Positions 1 through 64,000 of a stretch of 64,000 nucleotides of DNA are shown piece after piece (position 1 is the stretch's first letter; the number at the start of each line of letters is the position of its first letter). This DNA is from an uncultured Gammaproteobacteria bacterium (GTDB taxonomy: Bacteria; Pseudomonadota; Gammaproteobacteria; Arenicellales; JAANXG01), in the NCBI GenBank assembly GCA_947258975.1, contig CAMYKK010000015.1, positions 1 through 64,000 of the forward strand, written 5' to 3'. A program made the translations under genes and the position numbers. A model generated the notes under the pieces. The model saw only the letters and a program-made list of their open reading frames with translations, was not told the origin of the DNA and searched no databases.

Positions 1-1211
<1,211 letters not shown>

Positions 1212-1212
<1 letters not shown>

Positions 1213-1970
1213 TGGCAGATTTCAGCCTCGCGGGCAAGGTTGCCTTGGTGACCGGTGCCAGCTCTGGCATCGGCCGCCGCCAGGCTTTGGCTCTGGCGCA
1301 GGCGGGCGTGGCCGTGGTGCTGCTCGGCCGCCGCGAGGCGCAACTGCAGGCGGCCGTCGCTGAAATCGAGGCGGTGGAGGCGAGAGCAGCAGCAATTTTC
1401 GCCGATCTCGGTGATCGTGATCAGCTGCCGAAGTTGGCAGAGCGCGCCATGGCGCCGTTTGGTGCGATCGATATATTGATCAACGCCGCAGGGGTGAATT
1501 TTCGCCAGCCGACTGAAGAGATCACGCTTGAGAGCTGGGATACGACACTCAATCTCAACCTGGCCGTGCCCTTTTTTCTAGCTCGCGAACTTGTTCCGGC
1601 CATGGAGGTAAAGGGCTGGGGCCGGATCATAAACATTGCCTCCCTGCAATCAAGCCGCGCCTTTGCAAATGGTCTGGCCTATGGTGCATCCAAGGGTGGC
1701 ATCTCCCAGCTAACACGCGCTATGGCCGAAGCCTGGTCGCGGCACGGCATCACCTGTAACGCCATAGCACCCGGCTTTTTTCCCACCGAGTTGACCGCAC
1801 CGGTGTTTAAGGATTCGGATCAGCTCGATAAGTTGGCGGCGCAAACCGCTATTGGACGCAATGGAGAACTTTCGGATTTGGATGGATTGACCGTGTTTCT
1901 GGCCTCCCCTGCGTCAGATTACATCACCGGACAGGTTATCCATCTCGATGGGGGCTTCACCGCGAAATAG
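1212..1970 (+). CDS. hpsO: Short-chain dehydrogenase, possibly DHPS 2-dehydrogenase
   Basis: This is a 252-residue classical SDR. The Rossmann glycine motif TGASSGIG is at residues 14-21, an NAAG motif follows at about 91-94, and the catalytic YxxxK is Y157/K161. The ATG overlaps the stop of the upstream HpsN-like gene by one base (TGATG), implying translational coupling; a GTG three bases earlier is also possible. In characterised hps clusters HpsO and HpsP are thought to interconvert the DHPS enantiomers through the 2-keto form, so that HpsN can use both. That role is inferred from the neighbour. Sequence alone supports only an NAD(P)-dependent oxidoreductase of the 3-oxoacyl-ACP reductase/gluconate dehydrogenase type. 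Confidence 0.7.
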
Positions 1971-1980
1971 ACGAGGAACC

Positions 1981-2973
1981 ATGAAAGCACTCGTATACAC
2001 AGACACCCTGGAGGTGCAGTACCGCGACGAACCGGATCCTGTTCCAGGCCCCGGTGAGGCACTGGTGAAGATAGAGGCAGTCGGCATTTGCGGCTCTGAT
2101 ATGCATGCCTATCATGGTCATGATGCGCGGCGAGCCCCCCCGCTGATACTCGGACATGAGGCCGTAGGTGTGATTCAGAACGGCGCTCAACAGGGCAAGC
2201 GTGTAGTGCTCAATCCGCTCATGACCTGCGGTAGCTGTGACCATTGTCAGGGGGGCCGTTCAAACCTGTGTGCGCAAAGGGAACTTATAGGCATGCGCCT
2301 CGCCGGTGCCTTTGCGCAATACATCGCCATCCCCGAACGCAATCTGCTCGATATGCCCCAGGAGATGGATCCTGTTATCGCCAGTCTTGCTGAGCCAGCA
2401 GCCACTTCACTGCATGCGATCTATCTGGCAGAGAAGGTACTGCACCGACCACTCTCTGAGTGCCGGGCATTGGTGTTGGGCGGTGGTTCAATCGGGGCCT
2501 TTGCAGCGTTGATGCTGAAAGGCAAAGGTTGTATCGATGTCTACCTTGGCGATACCAATCTCCTGAGACGGCACACGGCAGAAAAGCTGGGTTGCTGCAA
2601 GGTCTATGATCCCCTGGGCGATGACCTGCCTGAAGAAAACAGCTTCGATCTGGTTATCGATGCTGTAGGCAGTGGTCGAACGCGCGCAGCATCGTGCAGC
2701 TTGGTTAAATCAGGTGGTGTCATTTCGCATGTTGGCCTGCAGGATAACGAGCCGGGACTCAATACCCGCAGGATTACCCTGGATGAGATCACCTTCCTGG
2801 GTAACTACACCTATAGTGCCGTCGATCTGCGTGCTGCCATTCAGGCCTTATACAGTGGCGCTCTTGGCGCGCTTGACTGGGTGGAGACACGCATGCTCTC
2901 CGATGGTGCAGCCGCATTTCGTGAGATTCACGAAGGCAAGGCGGCTGCGCCGAAAATTGTTTTGCTGCCCTAA
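1981..2973 (+). CDS. hpsP: Zinc-dependent alcohol dehydrogenase, possibly DHPS 2-dehydrogenase
   Basis: This is a 330-residue medium-chain dehydrogenase (sorbitol/threonine dehydrogenase type). Catalytic zinc ligands are visible as C37 (GICGSD) and H59-E60 (GHE), structural zinc ligands as C83, C86, C89 and C97, and a GGGSIG nucleotide-binding turn lies near residue 164. The ATG at 1981 follows a GAGGAA ribosome site ten bases after the SDR stop, so the three dehydrogenases probably form one transcript. Oxidation of a secondary alcohol is secure. Assignment to sulfopropanediol racemisation with the SDR rests on the HpsN-like neighbour. No sulfonate transporter, sulfolactate lyase or regulator is visible; they could lie upstream of the window. 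Confidence 0.65.
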   Translation: MKALVYTDTLEVQYRDEPDPVPGPGEALVKIEAVGICGSDMHAYHGHDARRAPPLILGHEAVGVIQNGAQQGKRVVLNPLMTCGSCDHCQGGRSNLCAQRELIGMRLAGAFAQYIAIPERNLLDMPQEMDPVIASLAEPAATSLHAIYLAEKVLHRPLSECRALVLGGGSIGAFAALMLKGKGCIDVYLGDTNLLRRHTAEKLGCCKVYDPLGDDLPEENSFDLVIDAVGSGRTRAASCSLVKSGGVISHVGLQDNEPGLNTRRITLDEITFLGNYTYSAVDLRAAIQALYSGALGALDWVETRMLSDGAAAFREIHEGKAAAPKIVLLP

Positions 2974-3549
2974 TCCCGGAGCAACACAATTCCCGATGCG
3001 CCAGTTAACGCCAGGGATGGCGTGTAGTAGGGCAATGCAGGAGCATTTGCCGAGGGTGCTGAGCGTCCCCTTCCAATTGCGGTTTCTGTTCGCCAGCGAT
3101 CCGTAGGTGATGGGCCGGGCATTGGGTATCGTATACCGGGCCATAAAGTTGCATCTGATCCACAAGACGGGGCGACCCCCACAACGGTAAAGACCGATAC
3201 GGTGATAGGACGTTTGCCTATCAGCAGTTCTGGGGCGTTCGCAAGACCTAACATTCCAAACAAGTGCTACTGCGGCGCGACGATATGTTGATCAACGGTA
3301 AACCACAGCGCATCAATTGGGGAAAGCGGAAGGATTTCGCGGCATTGCAATTTCCTGAACCAATCGCTGTTATATTGTGTATTCCCGATACCTCGCGTTG
3401 TCCGGACCGTTGATCTTGTGGGATTTGGCGCGCATGATGGCGTACGTTGTCTGAAATACATGAATGATTTGAATGCGTGAGTGGCCTTTGTCCACACGAG
3501 GCAGCCCTCGAGATTTCATCCAGATTCGCCGAGTTTTCTGCTTTGGGCC
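2974..3549. other. Gene-free interval after the hps-like cluster
   Basis: About 575 bases lie between the zinc dehydrogenase and the COG3235 gene. Short open frames exist on both strands, for example minus 2970-3263, but none has a recognisable domain, ribosome site or plausible composition. A plus-strand stretch around 3264-3415 reads as a short protein-like segment ending in a stop and might be a gene remnant; I could not identify it. The interval marks the boundary between catabolic genes and core chromosome. Confidence 0.5.
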
Positions 3550-4215
3550 GTGAATTTACCTGCTGAATTGTTTGCTCCAGGGCTGGCTATTCTAGGCCAT
3601 GCATGTTTTCTCCTGGTGCTGCTGTGGGCGGCGTTCACTGCGCCGTGGTGGCATTTGTCGGACAACGAGGACACGCATGTCTTGCTGGCGACCTGCGTGG
3701 CGCTGCTTTTGATCTGGGCGATGAAGGCGGGTGTCGCACCGGGTCTCGAGCTTCACTTGTTAGGCGTGACCCTGGCGACACTGATGTTCGGTTGGCAATT
3801 CGCGGTGCTGGCCGTCGGTGTCGTGTTGTTGGGCAACACCAGCTACGGACACGGTAGTTGGCCGTCGTTCGGATGGAATGGATTGCTGCTGATTTGTCTG
3901 CCTGTCCTTGTGAGCTGGGTTGTATTGCGGTTCAGCGAGCGGCGTTTACCCGGAAATTTTTTCATTTATATCTTTGTGGCGGCGTTTTTCGGTGCTGCGC
4001 TGGCGATGCTCAGCGTCGGCGTGGTGAGCACGATGCTATTATGGATGGTTGGCGCGTACCCGTGGCAGCCACTGATGGATCAATACACGGTCAATTATAT
4101 GTTGTTGGTGTTTCCCGAGGCATTTTTGACCGGCGCCATGATGACGATCTTTGTCGTCTACCGCCCGACGTGGGTCGCGACGTTTGACGACGATCGGTAC
4201 CTCACTGACCGGTAA
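3550..4215 (+). CDS. COG3235 family integral membrane protein (CbiM-like permease fold)
   Basis: This is a polytopic membrane protein with about six to seven hydrophobic segments. Hallmarks recalled for COG3235, often labelled energy-coupling-factor transporter permease, are the NLPAELF start, THVLLATCVALLLIWAMKAGV, GLELHLLGVTLATLMFGW-type segments, NFFIYIFVAAFFGAAL, FPEAFLTGAM, and a tail ending in TFDDDRYL. The GTG at 3550 is chosen because family members begin with NLP; an in-frame GTG at 3481 would add 23 residues, and neither has a good ribosome site. No ECF ATPase or substrate-binding gene is nearby, so a transport role is unproven. It converges on the rhodanese gene. Confidence 0.7.
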   Translation: MNLPAELFAPGLAILGHACFLLVLLWAAFTAPWWHLSDNEDTHVLLATCVALLLIWAMKAGVAPGLELHLLGVTLATLMFGWQFAVLAVGVVLLGNTSYGHGSWPSFGWNGLLLICLPVLVSWVVLRFSERRLPGNFFIYIFVAAFFGAALAMLSVGVVSTMLLWMVGAYPWQPLMDQYTVNYMLLVFPEAFLTGAMMTIFVVYRPTWVATFDDDRYLTDR

Positions 4216-4263
4216 CGTCGAGCTACATACGTAGCGGACCCGCGATTCGCAGGTAGGCCGGGA

Positions 4264-5076
4264 TTATGTTTCGACCGGGGTATCGGGACTGTTGCCCCAC
4301 TCCGCCCAAGCGCCCGGATAACCTTTTGCCTTGTCGAATCCCAGATGCTTGAGCATGACGTAGCTGTGCGCGGAGCGATGATGGGTTTGGCAATAGGTGA
4401 TGACCTCTTGATCGTTGCGCAGCCCGCGATCGGCAACCAACGTGCGCAGGACATCGTCGGGAAGCAACCGGTAGTTGCGGGTCCGGTCGATGGTGTCCAG
4501 CCAGTTGAGATTCACCGCGCCGGGAATGTGGCCGCCGCGCGCCGCACGGACCGTGGTGCCGTAGTACTCTTCCGGAGTCCGCGCATCGAGCAATGCGATC
4601 TGCGCATCGTTTAGGTGTTTTTCGATATAGTCCCGGGTCGCCACGACCCGGTCGCGGATTGAAGCCGAATAGTCGCTCGGTGTTGGCGCCGACGGCTGCT
4701 GCGACAGCGGATGTCCTTCGTTGGCCCAGGCGAAAAGGCCGCCGTTCAACAACGAAGAGGCCGGGTGACCGAGCGCATCCAGGGTCCAGATTAGACGGCA
4801 AGCCCGGCCCCCACCCTCCACGTCATAAGCTACGACGTGTTTGTCCGGAGTCAGCCCTATGGCTGACAATGCAGCCGAGAGCCTTGCCGCATCCGGCAAC
4901 AAACCGGGCGCCGGCTTGGTGCCCAGCAGCAGATTGGCGTATTCAAGGTGCAACGCTTCGGGGATATGCGCCTGCGCGTAGTTATTCGCCTGGCACAGAT
5001 CGACGATCAGCAACTCGGGCCCGCCGAGCAGCGATTCCAGGTCTTTCGGTTCAACTAACAAAGGCAGTTCACGCAT
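4264..5076 (-). CDS. Two-domain rhodanese-type sulfurtransferase
   Basis: The 270-residue protein carries two rhodanese domains, a non-catalytic N-terminal one (about 5-125) and a catalytic C-terminal one (about 145-265). The active-site loop is CQTHHRS with the persulfide-forming cysteine at residue 229. It should transfer sulfane sulfur from thiosulfate or 3-mercaptopyruvate to a thiophilic acceptor. The loop differs from the CRxGx(R/T) form of well-studied thiosulfate and mercaptopyruvate sulfurtransferases, so donor specificity cannot be given. The gene starts 20 bases after the pcuAC stop and probably shares the sco-pcuAC transcript. No signal peptide is evident, suggesting a cytoplasmic location. 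Confidence 0.88.
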   Translation of the reverse strand: MRELPLLVEPKDLESLLGGPELLIVDLCQANNYAQAHIPEALHLEYANLLLGTKPAPGLLPDAARLSAALSAIGLTPDKHVVAYDVEGGGRACRLIWTLDALGHPASSLLNGGLFAWANEGHPLSQQPSAPTPSDYSASIRDRVVATRDYIEKHLNDAQIALLDARTPEEYYGTTVRAARGGHIPGAVNLNWLDTIDRTRNYRLLPDDVLRTLVADRGLRNDQEVITYCQTHHRSAHSYVMLKHLGFDKAKGYPGAWAEWGNSPDTPVET

Positions 5077-5096
5077 TATGTTTTAACCTTCTGCGT

Positions 5097-5534
5097 TTAT
5101 CGTATTAAACGAAGCGGGGCACTGATCTCGAGGCTTGCGCCGTTATCGAGGGTGAGCACCACGGTCACGTCATCGCCATGTTGCAGCGGGACATTCGGCA
5201 TCATCAACATGAGATGCCGGTCGTTGGGCGCCAACATCAGTTTTCCTCCCGCGGGCACCAGAAAATAAGCTTGTTTGCGCATGCGCGCGACATCATCTTC
5301 AATCACGGTGCGGTGCAGTTCGATCATACCGAATTGCGGACTCTCGGCGGCGGTTACTTTTACGTCTACGGCTCCGGAATTCTCCATGGTCATATAACCG
5401 GCCAGCACTCCCACGCCCGGCGGGGCTGCTCGAATCCAGGCATCGGTGACGCGCAATACGCTTGTTTGCGTTTGTGCCGCACCCGTCGCTGACACCAGCC
5501 ATACAATCGCGAGCAGACAGTACTTGTGCATCAT
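5097..5534 (-). CDS. Periplasmic copper chaperone PCuAC family protein
   Basis: This is a 145-residue exported protein with a signal peptide of about 20 residues ending near TGAAQ. The mature part matches the PCuAC (DUF461) cupredoxin-like fold: a DAWIRAAPPGV start, GYMTMENSG, FGMIELHRT, the MRKQAYFLVPAGG segment, and the late HLMLM motif. In the family, Met and His of the H(M)x10Mx21HxM motif bind Cu(I) for delivery to the CuA site of cytochrome oxidase. It overlaps the upstream SCO gene by four bases (ATGA), a coupling expected because SCO and PCuAC work together in CuA assembly. Confidence 0.88.
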   Translation of the reverse strand: MMHKYCLLAIVWLVSATGAAQTQTSVLRVTDAWIRAAPPGVGVLAGYMTMENSGAVDVKVTAAESPQFGMIELHRTVIEDDVARMRKQAYFLVPAGGKLMLAPNDRHLMLMMPNVPLQHGDDVTVVLTLDNGASLEISAPLRLIR

Positions 5535-6181
5535 TCCAGTTGTCCGATCTTCTTGAAGTCGGCGGCCAAGCGCTGCGCTGCATGGGGCGCGCCGAACAGC
5601 GCCCGCAGCGCTCCCTGTGGGCTGAACAGCAGCACCGAAGCACTGTGGTCGACGAGATAATCCTGACCCTGATTTTGTTCGACACGCACGTGCAATATCC
5701 CCAATTGCTTGGTTAAGCGATTGATTTCGTCCTCAGGGCCGGTAACGCCGATGAAGGCCTTATTGAAGTAGGGCACATATTTACCCAGTTGCTGCGCTGT
5801 GTCACGCCGCGGATCGATGGAGACGAAGACCACCTGCACATTCGCATGCGCGTCGGGATCCGCGGCCAAGATGCGATCCATCTGCGCCAGTGTGTGCAGG
5901 GTGGTGGGGCAGATGTCCGGGCAATGGGTGTAACCGAAAAACAAGAACGACCACTTGCCTTTGAGTGAGTCCAAGGTAAACGGCTCATCACGATGGTTGG
6001 TCAAGCGAAAATCTGAGACGGCCTTGGGGGGATCGAGGACGGTAGCGGAGATCTCGTCGAGTGCGGGCTTGCGATTGAGCACTTGATTGCCCAACCATGC
6101 CCCTGCGGCCAGCGAAAACAACACCGCGGTCACGATGAGCAATCGATTGCTCCGATTCGGCTTAGACTCTGAGGCGCCCAT
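5531..6181 (-). CDS. SCO1/SenC family copper metallochaperone
   Basis: The 216-residue protein has an N-terminal membrane anchor (about residues 13-31) followed by a periplasmic thioredoxin-like domain. The copper-binding CPDIC motif is C87/C91 and the distal ligand is H179 (VDHSAS). FLFFGYTHCPD and VFVSIDPRRDT are typical of SCO. The family inserts copper into, or reduces the thiols of, the CuA centre of haem-copper oxidases. It leads a probable three-gene operon (sco, pcuAC, rhodanese) transcribed away from truD; the spacer to truD is about 105 bases. Confidence 0.9.
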   Translation of the reverse strand: MGASESKPNRSNRLLIVTAVLFSLAAGAWLGNQVLNRKPALDEISATVLDPPKAVSDFRLTNHRDEPFTLDSLKGKWSFLFFGYTHCPDICPTTLHTLAQMDRILAADPDAHANVQVVFVSIDPRRDTAQQLGKYVPYFNKAFIGVTGPEDEINRLTKQLGILHVRVEQNQGQDYLVDHSASVLLFSPQGALRALFGAPHAAQRLAADFKKIGQLE

Positions 6182-6287
6182 GGACGTATTATTTCACAAA
6201 CGGGCAAGCGGGCTTCAACGGTTGACGACCGATAACTCAAATCCATTTGCGACCCATCGCAGCACGAGCATACCGCACCGCGGAATC

Positions 6288-7304
6288 ATGACCCCGTTTG
6301 CCTTGGCCTATGAACCACTTCCGATCGGCGGAATGGTACGCCAGGCGCCCGAGGACTTTGTCGTCGAGGAGGTGCTCGGTTTCGTGCCGGACGGTGAAGG
6401 TGAGCACCGGTGGTTGCAGATTCAAAAGAGCGGCATGACGACCCATCACCTAGTGCGTGCGGTGGCCGAGTACGCGGGTGTGCCGCAGCGTGACATCGGG
6501 TACTCCGGATTAAAGGACCGCAACGCGATGACGACGCAGTGGTTCAGCGTACCAACGAGCAAGTCGAGGGAACCCGACTGGAATAGGTTCAACTCTCAAT
6601 CGCTGCGCATTGTTCAATCGGTTCGGCATCACCGCAAAATCCGGCGCGGCACCCATCGTGGCAACCACTTTCGTATCGTGATCCGGAGCGTGCACGGAAC
6701 GCGTACGTTGTTTCACGAGCGGCTCGCGCACATCCAGCACTCGGGTGTGCCGAACTATTTCGGTGAGCAACGGTTCGGACGCGAGGGCAATAACCTGCAC
6801 CGCGCCGAAACACTGTTCGCCGGACGATCCGAGCGCAACCGAGTCAAGCGCGGGCTCTATCTGTCTGCCGCGCGGTCGTGGATCTTTAACCACGTGTTGT
6901 CGCAGCGAGTGAAGGCCGGGACCTGGAATCAACTGCAACCAGGGGACATGGCGATACTCGACGGCACACGCAGCGTGTTTGCGGTGAATGATGTGGATGC
7001 GGAGTTGCGACGGCGGGTGATGAGCGGCGATGTGCATCCTACCGGACCGTTAGCCGGGGCTGGCGACAGTGTAGTCGGTCAGGACGTGCGGGTGCTCGAG
7101 GCCGCGGTCGTGGCACGCTTCCCAGGATGGACCGTGGGTCTTGCGGATGCCGGTCTGCGCCATGAGCGCCGGTCATTGCGATTGCCTGTACATGAGCTGC
7201 GCTGGTTACGCAGTAATGCGGACACATGGATGCTGGAATTCACCCTGCGGCGCGGTCAGTTCGCCACTACCGTGTTACGCGAATGTGGTCGCTTCGCGCA
7301 GTAG
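6288..7304 (+). CDS. truD: tRNA pseudouridine(13) synthase TruD
   Basis: The 338-residue protein matches TruD, which converts U13 of tRNA-Glu to pseudouridine. The family signature GLKDRNAMTTQW carries the catalytic Asp at residue 77. The ATG at 6288 gives an N-terminus like known TruD proteins and a length close to the usual ~350; the frame stays open upstream, but that part overlaps the sco gene and looks unlike the family. The segment NYFGEQRFG belongs to the TruD insertion domain. In enterobacteria truD sits with ispF and surE; here it is isolated between copper genes and the phosphate regulators. Confidence 0.93.
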   Translation: MTPFALAYEPLPIGGMVRQAPEDFVVEEVLGFVPDGEGEHRWLQIQKSGMTTHHLVRAVAEYAGVPQRDIGYSGLKDRNAMTTQWFSVPTSKSREPDWNRFNSQSLRIVQSVRHHRKIRRGTHRGNHFRIVIRSVHGTRTLFHERLAHIQHSGVPNYFGEQRFGREGNNLHRAETLFAGRSERNRVKRGLYLSAARSWIFNHVLSQRVKAGTWNQLQPGDMAILDGTRSVFAVNDVDAELRRRVMSGDVHPTGPLAGAGDSVVGQDVRVLEAAVVARFPGWTVGLADAGLRHERRSLRLPVHELRWLRSNADTWMLEFTLRRGQFATTVLRECGRFAQ

Positions 7305-7359
7305 ACACCTATTCATAAGCTTCTGATATTTTTCGGTTTTTGTGGCGGCACCCAAGCGT

Positions 7360-7377
7360 TTGTCACGAGATTGTAAT
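7360..7377 (+). promoter_or_regulatory. Pho box upstream of phoB
   Basis: Two direct heptamers, TTGTCAC and TTGTAAT, separated by GAGA, fit the 7-4-7 Pho box pattern (consensus CTGTCAT-N4-CTGTCAC). It lies 55 bases before the phoB start and would allow autoregulation by PhoB. Confidence 0.65.
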
Positions 7378-7432
7378 AACATCGCGGTCCAATGCGACGA
7401 TGGAACTACGTTATGGGATGAGCGAGAGACCT

Positions 7433-8128
7433 ATGCAGCAGACGATTCTAATCGTGGAGGATGACACCGCGATTCGCGAAATGGTGGCATCGTCTGTCGC
7501 CGCCGCCGATTTTGACGTCATCGAATGCGCCGAAAGCAGTCACGCCTTGCACCGCATCGGAGATCGGCTACCGGATCTCATACTGCTCGACTGGATGCTC
7601 CCGGGGCAAAGCGGGATAGACTTTGCGCGGCAGCTCAAGCGGGATGACGCCACCGCGGACATTCCGATCATCATGTTGACCGCCAAGGGAGAGGAGCATG
7701 ACAAACTGCGGGGTTTCGACGCCGGCATCGATGATTATCTCAGTAAGCCGTTTTCCACCCGTGAACTCATTGCCCGCATCAAGGCGGTGTTACGTCGTGC
7801 CAACGTCCATGGCGGAAAGCAGTCCATTATTGCTGACCGTTTGTCCCTCGATCCTGCCAGCCGCCGAGTCTCGGTGGGTGAAAATGAGGTCAAACTGGGA
7901 CCCACCGAGTTTCGGTTGCTGAACTTTTTCATGACCCATCCGGACCGAGTGTTCGACCGTTCCCAACTGTTGGATCGTGTGTGGGGACGAAACGTGTACA
8001 TCGAAGAGCGGACGGTGGACGTGCACATTCGCCGATTGCGAAAAGCGCTGATGCCGTATGGCTGTGACGGCTATATCCAAACTGTGCACGGCGCCGGTTA
8101 CCGGTTCTCCCTGAACTTTGCGGCATGA
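7433..8128 (+). CDS. phoB: Phosphate regulon response regulator PhoB
   Basis: This is a 231-residue OmpR-family regulator. The receiver domain has the acidic pair D10/D11, phosphoacceptor D53 in LLDWMLPG, and the conserved LTAKGEE lysine region. The C-terminal winged helix contains GPTEFRLLNFFMTHPDRVFDRSQLLDRVWG and VDVHIRRLRKAL segments typical of PhoB. The ATG at 7433 has a GAGAG ribosome site and gives the normal PhoB length; an ATG at 7418 is also in frame. Phosphorylated PhoB activates phosphate-scavenging genes through Pho boxes, several of which appear in this window. It overlaps phoR by four bases. Confidence 0.95.
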   Translation: MQQTILIVEDDTAIREMVASSVAAADFDVIECAESSHALHRIGDRLPDLILLDWMLPGQSGIDFARQLKRDDATADIPIIMLTAKGEEHDKLRGFDAGIDDYLSKPFSTRELIARIKAVLRRANVHGGKQSIIADRLSLDPASRRVSVGENEVKLGPTEFRLLNFFMTHPDRVFDRSQLLDRVWGRNVYIEERTVDVHIRRLRKALMPYGCDGYIQTVHGAGYRFSLNFAA

Positions 8129-9441
8129 ATGAATCCTGGAAGGTTGAAGCTTGGCGCATTCTGACCTTAGTCGTAGCGACCCTTTTACTAGGGACGGGCA
8201 TCAATAACTACACGTTAGCCGCACTATTCGGTGCGCTCATATACCTGGCTTGGCATCTTCATAGTGTGGCACGCCTCAATACTTGGTTGTCCGCGTACCA
8301 GACCACCGAGATACCTGAGAGCACTGGCGTTTGGGGACGCGTGTACGACCGGCTGCGTGGCATGACCCGGCATCATCAGCAAGACATCAACGCTCTGCAC
8401 CGGCGCTTGGAGCGCTACCAACAAACGACCCGGGCTTTCCCCGAAGGCGCGGTGACCCTGGGGCGAAACGACGAGATCGAGTTGATCAACGAGGCGGCCA
8501 CGTCTTTACTCGGACTCAAAAATCCACAGGACCTGGGCAGCCCGATTACCAACCTGGTTCGCGACCCGAAATTCGTGCGGTATATGCAGGACGGACGGTA
8601 CTCAGAGGCGCTCGAAATTGCTTCACCGATCAATCGAAACATGCGGATGTCACTGCGGTTAGTTCCGTATGGCGACGCTAATGGGAAGCTGCTTCTGGTG
8701 CGTAATATCTCCCGCTTGCATAAGTTAGAGGAGATTCGCCGCGATTTCATTGCCAACGTGTCCCACGAAATGAAATCACCATTGACGGTAATCAAGGGCT
8801 ATGTGGAATCGATGGTGGAGGATACCAGTGAGTTCGGTTTGAAATGGACGAAGGCGTTGTCACAGGTTGACCAGCAGACCGACCGTATGTGCAGGATGGT
8901 CGACGATCTGCTGCAGTTGTCTAACCTGGAAACCGGTCCTGCTGAAAAGCCAACACTTGTCGATATGCCTTCCTTGATCCGCTCGGTTCACTCTGAGGCC
9001 ATAGAACTTAGTAACAGCCGGCACGACATCGATCTCGACGTCGATGAATCAATCTACGTTGCCGGCAACTTCAATCAGCTCTACAGTGCGCTCTCGAATC
9101 TGGTCTTCAACGCCGTTCAATACACCCCCGAGCATGGGCAGATCAAGATCGGTTGGCATCTCGATCAGGACAATTACGCCAACTTTTCGGTGCGCGACAC
9201 GGGTCCTGGCATTGCGCACGAACACCTTCCACGATTGACCGAGCGCTTCTACCGGGTGGACACTGCTCGCTCCCGCGAGCTTGGTGGAACGGGTTTGGGA
9301 TTGGCCATCGTCAAGCACGTGTTGCAGCGGCACGGGGGGTCTTTGGTCATCGACAGCGAACTGGGGCAGGGGTCGACGTTTACGTGTGTGTTTCCTGCAC
9401 AGAGAGTCGTCGACAGGCGCGAACCGAAATCATCGGTGTGA
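8125..9441 (+). CDS. phoR: Phosphate regulon sensor histidine kinase PhoR
   Basis: The 438-residue kinase has two short N-terminal membrane segments (about 10-27 and 31-46), a PAS domain (about 100-195), a HisKA domain with phosphoacceptor H214 (NVSHEMKSPLT), and a HATPase domain with NLVFNAVQYTP, DTGPGI and GGTGLGLAIV boxes. The absence of a large periplasmic loop is normal for PhoR, which senses the PstSCAB-PhoU state rather than phosphate itself. The start overlaps the phoB stop as ATGA. It faces the convergent pstB gene 49 bases away. Confidence 0.94.
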   Translation: MNESWKVEAWRILTLVVATLLLGTGINNYTLAALFGALIYLAWHLHSVARLNTWLSAYQTTEIPESTGVWGRVYDRLRGMTRHHQQDINALHRRLERYQQTTRAFPEGAVTLGRNDEIELINEAATSLLGLKNPQDLGSPITNLVRDPKFVRYMQDGRYSEALEIASPINRNMRMSLRLVPYGDANGKLLLVRNISRLHKLEEIRRDFIANVSHEMKSPLTVIKGYVESMVEDTSEFGLKWTKALSQVDQQTDRMCRMVDDLLQLSNLETGPAEKPTLVDMPSLIRSVHSEAIELSNSRHDIDLDVDESIYVAGNFNQLYSALSNLVFNAVQYTPEHGQIKIGWHLDQDNYANFSVRDTGPGIAHEHLPRLTERFYRVDTARSRELGGTGLGLAIVKHVLQRHGGSLVIDSELGQGSTFTCVFPAQRVVDRREPKSSV

Positions 9442-9468
9442 TTAAGTATATTGAATTTGCGGCATTTG

Positions 9469-9486
9469 GCACTACAAACGTAGTGC
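9469..9486. terminator. Hairpin between convergent phoR and pstB
   Basis: A perfect 7-bp stem (GCACTAC / GTAGTGC) with an AAAC loop lies in the 49-base gap between two convergent genes. There is no T-run on either side, so a bidirectional terminator role is only suggested by position. Confidence 0.3.
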
Positions 9487-9490
9487 AGGT

Positions 9491-10369
9491 TCAACCAAAC
9501 CGGCCGGTCAAGTAGTCTTCCGTAAGCTTGTCTTGAGGATTGGTGAAGATGTTTGAGGTCTCACCGACCTCAATCAAGTCACCGAGATGAAAATAGGCAG
9601 TGCGTTGGGAAACGCGCGCCGCCTGCTGCATTGAGTGCGTGACGATGACGATGGAATAGTTCTGCCGCAATTCGTCCATAAGTTCTTCGATTCTCGCAGT
9701 GGCGATGGGATCCAACGCCGAGCAGGGCTCGTCCATCAGGATCACGTCCGGATTCACCGCGATGCATCGGGCAATGCACAGCCTTTGCTGCTGGCCGCCG
9801 GACAGGCCGGTGCCCGGTTGACTGAGCCGGTCTTTGACCTCGTCCCACAGTCCGGCGCGCAGTAAGCTGGTCTGTACGATTTCGTCCAACTCAGTATGAT
9901 TACGTGCCAGGCCATGAATGCGTGGACCGTACGCAACATTCTCATATACCGATTTTGGAAATGGGTTGGGTTTCTGGAATACCATCCCGACGCGGGCGCG
10001 CAGGGTTACGACGTCGGTCTTTTTGTCGTAGATGTCATGGCCCTCCAGCTCGATCTTGCCGGTGACGTGCGCCGATTCAATAGTGTCGTTCATTCGGTTC
10101 AGGCAGCGTAAAAACGTTGACTTGCCGCATCCCGACGGTCCGATCATCGACAACACTTCATTATAAGCAATGTCGATGCTGACGTTGATGATAGCCTGCT
10201 TGCCACCGTAATAAACATCCACGTTCCGTGTCGTCATGATCGGCTTATCCACGGTCACGCAACCGACCGTTTTTGAATCGAATTCCCGGTTCTGGACGGG
10301 TGACGGCGGTGAGACGTCGTTTGTTTTTGCCGGGTTTTCCAAGCGTACCGCTGGTTTTTGATTGAGCAC
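9491..10369 (-). CDS. pstB: Phosphate ABC transporter ATP-binding protein PstB
   Basis: The 292-residue ATPase has Walker [11 protein letters not shown]-loop [12 protein letters not shown], signature LSGGQQQRL, Walker [14 protein letters not shown] and a switch histidine in VTHSM. It energises high-affinity phosphate uptake through PstA and PstC. The start used is GTG; the N-terminus extends about 40 residues beyond the PstB core, and an internal ATG at [12 protein letters not shown] would give a shorter form. It is the last gene of the minus-strand pstSCAB run, 26 bases after pstA. Confidence 0.94.
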
Positions 10370-10395
10370 GGATATTACCTCACCAAACTGAGTTG

Positions 10396-11676
10396 CTACC
10401 AGCGCTGCTCGAATCGCTTACGCAACCACACCGCGGCGCCGTTCATCACTACTAAGAACGCGAGCAGCACCAGGGTCGCGGCCGAGGTGCGCTCGACAAA
10501 CGCCCGTTCCGGCGTGTCTGCCCATAAGTAAATCTGTACTGGCAGCACTGTCGATGGGTCCAACGGTCCCTCCGGAACGTTCACGATAAAGGCGACCATG
10601 CCAATCATGAGCAAGGGTGCGGACTCCCCTAACGCCCTGGCCATGCCGATGATCGTGCCGGTCAACATTCCTGGCATCGCCAGCGGTAAGACATGGTGTG
10701 CGACCATCTGCATTTGCGACGCGCCCATGCCCAGTGCGCCTTCGCGGATCGACGGCGGTACTGATTGCAGTGATGCGCGACTGGCGATGATCACTGTCGG
10801 CAGGGTCATCAGGCTCAACACCAGTCCGCCCACCAAAGGGGCCGAACGCGGCAGGGCCATGAAGTTCAAAAACACCGATAGCCCCAGTAGCCCAAATACA
10901 ATGGAGGGCACCGCCGCCAGGTTGTTGATATTGACTTCGATCAGATCGGTCCATCGGTTCCTGGGCGCGAACTCCTGGAGATACACCGCGGCGGAGACCC
11001 CGATGGGAAACGACAACACCAAGGTGACCAACAGGGTATAGAACGAACCGACCACGGCCCCCCAAATACCGGCCAATTCCGGCTCGCGGGAGTCACCGGC
11101 AGTAAAAAACGTCTTGTTGAAGCGTTTCTCCAGGCTGTCGCTTGCCGCCAAGGCATCGATCCAGGCGATCTCCTTGTCCTTCAGGCGCCGATCGGATTCC
11201 GGTTCGTCGCGGTTGATGTAACCCTTGATGAGCATGTCTACGTCGTCATCGGCCGGAACCCAAATAGTTTGCGTGGTGCCGATGAGTCCCGGATCGTTGC
11301 GCACCATGTCCTGTATGGAAAACACCGCGCCGGGGCTGACCAGCTTATAGAGGTTGCGCCGGTCGCGTCGATTCGTGACGTCGGGGAACCGTTTGCGCAT
11401 CGTTTTCTTGATCAGTTTTCCGTAATCCGCGCGCGCAAGTATCTGCGGATCGCGGGTTCCCTGCGGATCGATGATTGCCTCATCGAATTGCACCTCGAGC
11501 TTGACATAGGTCTGTTGGAACGCGGTGTACCCTTTACCGATGATGCTGATAAATAAAAGCAACAACGCGGCGAGGCCGATGGCGACGGAAGCCAGCCCGT
11601 AGCTGCGGAATCGGCGTTCGGCGGCGTAGCGCTTCTTGAGATTTGCCTGAATCTTATCTGCGGTTGTCATCGTCAT
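10396..11676 (-). CDS. pstA: Phosphate ABC transporter permease PstA
   Basis: The 426-residue protein has a first transmembrane helix at about 25-48, a large periplasmic loop (about 50-205), then the BPD-type permease core with about five helices. The coupling segment [25 protein letters not shown] is the EAA-type loop that contacts PstB. E. coli PstA is about 300 residues, so the extra length lies mainly in the loop after helix 1, a feature of the long-PstA subgroup (DUF3333). It overlaps the pstC stop by four bases, indicating coupled translation. Confidence 0.92.
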
Positions 11677-13115
11677 TCGTACTGCTCACGGTACTTACGC
11701 ACCACATACAAGGCGACAACATTGAGCGCCAGGGTTACCAGAAACAACATGAGTCCCAACGCAAACGCGGCGAGGGTCTTGGGACTGTCGAATTCCTGGT
11801 CACCGACCAGAAGCGTGACGATCTGTACGGTAACCGTCGTCACCGCCTCAAGGGGATTCACGGTCAAGTTCGCAGCGAGACCGGCAGCCATGACCACAAT
11901 CATGGTCTCGCCGATCGCCCGCGAGATCGCAAGCAGCATGCCGCTGACGATGCCCGGCAATGCCGCCGGCAGGACCACCTTGCGGATCATTTCGGACCGT
12001 GTGGAACCCAGCGCGAGGGAACCGTCGCGCAACGACTGGGGCACTGCATTGATGACATCATCGGAGATCGATGAGACGAAGGGGATGATCATGATCCCCA
12101 TCACCAATCCCGCCGCGAGCGCACTTTCAGAAGACACGTCGAGCCCGAAATTAGTGCCCATGTCCCTCAGCAGCGGCGCTACCGTTAATGCGGCAAAAAA
12201 TCCGTACACCACAGTTGGGATTCCAGCCAAGATCTCCAACAAAGGTTTTGCAATGGCGCGAAAACGCGGGTGCGAGTATTCGGAAAGATAGATCGCCGAG
12301 GTCAGTCCGATCGGCGCCGCGACGAGCATCGCAATAACGGAAATCAACAGCGTCCCCGCGAATAGCGGCACTGCCCCGAACGCCCCGGAGGATCCCACCT
12401 GGTCTTCGCGGATGGCAGTCTGCGGGCTCCATTCGAGCCCGAAGAGGAAATCGAATATCGGTACTGCTTGAAAGAAGCGAATGGATTCGAACAGCACCGA
12501 TAAGACGATGCCGATGGTGGTGAAGATCGCGAGGGTCGAACAAATAATCAATAAGAGCTTGATGATCGCCTCGACTCGATTGCGCGCCCAGAAATTCGGC
12601 GCAATCTTGCGCCACGCCATTCCCATTCCAAGCATGGCCACCGAAAGAAACACCACCGCCAACGCGGCGTTGCTGGTCGCTCTGAGACTGCCGTAATGAT
12701 CGACCGCGGCTTGCATGGCGGGATTCAATTCTTGCGATACCACGTTTCCCGACAGTTGGTTGCGAAGATCGTTGATGATCAGGTTGAGTTTCGACTCCGA
12801 CAGCGCCTGGTAGGTCGCAGGGAGATCAGCGACAACAAGACTGGTGATTATCTTGTCCTCGAATGCCAACCATGTGCCCAATAAGAGCATTGCGGGCAGC
12901 GCGCACCACAGTGCGGTGAAGGAACCGTAATAACGGGGCAGGGAATGAAGCGTCCTGAATTCACTTCCCGCTACTTGCAGTGCACGACGACGGCCGAGCT
13001 CAAACGCTGCGGCCGTGAGTAACAGAAGTACAGCGATGAGCAGAGGCGTCGACACGATCGAGTAATATTGATGAAAGCGAGAAATCTGCAGCCGTCCGTG
13101 GCCGCGGATTATCAT
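11673..13115 (-). CDS. pstC: Phosphate ABC transporter permease PstC, long form
   Basis: The 480-residue permease has two extra N-terminal membrane segments around an FRTLHSLPRYYGSFTALWCALPA motif, a periplasmic loop, and a C-terminal core of about six helices with a DGSLALGSTRSEMIRKVVLPAALPG coupling loop. E. coli PstC is about 320 residues; the extension matches a long PstC type common in environmental proteobacteria. The ATG at 13115 is seven bases after the pstS stop and has no clear ribosome site. A GTG at 13055 (VSTPLLIA) is a plausible alternative start closer to homologues. Confidence 0.9.
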   Translation of the reverse strand: MIIRGHGRLQISRFHQYYSIVSTPLLIAVLLLLTAAAFELGRRRALQVAGSEFRTLHSLPRYYGSFTALWCALPAMLLLGTWLAFEDKIITSLVVADLPATYQALSESKLNLIINDLRNQLSGNVVSQELNPAMQAAVDHYGSLRATSNAALAVVFLSVAMLGMGMAWRKIAPNFWARNRVEAIIKLLLIICSTLAIFTTIGIVLSVLFESIRFFQAVPIFDFLFGLEWSPQTAIREDQVGSSGAFGAVPLFAGTLLISVIAMLVAAPIGLTSAIYLSEYSHPRFRAIAKPLLEILAGIPTVVYGFFAALTVAPLLRDMGTNFGLDVSSESALAAGLVMGIMIIPFVSSISDDVINAVPQSLRDGSLALGSTRSEMIRKVVLPAALPGIVSGMLLAISRAIGETMIVVMAAGLAANLTVNPLEAVTTVTVQIVTLLVGDQEFDSPKTLAAFALGLMLFLVTLALNVVALYVVRKYREQYE

Positions 13116-13122
13116 CGGATTA

Positions 13123-14172
13123 CTATAGAGAACTCAAGACATTCAATCCGCGGACATCAGACGCGAATTTCCCACGCTCTTGCTCGGGCATGGGGATCAA
13201 GCCCTTTTCGGACAGGTAGCCTTCGTCTCCCCAGGCCTTGTCGCTGGTGAACTCGGCGAGAAAATCCTTGACTCCCGGGATCACGCTTACATGGGCCTTC
13301 TTTACATAGAAATACAGCGGGCGTGATACCGAATAGCCGCCCGCGGCGATATTCTCAAAGGACGGGTCCTGGTTGTCGATGAGCGAACCCTGGATCTTAT
13401 CGGCATTCTGATCCAAAAAACTGAACCCGAACACACCAAACGCCGCAGGATTGGCTTCCAATTTTTGCACGATCAGGTTGTCGTTTTCTCCGGCCTCTAT
13501 GAACGCGCCGTCTTCGCGGATGGCATGGCAGATGGATTTGTATTTATTCTTGTCCTGTTTTTCCATGGCCTTGATCCAATCGAATGTCCTGCAACCGCCT
13601 TCCATCGCGAGTTCGACGAATGCGTCCCGGGTGCCGGATGTAGGCGGCGGTCCGAGTACCTCAATCTTGGTCGCCGGCAGGCGCGAATCGACGTCCTTCC
13701 AGGTCTTGTTTTGATTCGGTATCAGCTTTGCAGCACCGCTCGGATCAGGAATTTCCTTAGCCAGTGCGAGATAGATCTCCTTGCGCGATACGTTCATTTG
13801 TGGAGACCGCTTGGAATTCGCGAGCACGATGCCGTCGTAGCCGATCTTGACTTCGATAATATCGGTCACGCCGTTTACCTGGCATTTGTTGAACTCGGAC
13901 GCTTTCATACGCCGCGAGGAATTGGTGATGTCCGGATGCTCCACGCCAACCCCAGCGCAAAACAGCTTCATACCGCCGCCGGAACCGGTGGATTCCACCT
14001 TCGGCGTCTTCATGCCGGTGGACCTGCCGAATCGCTCTGCGACCACGGTGGCGAAGGGATACACCGTCGATGAACCGACGATACTGATATAGTCACGGCC
14101 GGCGGCGGCGACCGCAGTAGCGGTGGCGGCCACGGACAGAATGACAGGTAATGTGAGTTTCAGGCTGATCAC
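13123..14172 (-). CDS. pstS: Phosphate-binding periplasmic protein PstS
   Basis: The 349-residue protein has a signal peptide cleaved near AVAAAG and mature phosphate-binding motifs: IVGSSTVYPF, ESTGSGGGMK, DITNSSRRM, the GYDGIVLANSK hinge and PTSGTRDAF. Ser/Thr-rich loops bind phosphate. It heads the pstSCAB operon behind Pho-box-like sequences at 14303-14320 and 14243-14260. No lipobox cysteine is present, so it should be a soluble periplasmic protein. Confidence 0.94.
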   Translation of the reverse strand: MISLKLTLPVILSVAATATAVAAAGRDYISIVGSSTVYPFATVVAERFGRSTGMKTPKVESTGSGGGMKLFCAGVGVEHPDITNSSRRMKASEFNKCQVNGVTDIIEVKIGYDGIVLANSKRSPQMNVSRKEIYLALAKEIPDPSGAAKLIPNQNKTWKDVDSRLPATKIEVLGPPPTSGTRDAFVELAMEGGCRTFDWIKAMEKQDKNKYKSICHAIREDGAFIEAGENDNLIVQKLEANPAAFGVFGFSFLDQNADKIQGSLIDNQDPSFENIAAGGYSVSRPLYFYVKKAHVSVIPGVKDFLAEFTSDKAWGDEGYLSEKGLIPMPEQERGKFASDVRGLNVLSSL

Positions 14173-14242
14173 GGAAACGTCTCCACTGGTTGGTTAAGCG
14201 ACCGGTTTGTGTAGTTGATCATGGGCTGTATACGTCACCGTT

Positions 14243-14260
14243 GTTAAACGAATGTGACAC
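14243..14260 (-). promoter_or_regulatory. Weaker second Pho box upstream of pstS
   Basis: Read on the minus strand, GTGTCAC-ATTC-GTTTAAC fits the 7-4-7 spacing with one good and one degenerate half-site. It lies between the stronger box and the pstS start. Confidence 0.35.
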
Positions 14261-14302
14261 GGTATTCGTGCAAGCAAGCGACTGGATTTATACGAGCGAG
14301 AT

Positions 14303-14320
14303 GTGACGAGAATATGACGA
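14303..14320 (-). promoter_or_regulatory. Pho box upstream of pstS
   Basis: Read on the minus strand, TCGTCAT-ATTC-TCGTCAC has correctly spaced heptamers close to the Pho box consensus. It lies about 130 bases before the pstS start and should bind PhoB to induce pstSCAB under phosphate limitation. Confidence 0.65.
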
Positions 14321-14405
14321 AGAGGTATTATTCCCGGGTGATACCAGGTGTTCCAGTGCGTTGATCGTTTTATGTCAGCTAAATTGTCAGTGTCGCCGGC
14401 TGACT

Positions 14406-14423
14406 CCGTAATAGAATTGTCAC
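14406..14423 (+). promoter_or_regulatory. Pho box upstream of phoU
   Basis: CCGTAAT-AGAA-TTGTCAC fits the 7-4-7 Pho box pattern, 61 bases before the phoU start. It suggests that phoU, split from pst here, has its own PhoB-dependent promoter. Confidence 0.55.
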
Positions 14424-14484
14424 AAAACCCTGGCAACATCCTGTGATCTGGATCAATCTTGCATTGTTTTTCGAGTAGATACCC

Positions 14485-15216
14485 ATGGAAACCATCGATA
14501 TCAGCCACCACACCTCCCAGCAATACAACCAGGAACTGGAGGACGTTCGTAACAAGGTCCTCACCATGGGGGGATTGGTGGAGAAACAGCTTGCCGATGC
14601 CATTACCGGTATACAGGAGGGTGACAGCGTGATCGGCGAGTCAGTAGTTACCAACGACTATAAAGTCAACGCGCTGGAGGTGGAGATCGACGAGGAATGT
14701 GCCTGGATACTGGCGCGGCGGCAGCCGGCGGCCAGCGACCTGAGATTCTTGGTCGCGGTGATCAAGACAATTACTGATTTGGAGCGCATGGGTGATGAGG
14801 CGGAACGCGTCGGCCGCATGGCAATAAAATTGGCGCAGCGTGAACGACCCAAAGACCAATATCGTGAGTTACGGCATTTGGGCGATCTAGTGAAGGAGAT
14901 GGTGCATAACGCGTTGGACGCCTTCGCGCGCACCGATGTGGAAGCCGCGGTATGCACGCGGGCATATGACCGTGAAGTAGATCAAGAATACGAGAGCATT
15001 ATGCGGCAGTTGATCACCTTCATGATGGAAGATCCACGCCATATTCCGCGCACCTTAGAAATTATGTGGTCGGCGCGCTCGTTAGAGCGGATCGCCGACC
15101 GTGCCAAAAACATCTGTGAGTATGTGGTCTACCTGGTTAAGGGACGCGACGTCAGACATACGAGTTGGGACCAGGTGCAGGCGGAGTTGCGTGAACAGAA
15201 TGAGTCAAAAGACTGA
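14485..15216 (+). CDS. phoU: Phosphate signalling accessory protein PhoU
   Basis: This 243-residue all-helical protein has two PhoU three-helix bundles. The metal-binding motifs are ERMGDEAERVGR (about 92-103) and ERIADRAKNICEYVVYL (about 198-214), each of the E(R)xxDxxxN/R type. PhoU links Pst transporter state to PhoR, damping the Pho response when phosphate is plentiful. It is transcribed divergently from pstS, unlike the E. coli pstSCAB-phoU order, and carries its own candidate Pho box. Confidence 0.94.
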   Translation: METIDISHHTSQQYNQELEDVRNKVLTMGGLVEKQLADAITGIQEGDSVIGESVVTNDYKVNALEVEIDEECAWILARRQPAASDLRFLVAVIKTITDLERMGDEAERVGRMAIKLAQRERPKDQYRELRHLGDLVKEMVHNALDAFARTDVEAAVCTRAYDREVDQEYESIMRQLITFMMEDPRHIPRTLEIMWSARSLERIADRAKNICEYVVYLVKGRDVRHTSWDQVQAELREQNESKD

Positions 15217-15275
15217 CCCAGGTATGACAACGGCAGGGGGTTAGACCTAAAATTACCCGAGCACCCTCCCCAAGC

Positions 15276-15929
15276 TCACGCATCCTGAAAGCCGATTTTG
15301 GCGTGACTGCCGTCGCAGAACGGTTTGTTCTTCGACGCGCCGCAGCGGCACAAAACGGTTTTGGTGCCGGTCCAAGCGTTACGTCCACTGCTGGATTTGA
15401 TCGTGAAATTGCCGGTCACGACGAGTGGACCATTTTTTGCGGGATTGATGTGAACCGGGCCGCCGTGGACTGCTAACGGCTCTCCTGCTTCACCGACCGC
15501 ACCATAGTCCTTGAAGTCAACATCCTCGTGGCTGTTATCGCAAAAAGGTTTGTTTTTCGATTGACCGCAGCGGCACAGAGCGGCCCGAAACGCAAGTCCT
15601 GGTTGATTTTTCGCTGCGCCCTCGATGTGCAAGTGTCCGCGAACGAAGTAGGGCCCGTTATAGGTGAGGGTAATCGTGTTCTGCCCGTCCGGTAGCTCGG
15701 TCACATTCGAGTCCTTGCAGTGGTAAGTCAATGCGCCCGTGGGGCAGCGCTTGATCACGTCTATCACCTCTTCTTGTGAAACAAGATCGGGAACGCACCA
15801 CGGTTTGCGGCCGCCGACGAATAAATCGCCTTTGGCGCGACCACATTCGCCGATATGAATGCACAGCCGGCTATCCCACTCTACGTCCACAGTGTTGCCC
15901 GGATATCTATATTGCTGTTTCTTGTTCAT
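15276..15929 (-). CDS. CDGSH iron-sulfur protein with N-terminal ferredoxin-like domain
   Basis: The 217-residue protein has three parts. The first is a divergent mono-cluster ferredoxin-like domain (about 10-70) with cysteines in CIHIGEC and a later KRCPTGAL. Two CDGSH-type [2Fe-2S] motifs follow: CRCGQSKNKPFCDNSH (about 137-152) and CRCGASKNKPFCDGSH near the C-terminus. Each CDGSH motif supplies three Cys and one His. Such proteins are inferred to handle redox or Fe-S cluster transfer, but the bacterial fusion has no established reaction. It converges on phoU with no evident operon partner. Confidence 0.88.
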   Translation of the reverse strand: MNKKQQYRYPGNTVDVEWDSRLCIHIGECGRAKGDLFVGGRKPWCVPDLVSQEEVIDVIKRCPTGALTYHCKDSNVTELPDGQNTITLTYNGPYFVRGHLHIEGAAKNQPGLAFRAALCRCGQSKNKPFCDNSHEDVDFKDYGAVGEAGEPLAVHGGPVHINPAKNGPLVVTGNFTIKSSSGRNAWTGTKTVLCRCGASKNKPFCDGSHAKIGFQDA

Positions 15930-16383
15930 TTGTTCTATCGATGTGCTGGAGATTGTCTAAACAATCGGACTCCCGTCGTCATGGTTAGTTTCGGCGGATG
16001 CTGGTGTACGACCTGGATAATCAAGCATGCGTCAGTTTTACGAAGGGAAGGCGGTTTCCCGCTAGGGCTCCAGCCGACGACTCGGCATATCCTAGCATGT
16101 ACTCGGTGCAGGCCAATAAACACCACGTTTTCGGAATCAGTCGGTCGTGAGTACAGACGAAGGAGTAGGTCTCAATGTCGGCATCCTGACGCGTGTAACG
16201 ATTCAGGATGCCACCTTACGATGGCCGCCTCGCCAGACGCGGCGCGGTCGACGACAGGCCGGATGTCCCGCTGCATCTAAAATAACATCAGACTTGGGCA
16301 GATTAGCTGAACCGCGGCCTTAACTCTGACAGGATGGTTCCTGCTGATGAGCAAGACTTGTTTTGATCGCGATCGTGCAATGG
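15930..16383. other. Gene-free interval with one strong hairpin
   Basis: I see no convincing gene in about 450 bases. The only structure is an inverted repeat at 16180-16212, listed separately. No Pho box, tRNA or repeat shared with other spacers was recognised. Confidence 0.5.
16180..16212. repeat. Inverted repeat, 10-bp stem
   Basis: GGCATCCTGA and TCAGGATGCC form a perfect 10-bp stem with a 13-base loop. There is no T-tract for a classical terminator. It could be a transcript 3' structure, a protein site, or part of a small RNA. Confidence 0.45.
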
Positions 16384-17193
16384 TCACATGACCGGCAGCG
16401 GAATCTTGGCTTCTAAGTAGTCCTTCGGCGGTCGCAAGGTGTCTGCGTCCACCGCTTCGAAGCTCGTTTCCCGCAAAGTTACCGAGCTTTGCGTTTGCAG
16501 GTCTTTTATCTTGACCGGAATACCGCGCGTGTTGCCCCCGCTTTGCGTGATCGTCGGCGTCTTGAACCCAAAACTAGACAGACCCTGGTTGGTGAGGCGC
16601 TCGGTGACACCCAGCATGGCCTGAAACGTCTCGTAATCCGACCGCGGAATCTTCAGTCCTGCGGGATCGGTGATACACAATTGCTGGACTTTCTTTCCGT
16701 TCTCCATGACATCGACCCGGCGGCAAGAGAATCCGTCGATTTTCATTTGTCCATAAGGCATGTAAGTCCTGGCGGGCACTGGTTGCGACGCGCCGCTCAT
16801 CATCGGTGCCATCATCGGCATCATCATACGGCCCTGCTGGACCATGCCGCGGTATTGCGGGGGAATGTCTTCCATTTTTTTTTGCATCTGACCTTCCATG
16901 CGTTTCATCGCCGCTTTGGTCCGTTGTGTGGCTTCCGCCATCCAAGCCTCACTCATGACCGTGTATTGCCGATGCTGGTGGTTGATGAAGGTGAATGAGG
17001 AGTCGGACCGGTTGAATACGGCAACCAAACGCTCGGTATCCGCCTGTTCGCTGATGCCGATCAGATTCTCCTTGATCACCAGTTTAGTGTTTGTGGGGGG
17101 CGTGTCTGGACGTTGGTCTTCAAAGACCAATGCCGTGTCGGCAAGAACGGGGGACGCGAGCAATGCCGTGCTTAGTAACAGGTATCGAATCAT
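16384..17193 (-). CDS. Exported Met-rich DUF4412-like protein
   Basis: The 269-residue protein has a signal peptide (about 1-18, ending LASPVLADT). The ATG at 17193 follows an AGGGAAAC ribosome site; the longer frame upstream is not used. The middle holds a Met-rich low-complexity segment (GRMMMPMMAPMMSG), preceded by a charged KAAMKRMEGQMQKKMEDIPPQ-type helix. The layout, with residues on stored values and 'FTFINHQHRQYTVM', recalls DUF4412 proteins of unknown function. Two cysteines (FSCRRVD, QLCITD) could pair in the periplasm. It is divergent from another Met-rich exported protein across a 225-base AT-rich spacer. Metal or envelope-stress roles are possible, but none is shown. Confidence 0.72.
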   Translation of the reverse strand: MIRYLLLSTALLASPVLADTALVFEDQRPDTPPTNTKLVIKENLIGISEQADTERLVAVFNRSDSSFTFINHQHRQYTVMSEAWMAEATQRTKAAMKRMEGQMQKKMEDIPPQYRGMVQQGRMMMPMMAPMMSGASQPVPARTYMPYGQMKIDGFSCRRVDVMENGKKVQQLCITDPAGLKIPRSDYETFQAMLGVTERLTNQGLSSFGFKTPTITQSGGNTRGIPVKIKDLQTQSSVTLRETSFEAVDADTLRPPKDYLEAKIPLPVM

Positions 17194-17355
17194 GTTTGTT
17201 TCCCTATCAATCATTATCATGAATCGTAATCCGCGACGGGACCAAAGGATTGTCGTGAGTGCTGCCGTGCGCTCAAATCTGGTCAGGTCAGTCGCGAACA
17301 CGATGTGTATATCCTCACCATCAAGGGAATATCTCGAAAGGAAGGATTGAATCGG

Positions 17356-17369
17356 ATGTAATATTACAT
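17356..17369. promoter_or_regulatory. Palindromic operator candidate
   Basis: ATGTAATATTACAT is a perfect 14-bp palindrome in the AT-rich spacer between two divergent Met-rich exported genes, 49 bases before the plus-strand start. Position and symmetry suggest binding by a dimeric regulator controlling one or both genes; no regulator gene is adjacent. Confidence 0.4.
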
Positions 17370-17418
17370 TAGTATATGAAAATATTCAAAAGTACTTAAC
17401 AACTAGGGATGTAACATT

Positions 17419-18105
17419 ATGAAAACACTACAGAAAAGTACCATATCGGTTCTCGTGACGTTCCTGTCTCTGGCTCTATTGGCGCTCACACCGGCGCGGG
17501 CCGAGACAAAAAACGAGGCACAACCATCCACCGAGCACAAATTCGAGTTGGCCAAAAAATATCATGGCGAGTGCAAGAACGTCAGCGAGGCGGATTTCGA
17601 GGCCATTCGACCCTATCTCAAGGCGTTCACCGATGCTGAGGTAATGGCCGACATGATGGCCAATCCCATCGAGTTCAGCAAACTCATGCAGGTCGTCAAT
17701 GACCCGCGCACTATGCATGTAATGATGAAGTGTTCCACTGAGCCGGTGATGTGGGATACGTGGATGCGCGGTCTCACCGACCCGACCAAGCTCATGAGCG
17801 CGGCGACACGTTTTATGAACCCCATGATGTACTTCAACTGGGCGATGGCGCCAATGAATCCGCAGATGTACGCCCCGATGTTCGCGATGATGAATCCACA
17901 GTACTACGCCAACTGGATGAATGCGGGAATGAATCCGGCTTTCTATCAACCGATGTTCGCGTTCATGGATCCGAATTGGTACAACCCACGGCTGCAGTGG
18001 ATGATGAATCCAAACTCGTTTCAGCCCATTTCTAATCTGTTTGGCTCCGCCGTGCCGCAGGGCAGCCCGGCGACCGGTGAACAGTCAGCCGAACAGCCGA
18101 AGTAA
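17419..18105 (+). CDS. Exported repeat protein with ~13-residue [N/D/E]P periodicity, Met/Asn/Pro/aromatic-rich
   Basis: I do not recognise a family. The 228-residue protein has a signal peptide ending near ARAET (about residue 29). From residue 82 to 198 a dipeptide NP, DP or EP recurs with prolines at 83, 96, 109, 122, 135, 148, 160, 173, 185 and 198, a spacing of 13 or 12 throughout. The later repeats read MNPxxYxNWM and MNPxxYxPMFAF alternately, so the region is also a 25-residue double repeat rich in Met, Tyr, Phe and Trp. Cysteines are at 52 and 105. A regular structural or solenoid-like protein, a sulfur-globule-like coat protein, or a copper-binding Met-rich protein are all conceivable. 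A strong terminator follows, so it is probably monocistronic. Confidence 0.85.
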   Translation: MKTLQKSTISVLVTFLSLALLALTPARAETKNEAQPSTEHKFELAKKYHGECKNVSEADFEAIRPYLKAFTDAEVMADMMANPIEFSKLMQVVNDPRTMHVMMKCSTEPVMWDTWMRGLTDPTKLMSAATRFMNPMMYFNWAMAPMNPQMYAPMFAMMNPQYYANWMNAGMNPAFYQPMFAFMDPNWYNPRLQWMMNPNSFQPISNLFGSAVPQGSPATGEQSAEQPK

Positions 18106-18142
18106 CGCCACAATAATTTAGGCAGTACACGGCTTTTGTCGC

Positions 18143-18178
18143 AAACCCCTTTGCCGGTCTCCGGCCAAGGGGTTTTTG
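18143..18178 (+). terminator. Rho-independent terminator
   Basis: AAACCCCTT...AAGGGGTTTTT forms a stem whose inner arms (GCCGG/CCGGC) extend the pairing, followed by a T-run. It lies 38 bases after the repeat-protein stop and isolates that gene from relA. Confidence 0.85.
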
Positions 18179-18256
18179 CGTCATAGGGAGGTCGGATGGC
18201 GTTGAGTTTTCTGCATTGCGCCCGCATTTTATAGTTTAGCCTTGGCGTTGAGTACG

Positions 18257-18295
18257 CGGTGCCAAGTTTGGCTGGCACCGATCTAAGTATATAAT
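18257..18295 (+). promoter_or_regulatory. Sigma-70-like promoter with overlapping hairpin, upstream of relA
   Basis: TTGGCT (18268-18273), a 16-base spacer and TATAAT (18290-18295) form a good promoter ending 33 bases before the relA start. An 8-bp inverted repeat, CGGTGCCA/TGGCACCG (18257-18264 and 18273-18280), straddles the -35 box and could be an operator. Confidence 0.55.
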
Positions 18296-18327
18296 TTCTT
18301 TATTGAAACCGCGGCGTAGTCCTCCTT

Positions 18328-20541
18328 ATGGTGCAAGTCAGTATTCCGGCCACCATCAACCTCGAGAGTCCCTCGGCCTCGCTGCCGGATTGGCTCGCCA
18401 GCGTCTCGGTCGGACGCAGCCAGGACGAGATCGAGCTCATCCGGTGCGGGGCGGCACTGGCAATGGAGGCCCATCGCGGGCAAACGCGCCGGTCTGGCGG
18501 ACCATTCGTGGATCATGCATTCTCGGTGGCCCACATCCTTCACGAGCTGCAACTGGACCACGAGACCATCGTTGCTGCCCTGTTACACGATGTGGTTGAA
18601 GACACTGACATCTCTCTCGATGTAATACGCGATCGTTTTGGCACGTCTATTGCGCGTTTGGTCGACGGTGTCACCAAGATGGACGTTATTCAAGAATTCG
18701 GGGACGACAACCAACGCAAGGCAAAAGAAACCGCCCGCACCGAGAGCCTGCGCAAGATGTTGCTGGCAATGGTGGAGGACGTACGCGTGGTATTGGTCAA
18801 GCTCGCCGACCGGCTGCACAATCTGCGCACTTTGAAGGCGATGCCCAAAGACCGTCAGCTTGTCATCGCGCGCGAAACCCTGGACATTTTCGCGCCCCTG
18901 GCGAACCGTTTGGGCGTGTGGCAACTCAAGTGGGAGATGGAGGACTTATCATTTCGCTATCTGGAGCCGGAGACCTATAAGCAAATCGCTGCGCAGCTTG
19001 CAGAAAGACGAGTAGACCGGGAACGATACATCGAGCGGTTCATTGATTCTGTCACCGCGGACCTGCAGTGCGCCGGCGTAGAGGCGGAGGTTAGCGGCCG
19101 CCCGAAGCACATCCACAGCATCTGGAACAAAATGCGACGCAAGGATCTGGACTTTGAACACATCTTTGATGTGCGTGGGGTGCGCATCCTGACCGCTTCG
19201 GTACAGGACTGCTATGCGGCGTTGGGCTTGGTGCATACGCGTTGGCCGCACGTAGCCGGCGAATTCGACGACTACATCGCGACGCCAAAGGAAAATGACT
19301 ACCAGTCCATCCATACCGCTGTGATCGGGCCGGGAGGCAAGACTGTGGAAGTGCAACTACGCACCCGCGAAATGCATGAACGAAACGAATTGGGTGTTGC
19401 CGCACACTGGCGCTACAAAGAAGGCGTCAAGAGCGACGAAAGCCTCGAACGCAAGGTCCTGTGGCTGCGTCAACTATTGGAGTGGAAGGATGAAGTGGCG
19501 GACGCGAGCGAATTTGTCGACCGCGTCAAATCCGAAGTGTTCGAGGACCGTGTGTACGTGTTCACGCCCAAGGGCCGCGTGATCGAGTTACCCAAGGGGG
19601 CCACGCCCATCGATTTCGCTTATGCGATACACACCGAGGTGGGGCACCGCTGCCGGGGCGCGAAAGTCAACGGCCGCATGGTACCGCTCACCTATGCACT
19701 GCAGACGGGCGAGAAGGTGGACGTGCTGACGGTGAAAAAAGGCGGTCCCAGCCGCGACTGGTTCAGCCCCTATCTGGGCTATACCAAGACGTCCAAGGCG
19801 CGATCCCGCATCCAGCGCTGGTTCAGGCAGGAGAATGCCGAACAGAACATCGCTACCGGACGGCAACTGTTGGAACGGGAGTTCCAACGCTTGGCGTTGT
19901 CAGACGTAAATCTTGACAAGCTTGCGCGCAAGCTCAAATTCAACAAGGCTGATGAGATGTTCGCCAAGATCGCAGAAGGCGAACTCAAGCCCTCCCGGGC
20001 GGCGGGAGCGGCCCAGGAACTGGTGGCGCGGCAGACCACGGAAGCGGTCGCGGTACGCGCGATACCGCAGGTGCGCAAACGGCGTGCCGATGGAGATTTC
20101 CGTATCGAGGGCGTCGGCAATCTTCTCACCCACATCGCAAATTGCTGTAATCCCCTGCCGGGAGATCCGATCGTCGGCTACATTACCCAAGGCCGTGGCG
20201 TCACCATCCATCGCAAGGACTGCCATAATATTCTGCGCTCCCTGACCAAGGCCCCCGAGCGCCTGGTGGAGGTGGCGTGGGGCGACGAAGGCGAGGACAC
20301 CTATCCCATCGATATCGTGATCTCTGCCTATGATCGGCAGGGCCTGTTGCGCGATGTCTCATCGGTGCTCGCCGACGCCAGGATAAACGTCACCGCAGTC
20401 CATACGCAGACCGACAAACACGATCACTTTGCGCGCATGACGTTGACTGTCGAGGTATCCGACATCGATATGCTCAGTCAGGTGTTGGCGAGGCTGACGC
20501 AGTTATCCAACGTCGTTGAAGCCAGGCGCCGCATGCACTAG
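18328..20541 (+). CDS. relA: RelA-type (p)ppGpp synthetase with intact HD hydrolase motif
   Basis: The 737-residue RSH protein has an HD domain (about 40-165), synthetase domain (about 235-360), TGS (about 410-470), a helical region, a zinc-finger/RIS domain (NCCNPLPGD) and a C-terminal ACT. The synthetase carries EFDD at 312-315, the acidic ExDD form of monofunctional RelA; SpoT/Rel have RxKD. Yet the hydrolase residues look intact: H63, H87-D88, E91-D92 and KLADRLHN with D161 and N165, which E. coli RelA has lost. It may therefore both make and degrade (p)ppGpp. The start (MVQVSI) aligns with that of E. coli RelA, though no strong ribosome site precedes it. Confidence 0.9.
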   Translation: MVQVSIPATINLESPSASLPDWLASVSVGRSQDEIELIRCGAALAMEAHRGQTRRSGGPFVDHAFSVAHILHELQLDHETIVAALLHDVVEDTDISLDVIRDRFGTSIARLVDGVTKMDVIQEFGDDNQRKAKETARTESLRKMLLAMVEDVRVVLVKLADRLHNLRTLKAMPKDRQLVIARETLDIFAPLANRLGVWQLKWEMEDLSFRYLEPETYKQIAAQLAERRVDRERYIERFIDSVTADLQCAGVEAEVSGRPKHIHSIWNKMRRKDLDFEHIFDVRGVRILTASVQDCYAALGLVHTRWPHVAGEFDDYIATPKENDYQSIHTAVIGPGGKTVEVQLRTREMHERNELGVAAHWRYKEGVKSDESLERKVLWLRQLLEWKDEVADASEFVDRVKSEVFEDRVYVFTPKGRVIELPKGATPIDFAYAIHTEVGHRCRGAKVNGRMVPLTYALQTGEKVDVLTVKKGGPSRDWFSPYLGYTKTSKARSRIQRWFRQENAEQNIATGRQLLEREFQRLALSDVNLDKLARKLKFNKADEMFAKIAEGELKPSRAAGAAQELVARQTTEAVAVRAIPQVRKRRADGDFRIEGVGNLLTHIANCCNPLPGDPIVGYITQGRGVTIHRKDCHNILRSLTKAPERLVEVAWGDEGEDTYPIDIVISAYDRQGLLRDVSSVLADARINVTAVHTQTDKHDHFARMTLTVEVSDIDMLSQVLARLTQLSNVVEARRRMH

Positions 20542-20926
20542 AAACAAGCGGCACCGGGGTGATTGACTCCGGCGGCGGGAATGTCGTGTTCCCGTGCACC
20601 GGCAATTTGGCCTGCAGATTTTTGCCGAGTGCGCGCTGAATCCCAGGCACGCTGTGTGAGTGCGACGTGACCGACGGCACGCTGAATGAGCGCATTCCCA
20701 TGGCGCAATTGGCGGTCGCGTTTCACCACGGTTACGCGAGCATTCCAAACTCGGGTACGGTCCGCGTCCAATAAAGATTACGGAAATGCGATTTCAGAGT
20801 TTTGCGCATCAGTCCGCGAACCTGCGAGACAAATTTTGTGAACCCGGCGTCTTACGACGCCTGACAACCAGGCACGATGGTTCCCTCGTGTTATGATTTG
20901 CGTTGATCGTCAACCGGGGCACGCAC
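20542..20926. other. Gene-free interval between relA and egtB
   Basis: About 385 bases hold no convincing gene. Small hairpins occur, for example CGGGAA/TTCCCG around 20576-20595 and GGCGTC-TTAC-GACGCC at 20846-20861, the latter about 65 bases before egtB. No T-run follows either, so I do not call terminators. Confidence 0.4.
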
Positions 20927-22204
20927 ATGGGCAGCGCGCAGACTCAGCGGCAATCATCGCCGGAATCCGAATTTACCGTGCGGTTTCGTGAGGTTCGCGA
21001 CACCACTGAGCGGCTATGTGTCCCACTTTCCCCGGAGGACTGCGTCGCCCAGTCCATGCTGTATGCCAGTCCGGCGAAATGGCATATTGCCCACGTGACC
21101 TGGTTCTTTGAAACCTTCGTGCTTGCGCAATGCGTATCCGGATACCGGCCGTTTCATCCCGAGTATCGGATGATGTTCAATTCCTACTACAACACGGTGG
21201 GCGAACAACATCCGCGGCCGCAGCGCGGACTGCTGACCCGGCCGTCATTCGCGGAAGTGATCGATTACCGTCGCTATGTCGATGAACACATGACGGTGTT
21301 GTTGGAGCAGGGCGTCGATGACGACGTCGCACAGGTTGTCGATCTGGGATTGCACCATGAACAGCAGCACCAGGAACTGCTGCTGATGGACATCAAGCAT
21401 TTGTTTGCCTGCAATCCATTGCGCCCCGCGTACCGGCGGACGCCGCAACCACAGCAAGAAGACACCGGCGCGTTGCGATGGCTCGGCTATGGCGAAGGAC
21501 TGACCCGGCTTGGGGCCGAAGACCAGGGATTTGCGTTCGACAACGAGCGGCCGCGGCATTCTGAGTTTGTCGGCGCATTTGAGTTGGGCGATCGACTGGT
21601 GACCAATAAAGAGTTTCGCCATTTCATGCAAGACGGCGGCTACCAACGCCCGGACCTCTGGTTGTCGGATGGCTGGGATCGGGTGCGGGTCGAGCATTGC
21701 TGTGCGCCGCTGTACTGGGAACAACATGCCGGTGATTGGACGCTGTTTACGCTCAACGGAATGCACGCTATAGCGGATAACGATCCGGTGGTGCACGTCA
21801 GTTATTTCGAGGCCGACGCCTATGCGCGTTGGGCCGGCGCCCGGTTGCCCACTGAAGCCGAATGGGAACGGGCGGCTGCGGGGCTCTCACGCGCCGGTAA
21901 TTTCATGGAAGACGAATTATTGTCACCACGGTGCGGCGCGAAGGGGTCCGATGATCATCCGCGGCAGATGTTCGGTGACACGTGGGAATGGACACAGAGT
22001 CCGTACACCCCGTATCCCGGTTACCAGCCTCCAGACGGGGCGCTGGGAGAGTACAACGGCAAGTTCATGTGCAATCAAATCGTGTTACGTGGTGGCGCCT
22101 GCGTCACGCCGCGCAGCCATATTCGCGCCACCTATCGCAACTTTTTCCAACCCGAGCTACGCTGGCAGTTCGGCGGTATCCGGCTCGCCAGGGATGCGTG
22201 TTGA
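20927..22204 (+). CDS. egtB: Ergothioneine biosynthesis sulfoxide synthase EgtB
   Basis: The 425-residue protein has an N-terminal DinB-like domain and a C-terminal formylglycine-generating-enzyme-like (FGE-sulfatase) domain. Iron ligands are expected at HIAH (H53/H56) and HEQQH (H144, H148), the HxxxH motif of EgtB. RLPTEAEWERAA, FGDTWEWTQSPY and LRGGACVTPRSHIRATYRNFF are hallmarks of the second domain. EgtB joins a thiol donor to trimethylhistidine with O2. The ATG at 20927 is chosen over a TTG at 20903. The partner methyltransferase gene egtD is not adjacent; the next gene encodes a DUF924 protein instead. Confidence 0.93.
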   Translation: MGSAQTQRQSSPESEFTVRFREVRDTTERLCVPLSPEDCVAQSMLYASPAKWHIAHVTWFFETFVLAQCVSGYRPFHPEYRMMFNSYYNTVGEQHPRPQRGLLTRPSFAEVIDYRRYVDEHMTVLLEQGVDDDVAQVVDLGLHHEQQHQELLLMDIKHLFACNPLRPAYRRTPQPQQEDTGALRWLGYGEGLTRLGAEDQGFAFDNERPRHSEFVGAFELGDRLVTNKEFRHFMQDGGYQRPDLWLSDGWDRVRVEHCCAPLYWEQHAGDWTLFTLNGMHAIADNDPVVHVSYFEADAYARWAGARLPTEAEWERAAAGLSRAGNFMEDELLSPRCGAKGSDDHPRQMFGDTWEWTQSPYTPYPGYQPPDGALGEYNGKFMCNQIVLRGGACVTPRSHIRATYRNFFQPELRWQFGGIRLARDAC

Positions 22205-22815
22205 ACGCGGAGGCCGAGGCCATCCTCGATTTCTGGTTTGGGGTGAACGCGGATGCCGAAAGCGTCGACGCCCGGAAACAACGCTGGTTCGTGGTGTCCG
22301 CATCGACGGACCGGGACATAGAACAGCGGTTTGGCGATTTGTTGGACACGGCGATTGCCGGACGACTCGATCATTGGCGGAACACCGCTCGCGGCATGCT
22401 GGCGCTGATCATTCTGCTCGATCAATTCAGCCGTAATATGTTTCGTGGCACGGCGCGGGCATTCGCCCAGGACACCATGGCCCTGCAACTGGCGAGTGAG
22501 GCCATTGTCAACGGATTGGATCGAGACTTGGATGAGGTCGAACGTGGGTTCTTGTATATGCCTTTTCAGCATGCCGAAGATCGCGATGTTCAGGATCGTT
22601 CAGTCGCTCTGTACCGCGAACTCAACACCCAGGCTCGCGAAGCATTTCGCAAAGTGACTGATAACTTTTTTCGTTACGCCGAAGAGCACCGCACGATTGT
22701 CGCTCAGTTCGGCCGCTTTCCGCATCGCAATGCGAGTCTCGGCCGAGAGGCAACGCCTGCCGAGGCGGCGTTCCTGTCTGCCGACACACGCACGTACGGT
22801 CAAAGTGCGGAATAG
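22198..22815 (+). CDS. DUF924 family protein
   Basis: This is a predicted helical protein of about 205 residues of the DUF924/YPL095-like TPR-like group, with the ILDFWFG start, RWFV, LIILLDQFSRNMFRGTARAFAQD core, the FLYMPFQHAED motif, and a late FGRFPHRNA motif. The GTG at 22198 overlaps the egtB stop and has an AGGGA ribosome site; a TTG three bases later is possible. The biochemical role of DUF924 is unknown. Tight overlap with egtB suggests cotranscription, but I know of no functional link between them. Confidence 0.88.
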   Translation: MLNAEAEAILDFWFGVNADAESVDARKQRWFVVSASTDRDIEQRFGDLLDTAIAGRLDHWRNTARGMLALIILLDQFSRNMFRGTARAFAQDTMALQLASEAIVNGLDRDLDEVERGFLYMPFQHAEDRDVQDRSVALYRELNTQAREAFRKVTDNFFRYAEEHRTIVAQFGRFPHRNASLGREATPAEAAFLSADTRTYGQSAE

Positions 22816-22820
22816 CACTG

Positions 22821-24011
22821 ATGGACCACGCCGGACCCGTCGATAGCCCAACTCCCGTCTCGCAAGGAGTGCGAGACTGGCTAACGAGGCTGATTGGATT
22901 CGACACCACCAGCCATCGGTCCAATCTGGCGCTGATCGAGTGCGTTCGCGATTATCTCGCGGGCTACGGTATCGAGTCGCGGTTGTTTTTTAACACGGAT
23001 AAAACCAAGGCCAACCTCTACGCGACCATCGGTCCTGCCGATCAAGGTGGTTACGCGTTATCGGGACATACCGATGTAGTGCCGGTGACCGGACAGGACT
23101 GGCATTACGATCCGTGGGGGGCGACTCAGGAACATGAGCGGGTGTACGGACGCGGCGCGTGCGACATGAAGGGGTTTATTGCCGCGGCCCTGGCGGCGGT
23201 GCCGCAGGTGGTAAACGCCAATCTGAGGCAGCCGATACATCTTTGCTTGTCATACGACGAGGAAATAGGCTGTGTTGGGGTCCGCTCGCTATTGGCGTTC
23301 TTAGCGGAAACAACGCTGAAGCCGGTGGGATGTATCGTCGGTGAGCCGACCGGAATGCGGATCGTCGCCGGCCACAAGGGCAAACTCAGTATGCGGTGTC
23401 AGGTCAAAGGCCATGCGTGTCATTCGTCGCTGGCGCCACGGGGTGTGAACGCGGTTGAAGCGGCGGCGCGAATTGTGACCTTGTTAGCCGATATGGCCGG
23501 CCGTACGCAACGGGAAGGTCCATTCGATGACGCGTTTGACATCCCGCACACGACGATCCATACCGGCGTGATTAAAGGTGGCAGCGCCTTGAATATCGTC
23601 CCCAGCAGTTGCACGTTCGAGTTCGAATTTCGCCATCTGCCCAGTGAGGATCCTGCCACCTATTTCCAGGAGGTGGAGTCGTACGCGCTGCAGCACCTGC
23701 AACCGGTGATGCGGGCGGAGGTCGCGGAGACCGGTTTTGAGTTTGTGGAACAATCACGATTTCCCGGATTGGACCAGGATCCAGATGCCGAGATCGTTGC
23801 TTTGGTAAAGCGCCTCAGCGGCGAGCGGGAGGTTGGTAAAGTGGCTTTCGGCACCGAAGGCGGGGGTTTTCACGCCGTCGGAATCCCGGTGGTGGTTTGC
23901 GGGCCGGGACATATCGAACAAGCACACAAACCCGATGAATTCATCACCTTGGAGCAACTGGGCCGATGTGAGCGCTTCATGGTCCGATTAATTGAAGACC
24001 TCAGCGTTTAG
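22821..24011 (+). CDS. argE: Acetylornithine deacetylase (ArgE-type M20 peptidase)
   Basis: The 396-residue M20 metallohydrolase has zinc ligands and catalytic residues in SGHTDVVPV, RGACDMKGF, SYDEEIGC, VGEPTGM and the C-terminal AHKPDEF. GHKGK and the dimerisation insert (HSSLAPRGVNAVEAA) are typical of ArgE/DapE. ArgE removes acetate from N-acetylornithine in arginine synthesis. The gene begins five bases after the DUF924 stop and probably belongs to the egtB transcript. M20 substrate calls from sequence are imperfect, but similarity is closest to the ArgE branch. Confidence 0.85.
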   Translation: MDHAGPVDSPTPVSQGVRDWLTRLIGFDTTSHRSNLALIECVRDYLAGYGIESRLFFNTDKTKANLYATIGPADQGGYALSGHTDVVPVTGQDWHYDPWGATQEHERVYGRGACDMKGFIAAALAAVPQVVNANLRQPIHLCLSYDEEIGCVGVRSLLAFLAETTLKPVGCIVGEPTGMRIVAGHKGKLSMRCQVKGHACHSSLAPRGVNAVEAAARIVTLLADMAGRTQREGPFDDAFDIPHTTIHTGVIKGGSALNIVPSSCTFEFEFRHLPSEDPATYFQEVESYALQHLQPVMRAEVAETGFEFVEQSRFPGLDQDPDAEIVALVKRLSGEREVGKVAFGTEGGGFHAVGIPVVVCGPGHIEQAHKPDEFITLEQLGRCERFMVRLIEDLSV

Positions 24012-24188
24012 CGAGGACCGACCTTGCGGCGGGTCTCGATTTGCGCGCCGCATTTTTGGCATGCTCGTCAGCCTCGATTAACATTGAAGTATGTGAGGCT
24101 TTTCCGGTAAACTGCCGCGCCGTTTCTCGCCAGAGGTTCACAATTAATCCAAGCTCATACCGAAAACCAACCGGGGAGGAATTCTTCC

Positions 24189-25169
24189 ATGAAGCAAGCT
24201 GTACGTGTCGCGGTAACCGGCGCTGCCGGTCATATCAGTTATGCATTATTGTTCCGTATTGCTCGCGGCGAATTGTTAGGGCCCGATCAGCCCGTGATTC
24301 TGCAGTTGTTGGAAATCCCTATCGCCATGGACGCGCTACGCGGTGTGGTGATGGAGTTGGAGGATTGTGCGTTTCCACTGCTCCAAGACATCGTCGCTTC
24401 GGATGACGCCGAGACCGCATTCAGTGACGCTCAGTATGCGTTGCTGGTCGGCGCCAAACCGCGGGGACCGGGGATGGAGCGTAAGGATTTACTGCAGGAC
24501 AACGCCAAGATCTTTTCGGCGCAAGGCAAGGCCCTCAACACCGCCGCCGACCGGGACATCAAGGTCCTTGTGGTGGGCAATCCGGCCAACACCAACGCGC
24601 TGATCGCGCAATCGAACGCGCCCGATCTGCCGCGTGCCAACTTCACGGCGATGACCCGGCTCGATCACAATCGGGCGTTGAGCCAGCTGGCATCAAAAAT
24701 CGGCGTTCATGCCTCGCATATCAAGCAAATGACGATTTGGGGAAATCATTCGGCGACTCAGTATCCGGATATACATCACGCCGTCGTTGATGGGAAACCG
24801 GCTCTGGACCTGGTGAACCGGGAATGGATGATGCAGGAGTTCATTCCGACTGTGCAGCAACGCGGTGCGGCGATCATCAAGGCGCGCGGGGCGTCCAGCG
24901 CGGCCTCTGCAGCCTCGGCCGCGATCGACCACATGCGCACGTGGGTGATGGGCAGTGATGTTGATGACTGGGTGAGCATGGGCATCCCCAGTGACGGCAG
25001 TTATGGTATCGCCGAAGGCGTTGTGTATTCGTATCCAGTGCGCTGTAGCGGCGCTGGCTACGACATCGTACAGGGCCTGGAATGCGAGGACTTCAGTAAA
25101 CAGCAAATGCAGATGACGGAACGAGAACTCCGCCAGGAACGCGAAGATATTCAGGAGTTGCTGGGGTAG
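24189..25169 (+). CDS. mdh: Malate dehydrogenase
   Basis: The 326-residue NAD-dependent enzyme is of the cytosolic/plant-chloroplast-like MDH group (type 2). It has nucleotide-binding [15 protein letters not shown], substrate arginines in [13 protein letters not shown], the catalytic Asp in RLDHNRA, and catalytic His in [10 protein letters not shown]. It interconverts malate and oxaloacetate in the TCA cycle. A strong GGGGAGGA ribosome site precedes the ATG. The gene stands alone, with about 175 bases upstream and a long spacer downstream. Confidence 0.95.
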
Positions 25170-25585
25170 GCGGTAGCGCCGGTGTTAGCGGATGCGCCCG
25201 CGCCGGCTGTCATGGCCGAGGGCGGCGAATGATGCGAAAATTGATAAAAATATCTTTTCTCTGACATAAATAATATTAATAGCCTCTCGCTGAGCGGCCT
25301 GGGGCCTTAGCGACCCAGGCCGTGGTTGCTGGGTTTTCCCCCAACTTCATGAAAGATGCCAAGGTTTTGGCGGCGCCAAATCCATGCCAAGCCGTGGGGT
25401 TGCCGTTTCCGGCGCCGCGCGGATAAGCTACAGGTGGTCGGGAGCGCAATTCGCCCGTCGGGTTGTCAGTTTGTAACCCACTGTATTATAAGGAGAATAT
25501 CTTGGGGATTATTGGGACCGAAAAAACCTCACAGAAAAACAAAGACATAGACCGGCGTTTGTCCAGTAATCCAGAGGGCGCTACT
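25170..25585. other. Spacer with hairpin after mdh
   Basis: About 415 bases separate mdh from the cupin core start. An AT-rich run around 25235-25285 is followed by a 9-bp inverted repeat, CGGCCTGGG/CCCAGGCCG (25295-25322), which may end the mdh transcript though the T-run is short and displaced. A strong AAGGAG site near 25490 precedes an in-frame TTG at 25502, a possible longer cupin start. Confidence 0.45.
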
Positions 25586-25861
25586 ATGGAGCCCACTGGA
25601 CTGAAGCTTGACTGGGCGGAACGTGGATACAGCTGTGATATCTGGACGGATCTCCCGGGTCAGGAATGGAAAGACTATGTACATGCTACGGACGAACTGC
25701 TGATGCTGTCGGAAGGTGACATCGAAATCATCTTTCAAGGCAAAACCGTCCGGCCGAAGTTGGGTGAAGAGGTATACATACCAGCAGGCGCGATGCACAC
25801 AGTGCGGAATATAGGGAGTACGCATAGCCGCTGGTATTACGGGTATCGCCAAAAGCGATGA
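25586..25861 (+). CDS. Small cupin-domain protein
   Basis: The 91-residue single-domain cupin has the two conserved cupin boxes: VHATDELLMLSEGDIEIIFQ and GEEVYIPAGAMHTVRN, with a possible metal His in MHTV. The ATG at 25586 gives the usual compact size and an N-terminus (LKLDWAERGYS) typical of this family. An in-frame TTG at 25502 with a better AAGGAG site would add 28 residues. The ligand is unknown; such small cupins bind sugars, metals or small acids. It appears monocistronic. Confidence 0.8.
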   Translation: MEPTGLKLDWAERGYSCDIWTDLPGQEWKDYVHATDELLMLSEGDIEIIFQGKTVRPKLGEEVYIPAGAMHTVRNIGSTHSRWYYGYRQKR

Positions 25862-26015
25862 CGCATCTCCTTTCGGCCGCGCCGCGAAAGCGGCGTAGGT
25901 CGATTGGAGAATTTTTTTAGCCGCACGCCAAGCGGCAGATCCCATCTGCAAACCCCATCTTAAGTCATCGACGAAATCCTTGTGACGATTTCGGAGCCGG
26001 CGTAGCATCGGCGTT

Positions 26016-26888
26016 ATGCACGTCTCAGTCATTGTTCCCACCTACAATCGCGCATCGTTGCTCGTACGCGCCTTGGAATCGGTTTATGCGCAGTCGCTCA
26101 GCCCGTCCCAGGTCATAGTGGTTGATGACGGTTCCACCGACAATACTCGCGAACTCATTGCGGCGCAGTTTCCCCAGGCCGACTATGTATATCAACGGCA
26201 TCATGGAGTGAGTCAGGCGCGCAATTCGGGAATCCGGCGCGCGCGATGCGAGTGGTTGGCGTTTCTGGATTCTGACGACGAATGGCTGCCGAGTAAACTG
26301 CAGCGTCAGCTCGACGCCCTGTACGCCAGGCCCGAGTACCGCGTGTGCCACACCAACGAAATCTGGATCCGGAACGGCGTGCGCGTCAATCCAATGAAAA
26401 AGCACGAAAAGGCCGGGGGTTGGATCTTTGAACGCTGTTTGCCTTTATGCGTGATCTCGCCCTCGTCGGTTCTCATACATTGTAAGATTCTGGAATCGGT
26501 GGGTCTGTTCGATGAAACCCTGCCGGCGTGCGAGGATTATGACTTGTGGCTGCGTATTTGCGCCCGCTATCCAGTTTGTTATGTCCCCCGGCCGTTGGTC
26601 AAGAAATACGGAGGACACGTGGATCAGTTGTCTCGCCAGCATTGGGGAATGGACCGGTTCCGGGTCCAGGCGCTGGAGCGGCTGAGCAAGGAAGTGAATC
26701 TGTCTTTCGATGATCTGCGGGCCGTGCTCAGCACTATGGTGTATAAGGCAGGGATCGTGCTTGCGGGGGCGCGCAGGCGAGGTAATCAAGGTTTGGTGGG
26801 TGAGTATGAGGACAAGCTTGCCCGCTATCAAAGTCAATTACGCAGACTGCACACCGCGACTGGTCTCGATGACGGCACGCTAGTATGA
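26016..26888 (+). CDS. Family 2 glycosyltransferase
   Basis: The 290-residue GT-A fold enzyme has an N-terminal VSVIVPTYNRASLL, the nucleotide-sugar motif VVDDGSTDNT, HGVSQARNSGIRRA, and the metal-binding DSDDEW at about residues 85-90. A later CEDYDLWLR motif supplies the catalytic base region. It should transfer a sugar from a nucleotide donor to an unknown acceptor. No other polysaccharide genes surround it. Its stop overlaps the next start (ATGA), so it is cotranslated with a nucleosidase-like gene. Confidence 0.88.
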   Translation: MHVSVIVPTYNRASLLVRALESVYAQSLSPSQVIVVDDGSTDNTRELIAAQFPQADYVYQRHHGVSQARNSGIRRARCEWLAFLDSDDEWLPSKLQRQLDALYARPEYRVCHTNEIWIRNGVRVNPMKKHEKAGGWIFERCLPLCVISPSSVLIHCKILESVGLFDETLPACEDYDLWLRICARYPVCYVPRPLVKKYGGHVDQLSRQHWGMDRFRVQALERLSKEVNLSFDDLRAVLSTMVYKAGIVLAGARRRGNQGLVGEYEDKLARYQSQLRRLHTATGLDDGTLV

Positions 26889-27505
26889 TCAACCTCGTCG
26901 TGGCGCTTCAAAGTGAGGCCCGGCCCTTCATCGATTATTTTCGGTTGCAAAGGCACGACCACACGCGCGGGCAATCCGTTTATCTGCGTGATCACCTTAG
27001 ACTGGTTGTGACCGGTATCGGTAAACACGCAGCGCGTCGTGCGTGCGAGTACCTGCATGCATTGGGTGGGTCATCGTTGCATGGGTGGTTGAACGTCGGT
27101 ATTGCGGGGCACCGCGATCTTGCGGTGGGCACCGGGGTTCGCGCCACGCGCATCATAGACGACGCGAATGGCGATGTGTGGCATCCTTCTCCGCTGGTCC
27201 CGATCCCGGGCATCGCGAAGACCATTTGTACGCTGGACGCCCCCGAATCCGATTATCCGCTGGACCAGGTATACGACATGGAGGCGTCGGCCTATTTTGG
27301 CGTTGCGGCGGGATTCGGCGCCGGCGCGTTGGTTCAGTGTTATAAAATCATCGCGGACAATCGCATCTCAGGTATCGGAGCCATCAATCCACCGATGGTG
27401 ACGGCATTACTGGAAAAACACGTCGCAGCTGTGGCCAACGCGACGGCGCTGTTGACAGATCAAATCCATGCGCTGCGGGGCGGTTTGGTGAAAAACACCG
27501 GCTAG
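26885..27505 (+). CDS. Nucleoside phosphorylase / MTA-SAH nucleosidase-like protein
   Basis: The 206-residue protein belongs to the PNP/UDP phosphorylase superfamily. It shows an N-terminal LVVALQSEARPFI, the glycine-rich VTGIGKHAARRA, LNVGIAGHRDL, and YDMEASAYFGVAA, which corresponds to the ribose-binding MExxA motif. It is shorter than MTAN and lacks a clear catalytic Asp motif of classical MTAN, so base and substrate are uncertain. It overlaps the glycosyltransferase by four bases. In some bacteria related proteins occur in hopanoid or surface-glycan pathways, which would fit the neighbour but is unproven. Confidence 0.7.
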   Translation: MINLVVALQSEARPFIDYFRLQRHDHTRGQSVYLRDHLRLVVTGIGKHAARRACEYLHALGGSSLHGWLNVGIAGHRDLAVGTGVRATRIIDDANGDVWHPSPLVPIPGIAKTICTLDAPESDYPLDQVYDMEASAYFGVAAGFGAGALVQCYKIIADNRISGIGAINPPMVTALLEKHVAAVANATALLTDQIHALRGGLVKNTG

Positions 27506-27538
27506 TCGTGTCGGGGGAATTATTCACTCCGCCCTTGA

Positions 27539-27931
27539 TCAGTGTTTTTTCTTGAGCTGCGCGCGCAGTGCGTGCCACCAAGCGGCCAATTGCTCGGCCG
27601 CCCTGGCAGCGAATCCCTTCGTCAACTCACCAGCATGAACCGCGATCTTTCTTGCGTGGTCGGACAATGCAACCATTCCACTCCTGGATAGCTTGTTTCC
27701 CATGGCTCGCGCATTGCGGAGCTTGTCGCTCATATTGCGCCAGTTGCTGAAGGTATCCTCGCCCGCCACGACTTTGACGAGCTTTGCGGCCATAGCCGGC
27801 GGCAGCCGGTCCTTGACCGCTGTCAGCACTTCGTCCACGGCGGCGGTGGCGGCCTCCTCGGATATTCCGGCCTTCTTTGACACGCGATAAATCACGGCAT
27901 CGATACCACTACCGGCGATGACTCTATCCAT
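27539..27931 (-). CDS. Small helical protein, DUF2267-like (unknown)
   Basis: This is a 130-residue predicted all-helical protein. The N-terminal half (GISEEAATAAVDEVLTAVKDRLPPAMAAKLVKVVAG-type region) weakly resembles DUF2267 or similar helical domains; the C-terminus is basic (LKKKH). No signal peptide. Its ATG overlaps the upstream coiled-coil gene's TAA by one base (TAATG), so translation is coupled. It is the last gene of a three-gene run with a BON protein and a membrane coiled-coil protein. Function unknown. Confidence 0.7.
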   Translation of the reverse strand: MDRVIAGSGIDAVIYRVSKKAGISEEAATAAVDEVLTAVKDRLPPAMAAKLVKVVAGEDTFSNWRNMSDKLRNARAMGNKLSRSGMVALSDHARKIAVHAGELTKGFAARAAEQLAAWWHALRAQLKKKH

Positions 27932-28983
27932 TAATGCTCCTCGGTCTGGATCTTGTTTGCGTACTTTTTCTGGTACGCCTTTCTTGCGCCGCCAATCCAG
28001 TCGTCGCGCTCGATACGGCCGGGAAAAACCGCAATGGCGGCGGTCACGCGCTCCATATCGTCGCGTGTAAATTCCATGATCTGTTTAAAGCTGGTAACAC
28101 CTAAGTCATTAAGCATGCGCTCCATCACAGGACCGATGCCATGGATCGTTTTCAGATCGTCCTTGTCCTGCGGCGCAGGCTGCGGCTTGACGCTAGCGTG
28201 TGGGGCGGGGGATTCGCCGTCGGGTGTATCCGGATTTGCGACGGTGGCACCTAAAGCGCGCGTTGGTTGTGACCCGACATGATCTGCCGGGTGCGAATCA
28301 ACAGTGTCTTGTGCTCCCGGCGAATCCTGCCCGGATGGGCCCTGGCCCCCCATTACCTGGATCGCGGACTGCCTTCTAGACTCTGACGCAGTTCTCAGTT
28401 GCTGCAATTGCTGCGTGAGTTCGCCGACCTGCTGTTTATGCTCTACGGCAGCTTTTTGCAGTGCACGATCTTTCGCTTCTAACTGCGCCGCCAGCGGTTC
28501 CATTTCTGCCAGGCGGGCAGTCAGATCCGTCACCTGCCGTTCTTTGGCTTGCCCCTGGGTACGCAACTGGCTTTCCAATCTTTGGATGACGGTCTCATTG
28601 ACCTTGACATCGTGCGTCAACGATTGCATGGATTCCAACTGCTCATTGAGATCCGTGATTTGTTTGTTTGTTTGCGATGTCGTGTTGTTAATCTCTTGCC
28701 GCAGCCATACGGTCTCTGCCTGGTAAGGTTCCAGTTGTTGAATCCGTTCCTGCGCTAGTTGCTGGTCTTCCTCACGAGCGTGCTCGAGTTCTTTTACGGA
28801 ACGTTTTAGTGCTGCGATGCGCTGCTCGGAGCGTTCTATTTTTTCGCGGCGCGTCTGCAGTTCTTTCTTTAACAGACGCATGTCGGCGCGGCAGCGAGTT
28901 CCGCGCAGCAGCCAACCCGCAATGAGTCCGAGCACGCTCGCCAGCACCAGGCAAAGTATTATTTGTCCGATCAAATAGGTCAT
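27931..28983 (-). CDS. Membrane-anchored coiled-coil protein with C-terminal helix-hairpin-helix domain
   Basis: The 350-residue protein has one N-terminal membrane helix (about 3-27), a long Glu/Gln/Arg-rich coiled coil (about 35-205), a Pro/Ser/Asp-rich linker (about 210-270), and a C-terminal helix-hairpin-helix domain (LKTIHGIGPVMERMLNDLGV) like those fused to some NuoE proteins or found in DUF4332-type proteins. The ATG at 28983 overlaps the BON gene's stop (ATGA). The architecture suggests a cytoplasm-facing scaffold; HhH domains can bind DNA or protein. Function unknown. Confidence 0.8.
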   Translation of the reverse strand: MTYLIGQIILCLVLASVLGLIAGWLLRGTRCRADMRLLKKELQTRREKIERSEQRIAALKRSVKELEHAREEDQQLAQERIQQLEPYQAETVWLRQEINNTTSQTNKQITDLNEQLESMQSLTHDVKVNETVIQRLESQLRTQGQAKERQVTDLTARLAEMEPLAAQLEAKDRALQKAAVEHKQQVGELTQQLQQLRTASESRRQSAIQVMGGQGPSGQDSPGAQDTVDSHPADHVGSQPTRALGATVANPDTPDGESPAPHASVKPQPAPQDKDDLKTIHGIGPVMERMLNDLGVTSFKQIMEFTRDDMERVTAAIAVFPGRIERDDWIGGARKAYQKKYANKIQTEEH

Positions 28984-29357
28984 TGGTCGTGTGTCCGGGC
29001 TACCGGCCTGCTCGACCCACTGGTGACCGGTGTGTGCTCCATTAGGCTCGATGAAACGATCGTCAGTTCTGTCCACACCTCGCGTACACCGCGGACAGAG
29101 TTGACGGTATCGGTGATCCGCACCGCGTCGGTGGCAACTACGGGACCGGTCAAAATGACGTCGCGGCCATCTACACGGACCGTTCCTAATCCATACCCGG
29201 CCTGTTCCAGGGCGGAGTGTACGCGCTGTGAAATGTCCTCGGGAATCCGGTGAAGACTGCGGTGCACGCAGAGCCCGAGAAGAGACGTCAACACGATCAG
29301 CACGATTGTCCAGCTTATTGCCGTGCTCAGGGAGTGCTCGATTCTCGCTTCATTCAT
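28980..29357 (-). CDS. BON-domain membrane protein
   Basis: The protein has about 125 residues, an N-terminal membrane helix (AISWTIVLIVLTSLLGLCV) and one BON domain (VHSALEQAGYGLGTVRVDGRDVILTGPV...VRGVREV). BON domains occur in envelope proteins such as OsmY and bind membranes or ligands. The ATG at 29357 (MNEARIEHS) is chosen; an ATG at 29399 would add 14 residues, and neither has a strong ribosome site. It leads the overlapping three-gene operon with the coiled-coil/HhH protein. A BON plus membrane-tethered coiled-coil plus small helical protein set suggests an envelope function not yet named. Confidence 0.78.
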   Translation of the reverse strand: MNEARIEHSLSTAISWTIVLIVLTSLLGLCVHRSLHRIPEDISQRVHSALEQAGYGLGTVRVDGRDVILTGPVVATDAVRITDTVNSVRGVREVWTELTIVSSSLMEHTPVTSGSSRPVARTHDQ

Positions 29358-29654
29358 AGAGAGTACAGTCGCTTGGCCCGTTCGAGGTTTGTACCGCATC
29401 CGCGCGTCAAATTAACGTGTTCAATTGTCAACAAACTTCAATTTGGAAGAAAATATAGAGTACACAATAAAACCGGATCTGTCCCGAATGGCGCTGAGTT
29501 TGATCCTGTTTGCATGAGGGCAGTCTCCTGGAAGACTCGTGCCAGAGTGGGGCTAAGCGGTTGACAGGCTGAACGCCCGTAACGTAGTCATATTTTTCCG
29601 CCCTTTGCGGAATTGGGTTAATATCTAAGCTCCCCAGTGCGGATCTTTTTCACC

Positions 29655-30674
29655 GTGATTGATTTGCGTAGCGACACCGTGACCCGCCCTACGCCCACGA
29701 TGCGTGCCGCCATGGCCCAAGCCGAGGTGGGTGACGACGTGTATGGTGAAGACCCGACCGTGAATCGTTTGCAGTCACTGATCTGTGAGCGCCTGGGTTT
29801 CGAAGCGGCACTTTTTCTACCGAGTGGTACGCAATCGAATCTGTGCGCGTTGCTGACGCATTGCCGGCGCGGCGACGAGTACGTCGCCGGTCAGACGGCC
29901 CACGCGTATCGATATGAAGGAGGCGGGGCGGCGATTGTCGGCGGCATCCAGCCACAACCGTTGGAGTTTCAAATCGACGGGACCTTGGATCTAGACGAGG
30001 TCGCGGCAGTCATCAAGCCAAACGATCCACACTTTACGAACACACGATTACTGTGTCTCGAGAACACCCAATGGGGCAAGGCGCTGCCGCTGGACTATTT
30101 GCAGCGCGCGGTATCATTCGCCCGAACCAAGGGGTTGTTACTGCACCTCGACGGCGCCCGCATATTCAATGCCAGCGTCGCTCAAAATGTCGATGTCTGC
30201 AAGATTACCCGCGGCTTTGATTCTGTCTCGGTTTGTCTTTCCAAGGGATTGGGAGCGCCCGTGGGTTCAGTGCTGTGCGGGTCGACAGAATTTATTGAAC
30301 GGGCCCACCGTTGGCGCAAGGTCGTCGGTGGCGGTATGCGCCAGGCGGGCATTGTTGCCGCTGCGGGTATCGTCGCTCTCGAGGAGGGGGTCGATCGCCT
30401 CGCTGAGGACCATGCCCATGCGGCGGCGTTGGCGGATGGGTTGAAAAACATCGATGAGTTGAGTGTTGATGGGCCCCACACCAACATGGTTTTTCTGACC
30501 CTGAGTCCGATAGTCGCTCAGGATCTGAAGGTTTATGTCCGCGAGCGCGGGATTATTGTTGCACCGACGGCTGATCGTGTGCGCCTGGTTACCCATCTCG
30601 GCGTGTGCACCGAGGACGTGTCCACGGTCATCAACGTATGCAAAGATTTTTTTGCCACTCGCAAAGCGGCGTAG
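29655..30674 (+). CDS. ltaE: Low-specificity L-threonine aldolase
   Basis: The 339-residue PLP enzyme follows E. coli LtaE closely: start IDLRSDTVTRPT, GDDVYGEDPTVN, FLPSGTQSN, HLDGARIFNA, the PLP lysine in CLSKGLGAPVGS, and RWRKVVGGGMRQAG. It cleaves threonine or allo-threonine to glycine and acetaldehyde. GTG at 29655 restores the canonical VIDLRSD start; a GTG at 29637 would add six residues. The gene appears to stand alone. Confidence 0.93.
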   Translation: MIDLRSDTVTRPTPTMRAAMAQAEVGDDVYGEDPTVNRLQSLICERLGFEAALFLPSGTQSNLCALLTHCRRGDEYVAGQTAHAYRYEGGGAAIVGGIQPQPLEFQIDGTLDLDEVAAVIKPNDPHFTNTRLLCLENTQWGKALPLDYLQRAVSFARTKGLLLHLDGARIFNASVAQNVDVCKITRGFDSVSVCLSKGLGAPVGSVLCGSTEFIERAHRWRKVVGGGMRQAGIVAAAGIVALEEGVDRLAEDHAHAAALADGLKNIDELSVDGPHTNMVFLTLSPIVAQDLKVYVRERGIIVAPTADRVRLVTHLGVCTEDVSTVINVCKDFFATRKAA

Positions 30675-30730
30675 CCGGGAATTCGAGAAAAATTGCGACC
30701 AGCGTATTCACTCCCGCGCAAAAATTATTG

Positions 30731-31387
30731 TTAACCACTGGCCAGCTTGTGTGCCGCGCGCGTGGTTTCGGGTAACCGGTATTTCGTACAGCATGCGAGC
30801 ACATACTCAATTGCGGTCGGCAGGCTTATGCGATGACCGGAAGATACATAAACCGGCTGCACACCGGATCGGGTCCTCAAAACGGCGCCGATCACCTCAT
30901 CATCGTCGATCAACTGCCGCCACCTGCCTTTGAGTTTCGGAACCGGTTGATGTTTGCCGATCAAGCGTGATTTGGCGACCCCGATGGCGGGTAGACCTGT
31001 GAGCACGCCGAAGTGGCAAGCCAGGCCGAAGCGGCGTGGATGGGCGTATCCCTGGCCGTCACACAGTACCAGGTCCGGCATTTGCTGGAGACGTCGAAAT
31101 GCGGCCATCACCGCTGGAATCTCGCGAAACGACAAGAGACCAGGGACGTAGGGGAAAGCGACCTTGCGGCGCGCTATAACCGTTTCATGAATTGTCAATT
31201 CTGGAAATCGCAGCACCGCTACCGCCGCACGCGCGGTACCGTTATCCTCGAATCCCACGTCCATGCCGGCAACGAACTGCACCGCTGGCAGTCGGTCTTT
31301 TCGTATGACCCGGTTACTTAGCTCGCACTGAATCTCACGCGCCCGTGCTGTCGTGACCTTCCAGGGATGCGGTGGCGACAAATTCAT
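30731..31387 (-). CDS. nfi: Endonuclease V (deoxyinosine 3'-endonuclease)
   Basis: The 218-residue protein matches Nfi: the metal-binding Asp in AGMDVGF, FPYVPGLLSFRE (the conserved YIPGFLSFRE helix), CDGQGYAHPRRFGLACHFGV and IGVAKSRL. It nicks DNA one base 3' of inosine or other deaminated purines to start repair. It is convergent with ltaE and appears monocistronic. All main active-site segments are present and the length is normal. Confidence 0.93.
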   Translation of the reverse strand: MNLSPPHPWKVTTARAREIQCELSNRVIRKDRLPAVQFVAGMDVGFEDNGTARAAVAVLRFPELTIHETVIARRKVAFPYVPGLLSFREIPAVMAAFRRLQQMPDLVLCDGQGYAHPRRFGLACHFGVLTGLPAIGVAKSRLIGKHQPVPKLKGRWRQLIDDDEVIGAVLRTRSGVQPVYVSSGHRISLPTAIEYVLACCTKYRLPETTRAAHKLASG

Positions 31388-31731
31388 GCGCTAATTTCTC
31401 TCATTCAAGTATCCGCATGTCATCGATGGATCCCGCGTGGCAGCCGTTCCAGGTGTACAACAACGATGGGCCGTGCCGCCGACTCCGACGGCAACAAGCT
31501 TCGTTGTTCCGGCGGCAGCTATACGTCTGGCCGGCAGTTGATCGTACCGAGGATTACATGCTCGCGCTGACAGCGCTAATCCCATCCTCCGCACTTGACC
31601 CAGGTTTCAGAAACTGTGCGCATGTCATCCGTGCACGGACGACACTGGATTCGAGCCCGGGGTGACCATGGCAATATGCGGGTTAACCGGCGCTGCATCG
31701 TTCACATCCGCAGTCAAATCCCCTCGGCATT
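31388..31731. other. Gene-free spacer upstream of the diguanylate cyclase
   Basis: About 340 bases contain only weak open frames without domains. Imperfect GC-rich inverted repeats lie around 31465-31520 (GCCGCCGACTCCGACGGC-type). The right end becomes AT-rich where a promoter is found. Confidence 0.4.
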
Positions 31732-31760
31732 TTGAAAAATCGGTGATTTAATGCTATAAA
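31732..31760 (+). promoter_or_regulatory. Sigma-70-like promoter of the diguanylate cyclase
   Basis: TTGAAA (31732-31737), a 17-base spacer, and TATAAA (31755-31760) match the consensus well; the start codon is 38 bases downstream. Confidence 0.6.
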
Positions 31761-31798
31761 TCAATGAGATAAGGGCTTTCTGACCGCACATCCCGCAA

Positions 31799-33382
31799 AT
31801 GAACGACGTCTCGCAACCAAGCGGTATCCAACCCAAGAGCGTGGTTTCCGGCCGCGTCGGTCGTGTCGCCCATGTACGCCAGCGCTTGGCGAAACATATC
31901 ATTATCCCGGTTTTGATCGCCATCGGGTTTATTCTCGTTGTCTATGTATTGTCCGCGTCCATCATCGCGGTGACGCATCTCAACGAGCATTTGCAGGAGC
32001 GGCTAAGCACCATAACCAGGAGCATGGATCAGCTCTTTGCCCTGGAATCAGACAAGCTGGGTGCTATCGCTGAATCCATTATCATCAATTCAAGTCTCGC
32101 CGAGGCGTTTGTGCACAAGGATCGCGCCGCCCTGTTGCAAAATTCTGCCTCTTTATTTGCCGCACTTAGAGAGAACCATCAGGTTTCTCACTTCTATTAT
32201 CATAACTTGGATGGCACGAATTTCTTGCGGGTCCACCATCCACAGCGTTTCGGAGACGCGATCGATCGGCACACACTCGCCCGGGCGAGGCAAAGCGGCA
32301 AGGTGGCCTCGGGTATCGAACTCGGCGTGCTGGGCACATACACCCTGCGTGTGGTCAAGCCCTGGCACTACCGAGGAAATATGATGGGCTACGTCGAAGT
32401 TGGCATGGACATCAACCACTTGTTTGAAAAGCTCCACCAGATAACCGGCAACGCGCTGGCAGTTGTAATTGAAAAACAATATTTGACACGCGCGCAGTGG
32501 CATCAAGGTAATGCGATATTCGGACGCGACAGCGATTGGGATCGCATACCGGGAAAGGTGCTGCTCGCGGTCTTCGGCGACTTTGCCGAACACACGCTGC
32601 AGTTCAGCGCTGCGCGACAGGGTGGATCAAAGTGGATCACCGGAGGGGGGACCGTTTACCGCGCTATCGCGATCAACGATATTCAGCGGCGCACGGTCGG
32701 TCAATTGCATATCGCCTTAGATGAATCGGCGAGCAGAGCCAAAACGATCGATATCATCTCTTATATCAGCTTGACTGTGTTTGTGTCTTTGCTCCTGCTG
32801 ATTTTGATATTGCGAGCGGCGGCCAATCGGGTGGAAGGCCGCTTGAGTGCTGCGATCGCCGAAAAGTCGGATTTCGAACGGCGCGTCAAATACGATCAAA
32901 TGACCAGTGTTTACAACCAGCAGGAATTCTATCGTCTGCTGGACATAGAAGTAGAACGAGCCGTGCGCCAGCAGTCACCGCTTTCGGTAATATTGTTGGA
33001 TATCGATTTTTTCAAGGCGGTCAATGATGAGCATGGTCATCAGATAGGTGATTGCGTGCTGCGCGGGTTGGCTGTCGAGTTGTTGACGTATGCCCGGGAT
33101 GGCGACCACCTTGCGCGCTACGGCGGTGAAGAATTCACCGTGATCCTGCCCAACACCGCGTTACGAGACGCTTGTGAGATTGCGGAAAGATGGCGCTCCG
33201 TGGTCGCACAACGCGTATTCCGATGCGATGGCCAGCCGGTCAACATTACCATCAGTCTGGGCGTGGCCAATTATCCACTACACACCGATGCGCCCAAGGC
33301 GCTGCTGCAGCATGCCGACATGGCCATGTACAAAGCCAAACGTAGAGGCCGTAACCGGGTGGAGGTCTATACGTCGCGTTGA
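31799..33382 (+). CDS. Membrane diguanylate cyclase with periplasmic Cache-like sensor
   Basis: The 527-residue protein has a cytoplasmic tail, a membrane helix (about 35-57), a periplasmic region (about 60-310) resembling a double Cache ligand sensor (FYYHNLDGTNFLRVHHP, GYVEVGMDINHL), a second helix (about 318-340), and a C-terminal GGDEF domain. The active-site signature is RYGGEEF (about 440-446). An inhibitory-site RxxD (RDGD) lies five residues before it, so product inhibition by c-di-GMP is expected. No EAL domain is present. It should make c-di-GMP in response to an extracellular signal; the ligand is unknown. Confidence 0.92.
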   Translation: MNDVSQPSGIQPKSVVSGRVGRVAHVRQRLAKHIIIPVLIAIGFILVVYVLSASIIAVTHLNEHLQERLSTITRSMDQLFALESDKLGAIAESIIINSSLAEAFVHKDRAALLQNSASLFAALRENHQVSHFYYHNLDGTNFLRVHHPQRFGDAIDRHTLARARQSGKVASGIELGVLGTYTLRVVKPWHYRGNMMGYVEVGMDINHLFEKLHQITGNALAVVIEKQYLTRAQWHQGNAIFGRDSDWDRIPGKVLLAVFGDFAEHTLQFSAARQGGSKWITGGGTVYRAIAINDIQRRTVGQLHIALDESASRAKTIDIISYISLTVFVSLLLLILILRAAANRVEGRLSAAIAEKSDFERRVKYDQMTSVYNQQEFYRLLDIEVERAVRQQSPLSVILLDIDFFKAVNDEHGHQIGDCVLRGLAVELLTYARDGDHLARYGGEEFTVILPNTALRDACEIAERWRSVVAQRVFRCDGQPVNITISLGVANYPLHTDAPKALLQHADMAMYKAKRRGRNRVEVYTSR

Positions 33383-33664
33383 GTGATCATGTAAATATCT
33401 GCGGCTGCCCGTGAAACTGCCGTGCGCCGGGCGTTGGAAAAAGTAACCAGACCAGGTTTGCCGCATCGCATTTCCTATGTGGGCGCAGGATTCGCCTAGG
33501 TGCGACATACCGGTTAGGTAGCCCCATCGCCGGGGCTGTGTTTCCCGCCTCGCGGGTGCCGGTACTGGCGTACATTCGCCCGATCCCTTCCGCAGTGTCC
33601 GCAATCCTGATACAAAGACCAGGCAGGTTAGATATTTTCCACGCCATCACGTTTTCGCTCGAAT

Positions 33665-34861
33665 ATGGAATCCACCAAGAACCACCATGGCGCCAAGGTT
33701 CTGTTGCTGGCCCTGTGTCAGGGTTTGATGATGACCGGCAATTCCTTGCTGATGGCAAGTTCCGCTTTGATCGGTTTTCACCTCGCCACCAATAAAATTT
33801 TGGCGACCCTGCCGTTGGCACTGCAGTTTCTGTCGACCATGCTGACCAGTGTCCCCGCCTCCCTGCTGATGGGCCGCGTGGGCCGGCGACTCGGATTCAT
33901 GTTGGGCAGCGCGCTCGGTATCTGCGGCGCAGTTGTCGGCACGTTCGCGATCATGCGTGGAAGTTTTGCGGTCTATTGTCTGGCAACGGTACTGATCGGC
34001 AGCTTCAACGGTTTCGCCACGTTCTATCGCTTCGCCGCCGCCGATGACGTCGCGGCCGCCTACCGTGGTCGGGCGATCTCCCTGGTACTTGCCGGCGGCG
34101 TGATCGCCGCCTTCATTGGTCCCAATCTCGCAAATTGGACCAGGGACTTGATGGCCGGTGCGGCTTTTGCCGGTAGTTTCGCCGTGCTAGTGGGGGTGTA
34201 TGTGCTCTCGCTGCTGCTGCAGTCGTTGTTGCCGTCCGGCGCCGCGGCACCGACGACGGGGATCGCGGCGTCCGGCAGAAAACTGCGATGCATCGCGGCG
34301 CAACCGGTGTTTTTGGTGGCGGTCGTGTGTGGCATGTTCGGTTACGCGGTCATGACGTTGATTATGACCGCGACGCCGTTGGCAATGCAGTGGCACGAAC
34401 ACCTATTTGCGGACACCGCCTTTGTCGTTCAGTGGCATGTTTTTGCCATGTTTGCGCCTTCCTTCGTGACCGGTTATTTGATCAATAGAATGGGGGTACT
34501 CAATATAATGGTGTGTGGCGTGTTGTTGGACGCGCTGTGCGTAGCGGTGAATCTATGGGGGCATGCTGTGTGGCATTTTTGGGCGGCACTGATGCTGCTT
34601 GGTCTCGGATGGAATTTTCTGTTCGTGGGGGCGAGTACGCTGCTAACCATGACGCATACGCGCGAGGAGCGGGCCAAGACGCAGGGGCTAAACGACTTTA
34701 TCGTGTTCACCACGGTCGCTGCGGCGTCGCTTTCCGCGGGGGCACTGCAATATCGCCTGGGCTGGCAGTGGGTGAATGTCGCCGCGATACCAGCACTTAT
34801 CGTGGTCGCCCTGACTCTCGCATGGTTAAAATTATTGAATCTCCGACCTGCCCCTGGATAA
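33665..34861 (+). CDS. Major facilitator superfamily transporter
   Basis: The 398-residue protein has about 12 hydrophobic segments and MFS features: a GRVGRRLGFMLGS loop between helices 2 and 3, and a symmetric second half with a YLINRMGVLNIM loop. The substrate is not evident; similar single-gene MFS proteins are annotated as drug or sugar exporters without proof. The ATG at 33665 gives a normal start to the first helix. It is probably monocistronic, followed by a repeat-bearing spacer. Confidence 0.85.
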   Translation: MESTKNHHGAKVLLLALCQGLMMTGNSLLMASSALIGFHLATNKILATLPLALQFLSTMLTSVPASLLMGRVGRRLGFMLGSALGICGAVVGTFAIMRGSFAVYCLATVLIGSFNGFATFYRFAAADDVAAAYRGRAISLVLAGGVIAAFIGPNLANWTRDLMAGAAFAGSFAVLVGVYVLSLLLQSLLPSGAAAPTTGIAASGRKLRCIAAQPVFLVAVVCGMFGYAVMTLIMTATPLAMQWHEHLFADTAFVVQWHVFAMFAPSFVTGYLINRMGVLNIMVCGVLLDALCVAVNLWGHAVWHFWAALMLLGLGWNFLFVGASTLLTMTHTREERAKTQGLNDFIVFTTVAAASLSAGALQYRLGWQWVNVAAIPALIVVALTLAWLKLLNLRPAPG

Positions 34862-34931
34862 CCCGTGGGCAATGGGTTTTTCCGCGGGGCAGGGCGTATC
34901 CATGCATAAGAAGCGGGGCGTGGAAAAACGC

Positions 34932-34954
34932 GGTCGGAGTCACAGACTCTGACC
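34932..34954. repeat. REP-like palindrome
   Basis: GGTCGGAGTC and GACTCTGACC form a 9-of-10 stem with a 3-base loop. The core is shared with palindromes at 49794-49830 and 56620-56645, marking a dispersed REP-like family. Confidence 0.6.
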
Positions 34955-35131
34955 CGAATGGCACTTAAGTTAAGGGATCACGATACGCTGAACCGAGAGA
35001 CAATTCCCGGGACACGCCGTCAAACCCTCCATGTAGGCTCGGCGTCAGCATCCTTGCTGGCGACAGTCCCGGAAATTCTCCGTCAATTCAGCACTTTTTT
35101 GTCTGTGTAAGGTTTATGTAAGTGCCATTCG
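34955..35131. mobile_element. Short element with 13-bp inverted ends (MITE-like)
   Basis: CGAATGGCACTTA (34955-34967) and TAAGTGCCATTCG (35119-35131) are perfect inverted repeats bounding about 150 bases with internal hairpins and no gene. The left end abuts a REP palindrome. Size, inverted ends and lack of coding capacity suggest a non-autonomous mobile element or composite REP element; no target duplication is clear. Confidence 0.5.
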
Positions 35132-35154
35132 ACTCTACCCCCCTTTTTTCTTCG

Positions 35155-35250
35155 GCAGGGGGCTCAGCTGCGCGAGTCCCTTGTGCTGCGCGTAGTCGCA
35201 GTGTGCGCCAGTATCCGGGATCCTGGTGAGAAATCCGGGCCATGGCTTTG
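35155..35250. repeat. Dispersed repeat, copy A
   Basis: The 23 bases at 35155-35177 recur exactly at 42043-42065, and both copies continue with a segment of the form ATCCGGGAT.CTGGTGAGAAAT. Copy A also holds, in inverse orientation, the CACTGCG.CTACGCGCAGCACAAG-type segment seen at 56682-56707. No coding potential is apparent. Confidence 0.6.
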
Positions 35251-35340
35251 TTTTTCGCTCCAGCGGTTTACCCAGTAGCGCGAACCCTTCGCCGTCAACC
35301 GGGATCCTTGGTGCTATACGCGGGTTAACAGGGTCGGTGA

Positions 35341-36213
<873 letters not shown>

Positions 36214-36289
36214 GTGACCGTTGAACGGAGGACCCTTGTCCCCTACAATCGGTGCTTTAATGAGATTACAATTTCAGAACGAATCCTAA

Positions 36290-36322
36290 GGGGAGAAGCC
36301 GTACGAGTTTCTCCCTTTTTTT
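36290..36322 (+). terminator. Rho-independent terminator or attenuator before carA
   Basis: GGGAGAA and TTCTCCC (36291-36297 and 36309-36315) pair around an 11-base loop and are followed by seven Ts. It lies 77 bases after dapB and 78 before carA, so it ends dapB and could also attenuate carAB if a promoter lies just upstream. Confidence 0.85.
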
Positions 36323-36400
36323 GGGTCCTGGTGCCGCCGGATCCGAAACGGTCGGTGACGTAGCACGGCCGGTAACACCACGCATCAACCTAGGGGTTTC

Positions 36401-37573
36401 GTGGCCAACACCGCATTATTAGCGCTTGAGGACGGAACGGTCTTCAAAGGACAATCCATCGGCGTCTCCGGGCAGACCGCCGGAGAGGTGGTGTTTAACA
36501 CCGCCATGACCGGTTACCAGGAAATCCTCACCGATCCATCCTATGCCAAACAGATCGTTACGTTAACCTACCCGCATATAGGTAACACCGGGACCAATAG
36601 TGATGACGTCGAGTCGGCCGGCATCTATGCGGCCGGATTGGTAATTCGTGATCTGCCCCGACGGGTGAGCAGCTGGCGATCGACCCAGCCGTTGAGCGAT
36701 TATCTCAAGGATCATGGCATCGTTGCCATCGCCGATATCGACACCCGCAAACTGACCCGCTTGCTGCGCGAGAAAGGCGCGCAAAATGGATGTATTGTGG
36801 CCGGCGACAACATCGATGATAACCAAGTTGTGGCCGCGGCACGTGCGTTTCCCGGCTTGAAGGGCATGGATCTCGCACGTGAAGTGACCACCGCTGAGCC
36901 TTATGTCTGGAGCAGCGGCGCTTGGGATCAGGAACAGAACGCCTACCGGGACGCGTCGGCGGTACGTTTCAGCGTTGTCGCTTACGATTTTGGGATCAAA
37001 CGGAATATTTTGAGAATGCTGGTGGACCGGGGTTGTGCCGTGGAGGTAGTTCCCGCAACCACCACTGCGGAGCAGGCCCTGGCACGACGCCCCGACGGTG
37101 TGTTTCTGTCGAACGGACCGGGCGATCCGGAGCCCTGCGATTATGCTGTGGCGGCGATTCATAGCATTCTGGAGGCCAATATTCCGGTATTTGGTATATG
37201 CCTCGGCCATCAGTTGCTGTCGTTGGCATCGGGAGCCCGCACCCTGAAGATGAAGTTCGGACATCATGGCGCCAATCATCCGGTGCAGGATCTAAAGACT
37301 GGACAGGTATTCATTACAAGTCAAAATCACGGGTTCGCGGTCAACTCAGAGAACCTGCCGGATCATCTTCAGGTGACCCACATATCGCTCTTTGACGGGT
37401 CGATCCAGGGCGTTGCCCGCACCGACAAACCGGCATTTTCGTTTCAAGGCCATCCCGAAGCGAGTCCGGGTCCCCACGATATCGCGCTGTTGTTCGACCG
37501 TTTCGTGGCGCTCATGGCAGCGCCGCGGGGGGCGCACAGGGGAGCCGCGAAGGCGCTGAGTTCGCATGCCTAA
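36401..37573 (+). CDS. carA: Carbamoyl-phosphate synthase small subunit
   Basis: The 390-residue glutaminase subunit has an N-terminal CPSase domain ([13 protein letters not shown]..., [17 protein letters not shown]) and a C-terminal class I amidotransferase with nucleophile Cys in [12 protein letters not shown] and His/Glu in [11 protein letters not shown]. It supplies ammonia to CarB for arginine and pyrimidine synthesis. GTG start with TAGGGG ribosome site. Its last eight bases overlap carB. Confidence 0.96.
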
Positions 37574-40500
37574 GCGCACGGATATCGACAGCGTATTGAT
37601 CGTTGGCGCCGGACCGATCGTAATCGGGCAAGCCTGTGAATTTGATTACTCCGGTGTGCAGGCCTGCAAGGCATTAAAGGAGGAGGGATATCGGATTATC
37701 CTGGTGAACTCGAATCCGGCCACCATCATGACCGATCCCGGATTCGCCGATGCCACCTATATCGAGCCGATTCAGTGGCGCACGGTCGCCAAGATCATCG
37801 AGCGCGAGCGCCCCGATGTGCTGTTGCCGACCATGGGGGGGCAAACCGGGCTGAACTGTGCTCTTGATCTCGTGCGTCAAGGCACACTCGAGGAATTTTC
37901 AGTCGAGTTAATCGGCGCCAGCAGTGAGGCAATCGATAAGGCTGAAGATCGGCAATTGTTTAAACAAGCCATGCATCGCATTGGATTGGAGACCGTGCAC
38001 GGAGCATTGGCACACAGTATGGAAGAGGCGTTTCAGGTTCAGGCGATGGTCGGATACCCGGCTATTATCCGCCCGTCGTTTACGCTCGGCGGTACCGGCG
38101 GGGGTATCGCATACAACAAAGACGAGTTTTTAGAAATATGTGACCGGGGTCTGGAGGCTTCGCCAACCAAAGAATTGCTCATCGAGGAATGCATCTTCGG
38201 TTGGAAGGAATTTGAAATGGAGGTGGTGCGGGACCACAAAGATAACTGCATAATTGTTTGCTCCATTGAGAATGTTGATCCGATGGGGATGCATACCGGG
38301 GACTCGATCACCGTTGCGCCGGCGCAGACTCTGACCGATAAGGAATATCAAATTATGCGGGATGCGAGCATTGCGGTGTTACGTGAGATCGGTGTCGATA
38401 CCGGCGGATCAAACGTGCAGTTTGCGGTGAATCCGGAAAATGGGCGTATGGTCATTATCGAGATGAATCCACGCGTCTCACGTTCTTCGGCGCTGGCCTC
38501 CAAGGCCACTGGATTCCCGATCGCCAAAGTGGCGGCAAAGCTGGCGGTGGGATATACGCTTGATGAATTGCGCAACGAAATCACTGGCGGTGCGACGCCG
38601 GCGTCGTTCGAGCCCTCCATCGATTACGTAGTGACAAAAATACCAAGGTTCGATTTTGAAAAGTTTCCGCAGGCCAATAGCGTGCTCACTACGCAGATGA
38701 AATCCGTAGGTGAGGTAATGGCGATTGGCCGCACATTTCAGGAGTCGCTACAAAAGGCGATTCGCGGTCTGGAGATCGGCGCCTACGGCCTCGAACCGCA
38801 ACTAGACAGTGATGAACGGAGCGGCACTAAAGAAACCCTCGTGCAAGCACTGCGTGTGCCAGGGGCCAAACGGCTGTGGTATATGGCTGACGCGTTTCGA
38901 TTCGGGATGAGTGTTGAAGAAGTGTACGCTCTCACCGGCATAGACCCATGGTTTCTCGCTGACATTGAAGACCTGGTGCATATGGAGCGTGAGATCAAGC
39001 CCGGCGCTTCAATCGATCGTAATAGGTTGTGGCAATGGAAGCGCAAAGGCTTTTCTGATCGGTATTTGGCGGTGCTGCTCGGAATCAATGAGCAAGCGTT
39101 TCGCGCCCTGCGTCATGGTCAGGGTGTTCGACCCGTGTATAAACGCGTGGATTCTTGTGCCGCGGAATTTGCGACCGCCACCGCGTATATGTATTCAAGC
39201 TATGATGAAGAATGCGAGTCGGAGGCGCATGACACAGCAAAGATTATCGTTCTCGGTGGCGGCCCGAATCGTATCGGCCAGGGAATCGAGTTTGATTATT
39301 GTTGTGTGCACGCAGCAATGGCGCTGCGCGAAGATGGTTATGAGACCATCATGATTAACTGTAATCCAGAAACAGTCTCCACCGATTATGACACGTCGGA
39401 CCGATTGTTTTTCGAACCGTTGACGCTGGAGGACGTTCTGGAGGTTGTGCATATAGAAAACCCCACGGGCGTTATCGTGCAATACGGTGGGCAGACGCCG
39501 TTAAAACTCGCCCGTGATCTGGAAGCGGCCGGTACGCCGATCATCGGCACATCGCCACAGGCAATCCACGCGGCCGAAGACCGCGAACACTTCAAGAAAT
39601 TACTTCAAGACCTCGGACTGCTGCAGCCGCCCAACCGTACTGCAACCAGTGCCGCCGAAGCGCTGCGTTTGGCCGAGGAGATAGGCTACCCCTTGGTGGT
39701 TCGGCCATCCTACGTGCTTGGCGGACGCGCGATGGAGATAGTCCACGGCCGGGATGATCTGGAACGCTACATGCGAATGGCGATCGACGTCTCGAACGAG
39801 TCCCCGGTGTTACTCGACCGATTCTTGAGTGACGCCACGGAGGTTGATGTCGACGCGGTCTGTGACGGTGAGACGGTTATCGTCGGGGGCATCATGGAAC
39901 ATATTGAGGAAGCCGGTGTGCACTCGGGAGATTCGGCTTGTTCATTACCGCCATTCAGTTTGTCACCGGCTATTCAGGAGGCGTTGCGTGATCAGACGCG
40001 CAAGATGGCGTTGGCATTGAATGTGGTGGGTTTAATGAACGTTCAGTTTGCTGTCAAGGGAGATGAGATTTACGTATTAGAGGTCAATCCTCGCGCATCC
40101 CGAACTGTACCCTTTGTGTCCAAAGCGACGTCCCGGCCGCTGGCGAAGATCTCGGTACGCTGTATGGTGGGTAAAACCCTGGCCTCGCAAGGGGTGACTA
40201 AAGAGGTTGTACCCGATTACTATTCCGTCAAAGAAGCGGTATTTCCGTTTCTTAAATTTCCAGGGGTAGACACGATACTTGGGCCGGAGATGAAAAGTAC
40301 CGGTGAGGTAATGGGCATCGGTAAAAATTTTGGTGAGGCATTTCACAAGTCACAGCGCGCTGCGGGAGCGGAAATACCTAAAGCTGGAAGAGCGTTGATC
40401 TCGGTGAAAAAAAATGATCAACAGGCGGTGATTGAGATCGCCCGCTATCTCGCGGATAACGATTTTGAGTTAATTGCAACCAGCGGTACGGCGCGGGTTT

Positions 40501-40784
40501 TAATCGGTGCCGGCCTTGCGACGCAAACGGTAAACAAGGTAAAAGAGGGACGTCCGCACGTCGTCGATATGATAAAAAATCGAGAGATAGATTTGATCGT
40601 GAATACCACCGAGGGCAAACGGAGCCTCAAGGATTCCTACGCCATTAGACGTGAGGCGTTGCAGCACAAGGTCACATACTTCACTACCCTGGCCGCCGCA
40701 CGGGCCGCATGCGCTGCGCACAGCGTGTTAGGCGTCGAAACCGTGAACCGGCTGCAGGATTTGCATCAACAAGTAGCACAATGA
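37566..40784 (+). CDS. carB: Carbamoyl-phosphate synthase large subunit
   Basis: The 1072-residue subunit has two ATP-grasp halves (about 1-400 and 550-930), the oligomerisation domain between them, and a C-terminal MGS-like allosteric domain (about 935-1072; [28 protein letters not shown]). Motifs [13 protein letters not shown] and [13 protein letters not shown] mark the two halves. It makes carbamoyl phosphate from bicarbonate, ammonia and two ATP. Length is that of E. coli CarB. The stop overlaps greA by four bases. Confidence 0.97.
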
Positions 40785-41257
40785 AACGCGTACTCCTGAC
40801 AACCGCCGGGGCGGACAAACTGCAAGACGAGTTGAAACGGCTGAAGTCCGTCGAGCGCCCGCGGGTGATACAGGCCATCGCTGAGGCCAGATCCCACGGC
40901 GATCTGTCGGAAAACGCCGAGTACGAGGCGGCCCGAAATCAGCAGGGTTTCATTGAGGGTCGCATCGCCGAATTAGAGTCTTATTTGGCCCGCGCGGAGG
41001 TGATCGATCCTACGCGCTTGAACGTAGCGGATACTGTGGTCTTTGGTACCTACGTCGATATATATGATATTCACAACGATGAGCGTGTGACCTATCAGAT
41101 TGTTGGTGACCTGGAAGTGGATCTCGACAATGCACAAATATCGTTCAGTTCTCCCATTGGACGTGCGTTGATAGGTAAACAAGTAGGTGAGGAAGTGGAA
41201 GTCAGCACTCCCGGCGGCGTCCGCGCGTACGAAATTCTCAAGATACGCGTTAGCTAA
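40781..41257 (+). CDS. greA: Transcription elongation factor GreA
   Basis: The 158-residue protein has an N-terminal coiled coil (about 1-75) with the tip acidic residues in [12 protein letters not shown] and a C-terminal FKBP-like domain ending [23 protein letters not shown]. GreA enters the secondary channel of RNA polymerase and promotes cleavage of backtracked transcripts. The ATG overlaps the carB stop (ATGA). The carB-greA order is typical of this lineage. Confidence 0.96.
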
Positions 41258-41274
41258 TCAGGCTTTTCCTTTCT

Positions 41275-41775
41275 TTGGCCGGACTGCGAACACCTCTGGA
41301 ACGAATCCTGCTCTCGTTCTGGATCGGCGCTATGTGGGTCGTGGGTTATGTTGTCGCACCGACGTTATTTTCGATGTTGGAGCGCAGTGTGGCCGGTGAC
41401 GTTGTCGGCCGCTTGTTCGGTTACGTCAGCGTGATCGGATTCATTTCCGGTGGGTTATTGTTATCTTTTGCGGCGTTACTCGATCGTCGGCCGGGCTGGC
41501 TGCGTTCGTGGAACATCTGGATACTAGTCGTAATGCTGATGATTACCCTCGCAAGCCAATTTGTCGTAACGCCGCGGCTGACCGAATTGAAGCGCGCTGC
41601 CAGCGGTGATTTGGCTGCCAACCCATCATTGCAACGACGCTTCGCCACGCTGCACGGTGTCTCCAGCGCCTTGTTTGTCGTCAACAGCTTATTAGGACTG
41701 GTGTTGCTGGTTCGCTGGGGACGAGCCGGTCGCACAGACGTCGCCATGCCGAATCTGCCAGACCAAGAAAACTGA
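41275..41775 (+). CDS. DUF4149 membrane protein
   Basis: The 166-residue integral membrane protein has four hydrophobic segments (about 10-30, 48-68, 80-98, 130-150) and matches DUF4149/TMEM205-like proteins, with WIGAMWVVGYVVAPTLF, FVVTPRLTELKR and RFATLHGVSSALFVVN. The start used is TTG at 41275, as no ATG or GTG lies close upstream in frame. It sits 17 bases after greA, a placement seen in related genomes. Function unknown. Confidence 0.85.
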   Translation: MAGLRTPLERILLSFWIGAMWVVGYVVAPTLFSMLERSVAGDVVGRLFGYVSVIGFISGGLLLSFAALLDRRPGWLRSWNIWILVVMLMITLASQFVVTPRLTELKRAASGDLAANPSLQRRFATLHGVSSALFVVNSLLGLVLLVRWGRAGRTDVAMPNLPDQEN

Positions 41776-41820
41776 CTGTGGTGGGCGGGTGCGCCTCGTA
41801 GGCGCGAATAACTGAATCAT

Positions 41821-41969
41821 GGGGCTTGTCCCCGCACAGCAGGGGGCTTGTCCCCGCACAGCATGGGGCTTGTCCCCGCACAGCAGGGGGCTTGTCCCCG
41901 CACAGCAGGGGGCTTGTCCCCGCACAGCAGGGGGCTTGTCCCCGCACAGCAGGGGGCTTGTCCCCGCAC
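41821..41969. repeat. 22-bp tandem repeat array
   Basis: Six complete copies of a 22-bp unit beginning GGGGCTTGTCCCC run head to tail from 41821 to 41952, followed by a 17-base partial copy. Copies are identical apart from a single final-base change in the second. Each unit carries a palindromic GGGG-CTTGT-CCCC hairpin. The identity points to recent expansion. Confidence 0.95.
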
Positions 41970-42041
41970 TGCGACTCCGCGCAGCACAAGCACTGCGACT
42001 CCGCGCAGCACAAGCACTGCGACTCCGTGCAGCACAAGCAC
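41970..42041. repeat. 24-bp tandem repeat array
   Basis: Three copies of a 24-bp unit beginning TGCGACTCCG (41970-41993, 41994-42017, 42018-42041) follow directly on the 22-bp array; the third has one change. The unit resembles the CACTGCG.CTACGCGCAGCACAAG segment of the dispersed repeat at 56682-56707, so the array looks derived from that family. Confidence 0.92.
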
Positions 42042-42107
42042 AGCAGGGGGCTCAGCTGCGCGAGTGCTGCGCCGGCATCCGGGATTCTGGTGAGAAATGT
42101 GGGCTAG
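42042..42107. repeat. Dispersed repeat, copy B
   Basis: The 23 bases 42043-42065 match 35155-35177 exactly, with further similarity up to the stop codon of the minus-strand gene at 42104. The tandem arrays adjoin it on the left. Confidence 0.6.
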
Positions 42108-43348
42108 TGCAGCACCCGAACCTCGTCAATCTGTGCAATTGGCAAGCGGAATGTAGCGGAACCGCCCACCAGCTCTTGGGTCAGCACCAGAGCATCTTGG
42201 CTCACGACACTCAAATAAGCGTGGTGCAGTTTACCGTCCACGGTGCGAATCTTGAGCAGTCTGTTGACATGTTGATCCAGCTCGGCAACTGGAGTCGGTT
42301 TGTAGGTGTCGAGTAATACTTTGGGTTTGGCGTCTTCCTCCGGCTGTTCCTCCTCCTCGACGACGATCACCATTAATTCCTGGATGTTCTTTCCCGCGAT
42401 GTTCACGTCTAAACTGAGCCACTCGAGCAATTGACGAGGGTTCAGCGTCAACAGCGTCATCAAGTCAACTGGGTCTAAAGGATTGGCGCTGACGGTGATG
42501 TTGCCCGAGTCGGTAACGTACTGACGATATGCGGCTAACAGTTCGTCGCTCACTGGAAAACCGCTGTCGTCGGCGTGGGCTTTGACCTGGTCCAGATGCC
42601 GATCTACGAATGCTGCGCTCGTGACACCACTCAAGTCTGCGCAGTATTTGTTTCGGCGTTCGTTGAAGGACAAGTCCTCGATATTGATGGAGAAATCCTT
42701 GAGTTGCGGGATCTGCAACGACAACTGATCCCGTGAAGTCGGCGCCTGACTTCTCGGAATAGATAGGTCGAAGGCCAGGGATGTGGCATCCCTAATTCGA
42801 AACTTGACAAACAAGTCTACCGATTCCTTTACTCGATTGACCCCGTACTGAAATTCGGTATCCACTGAAAGTTGTTCATACCCCATCGCCAATAGATCGG
42901 TGGGACTGAAGAATTCACGTTCAGCGCATGCCAGCGCATCCAACGGTGTTCCAAATAGATTCGTTTTCTGATTGTTGGCCATCAACGATGCGATCTCTCC
43001 GTTGAGATCAATGGAGATTTGATTGAGCGATACTTCCAGCCGTTGCGGTAACTCTTCGGTAAAAACCTTTTTTCCCAGCTCGTAAAGATCCCGAATTCCG
43101 TTGGTGTGGACAAGCGCTGAACGAATGCGAATGGTGTCGCTCACTAAATGGGGCACTACGGTGATGCCGGTGACGCCGAACGGTTCATTGAGCGGCGCAC
43201 GGATATCCTCGTACTCGATCGTGGCCACAGGGGCCGCAGCTTTTTTTATGTCTTCCATATGGCTATAGATCGAATACCACAAATATCCCTTGACGCCGGC
43301 GTAAGCCAGGACCGGTAACAAAACCACCAAAATCAACAGCTTTCGCAA
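42104..43348 (-). CDS. Membrane-anchored protein of unknown function
   Basis: I do not recognise this 414-residue protein. It has an N-terminal hydrophobic anchor or uncleaved signal (LLILVVLLPVLAYAG, about 4-18), then a soluble, probably periplasmic region with no known motif, and an acidic run (EEEEQPEED) near 330. The frame stays open to 43576, but that overlaps the NRDE gene by about 200 bases. A TTG at 43348 preceded by GGGAGAAG is the likely start. Mixed alpha/beta text and several D/N-rich strands suggest an envelope structural or lipid-related role, but no function can be given. It ends within the dispersed repeat. Confidence 0.75.
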   Translation of the reverse strand: MRKLLILVVLLPVLAYAGVKGYLWYSIYSHMEDIKKAAAPVATIEYEDIRAPLNEPFGVTGITVVPHLVSDTIRIRSALVHTNGIRDLYELGKKVFTEELPQRLEVSLNQISIDLNGEIASLMANNQKTNLFGTPLDALACAEREFFSPTDLLAMGYEQLSVDTEFQYGVNRVKESVDLFVKFRIRDATSLAFDLSIPRSQAPTSRDQLSLQIPQLKDFSINIEDLSFNERRNKYCADLSGVTSAAFVDRHLDQVKAHADDSGFPVSDELLAAYRQYVTDSGNITVSANPLDPVDLMTLLTLNPRQLLEWLSLDVNIAGKNIQELMVIVVEEEEQPEEDAKPKVLLDTYKPTPVAELDQHVNRLLKIRTVDGKLHHAYLSVVSQDALVLTQELVGGSATFRLPIAQIDEVRVLH

Positions 43349-43379
43349 CGCACTTCTCCCGACATATAACTGCTTATGA

Positions 43380-44165
43380 TTATAGCCTGTGAATAGTGAA
43401 ACTGTGTGACGTCGTCTGAAAAGTTTCCGGTGAAGGTAGGCGGTCCGCGGATGATTGGAAACTGCGCTCGATGAATTGAACGCGATGTTCCCGGTCCACG
43501 AGGATAATGGTGGAGCTTCGGGTTCCGTAGTCGCGGCTGCTGATGAATGCGGGTGACAGTAGACGTTCCAATTCATCGCCGATTCCGGTGTCCGGTAAGC
43601 CCGTAACCGCTTGGTGCTGATTGCTGAGTAAGCTAAATAAACTCGGGACGCTCAGATCGCCGTCTGGTTCCAGCAGTTTATTGAGGCGGTTCTTGCCTTC
43701 CGTTAGCTTCGGCCACGGCGAGTCGAGCAGATGGTTGCTGAGACCGTAGACACCGTCACTGCAAACCTGTGGATCACTGCCGCGGTTCGAGTAATGAATG
43801 GTGTGGGCAGGATCGGCGATAATCAGATTGAAACCCGCGTACTGGTCGCCGCGGTGATACACTTTGTCGATGTAGTGCTCGGCAGCATCCTCACCAACCA
43901 GATAATCTCGAATCAAGTGTCCTCGAGAACTGTCATGTTGCCTGCTGGTGATCTCGCGATAGTTGGTTACGGCACCCCAACGGCCATCGTGGGTAATGCC
44001 CAACCAAGTGCCGCCCTGCTCAAGGTCGCGGCCGCCGAGTACATGAGGTGCGTTGGCCCAAAACCGCGCCGTTTCCGTTGGACGCCGGTAAAATTCGTCG
44101 CGGTTCGCGGCTATCACTAGTCGGTAGCAAGGGTGTCGATTAGCAGCAAAGAACAATAGGCACAT
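43380..44165 (-). CDS. NRDE (TANGO2-like) family protein
   Basis: The 261-residue protein starts MCLLFFA and carries the family-defining NRDE motif (IAANRDEFYRRPT), with GGRDLEQGGTWLGI and GHLIRDYL segments. Cys2 could become an N-terminal nucleophile, as in Ntn hydrolase folds to which TANGO2 is compared. The family is linked to haem or Golgi functions in eukaryotes; the bacterial role is unclear. The ATG at 44165 is chosen over one 21 residues upstream because family members begin with MCL. Confidence 0.88.
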   Translation of the reverse strand: MCLLFFAANRHPCYRLVIAANRDEFYRRPTETARFWANAPHVLGGRDLEQGGTWLGITHDGRWGAVTNYREITSRQHDSSRGHLIRDYLVGEDAAEHYIDKVYHRGDQYAGFNLIIADPAHTIHYSNRGSDPQVCSDGVYGLSNHLLDSPWPKLTEGKNRLNKLLEPDGDLSVPSLFSLLSNQHQAVTGLPDTGIGDELERLLSPAFISSRDYGTRSSTIILVDREHRVQFIERSFQSSADRLPSPETFQTTSHSFTIHRL

Positions 44166-44176
44166 GACCTGCAGCA

Positions 44177-44470
44177 TTAATGTGGCAGCCTGATGACAGG
44201 CTCGTCCGCGGCGCGATAGATCACGCAAATATGGCCAATTAATTGTACTAAGTCAGTGTGGGACCGGGTGCAAATCCGTGTCGCCAAGTCCCGCCGCTCA
44301 TCGCGGCTGGAAGCCGGTAACTTTATTTTCAGCAGCTCGTGATGTTGCAAGGCAGAGTCGATTTCCTGTATGACTCGGTCACTCAATCCACCGGTGCCCA
44401 CGGTTACGGAGACTTTGCAATGATGCGCGAGGCTGCGTAGTAAATGTTTTTGCTTGCCTGTTAACGGCAT
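44177..44470 (-). CDS. yhbY: CRS1-YhbY RNA-binding protein
   Basis: The 97-residue protein matches YhbY: LTGKQKHLLRSLAHH, the VGTGGLSDRVIQEIDSAL helix, HELLKIKLPA and the LIGHICVIYRA strand. YhbY binds the 50S precursor. It is divergent from rlmE-ftsH, a conserved gammaproteobacterial arrangement. The ATG at 44470 gives the family-typical start; a longer frame upstream is not needed. Confidence 0.94.
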   Translation of the reverse strand: MPLTGKQKHLLRSLAHHCKVSVTVGTGGLSDRVIQEIDSALQHHELLKIKLPASSRDERRDLATRICTRSHTDLVQLIGHICVIYRAADEPVIRLPH

Positions 44471-44506
44471 GGTCTCACGACAAATCTTGTCACGATAAAC
44501 ACGATA

Positions 44507-45172
44507 GTGAAGGCAAGAAAGCACAAAGGCAATAAATGGTTGCAGCGACATGCACGAGACGCTTATGTACGTCGGGCGAAAGTGGATGGTTATCGCTCAC
44601 GGGCGGTGTATAAGTTGATCGAAATCGACCGGCGCGACCGCTTGCTGTGTCCGGGGCTGACGGTAGTGGAACTCGGGGCGGCCCCCGGGAGTTGGTCGCA
44701 GTACGTCCGGGAACGGATAAGTCCTGGCGGGACTCTGATCGCGGTTGACACTCAAGACATGGCGCCGCTTGCAGGAGTGACACTGGTGCGTGGCGATATC
44801 GCTGACGTGGCGGTCAAACAACAGATTATCGAGCAACTCGGCGGGGGCGGGCGCGCCGATCTTGTAATCTCCGATATGGCCCCCAATATGAGTGGTATAC
44901 GCGTGCTCGATCAGGCCCGTGCCATGACCCTTCTTGACGACAGTTTGGCAACGGCGATCGCGGTCCTGGCACGCGGCGGCCGTTTGCTGGTCAAGCTGTT
45001 CGCCGGCGAAGATGTGAACGTATTTCGCAAGCGCTGTGAACTATACTTTCGCAAATGTGTGATACGTAAGCCTGCCGCCTCGAGGGCGAGGAGCCGTGAA
45101 ATGTATCTGTTTGCGCAAGGTTTTATCGCTGATACCGACGCTAATGCTGTTGTACGTAGGGCTAAACCGTAG
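44507..45172 (+). CDS. rlmE: 23S rRNA 2'-O-methyltransferase RlmE
   Basis: The 221-residue SAM-dependent enzyme methylates U2552 of 23S rRNA. It has basic N-terminal RNA contacts (KHKGNKWLQRHARDAYVRRA), the SAM motif VVELGAAPGSWSQY, and the K-D-K-E tetrad in AVYKL (K36), SDMAPN, VKLF and SREMYL. GTG start at 44507; the ribosome site is weak. It precedes ftsH, as in E. coli. Confidence 0.95.
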   Translation: MKARKHKGNKWLQRHARDAYVRRAKVDGYRSRAVYKLIEIDRRDRLLCPGLTVVELGAAPGSWSQYVRERISPGGTLIAVDTQDMAPLAGVTLVRGDIADVAVKQQIIEQLGGGGRADLVISDMAPNMSGIRVLDQARAMTLLDDSLATAIAVLARGGRLLVKLFAGEDVNVFRKRCELYFRKCVIRKPAASRARSREMYLFAQGFIADTDANAVVRRAKP

Positions 45173-45278
45173 CAGAATGCTACCGGGAACCATTGAATAC
45201 CTTAATTGGTCAACCATATATCCGATCCAGTAAAGTGACTTCACAAATTGTGACGGCAATGCATTTTAGGATGGCAGT

Positions 45279-47192
45279 TTGAACAACCTTACCAAAAACC
45301 TGATTTTGTGGTTAGTGATCGCCATGGTGTTGATGGCGGTCTTTAACAACTTCGCGCCTCGCGAATCGGCGCGCAGTCAGAAGATTGAATATTCGACCTT
45401 TCTCCAGGAAGTCAAAGAGGGGCGCATAAAACGCGTCACTATCGAGGGCAAAAACATCTATGCAGAGACCTCGTCTGGACAATCCTTGATGACCTACGCG
45501 CCGGATGACCGGGGTTTGGTGGGTGATTTGATCGAAAGTGGAGTGCAGATTGAAGCCCGGCCGGAAGAGTCTCCGTCCATCTTCACGCAAATCCTGGTTC
45601 ATTGGTTCCCGCTGCTGTTGATCATAGGCGTGTGGATCTATTTGATGCGGCAGATGCAAGGCGGTGGCGGCCGCGGCGCGTTGAGTTTCGGCAAGAGCCG
45701 GGCACGTCTGCTCACAGAGGAGACGAACAAGATTACGTTCGAGGACGTCGCCGGTGTTGAGGAGGCAAAGGAGGAGGTCGGGGAGTTGGTCGAATTTCTC
45801 AGGGAACCCTCAAAGTTTCAAAAGCTCGGAGGACGTATTCCCCGCGGTGTCCTCATGACCGGTAACCCGGGTACCGGCAAGACCTTGCTGGCGAAGGCAA
45901 TCGCCGGCGAAGCCAAAGTGCCGTTTTTCTCGATCTCCGGTTCTGATTTTGTCGAAATGTTTGTCGGCGTGGGTGCATCCCGGGTACGGGACATGTTTGA
46001 ACAGGCGAAAAAGCACGCGCCGTGCATTATCTTCATAGACGAGATCGATGCGGTCGGTCGGCAGCGCGGCGCCGGTTTGGGCGGCGGGCATGATGAACGG
46101 GAACAGACCTTAAACCAATTGCTCGTTGAAATGGACGGGTTCGAGGGCAACGAGGGCGTCATTGTGATCGCGGCAACCAACCGGCCGGACGTGCTTGATC
46201 CAGCCTTACTGCGGCCTGGGCGGTTTGACCGGCAGGTGCACGTTCCATTGCCGGATATTCGCGGCCGCGAACAGATCCTCAAGGTGCATATGCGTAAAGT
46301 CCCAGTGGCGGACAATGTCGATTCAAATGTCATCGCCCGCGGTACGCCGGGATTCTCTGGCGCCGATCTGGCTAATCTGGTTAATGAGGCGGCATTGTTC
46401 GCGGCGCGCGCCGGCAAGAAGCTCGTGAATATGGAAGACTTCGAAAAGGCCAAGGACAAGGTGATTATGGGCGTCGAGCGGCGCTCGATCGTCATGCCGG
46501 AACACGAGCGTCTGAATACCGCATATCACGAATCCGGCCATACCGTGGTTGCAAAGGTATTGGAAAATACCGATCCGGTGCACAAAGTCACCATTATTCC
46601 ACGCGGGCGCGCGCTGGGTGTCACCATGCAGTTACCGGAGGAAGACCGTTACAGCCACGATCGCGAATATCTGCTCGCCAGGATTGCCGTGCTGATGGGT
46701 GGCCGGATAGCGGAAGAGTTGTTTATGAAACAAATGACGACCGGCGCTTCCAACGATTTCGAGCAGGCCACCGAGCTGGCTCACAAGATGGTGGCGCGGT
46801 GGGGAATGAGTGACGACATGGGCCCCCGGGTGTATGGTGATAACGAAGCCGAGGTATTTCTGGGTCGTGATGTGATGACGCATCGTAATCTGAGCGAGGC
46901 CACCGCCCGGCAAATTGATGCCGAGATCACGCGCATTATTGACGAGCAATATGCCCGTGCGCGCAAGATACTCGAAAACGATCACGACAAAGTTGAGGCA
47001 ATGGCCCAAGCGTTGATGGAGTGGGAAACTCTGGAGTCCCACCAAATTGAAGATATTATGGCCGGCAAGGAACCCAAGCCACCGCAGGATCTAGGCGGGA
47101 CGCCACCAAGTCCGCCATCGGAGAAGGAAACACACCAAGACCGACCTGAGGTTAAGCCGCGACTCGATGAGCCGGCCGGCGACCAGCCCTGA
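45279..47192 (+). CDS. ftsH: ATP-dependent zinc metalloprotease FtsH
   Basis: The 637-residue membrane protease has two N-terminal membrane helices (about 6-25 and 101-121), a periplasmic segment between, and an AAA domain with Walker A GNPGTGKT (195-202; the usual second residue is Pro), Walker [12 protein letters not shown], second region of homology [20 protein letters not shown], and zinc motif HESGH (417-421). It degrades unstable membrane and cytoplasmic proteins. TTG start with an AGGATGG ribosome site. The tail is Pro/Glu-rich. It overlaps folP by 26 bases. Confidence 0.96.
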
Positions 47193-48033
47193 GTACCCCA
47201 TCTCATCGCTGAACTGCGGCCGCCGCACGCTGGATCTGCGGCGCGCAGCCATAATGGGGGTATTGAACGTTACCCCCGATTCTTTCTCCGACGGCGGCAG
47301 GTTCATGGCTCCGGAGGTGGCGCTGCGGCATGCCGAACAAATGGTCGCCGAGGGCGCCGACATCATCGATGTCGGGGGCGAGTCGACCCGCCCCGGGGCA
47401 CAACAGATCAGTGTGCAACAGGAGTTGGACCGGGTTATCCCGGTTGTCGAAGCCCTGCATAATGTCGTAGCGGTACCCATCTCTATAGACACCTCGAAAC
47501 CGGAAGTCATGCGCCAAGCGACGGCAGCTGGGGCGGCCCTGATCAATGATGTCTATGGTTTACGCAGGGAGGGTGCGTTGGCGGCCGCGGCAGCGTCCGG
47601 CGTGCCCGTTTGCGTCATGCATATGCAGGGTGATCCGCATACCATGCAACAGTCGCCGGCCTATGAAGATGTCGTGGCGGAGGTGATCGCGTTTCTGTCA
47701 GCAAGGCGTGATGAGTGTGTCGCCGCGGGTATTCCGCCCGCTTCGATCGTCGTGGATCCAGGATTCGGGTTTGGTAAAACCGTGGCGCATAATATTGCGC
47801 TGCTGCGCCATCTCGATGCCCTGACCGCCTTGGGTGCACCGATACTAGTGGGATTGTCCCGCAAATCGTTGATCGGCAGCGTGCTCGATTTGCCCATCGA
47901 CGACCGGGCAGCAGCGAGTGTTGCCCTGGCGTTGCTTGCGGTGCAGCATGGCGCCAATATCGTGCGGGTCCACGACGTTAAGCTGACCAGGGATGCGGTA
48001 CGCATGATGGAGGCGGTCGTCCGGCACAATTGA
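47167..48033 (+). CDS. folP: Dihydropteroate synthase
   Basis: The 288-residue TIM-barrel enzyme joins p-aminobenzoate to the pterin pyrophosphate in folate synthesis, the sulfonamide target. Motifs: [74 protein letters not shown]. The ATG at 47167 lies inside the ftsH end, giving a 26-base overlap. The ftsH-folP-glmM order is conserved. Confidence 0.95.
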
Positions 48034-48357
48034 TGGTTTTTTGTCCAACATCTTGGCAAAATACCGTGTTAACGTTATCACCGGTACTAACCCGTAGTCG
48101 CGCCACGGCGGCGCGAACAAGACCTGATGCTATTTGAAATAGATAAATCAACTGATGTTCGGCGCTGCGTTTTACACCCCGAGCCGGGCCTGAGCCGGCG
48201 CGTGCTTGGTGGTAAATTGCTGCACTTACGCGGCACTCAAACCATAGCCACCGCCATGGGTTTCACTCCAGCGCCGCGACCAACCGGGCCATCCCAACGC
48301 CGCCATCCCGGATTCCTCAGACAACGAGCGGACTAAGTTTCTGCATTCCGAAGTACC
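48034..48357. other. Gene-free spacer between folP and glmM
   Basis: About 320 bases separate genes that are often near contiguous. A TCGCGC/GCGCGA hairpin occurs near 48098-48116. The stretch around 48270-48325 has CCATCCCGGATTCCT-like text resembling parts of the dispersed repeats, too diverged to call a copy. No gene is supported. Confidence 0.45.
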
Positions 48358-49755
48358 TTGAATCCCGCGTCAGAAAAACGATATTTCGGTACCGACGGTG
48401 TGCGGGGGCGCGTGGGTGAGGAGCCGATCACCCCGGAAACGGTGATGAAGCTAGGATGGGCGGCGGGCCGTGCACTGGGCGGTGGCAAGGTCGCGGATGG
48501 CAAAGTCATCATCGGAAAAGACACGCGGGTCTCGGGGTACCTTCTGGAGTCAGCGTTGGAAGCTGGGTTATCAGCAGCGGGAGTTGATATTTCTTTGTTG
48601 GGTCCGATGCCGACCCCGGGGATAGCGTACCTCACTTGCACCGCACGAGCGCTAGCGGGGATCGTGATCAGTGCTTCTCATAACGAGTACGACGACAACG
48701 GCATCAAATTCTTTTCCCCCGACGGTGAAAAGCTGCGGGACGAAGTGGAGTTGGAGATCGAACGTCTCATGCAGCAGCCCATAACGACCGTGCCTTCGGC
48801 GCAGCTCGGTAAGGCGGAGCGGTTCCCAGATGCAGCCGGTCGGTATATCGAATTCTGCAAGAGCGCGATTCCTCATAAGCTCACTTTGAATGGATTGACT
48901 ATTGCTGTTGATTGCGCCCATGGCGCCGCTTATCACGTGGCGCCGAACGTGTTTGCGGAGTTGGGAGCGGAGGTAATTTCGATCGCTAATCGGCCAGATG
49001 GTTTTAATATCAATCGCGATTGCGGATCCACCCATCCGCAAATGCTAATGAATAAGGTACGGGAGTTGGGCGCTGACATTGGCGTGGCGCTTGACGGTGA
49101 TGGTGACCGGGTATTGCTCGTGGATCACAGCGGTGAGCTGGTGGATGGCGATCAGATCTTGTACATCTTAGCGACATCGAGACAAGCGGTGGGTCAATTA
49201 AATGGCGGTGTAGTCGGCACCTTGATGACGAATCTGGGATTAGAGCAGGCGTTCGCGCGCCGCCATATTCCATTTCGTCGTGCGCCGGTGGGCGACCGCT
49301 ACGTGCTGCACCTGCTCAAGCAGGAAAACTGGGACTTGGGAGGCGAATCTTCGGGTCATATCATCTGCCTCGATAAGAGCACCACTGGTGACGGAATAAT
49401 CGCCGCACTGCAGGTTCTGCAAGCGATGGTGGAGCGCCGGCAGTCATTGGCCGAGTTGAAAATCGGTATGGAGGTGTTTCCACAGACCATGATTAACGTG
49501 CGGGTGCCCGGAGAATCGGCGCCCAGGCGCCTGAATATTGAGCATTGTGAAACCATTCAGGCGGCGGTGCGCGCGGCGGAGAGCAAACTGGTGAGTAACG
49601 GACGTATCCTGTTGCGTCCGTCAGGGACTGAACCGGTGATCCGGGTGATGGTCGAGGGCAACGACCCGGAACAAGTCGCGCTCATCGGAAAAGAATTGGC
49701 GGATGTAGTCAGGTCCGCGGCGATGTCCAACGAGCTAAGGCCCACCGCTGTCTAG
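48358..49755 (+). CDS. glmM: Phosphoglucosamine mutase
   Basis: The 465-residue enzyme interconverts glucosamine-6- and -1-phosphate for peptidoglycan and LPS. The phosphoserine is in VISASHNEYDDNG, the magnesium loop is DGDGDRVLL, substrate binding GGESSGHI, and the phosphate loop RPSGTEPVIRVMVEG. TTG start at 48358, without a strong ribosome site. An inverted-repeat element begins at the stop codon, so the extreme C-terminus may have been altered by insertion. Confidence 0.95.
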   Translation: MNPASEKRYFGTDGVRGRVGEEPITPETVMKLGWAAGRALGGGKVADGKVIIGKDTRVSGYLLESALEAGLSAAGVDISLLGPMPTPGIAYLTCTARALAGIVISASHNEYDDNGIKFFSPDGEKLRDEVELEIERLMQQPITTVPSAQLGKAERFPDAAGRYIEFCKSAIPHKLTLNGLTIAVDCAHGAAYHVAPNVFAELGAEVISIANRPDGFNINRDCGSTHPQMLMNKVRELGADIGVALDGDGDRVLLVDHSGELVDGDQILYILATSRQAVGQLNGGVVGTLMTNLGLEQAFARRHIPFRRAPVGDRYVLHLLKQENWDLGGESSGHIICLDKSTTGDGIIAALQVLQAMVERRQSLAELKIGMEVFPQTMINVRVPGESAPRRLNIEHCETIQAAVRAAESKLVSNGRILLRPSGTEPVIRVMVEGNDPEQVALIGKELADVVRSAAMSNELRPTAV

Positions 49756-50056
49756 CTAGTGCCCGTCCATAAACGGGCCATTTTCAGCTAATGGGGGTCG
49801 GAGTGCATTTTTTTAATGCACTCCGACCCCATTACTTCAATTCACCACCGATCTCGTGTTCCGCGTAACGTTCAAATATACTGCTCTGGACGGTGCGTTT
49901 TGCGCGCATTGTTGGCCGCGGTGGGTTTGGTTTTGTTTAAGAAAATCAGTTGGTTGCACTACTGATCATACCAAGACCAGCGAGGCTTTTTATCGCCTGA
50001 ACTGAAAATGTTCTCAGTAAATCAACGCGTTAGCGTTTATGGACGGGCACTAGCTA
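49753..50056. mobile_element. Short inverted-repeat element at the glmM stop codon
   Basis: Perfect 23-bp inverted repeats lie at 49753-49775 and 50034-50056. A palindromic CTAG sits at each outer edge and could be a target duplication, leaving TGCCCGTCCATAAACG as the terminal repeat. Nested CATTTTCAG/CTGAAAATG repeats lie further in. The 304-base unit has no transposase gene, so it looks like a MITE or the fused ends of a deleted insertion sequence. It includes the palindrome at 49794-49830, and its left edge overlaps the glmM TAG. Confidence 0.72.
49794..49830. repeat. REP-like palindrome with 15-bp stem
   Basis: GGGGTCGGAGTGCAT and its complement pair perfectly around a 7-base loop (TTTTTTA). 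This type is abundant in gammaproteobacterial genomes with REP-associated tyrosine transposases; none is in this window. In RNA it could also end the glmM transcript. Confidence 0.75.
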
Positions 50057-50102
50057 TCTGTGGGAGCGGCTTGTAGCCGCGATGATCGTGACAAGATGTC
50101 AT

Positions 50103-50185
50103 TCAGCCGCCCGACCCTGCGACCACGCGCAGTGAAAGTCTCATCGCCGGCATCCGGAGTCTTTGACGCAATATCGGGCTGGGGC
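50103..50185. repeat. Dispersed repeat, copy D
   Basis: This segment, starting CAGCCGCCCGACCCTGCGAC, is similar across about 65 bases to 56674-56740 and shares a GGCATCCGG(A/G) part with copies A and B. It lies upstream of tpiA with no gene. Confidence 0.5.
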
Positions 50186-50330
50186 GTGAAACGCTGAGAA
50201 TACCTCCTTAGACTACGGGGATGGCGCATTGCTTTATAGGGCCGCGGACGGTAACATCGCGCGCGTTTCAAAAACAACCGTAAACTCGAACCAATCCGCC
50301 GATCCCCGAAGAAGACGAGGGAAAACTGTC

Positions 50331-51080
50331 ATGCGTCGCCCCATAGTTGCTGGAAATTGGAAAATGAACGGTACGCGATCCGAGGCTGCAACATTGATCA
50401 GTGGAATAGTGGCCGGAGTCAACAGCGTCAACACTGCCGAAATAGTCGTCTGTCCGCCGTTTACATTGATCTCTGTCGTGGCGGACGCCCTGGCCGGCAG
50501 CGGCATCGGATATGGCGCACAGAATCTCAACGTGCATGACGTCGGGGCCTTTACTGGAGAGGTGTCGGGTCCGATGTTGCGGGATTTGGGATGCACCTAT
50601 GTGATCGTCGGTCATTCGGAACGGCGTGCTCTATACGGCGAGAGCGACGACCTCGTTGCCGACAAATTCCGTGCCGCCCAGCAGCATGGTTTAGTTCCGA
50701 TACTCTGCGTTGGCGAGACTCTCGATCAACGGGAAAAACATCAAACCGAGAAGGTGATAATTAGGCAGCTGGACGCAGTCGTTGACACCGTTGGCATCGA
50801 AGGATTTAACAAAGCGGTGATTGCATACGAGCCGATATGGGCGATTGGCACCGGGATGACCGCGACGCCTGAACAAGCACAAGAGGTGCATCGCTTTATA
50901 CGGGAAAAACTAAGCGGCCTCGACAGGAATATTGCAACGAATCTGCGTTTGCAATACGGCGGTAGCGTAAAGGGGGCAAACGCGCGAGGATTACTCGATC
51001 AACCCGATATCGATGGCGGGCTGATCGGCGGTGCGTCACTGCAAGCCGACGAGTTCCTCAACATCTGTCGCGCTGCATAA
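50331..51080 (+). CDS. tpiA: Triosephosphate isomerase
   Basis: The 249-residue enzyme has substrate lysine K11 in GNWKMNG, the electrophilic His in IVGHSERR, the catalytic Glu in AYEPIWAIGTG, and the phosphate loop YGGSVKGANA. It interconverts dihydroxyacetone phosphate and glyceraldehyde-3-phosphate. The ATG at 50331 has a GAGGGAA ribosome site; the frame is open further upstream but lacks family residues. It is ten bases ahead of secG. Confidence 0.96.
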   Translation: MRRPIVAGNWKMNGTRSEAATLISGIVAGVNSVNTAEIVVCPPFTLISVVADALAGSGIGYGAQNLNVHDVGAFTGEVSGPMLRDLGCTYVIVGHSERRALYGESDDLVADKFRAAQQHGLVPILCVGETLDQREKHQTEKVIIRQLDAVVDTVGIEGFNKAVIAYEPIWAIGTGMTATPEQAQEVHRFIREKLSGLDRNIATNLRLQYGGSVKGANARGLLDQPDIDGGLIGGASLQADEFLNICRAA

Positions 51081-51090
51081 GTAGATTGGA

Positions 51091-51528
51091 ATGGCCAACA
51101 TCTTACTCGTTATTCATGTTCTGAGCGCGGTCGCGATCGTGGTGTTGGTTTTGTTGCAGCAGGGACGCGGTGCGGATATGGGTGCGGCGTTCGGTGGCGG
51201 TTCACAGACCCTATTCGGGGCCCGCGGCTCGGCGACATTCCTGAGTAAGCTCACGACCTGGTTAGCAGCGGTATTCTTTTTTACCAGCATGGGACTGGCC
51301 TACGTGTATACCGGGGCGATCGAGTCACGCAGCGTGACCGAACAAGCGATCCCGCAAACACCGCCCGAACCGGTCCCGCTCGCGCCGGGCCAAGACATTC
51401 CAGCGACGTCCGGACAGGCCGCCCAGGATACTCAGAGCGATGTGCCGGCGGTGCCGCAACCGCGCGGGTCCGAGGGCACGGATGCAAACGATGGCGCCGG
51501 ATCGAGTGATCCGCCGAAGTCACAGTAA
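51091..51528 (+). CDS. secG: Preprotein translocase subunit SecG
   Basis: The 145-residue protein has two membrane helices (about 3-22 and 52-72) with the cytoplasmic loop LLQQGRGADMGAAFGGGSQTLFGARGS, diagnostic of SecG. The C-terminal tail (about 85-145) is a disordered Pro/Gln/Asp/Ser-rich extension, longer than in E. coli (110 residues). SecG assists SecYEG export. It is directly followed by tRNA-Leu, as in E. coli secG-leuU. Confidence 0.94.
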   Translation: MANILLVIHVLSAVAIVVLVLLQQGRGADMGAAFGGGSQTLFGARGSATFLSKLTTWLAAVFFFTSMGLAYVYTGAIESRSVTEQAIPQTPPEPVPLAPGQDIPATSGQAAQDTQSDVPAVPQPRGSEGTDANDGAGSSDPPKSQ

Positions 51529-51531
51529 AGG

Positions 51532-51616
51532 GCCGAAGTGGTGGAATTGGTAGACACGCCGTCTTGAGGGGGCGGTGGCGCGAGCCGTGCCGGTTCGAGT
51601 CCGGCCTTCGGCACCA
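51532..51616 (+). tRNA. tRNA-Leu (GAG anticodon)
   Basis: An 85-base class II tRNA with acceptor stem GCCGAAG/CTTCGGC, encoded CCA, anticodon loop TTGAGGG (anticodon GAG), a long variable arm (about TGGCGCGAGCCGT) and T-loop GGTTCGAGTCC. It begins three bases after the secG stop, matching E. coli leuU in both position and anticodon. Confidence 0.96.
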
Positions 51617-51974
51617 CTGATAAGGAATGCGATACAATTGTCCATAGATAGCTTCGCAGACGAAAACATTTGGTGTGAGCAGCACGTCAAACATCCCAAC
51701 AAGACCAACAGCCCGGGCCGTGGGCGAGGCGTTCCATGGCACGATGCATGGCTTGGGAAGACAGCGCGCCGCACGACTTCTTGCTTTCTTGACTTGCCGC
51801 GGGGCTACACCTAGACTCTGGTGCGGTCTTTAATCTGCGTGTAGTGGGGTACGGCACCCTTAACCACTTGCGTGCGGCTTTACTCACCCCGTGTGCACAC
51901 AGTTGGGGCCGCAGCGCGTCTCACCAGGGGGCGTACGGGAGACGCGTGTCTCGAAATACGAAGTTGAGAGCGTA
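51617..51974 (+). promoter_or_regulatory. nuo leader region with sigma-70-like promoter
   Basis: About 360 bases lie between the tRNA and nuoA. TTGACT (51789-51794), a 17-base spacer and TAGACT (51812-51817) make a good promoter about 160 bases before nuoA, implying a long 5' leader. No second tRNA or riboswitch was recognised in the rest. Confidence 0.55.
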
Positions 51975-52331
51975 ATGCTACAGAACTACGTCCCGATTCT
52001 GATATTTCTTGGCATCGGCGCGATCGTCGGCATCGGGGCCATCGCGTTCAGCCGGGTTATCGCCCCCAGCAAGCCTACGCACGAGAAGGGGTCGCCCTAC
52101 GAGTGCGGCTTCGAGGCATTCGAAGATTCGCGCATGAAATTCGATGTGCGCTTTTACCTGGTCGCAATTCTATTCATAATCTTCGATCTTGAGATCGCAT
52201 TCCTGTTTCCGTGGGCGGTGGTGTTGGACGAGATCGGCATGTTTGGATTTTTGTCGATGATGTTGTTCCTAGGGATCTTGGTGGTCGGATTCATATACGA
52301 ATGGGTAAAGGGTGCTTTGGAGTGGGAGTAG
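51975..52331 (+). CDS. nuoA: NADH-quinone oxidoreductase subunit A
   Basis: The 118-residue membrane subunit has three helices and the conserved loop [25 protein letters not shown] containing the subunit A Cys. The ATG at 51975 has a GAGAG site and fits the family; an open frame upstream adds 28 unrelated residues. It is first of the nuo operon. Confidence 0.95.
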
Positions 52332-52334
52332 GAC

Positions 52335-52811
52335 GTGTCTATCGAAGGCATACTTGAACAAGGTTGGGTCACCACGACCGCAGACAAGCTGATCAACTGG
52401 ACGCGAACCAGTTCGATGTGGCCGGTGACATTCGGACTCGCGTGCTGCGCGGTCGAAATGATGCAGGCCGGGGCGTCACGGTATGATCTCGATCGCTTCG
52501 GCATCATGTTTCGTCCCAGTCCCCGGCAATCGGACGTGATGATTGTCGCCGGCACCCTCGTCAACAAAATGGCACCGGCATTGCGTAAAGTCTACGATCA
52601 AATGCCGGAACCCAAGTGGGTGATCTCCATGGGATCGTGCGCCAACGGTGGAGGTTACTATCACTATTCTTATGCTGTGGTTCGTGGTTGTGATCGAATC
52701 ATCCCAGTGGATGTCTATGTGCCGGGGTGCCCACCCACGGCTGAGGCGTTGTTATACGGTATTCTTCAACTTCAGAAGAAGATCCGCCGTACCAACACGA
52801 TTGCTCGTTAG
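52335..52811 (+). CDS. nuoB: NADH-quinone oxidoreductase subunit B
   Basis: The 158-residue subunit holds cluster N2 through C37, C38 ([10 protein letters not shown]), C102 (GSCANGGG) and C132 (PGCPPTAE), the site that passes electrons to quinone. GTG start, three bases after nuoA. Confidence 0.96.
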
Positions 52812-52827
52812 CGGACGTTAACGAAGT

Positions 52828-53436
52828 ATGGCGACTTGTGAGGTAATCGCGGCACGCGCCACCCAGCTACTCGGAGATGCTATCGTAAGCACCAACGAGC
52901 ATCGCGGTGAAATCACATTTGAGGTCGACGCCTCCCGCGTAAAAATGGTGTGCGAATCGTTTCGCGACAACCCATCGTTACAATGTGAAGAATTGATTGA
53001 CCTATGCGGCGTGGATTATTCGACCTATGGACAGGAGGATCCGAGTGTGCCGCAACCGGCTATGCGCTACGCGGTCGTCTATCACCTGCTGTCCGTAGGC
53101 CACAATCACCGCGTCCGCCTCAAGGCCTTTATCGGCGACGATGCGCCGGTAATCGATTCCGTCGTGGACGTATGGGCGTCAGCGAACTGGTTCGAACGCG
53201 AGGCGTTTGACCTGTTCGGTATTGTCTTCGCAGGCCACCCGGATCTTCGCAGAATACTCACCGATTATGGCTTTATCGGGCATCCGTTCCGCAAGGATTT
53301 TCCATTGATTGGCAACGTCGAGATGCGTTACGACCCGGAAAAGGGTCGGGTGGTATATCAACCGGTCACCATCGATGCGCGCACCCTGGTGCCGCGGGTT
53401 ATACGAGAGGAGGGCTTCGGTGACCGAAATTCGTAA
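52828..53436 (+). CDS. nuoC: NADH-quinone oxidoreductase subunit C
   Basis: The 202-residue peripheral-arm subunit shows [55 protein letters not shown], the 30-kDa subunit signature. It is separate from NuoD, not fused as in E. coli. The end overlaps nuoD by 17 bases. Confidence 0.95.
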
Positions 53437-54673
53437 CTACACGATGAATTTTGGCCCCCAACACCCCGCAGCACATGGGGTGTTGAGGTTGGTCATGGAA
53501 ATGGATGGAGAGGTGATTGAGCGCCTCGACCCACATATCGGATTGTTGCATAGGGGCACCGAAAAACTCGCGGAGCATAAACCTTTCAACCAAAGCATTG
53601 GTTACATGGACCGCCTGGACTACGTATCCATGATGTGCAACGAGCACGGGTATGTTCGCGCGATCGAAAAATTGCTGGGCATTGAGCCACCGGAACGCGC
53701 GCAATATATAAGGGTGATGTTCGACGAGATCACGCGCATCTTGAATCACTTGTTGTGGTTGGGCACCCACGGGCTCGATCTGGGGGCGATGACTATGTTC
53801 CTATATTGCTTCCGGGAACGGGAAGATCTCATGGACTGTTACGAAGCTGTGTCCGGAGCGCGTATGCACGCCACTTATTACCGCCCCGGCGGCGTGTACC
53901 GTGATCTTCCCAATCAGATGCCGCAATACGAGCCGACCAAAATACACGGCAAGAAAGACGTGGCGCGCATGAACGAGGTCCGGCAGGGTTCTCTGCTCGA
54001 TTTCATCTGGGACTTCACTGAACGTTTTCCAGGATGTGTGGACGACTATGAAACCCTGTTGACCGATAATCGGATCTGGAAGCAACGCACTGTCGGTATT
54101 GGCGTCGTGACCCCCGAGCGCGCGTTACAGCTGGGATTTAGCGGTGTGATGTTGCGTGGCTCCGGGATCGAATGGGATCTGCGCAAAAAGCAGCCCTATG
54201 CCGCTTACGATCGCATGGATTTCGACATTCCGGTAGGTGTCGGCGGGGATTGTTATGATCGTTATTTGGTGCGCATCGAAGAGATGCGGCAGTCGAACCG
54301 TATTATCCGTCAGTGCGTACGTTGGTTGAAACAAAATCCCGGTCCAGTCATGGCCGAGAACCGTAAGATTTCGCCACCAAGCCGTGCCGAGATGAAGGGT
54401 GATATGGAATCATTGATCCACCACTTCAAATTATTTACCGAAGGATATTGTGTTCCAGAGGGAGAGGCGTATGCGGCGGTAGAAGCCCCCAAAGGCGAAT
54501 TCGGTTGTTACGTGATATCGGACGGCGCCAACAAACCCTACCGTCTAAAAATTCGTGCTCCCGGTTTCGCCCATCTTGCTTCTATCCACGAGATGTGTCG
54601 CGGCCATATGCTGGCCGATGTGGTAGCGGTTATCGGTACTCAGGACATCGTATTTGGAGAGATTGACAGGTAA
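53420..54673 (+). CDS. nuoD: NADH-quinone oxidoreductase subunit D
   Basis: The 417-residue 49-kDa subunit lines the quinone pocket with NuoB. It has [14 protein letters not shown] (the quinone-site HxxxH region), [24 protein letters not shown] and the C-terminal [12 protein letters not shown] at 53420 with GAGGAGGG is chosen; an ATG frame upstream would extend far into nuoC. Confidence 0.95.
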
Positions 54674-54678
54674 CCAAG

Positions 54679-55161
54679 ATGTTATCCGAGCAGGCCGTAA
54701 ACGAGATCAATCGTGAGATCGATAAATATCCCACGGAACAAAAACAGGCGGCGCTGATGGCCACGCTCAGCATTGCGCAGCGCGAGGTAGGCCATCTGAG
54801 CAAAGAGGTGATGGACTGGGTTGCCGGATTCTTGAATGTACCGCCGATTCGTGTGCGTGAGGTTGCGACATTTTATTCCATGTATGATTTGGAGCCGGTT
54901 GGAAAGCGGAAGATCTGTGTGTGCACCAATATCTCCTGCATGCTCCGCGGGTCCGATGAAGTAATTCAACATATCGAGAAGCGGCTTGGTATCAAGGTCG
55001 GGGAAACGACGCCTGACGGCGGGATAACCCTCACGGAAGTCGAGTGCCTCGGTGCGTGTGCAGACGCGCCGATGATGCAGATCGGTGATGATTACCTCGA
55101 AAACCTGACCCCGGATCGAATCGACGCAATCCTGGATCAATTGGAGACCACCAATGCCTGA
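54679..55161 (+). CDS. nuoE: NADH-quinone oxidoreductase subunit E
   Basis: The 160-residue 24-kDa subunit has a thioredoxin-like [2Fe-2S] site (N1a) with C82, C87 (CTNISC), C123 and C127 (CLGAC). It pairs with NuoF in the NADH module. It starts five bases after nuoD and overlaps nuoF by eight. Confidence 0.95.
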
Positions 55162-56455
55162 AGTGCGAGTGTGCCTGCCGCAGCCCGGAGTCGAGAAACC
55201 CTGGACCCTGGCGTCCTATCGAAGTACCGGTGGATATCAGGCGTGGGAACAGATACTCCGGGAAAAGACGACTGCAGATGAGATCATCGAACAGATCAAG
55301 GCCTCCGGATTGCGTGGCCGTGGCGGTGCCGGTTTTCCCACCGGGCTGAAGATGACTTTCATGCCGCGCAGCACACCGGGCCAGAAATATCTGGTTTGCA
55401 ACTCCGATGAGGGCGAGCCTGGGACGTGCAAGGATCGCGACATCCTGCGTTTCAACCCGCATGCCTTGATCGAGGGTATGGCGATCTCCGGGTATGCGAT
55501 TGGCGCTAGCGTCGGCTACAACTACATCCGTGGTGAGTTTGTCGAGCCGTATCAGCGGTTTGAGCAAGCGCTGAACGAGGCCCGCGACGCTGGGTTACTC
55601 GGTACCGACATCCTCGGCACCGGGGTCGATTTTGATATCCACACCCATCGCGGTGCCGGCGCGTATATCTGTGGTGAAGAAACGGCGTTATTAGAGTCCA
55701 TTGAGGGCAAGAAGGGTCAGCCGAGATTTAAACCTCCGTTTCCGGCGCAATACGGCCTGTTCGGCCGGCCGACGACCGTCAACAATACCGAGACTCTGGC
55801 CTCCCTGCCCACCATCATGCGTAACGGTGGTCAATGGTTCTTGGAATTAGGGTTGCCGAACAACGGCGGCACCAAGATTTTCTCGATCTCCGGGCATGTC
55901 AATAAGCCCGGGAACTTTGAAGTCCCAATGGGTACGCCGTTCGTCGAGCTGTTGGATATGGCCGGCGGCGTTCGTGAAGGAAAAAAGCTCAAAGCAGTGA
56001 TCCCAGGCGGTTCCTCGGTTCCGGTCATGCCGGCGGATGTCGTCATGGGCTGCAACATGGATTATGACTCGTTGGCAAAGGCGGGTTCCATGCTTGGCGC
56101 CGGGTCGGTAATCGTCATGGATGAAGATACATGCATGGTGCGGGTGTTAGAGCGGATTGCCTATTTCTACTACGAGGAATCTTGCGGACAATGTACGCCC
56201 TGCCGCGAAGGCACGGGTTGGCTATACCGTACTATTCACCGCATCCGTGCGGGGAAGGGCCGGCCGGAGGATCTCGATATGCTCGTGGATTTGGCCAACC
56301 GTATCGAGGGCCGCACCATCTGTGCTTTAGGTGATGCTGCTGCGTGGCCGGTTCAGAGTTTCCTCAAACATTTTCGCGGCGAGTTTGAGGCGATGATAAC
56401 GCCCAGGCAGCGTAGACCGGCCAATCTGCGGCAAACGGAAGCGGCAATCTATTAA
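55154..56455 (+). CDS. nuoF: NADH-quinone oxidoreductase subunit F
   Basis: The 433-residue 51-kDa subunit binds NADH and [33 protein letters not shown] and [17 protein letters not shown]. The N3 [4Fe-4S] cluster uses [15 protein letters not shown] and a later Cys in RTICALGD. It is followed by an unusual 309-base non-coding spacer before nuoG. Confidence 0.96.
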
Positions 56456-56764
56456 CCCGAATACGGCACCCAGGCGGCAAGAGAAAGGAGCTAACAAGTT
56501 GTTTGCAATAATAAATTTGATCAATGCCCGGGGTAAGAATTCGCCCACGAGTATGTGCCTATCCCGGCGTTGGCGCGGCCGTGAACGCCCGGATTTGCGC
56601 TTCGGGCAAGCTAAAAGCGGGAGTCGTAGTCACGGACTCCGACCCCTACTCTTCATTGCTCCGGCGCGGCCCCCGGCCGCCCGACACTGCGGCTACGCGC
56701 AGCACAAGTCCCATCGCCATTGTCTGGGATCCTTGATGTGGTACACGGGCTAAAGGGATCACAA
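56456..56764. repeat. Repeat-bearing spacer between nuoF and nuoG
   Basis: These 309 bases interrupt an otherwise tight operon and hold no gene. They contain a GGAGTC/GACTCC hairpin (56620-56640) leading into CGACCCC, the shared REP core, then a segment (about 56666-56755) similar to dispersed copies A and D, including CACTGCG.CTACGCGCAG. The nuoG ribosome site (AAAGGGATCAC) lies at the right edge. Confidence 0.72.
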
Positions 56765-59128
56765 ATGCCAACCATTGAGATTGACGGCAGAACACTGGAG
56801 GTCGAAGCAGGAAAGATGGTGATACAGGCCGCTGATGAGGCCGGCATTTACATCCCGCGTTTTTGTTATCACTCAAAGCTTTCTATTGCGGCCAATTGCC
56901 GCATGTGTATGGTGGAGATCGAGAAGGCCCCCAAGCCGATGCCTGCTTGCGCAACTCCGATCACCGACGGGATGAAGATATTCACCGCTTCGCCCGTGGC
57001 GGTAGAGGCTCAGAAGGGGACGATGGAATTTCTGTTAATCAACCATCCTCTCGACTGCCCGGTGTGTGACCAAGGTGGCGAGTGTCCGTTGCAGGACCAA
57101 GCCATGGGTTACGGTAAGGATGTGTCCAGATTCACCGAGAATAAGCGCGTCGTGAAAGACAAGGACATCGGCCCCCTCATCGCAACCGAAATGACGCGGT
57201 GTATACACTGCACTCGCTGTGTACGATATGGCCAGGAGATTGCCGGAATCATGGAACTCGGGGCCACCGGCCGTGGCGAGCACATGGAGATCGGCGCCTA
57301 CGTGGGCCGCACCGTCGATTCAGAACTTTCGGGGAACATGGTCGATCTGTGTCCCGTGGGCGCGCTGACGAATAAGCCTTACCGGTTTACGGCCCGGGCC
57401 TGGGAGTTGGTCGCCGGGTTAGGAGTCAGTCCCCACGACTGCGTCGGCTCGAATCTTGAGATGCACAGCTTGCGTAATGTCGTCAAGCGTGTGCTACCGG
57501 CTGAAAATGATGAGATCAACGAGTGTTGGTTGTCTGATCGTGATCGCTTTAGTTACCAATCTTTTGATAGCGAAGACCGTTTGCTGGTCCCGAAGATACA
57601 AGAGGCAGGTAAGTGGTTAGAAACGGACTGGGAGACTGCCCTCCGCTATACGGTGCAAGGCATTAGAGCTGTGCTACAACACCATAGTGCACAACAAGTG
57701 GGGGCGCTCGTGAGCCCCACTGCGACCCTGGAGGAGTTTTATTTAATACAGAAGTTGATGCGGTCCTTCGGGTGTCACAACGTCGACCACCGCTTGCGGC
57801 AGTCGGATTTCAGCGATGATGACATCGCACCGTTGTTTCCTGCTTTGGGATCGTCTATCCAACAACTGGAGCAGGCCGAGGCAATTTTGTTGATTGGAGC
57901 CAACATCCGGAAGGATCAGCCGCTGTTGGGTTTGCGTGTACGCAAGGCTTATCTGCGAGGCGCACGCATCATGGCCATAAACAGCATGGATTACCCATTT
58001 CATTTTGGTCTTGCCGGTAAGGCAGTTGTCGCCCCTGAACAGTTACCCTACGTATTGGCCCGTGTAGTGGCGGCGATGGGAGACGGAGGAGAATTGCCCC
58101 CGGGCCTGCGTGCCTGGGCCGTGGATGCGCCGACGCAGACCGAGCGCAAGATAGCCGACGATCTAAAAAAAGCCGGCGAAAACGCGCATATCATCTTAGG
58201 TCTTTCGGCCATTGCGCATCCTTCGTTTTCGGTATTGCGAGGTTTGGCGCAGGCGATTCACGCTCTGACCGGGGCCCGATTCGGGACGGTATCGGAGGCC
58301 AACAGCCCAGCCGGGTGGCTGGCGGGTTGCGTCCCACACCGCGGGCCGCTCGCTCAGGGCGTTGGTGATGGCGGTATGCATGCCGTTGACATGCTTCGTG
58401 ATCCTCGCAAGGCCTATCTGCTGCTCGGCGTGGAACCTGAATACGATTGTCTCGAAAGCCGGTTCGCGGGGGAGGCGATGGCATCTGCCGAATTCGTGGT
58501 GCGGATGACGGCGTTTGACATTGAAGACGGCCGTCCCGGTGATGTCTTGCTGCCGATCGTTCCGTTCAGTGAGACCTCAGGCACCTACGTGAACTGCGAG
58601 GGACGCGCACAAAGTACGGCCGCGGTAGTGGCGCCGAAAGGTGAGGCACGGCCGTTATGGAAGGTGCTGCGCGTACTTGGCAACCTGTTGGACCAACCAG
58701 GCTTTGATTACATGTCCTCACAGGAGGTCCGGCGGGAGTTGACATGGGACAGTGATATTTCCTCCAGCCCGGACGGCGGTACGCGGCGGCTGAGCGAGCC
58801 CGCCACGCGGGCAAACGGCAAAGGTATCGATGTTGAGCGAGTGGTAGACGTGCCATTATATAAAGTCGATCAGTACGTACGACGGGCACCGGCGCTACAG
58901 GCCACGAGGGACACGCCGGTACCGGCGGCGTACATGAACTCGGAACAAGCCAGCAAATTGACGGTAGTAAACGGCGACCGTATTCATGCACACATGGGTG
59001 AGTCGAGCATCGAACTCAATCTGATCATTGACGAACGTGTGCCGACGCACAGCGTTTACATCCCGTCGGGTTACCCGGAGACGGCGCCCCTGGGGGGGGT
59101 GGGTATGGTCCGAATCGTGAAGGTGTAA
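56765..59128 (+). CDS. nuoG: NADH-quinone oxidoreductase subunit G
   Basis: The 787-residue 75-kDa subunit has an N-terminal [2Fe-2S] ferredoxin domain ([22 protein letters not shown] with a later CATP), the HxxCxxC-type [15 protein letters not shown], a [4Fe-4S] site [13 protein letters not shown], and a C-terminal molybdopterin oxidoreductase-like domain. The ATG at 56765 follows the spacer described above; an alternative start at 56720 is unlikely. Confidence 0.95.
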
Positions 59129-59132
59129 ACAG

Positions 59133-60173
59133 ATGGATTTGATGCTCTCCTACATGCAGGGTTGGCCGGGATGGATTCAAGTGACGTTAATAAACGTTGT
59201 CAAGATATTGTTGATTTTGATACCGCTGTTGCTGGCGGTGGCTTATACGACGTATGCGGAGCGCAAGTTGATCGGTTATATGCAGATCCGCATTGGACCC
59301 AATCGGGTCGGTCCGCGAGGTTGGTTGCAACCCATCGCGGACGCCCTCAAGCTGTTGCTCAAAGAAACGGCAATACCGACCAATGCCAATCGCTATTTAT
59401 TTCAACTGGCGCCGGTCATATCGATCACCGCGGCGCTGGCGGCGTGGGCGGTTATGCCAATATCCGATACCTTGGTGTTGTCCAACATCGATGCCAGCTT
59501 GCTCTATATCTTGGCGTTGACGTCCATGGGAGTTTACGGAGTCATCATCGCTGGTTGGGCGTCCAACTCCAAGTACGCCTTTCTAGGGGCTATGCGATCG
59601 GCGGCGCAGATCGTCGCATACGAGATCGCCATGGGTTTTGCACTGGTTGGCGTGTTGATGGCCGCAGGCAGCCTGAACCTCGGCGACATTGTCCGCGGCC
59701 AGCAAGGCAGCGTTCTAGATTGGTATATCTGGCCTTTGTTCCCACTGTTCCTGGTTTATTTTATTTCCGGCGTTGCGGAAACGAATCGTGCGCCTTTTGA
59801 CGTCGTCGAAGGCGAGTCGGAGTTGGTTGCGGGATTTCACGTGGAGTACTCGGGCATGGCGTTCGCCGTTTTTTTTATGGCCGAGTACGCCAATATCATT
59901 CTGATCTCGGCGTTGACGGCAGTAATGTTTTTAGGTGGATGGTATGCGCCGATAAATACACCGTTTACCTTAATACCGCCGGGATTGTGGTTCATCGGCA
60001 AGACCGCATTTGTATTGTTCTTTTTCTTGTGGTTTCGCGCCACGTTTCCGCGTTATCGGTATGATCAAATCATGCGGCTGGGTTGGAAGGTATTCATTCC
60101 GATAACCTTGGTATGGATAGTGGTATTGGGCTTTTTCATGTTTTTCACTCCATTTGGCCATTTGTTTCACTGA
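59133..60173 (+). CDS. nuoH: NADH-quinone oxidoreductase subunit H
   Basis: The 346-residue membrane subunit has about eight helices and the quinone-channel loops: [30 protein letters not shown], and [26 protein letters not shown]. It links the peripheral arm to the proton-pumping arm. It starts four bases after nuoG. Confidence 0.96.
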
Positions 60174-60189
60174 TGCGAGCTGGGTTCCT

Positions 60190-60681
60190 ATGAATGCGAG
60201 GGTAAGGCAGTTATTTCGAAGTTTCTTACTGTGGGAACTGCTGAAAGGTCTGCAGGTGACGGGCAAACACTTGTTCGCAAGAAAAATAACCGTCCAATAT
60301 CCCGAGGAGAAAACTCCGAAATCACCCCGATTTCGTGGATTGCATGCATTGCGTCGGTATCCCAATGGAGAAGAAAGGTGTATCGCATGCAAGCTATGCG
60401 AAGCGGTGTGTCCAGCGGCGGCCATCACTATCGAGTCGGAAGAGCGGGAAGATGGGACACGCCGCACGACTCGGTATGATATTGATCTGTTTAAATGCAT
60501 CTATTGTGGATTTTGCGAAGAGGCATGCCCGGTTGACTCTATTGTCGAAACGCATATCCATGAATTTCACTTCGAAAATCGCGGTGAGAATGTGATTACT
60601 AAAGAGCAACTGTTGGCGGTCGGTGACAAATATGAAGCGGAAATCGCCGCAGCGCGAAGCGCGGATGCAATGTATAGATAG
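60190..60681 (+). CDS. nuoI: NADH-quinone oxidoreductase subunit I
   Basis: The 163-residue TYKY subunit carries two [4Fe-4S] sites (N6a, N6b): C64, C67, C70, C74 and C103, C106, C109, C113. The ATG at 60190 lies 16 bases after nuoH; an in-frame ATG at 60154 inside nuoH is less likely. Confidence 0.95.
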
Positions 60682-60792
60682 AAGCTACAATACGCTTGAG
60701 GAACAGCAGAATATAAACAACAACGAAACGGGATAAGAAGGTATCGCAAGTTGCCGGACGTAGTTCCGGCGATCATAACAAATCAAATTCCA

Positions 60793-61410
60793 ATGTCATT
60801 TACACAACTGGCTTTTTATTTTTTTGCGGCGGTGATGGTTCTCGCCTCCACGATGGTCATAACCATTCGCAATCCGGTCAAGGCAGCGTTGTTTCTGGTG
60901 CTTGCGTTTGTCAGTGGCGCGTGCGTTTGGATGACACTCGAGGCGGAGTTTCTTGCCATCGTGTTGGTTCTTGTATACGTCGGTGCGGTGATGGTGCTAT
61001 TCCTGTTCGTGGTGATGATGTTGGATGTCAACTTGACCCGGCTTCGTGAAGGATTCGGAGAGTATTTGCCTATTGGCGGGCTGGTCGCAGTATTGATGGT
61101 GCTGGAAATGGTAATCGTGCTGAGTGCTGACAGCTTTGACCAACAAAACATGCCCCGTCCGGAACCCCAGGCAGAAGGTTACAGCAACACCAAGGAATTG
61201 GGCCGGTTACTTTACACATTCTACGTATACCCGTTTGAACTTGCCGCCATCATTTTGCTGGTCGCCATTATCGCGGCAATAGCGTTGACGTTGCGCAAAC
61301 GGCCACAGACGAAGTACCAGAATCCGGCCGAGCAGGTGGCGGTACGTCGTGAAGACCGCGTCCGATTGGTGAAAATGGCGGCCGAAAGACGCAAGGATAA
61401 CCAACCATGA
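60793..61410 (+). CDS. nuoJ: NADH-quinone oxidoreductase subunit J
   Basis: The 205-residue subunit has about five membrane helices, with [27 protein letters not shown] carrying the pi-bulge region. The ATG at 60793 matches family starts ([13 protein letters not shown]) but lacks a ribosome site; a TTG at 60751 has AGAAGG upstream and would add 14 residues. A GCCGGA/TCCGGC hairpin lies in the 111-base gap after nuoI. Confidence 0.92.
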
Positions 61411-61712
61411 TTCCCCTTGCTCACTATCTGATTCTCGGTGCAATCATGTTCGCCTTGAGCGTGATCGGAATATTCTTGAACCGAAAGAACGTCGTTATAC
61501 TGCTGATGTCCATTGAATTACTTCTGCTTGCAATAAATACAAATTTTCTCGCATTTTCTCATTACCTGCAGGATACCGCCGGTCAGGTGTTTGTTTTTTT
61601 TATCCTCACCGTGGCCGCCGCAGAGTCCGCTATTGGGCTGGCGATACTAATCGTATTGTTCCGAAATCGTCATACCATCAACGTGGAAGATTTGGATACG
61701 CTGAAGGGATAA
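61407..61712 (+). CDS. nuoK: NADH-quinone oxidoreductase subunit K
   Basis: The 101-residue subunit has three helices; the conserved membrane Glu residues occur in [14 protein letters not shown] and [11 protein letters not shown]. The start overlaps the nuoJ stop by four bases. Confidence 0.95.
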
Positions 61713-61718
61713 CGAACT

Positions 61719-63692
61719 ATGTTTGAGAACATGCAATTGGTTTACCTGGCAATTCCCATGAGTTGCTTGACCGCATCAATTCTCGCCGGTGTGTTCGGGA
61801 AGAAGATCGGCCGTGTGGGCGCACACTCGGTCACCATTTTTGCCGTTGGGCTTTCCTTTGCTTTGTCGTTGGTCGTCTATTTCGATGTGCTGGCGGGTAA
61901 CAAATTCAATGGCGCTGTTTACACGTGGGCGATCAGCGGTGGGGTGCCCTTTGAAATCGGATTCTTGATCGACGAACTCAGCGCCACGATGATGGCGGTG
62001 GTGACGTTCGTGTCATTTATGGTGCATGTGTACACCGTTGGATACATGCATGATGATCCCGGTTACCAACGTTTTTTCAGTTACATTGCTTTGTTTACTT
62101 TTGCGATGCTGATGTTGGTAATGTCCAACAATTTTCTGCAACTGTTTTTCGGTTGGGAAGCCGTGGGCCTGGTGTCATACCTGTTGATTGGATTCTGGTT
62201 TCAAAAGGAATCGGCGATCGCCGCGAACCTCAAGGCATTCCTGGTCAATCGGGTTGGAGACCTTGGATTTCTGCTCGGTATCGCCGCCATCGTGTTTCTG
62301 TTCGGTAGCCTGGATTACTCGGCGGTATTTTCGGCTGCGCCGCAAGCGGCCGCGGTCACGGTTCCATTCATGGGTGGCGAGATAACCTGGATCACCATTA
62401 TCTGCCTGCTTTTGTTTGTCGGAGCCATGGGTAAGTCCGCCCAGGTGCCGCTGCACGTGTGGTTGCCGGATTCCATGGAAGGTCCAACGCCAATTTCTGC
62501 GCTGATCCATGCGGCAACCATGGTAACCGCCGGCATCTTCATGATTGCCCGTATGTCGCCGTTATACGAGCTGTCAGAAACCGCGCTCAGTGTGATCATG
62601 GTGATCGGGGGTATCACCGCGTTTTTCATGGCACTGATCGGTCTGGTGCAAAACGACATCAAACGGGTTGTCGCGTATTCGACGTTGTCACAACTTGGCT
62701 ATATGACGGTAGCGATGGGAGCATCCGCATACGCCGCTGGTATGTTTCATCTTGTGACCCACGCGTTTTTCAAGGCGTTGCTCTTTCTGGCGGCAGGGTC
62801 GGTGATTATTGCGATGCATCACGAGCAGGATATGCGAGCAATGGGAGGGCTGCGCAAACCGATGCCCATTACCTATCTCACCGTCATCATCGGGACCCTG
62901 GCATTGGTTGGATTTCCGGGTTTCTCGGGTTTCTTTTCCAAGGATGCGATCATCGAGGCGGTGCATCTATCGAAGTTGCCCGGATCAGGATTTGCCTATA
63001 TTGCATTGACTGCCGGGGTGTTCGTCACCGCATTTTATAGTTTCCGGTTATTGTTTCTGACCTTCCACGGTCGTCCCCGAATGGATCAGGAGGCCCGGCG
63101 CCACGTCAAGGAATCGCCATGGGTGGTTACCGTGCCGCTGATCATGCTGGCGATTCCCTCTGTGCTCATCGGTGCCTGGTACGTGGAGCCGATGCTGTTT
63201 GGTGGTTTTTTTGAGGACTCAATAAAAGTATTGCCCGAGCATAATACCCTTGGTCAGCTCGCCGAGGAAAATCCGGACGCCACCGGTGTTGAACTGCTGC
63301 TCAACCTGATGTTGCACGGTATGATGGCGCCGCCGTTCTGGTTGTTTATGATCGGCGCAATAACCGCTTGGGTCATGTACATCGATAAACCGGAGCTCCC
63401 GGGGAAACTGGCGGTAAAGTTCGGTGCGATCTACCGGATGCTGATGAACAAGTACGGATTCGACCAGTTTTACGAACAGGTAATTGCCCGTGGCGTCCGC
63501 CGCATTGGAAGTTTGTTCTGGCAAATCGGAGATGTAAAAGTGATTGATGGTGGGATGGTTAACGGTACAGCACGTTTAGTCGGCTGGTTTTCCGGAATCG
63601 TCCGTACCATACAAACCGGTTACGTGTACCACTATGCATTCGCCATGATTATTGGATTGTTTTTGTTGATGACCCTGTTTCTGAATCCCTGA
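61719..63692 (+). CDS. nuoL: NADH-quinone oxidoreductase subunit L
   Basis: The 657-residue antiporter-like subunit has about 16 helices and a long C-terminal lateral helix. Proton-path residues appear in NNFLQLFFGWEAVGLVSYLLIGFW, GKSAQVPLHVWLPDSMEGPTPISALIHAATMV and the KALLFLAAGS lysine region. It lies six bases after nuoK. Confidence 0.96.
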   Translation: MFENMQLVYLAIPMSCLTASILAGVFGKKIGRVGAHSVTIFAVGLSFALSLVVYFDVLAGNKFNGAVYTWAISGGVPFEIGFLIDELSATMMAVVTFVSFMVHVYTVGYMHDDPGYQRFFSYIALFTFAMLMLVMSNNFLQLFFGWEAVGLVSYLLIGFWFQKESAIAANLKAFLVNRVGDLGFLLGIAAIVFLFGSLDYSAVFSAAPQAAAVTVPFMGGEITWITIICLLLFVGAMGKSAQVPLHVWLPDSMEGPTPISALIHAATMVTAGIFMIARMSPLYELSETALSVIMVIGGITAFFMALIGLVQNDIKRVVAYSTLSQLGYMTVAMGASAYAAGMFHLVTHAFFKALLFLAAGSVIIAMHHEQDMRAMGGLRKPMPITYLTVIIGTLALVGFPGFSGFFSKDAIIEAVHLSKLPGSGFAYIALTAGVFVTAFYSFRLLFLTFHGRPRMDQEARRHVKESPWVVTVPLIMLAIPSVLIGAWYVEPMLFGGFFEDSIKVLPEHNTLGQLAEENPDATGVELLLNLMLHGMMAPPFWLFMIGAITAWVMYIDKPELPGKLAVKFGAIYRMLMNKYGFDQFYEQVIARGVRRIGSLFWQIGDVKVIDGGMVNGTARLVGWFSGIVRTIQTGYVYHYAFAMIIGLFLLMTLFLNP

Positions 63693-63696
63693 GCGT

Positions 63697-64000
63697 ATGG
63701 ACGCGCATCTATTAAGCCTCGTAATATGGACGCCAATTGTTGGTGCGGTGCTGGTGCTCGCCACCGGCAGCGATGAGCGCGCGCCCATCGCCCGCAAGAT
63801 CGCCCTGGCGTTCTCCATAGTCACATTTCTTTTCAGCCTGTCTCTCTACAGCGGGTTCGATAAGACCACTGCGGTTATGCAGTTCACTGAACGAGCGCCG
63901 TGGATTTCTACGTTCAATATTTTTTATCACCTCGGCATCGACGGAATCTCGCTCCCGTTCATTCTGTTAACGACGTTTTTGACAATAATTGTGGTGATTG
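63697..64000 (+). CDS. nuoM: NADH-quinone oxidoreductase subunit M, 3' truncated
   Basis: The first 101 codons of NuoM are visible and run off the window. The start MDAHLLSLVIWTPIVGAVLVL, AMQFTERAPWISTFNIFYHLGIDGISLPFILLTTFLT-type text matches NuoM N-termini. It begins five bases after nuoL. A nuoN gene is expected beyond the edge. Confidence 0.93.
   Translation, partial: MDAHLLSLVIWTPIVGAVLVLATGSDERAPIARKIALAFSIVTFLFSLSLYSGFDKTTAVMQFTERAPWISTFNIFYHLGIDGISLPFILLTTFLTIIVVI

Follow-up and report, generated by a model that had tools for sequence, protein, structure and literature searches.

Exported proteins of proline-capped helical repeats in uncultured Gammaproteobacteria and their possible association with sulfur globules

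Gene structure and genomic setting

The gene studied here lies in a 64,000-nucleotide stretch of DNA from an uncultured gammaproteobacterium, which is referred to below as the window. Its product and the homologues of that product are called family A, and the features of the locus are collected in Table 1. A preliminary description made from the letters of the window gave the open reading frame, its frame and its coordinates correctly. The precursor begins with a charged n-region followed by a hydrophobic core and an ARA cleavage motif (ARA/E), and the full-length family A homologues have signal-like starts as well. As judged by these N-termini, family A is exported to the periplasm by means of a cleavable signal peptide, a feature expected of sulfur globule proteins (Sgps).

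Table 1. Features of the family A locus, in window coordinates
Feature	Position	Strand	Basis
Family A gene, exported [N/D/E]P helical-repeat protein, 228-aa precursor	17419..18105	+	ORF, 27-sequence alignment, AF2 model
Sec-type signal peptide, residues 1-28 (MKTLQKSTISVLVTFLSLALLALTPARA/E)	17419..17502	+	Judged by sequence
N-terminal helical cap, residues 38-72 (TEHKFELAKKYHGECK..IRPYLKAFTD)	17530..17634	+	Alignment, column counts, model helices H15-22 and H29-43
Array of ten 12-13-residue NP/DP/EP units, residues 82-208	17662..18042	+	Alignment, AF2 model, spacing
Met/aromatic-rich part of the array with alternating double unit of about 25 residues, residues 134-184	17818..17970	+	Sequence, G283/G143 comparison
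Rho-independent terminator hairpin with T run	18140..18180	+	-28.9 kcal/mol, z = -6.1
Upstream region: two blocks conserved in close relatives (17330-17349, 17381-17399) and a non-conserved palindrome (17356-17369)	17330..17399	+	
Divergent neighbor, exported DUF4412-like protein; also beside family A in G001, G007 and the distant G063	16384..17193	-	

The terminator that the preliminary description had assigned to the gene is real; it was missed by a simple consensus scan and detected by its folding energy. The upstream palindrome noted at the same time is present (ATGTAATATTACAT), but five close homologues do not share it, and its interpretation as a conserved operator was rejected for this reason. 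Two other upstream blocks, TATCTCGAAAGGAnGGnTTG and ATATTCAAAAG, are conserved in six close relatives and may represent a regulatory element.

The neighbors of the family A gene in the window are pst/phoU, CDGSH, DUF4412-like, spoT-like and egtB-like genes, all named by eye from their sequence with the exception of DUF4412. Among these, only the DUF4412-like gene recurs beside family A in a distant genome, where the adjoining homologue (G063, L062 3851-4678) is 22% identical (E 2e-22), and the DUF4412-like protein may be functionally linked to family A. Links of family A to the pst/phoU or spoT-like genes were rejected, since these are not its neighbors in most other carriers. The DUF4412-like protein encoded in the window is Met-rich.

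Repeat array and conservation

Ten prolines of the window protein (residues 83, 96, 109, 122, 135, 148, 160, 173, 185 and 198) are each preceded by Asn, Asp or Glu and follow one another at spacings of 13, 13, 13, 13, 13, 12, 13, 12 and 13 residues. The prolines and their 12/13 spacing had been read correctly in the preliminary description, but the numbers it gave as residues of the mature protein are those of the precursor. The longest chain of [NDE]P motifs at this spacing is ten in the window protein, compared to a maximum of four, reached 18 times, in 200,000 shufflings of the mature residues. Methionine makes up 12.5% of the window protein overall and 20% of residues 131-205, a segment that also contains 15% Asn, 15% Pro and 23% Phe/Trp/Tyr. 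The last six repeats had been said to alternate between MNPxxYxNWM and MNPxxYxPMFAF; this alternation is clear in four units (residues 134-184), while the last two are degenerate. A single complete double unit of 26 residues that is present in the G143 homologue is absent from its sister in G283, and the double unit therefore appears to be an evolutionary module.

Family A occurs in 20 of the 100 nearest genomes, with partial sequences in two of them (G090 and G097), and in 8 of the 369 genomes of a class-wide sample, the window's own genome being counted in each case; in that genome it is a single-copy gene. The named close relatives that carry it are metagenome-assembled genomes (MAGs) of uncultured Gammaproteobacteria, one of which was deposited as Arenicellales, and a homologue 48% identical over 219 residues was found in G552, a member of another class of the same phylum. 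In the alignment of 27 sequences the units keep the same spacing, with the exception of a small number of one-residue insertions and of two members that are short or truncated, so the 13-residue spacing, whose conservation had been proposed as a check, is retained almost exactly. P83, P96, C105, W112, P135 and W141 are invariant in this alignment, and Cys52 is kept in 23 of the 27 sequences. The Met columns vary to Leu, Ile, Val, Ala, Thr or Phe, and the columns that are fixed hold Pro, Trp and one Cys.

Predicted fold and relationship to known families

AlphaFold2 (AF2), supplied with the 27 family A sequences, predicted an all-helical protein with thirteen short helices (mean pLDDT 83.4, pTM 0.69). 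Ten of these are repeat helices, one per unit, each beginning at the NP, DP or EP cap (H55-65, H68-78, H81-92, H94-104, H107-114, H120-129, H132-143, H145-155, H157-168 and H170-183 in mature numbering; pLDDT mostly 83-94). In family A, hydrophobic residues occupy 78-95% of positions +3, +6, +7 and +10 counted from the proline, a pattern like that of amphipathic helices. Structure prediction was the other check that had been suggested, and the fairly confident model does predict a regular helical repeat.

No Pfam or NCBIfam family matched family A above its cut-off, a search of PDB sequences returned nothing under E 0.75, and a match to the NCBIfam FPM13 metalloprotein (E 0.018, 15 vs 210 bits) was rejected as chance level. 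Comparison of the model with PDB structures by Foldseek gave a best E of 3.1, which is not a match, and none of the 64 chains compared by VIA reached a Z of 2. Short helical repeats are hard to match, and the lack of a structural counterpart is no proof that the fold is new. No description of family A was found in the papers searched. The preliminary description knew of no named family with this repeat, and the libraries searched likewise yielded no confident match to a characterized one; its idea of a new solenoid gains strong circumstantial support. Family A is, as modeled, a conserved and folded family of NP-capped helical repeats that has no named counterpart in the libraries searched.

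Association with a second repeat family

Family B comprises exported MNPxxY-repeat proteins with a unit of about 9-10 residues, also unnamed in Pfam and NCBIfam. In eight genomes (G003, G006, G008, G011, G012, G113, G186 and G309) the genes for A and B either adjoin or lie no more than roughly 3 kb apart. Three genes of type B were counted in the window's genome, at C3, C83 and C29; the one at C29 (L109 6239-6793, +) encodes a third exported MNP-repeat protein of this genome. Both families are present in 18 of the relatives (A in 20, B in 21; p 8e-15) and in 6 genomes class-wide (A in 8, B in 7; p 6e-11), and they co-occur when only the dsrA-positive relatives are considered (p 1e-9) and when the count is made by genus (p 4e-6). 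Shared ancestry inflates all of these values, the genus-level one included. Since joint presence and joint absence both occur within several taxonomic families, the link between A and B is likely to be real.

Family B resembles family A in its export, NP-Y/W motifs, Met richness and occurrence in the same genomes, often as a neighbor. It differs in its shorter unit, its low complexity, its low-confidence AF2 prediction (pLDDT 50, too low to use) and the lack of a conserved Cys in the aligned set. A local profile match between the two families (hhalign E 4e-8 over 31 columns) may be due to composition alone. Two other exported proteins were observed near these genes. In G006, a Gly/Met/Pro/Phe-rich protein (GFGMGGFNPMG; L047 10057-10983, +) of sulfur-globule-protein-like composition is encoded between the A and B genes. 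In G113, the gene between the family B genes and soxYZ (L055 11598-12590, -) encodes a protein with 88 Met, in which a haem-like CxxCH motif precedes dozens of repeats of the MNPMMMAP type.

Sulfur oxidation genes in family A genomes

A dsrA gene of the sulfur oxidation type was found in 27 of the 28 distinct genomes with family A; the exception, G192, is 90% complete and gave no dsrA match. Among the 100 relatives, dsrA was over the cut-off in 20/20 genomes with family A vs 36/80 without it (Fisher p 2e-6), and in the class-wide sample it was present in 7 of the 8 family A genomes, against a base rate of 112/369 (about 30%). G552, from the other class, has dsrA alongside family A, and SoxY was over the cut-off in 19 of the 20 family A genomes among the relatives. 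Most dsrA-positive genomes lack family A, which indicates that family A is not required for reverse-Dsr sulfur oxidation.

SoxA, SoxB, SoxY, SoxZ, DsrE2 and DsrA are encoded in the window's genome, and a search for SoxC, conducted in this genome only, returned no match. A truncated Sox system combined with reverse Dsr is the arrangement in bacteria that store sulfur globules as intermediates, and this gene set (soxABYZ, dsrE2 and dsrA without soxC) is that expected of sulfur globule formers. Besides this dsrA, the window's genome carries a second one of diverged sequence, which is separated by about 23 kb from a gene of family B (G000:C3:214320-215468 and 238240-238923), and the same second type was seen in G001, G002, G004, G006 and G011.

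In other genomes the repeat genes themselves lie near sulfur genes. The A-B pair of G011 is beside FccB (FCSD_central 1.3e-46) and a cytochrome c, and SoxY, SoxZ and a TsuA/YeeE-like gene are found near the family A and B genes of G113. Family B genes are located in or near sox clusters in G032, where one lies beside SoxYZA, and in G018, G063, G076 and G091.

A proposed role in sulfur globules

On balance, we lean towards family A being a periplasmic sulfur-globule-associated protein, part of a coat or envelope or a scaffold, which would bind zero-valent sulfur with its Met/aromatic faces. This proposal draws on the export signal, the repeat spacing, the predicted helices, the co-occurrence with dsrA, the adjacency of MNP-repeat genes and the proximity of A or B to sox and fcc genes. 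A structural coat of the sulfur globule kind was one candidate in the preliminary description, and the dsrA association, the sox/fcc context and the family B link provide it with strong circumstantial support. The setting of the window gene counts against a role in globules, as it sits among pst/phoU, CDGSH, spoT-like and egtB-like genes and not among sulfur genes. The many dsrA-positive genomes that lack family A, the carrier G192 with no dsrA match and the contrast between the folded model and the described Sgps count against it as well.

Each 12-13-residue unit would open with an Asn/Asp/Glu-Pro helix cap and form one short amphipathic helix, and the Met, Trp, Tyr and Phe side chains would supply both the core and a hydrophobic face, rich in thioether and aromatic groups, of a secreted alpha-solenoid. 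Family A and the co-occurring MNPxxY-repeat proteins could then coat or nucleate zero-valent sulfur in the periplasm, where truncated Sox and the oxidation of sulfide would generate it before the reverse Dsr pathway uses it up. The invariant Cys105 may form a structural disulfide with Cys52 or may serve as an attachment to polysulfane. In this scheme it is sulfur binding, location in the envelope and any role of Cys105 that we infer.

In Allochromatium vinosum, stored sulfur is oxidized by reverse Dsr, and described globule proteins have a cleavable signal and regularly spaced prolines and are without known domains (PMC10386293; PMC7356093). Likened by description to SgpA, SgpB, SgpC and SgpD of A. 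vinosum and to ALG67575.1 of Beggiatoa leptomitoformis, family A has in common with them a cleavable signal, regular prolines, hydrophobic repeats and no recognized domain. The sgpD gene forms a single-gene unit and has a terminator to itself (PMC10386293; PMC7356093), as does the family A gene. Family A differs from the Sgps in its fixed 12-13-residue unit, its invariant Trp, Pro and Cys residues and its confident predicted helical fold; the described Sgps are low-complexity or poorly predicted, whereas family A is strongly constrained and predicted to be folded. SgpD is also reported to be almost restricted to the Chromatiaceae. Because family A was compared with SgpA-D by their described features, we do not file it as an Sgp member, though by analogy it probably works like one.

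Alternative functions for family A were also considered. It could act in periplasmic sulfur oxidation as an accessory rather than a coat, as a soluble scaffold or a carrier of sulfane sulfur via Cys105 that docks, for example, SoxYZ, FccAB or polysulfide. Cys105, unlike Cys52, is fixed in 27/27 sequences, genes of family A or of its partner B are found near fccAB and soxYZ, and a protein modeled as well folded would fit a binding function better than a coat. However, in most members Cys105 and Cys52 could simply be joined in a structural disulfide, family A has no SoxY-like GGCGG arm, its repeats and its abundance of hydrophobic Met and aromatic residues are reminiscent of structural proteins, and B, its close partner, consists of low-complexity repeats. 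We consider this accessory role unlikely.

The DP domains of STI1 and ubiquilins are also Met-rich and composed of short helices with N/DP spacing. This likeness raises the idea of a periplasmic chaperone or STI1-like protein with a hydrophobic groove for unfolded proteins or lipids, for which the link to sulfur would reflect only a shared habitat. Weak matches to Pfam STI1-HOP_DP (PF17830; E 0.1 or better) were obtained for 7 of 21 family A members, the best at E 0.0013, and the domain shares with family A N/D-P-capped short amphipathic helices and Met richness. The window protein scored 18.0 bits against a gathering cut-off of 29.1, and membership in this domain family was rejected on that score. 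In addition, the STI1/HOP domain is a co-chaperone domain of about 55 residues, while the exported bacterial proteins of family A carry ten units that strictly keep a spacing of 12-13. The absence of a fold match by Foldseek and VIA, which carries limited weight for short helical repeats, and the persistence of the family B association among dsrA-positive relatives also argue against a chaperone, and we regard this function as less probable again. A methionine-based copper or silver sink, another early candidate, would fit an exported protein of such high Met content but is highly improbable and was rejected, as Met in its columns is freely swapped for other residues where conserved Met/His ligand positions would be looked for, Met lies on the hydrophobic stripe of each helix, and no copper genes were recognized among the family A neighbors read.

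A more specific and quite tentative possibility, to which we give only a low chance, is that family A represents a new and truly folded class of globule coat. In this class an NP-capped alpha-solenoid would present a Met/aromatic surface to zero-valent sulfur and be anchored to polysulfane chains through its invariant Cys, acting together with the low-complexity MNP-repeat proteins in uncultured reverse-Dsr sulfur oxidizers. Known globule proteins are few, mostly from Chromatiaceae and with low-confidence structure predictions, and the periplasmic packaging of elemental sulfur is poorly understood. As a conserved family predicted to fold and tied to reverse-Dsr genomes, family A would provide a marker of sulfur storage in uncultured lineages, a tractable subject for work on structure and sulfur binding, and a new architecture among helical repeats. 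In G552, an exported protein with many DP-capped helical units and STI1/ubiquilin-like sequence (G552:C2, L113 8312-9340, +) is encoded near DsrE2- and YeeE/YedE-like ORFs, and may belong to a wider class of sulfur-linked DP repeats.
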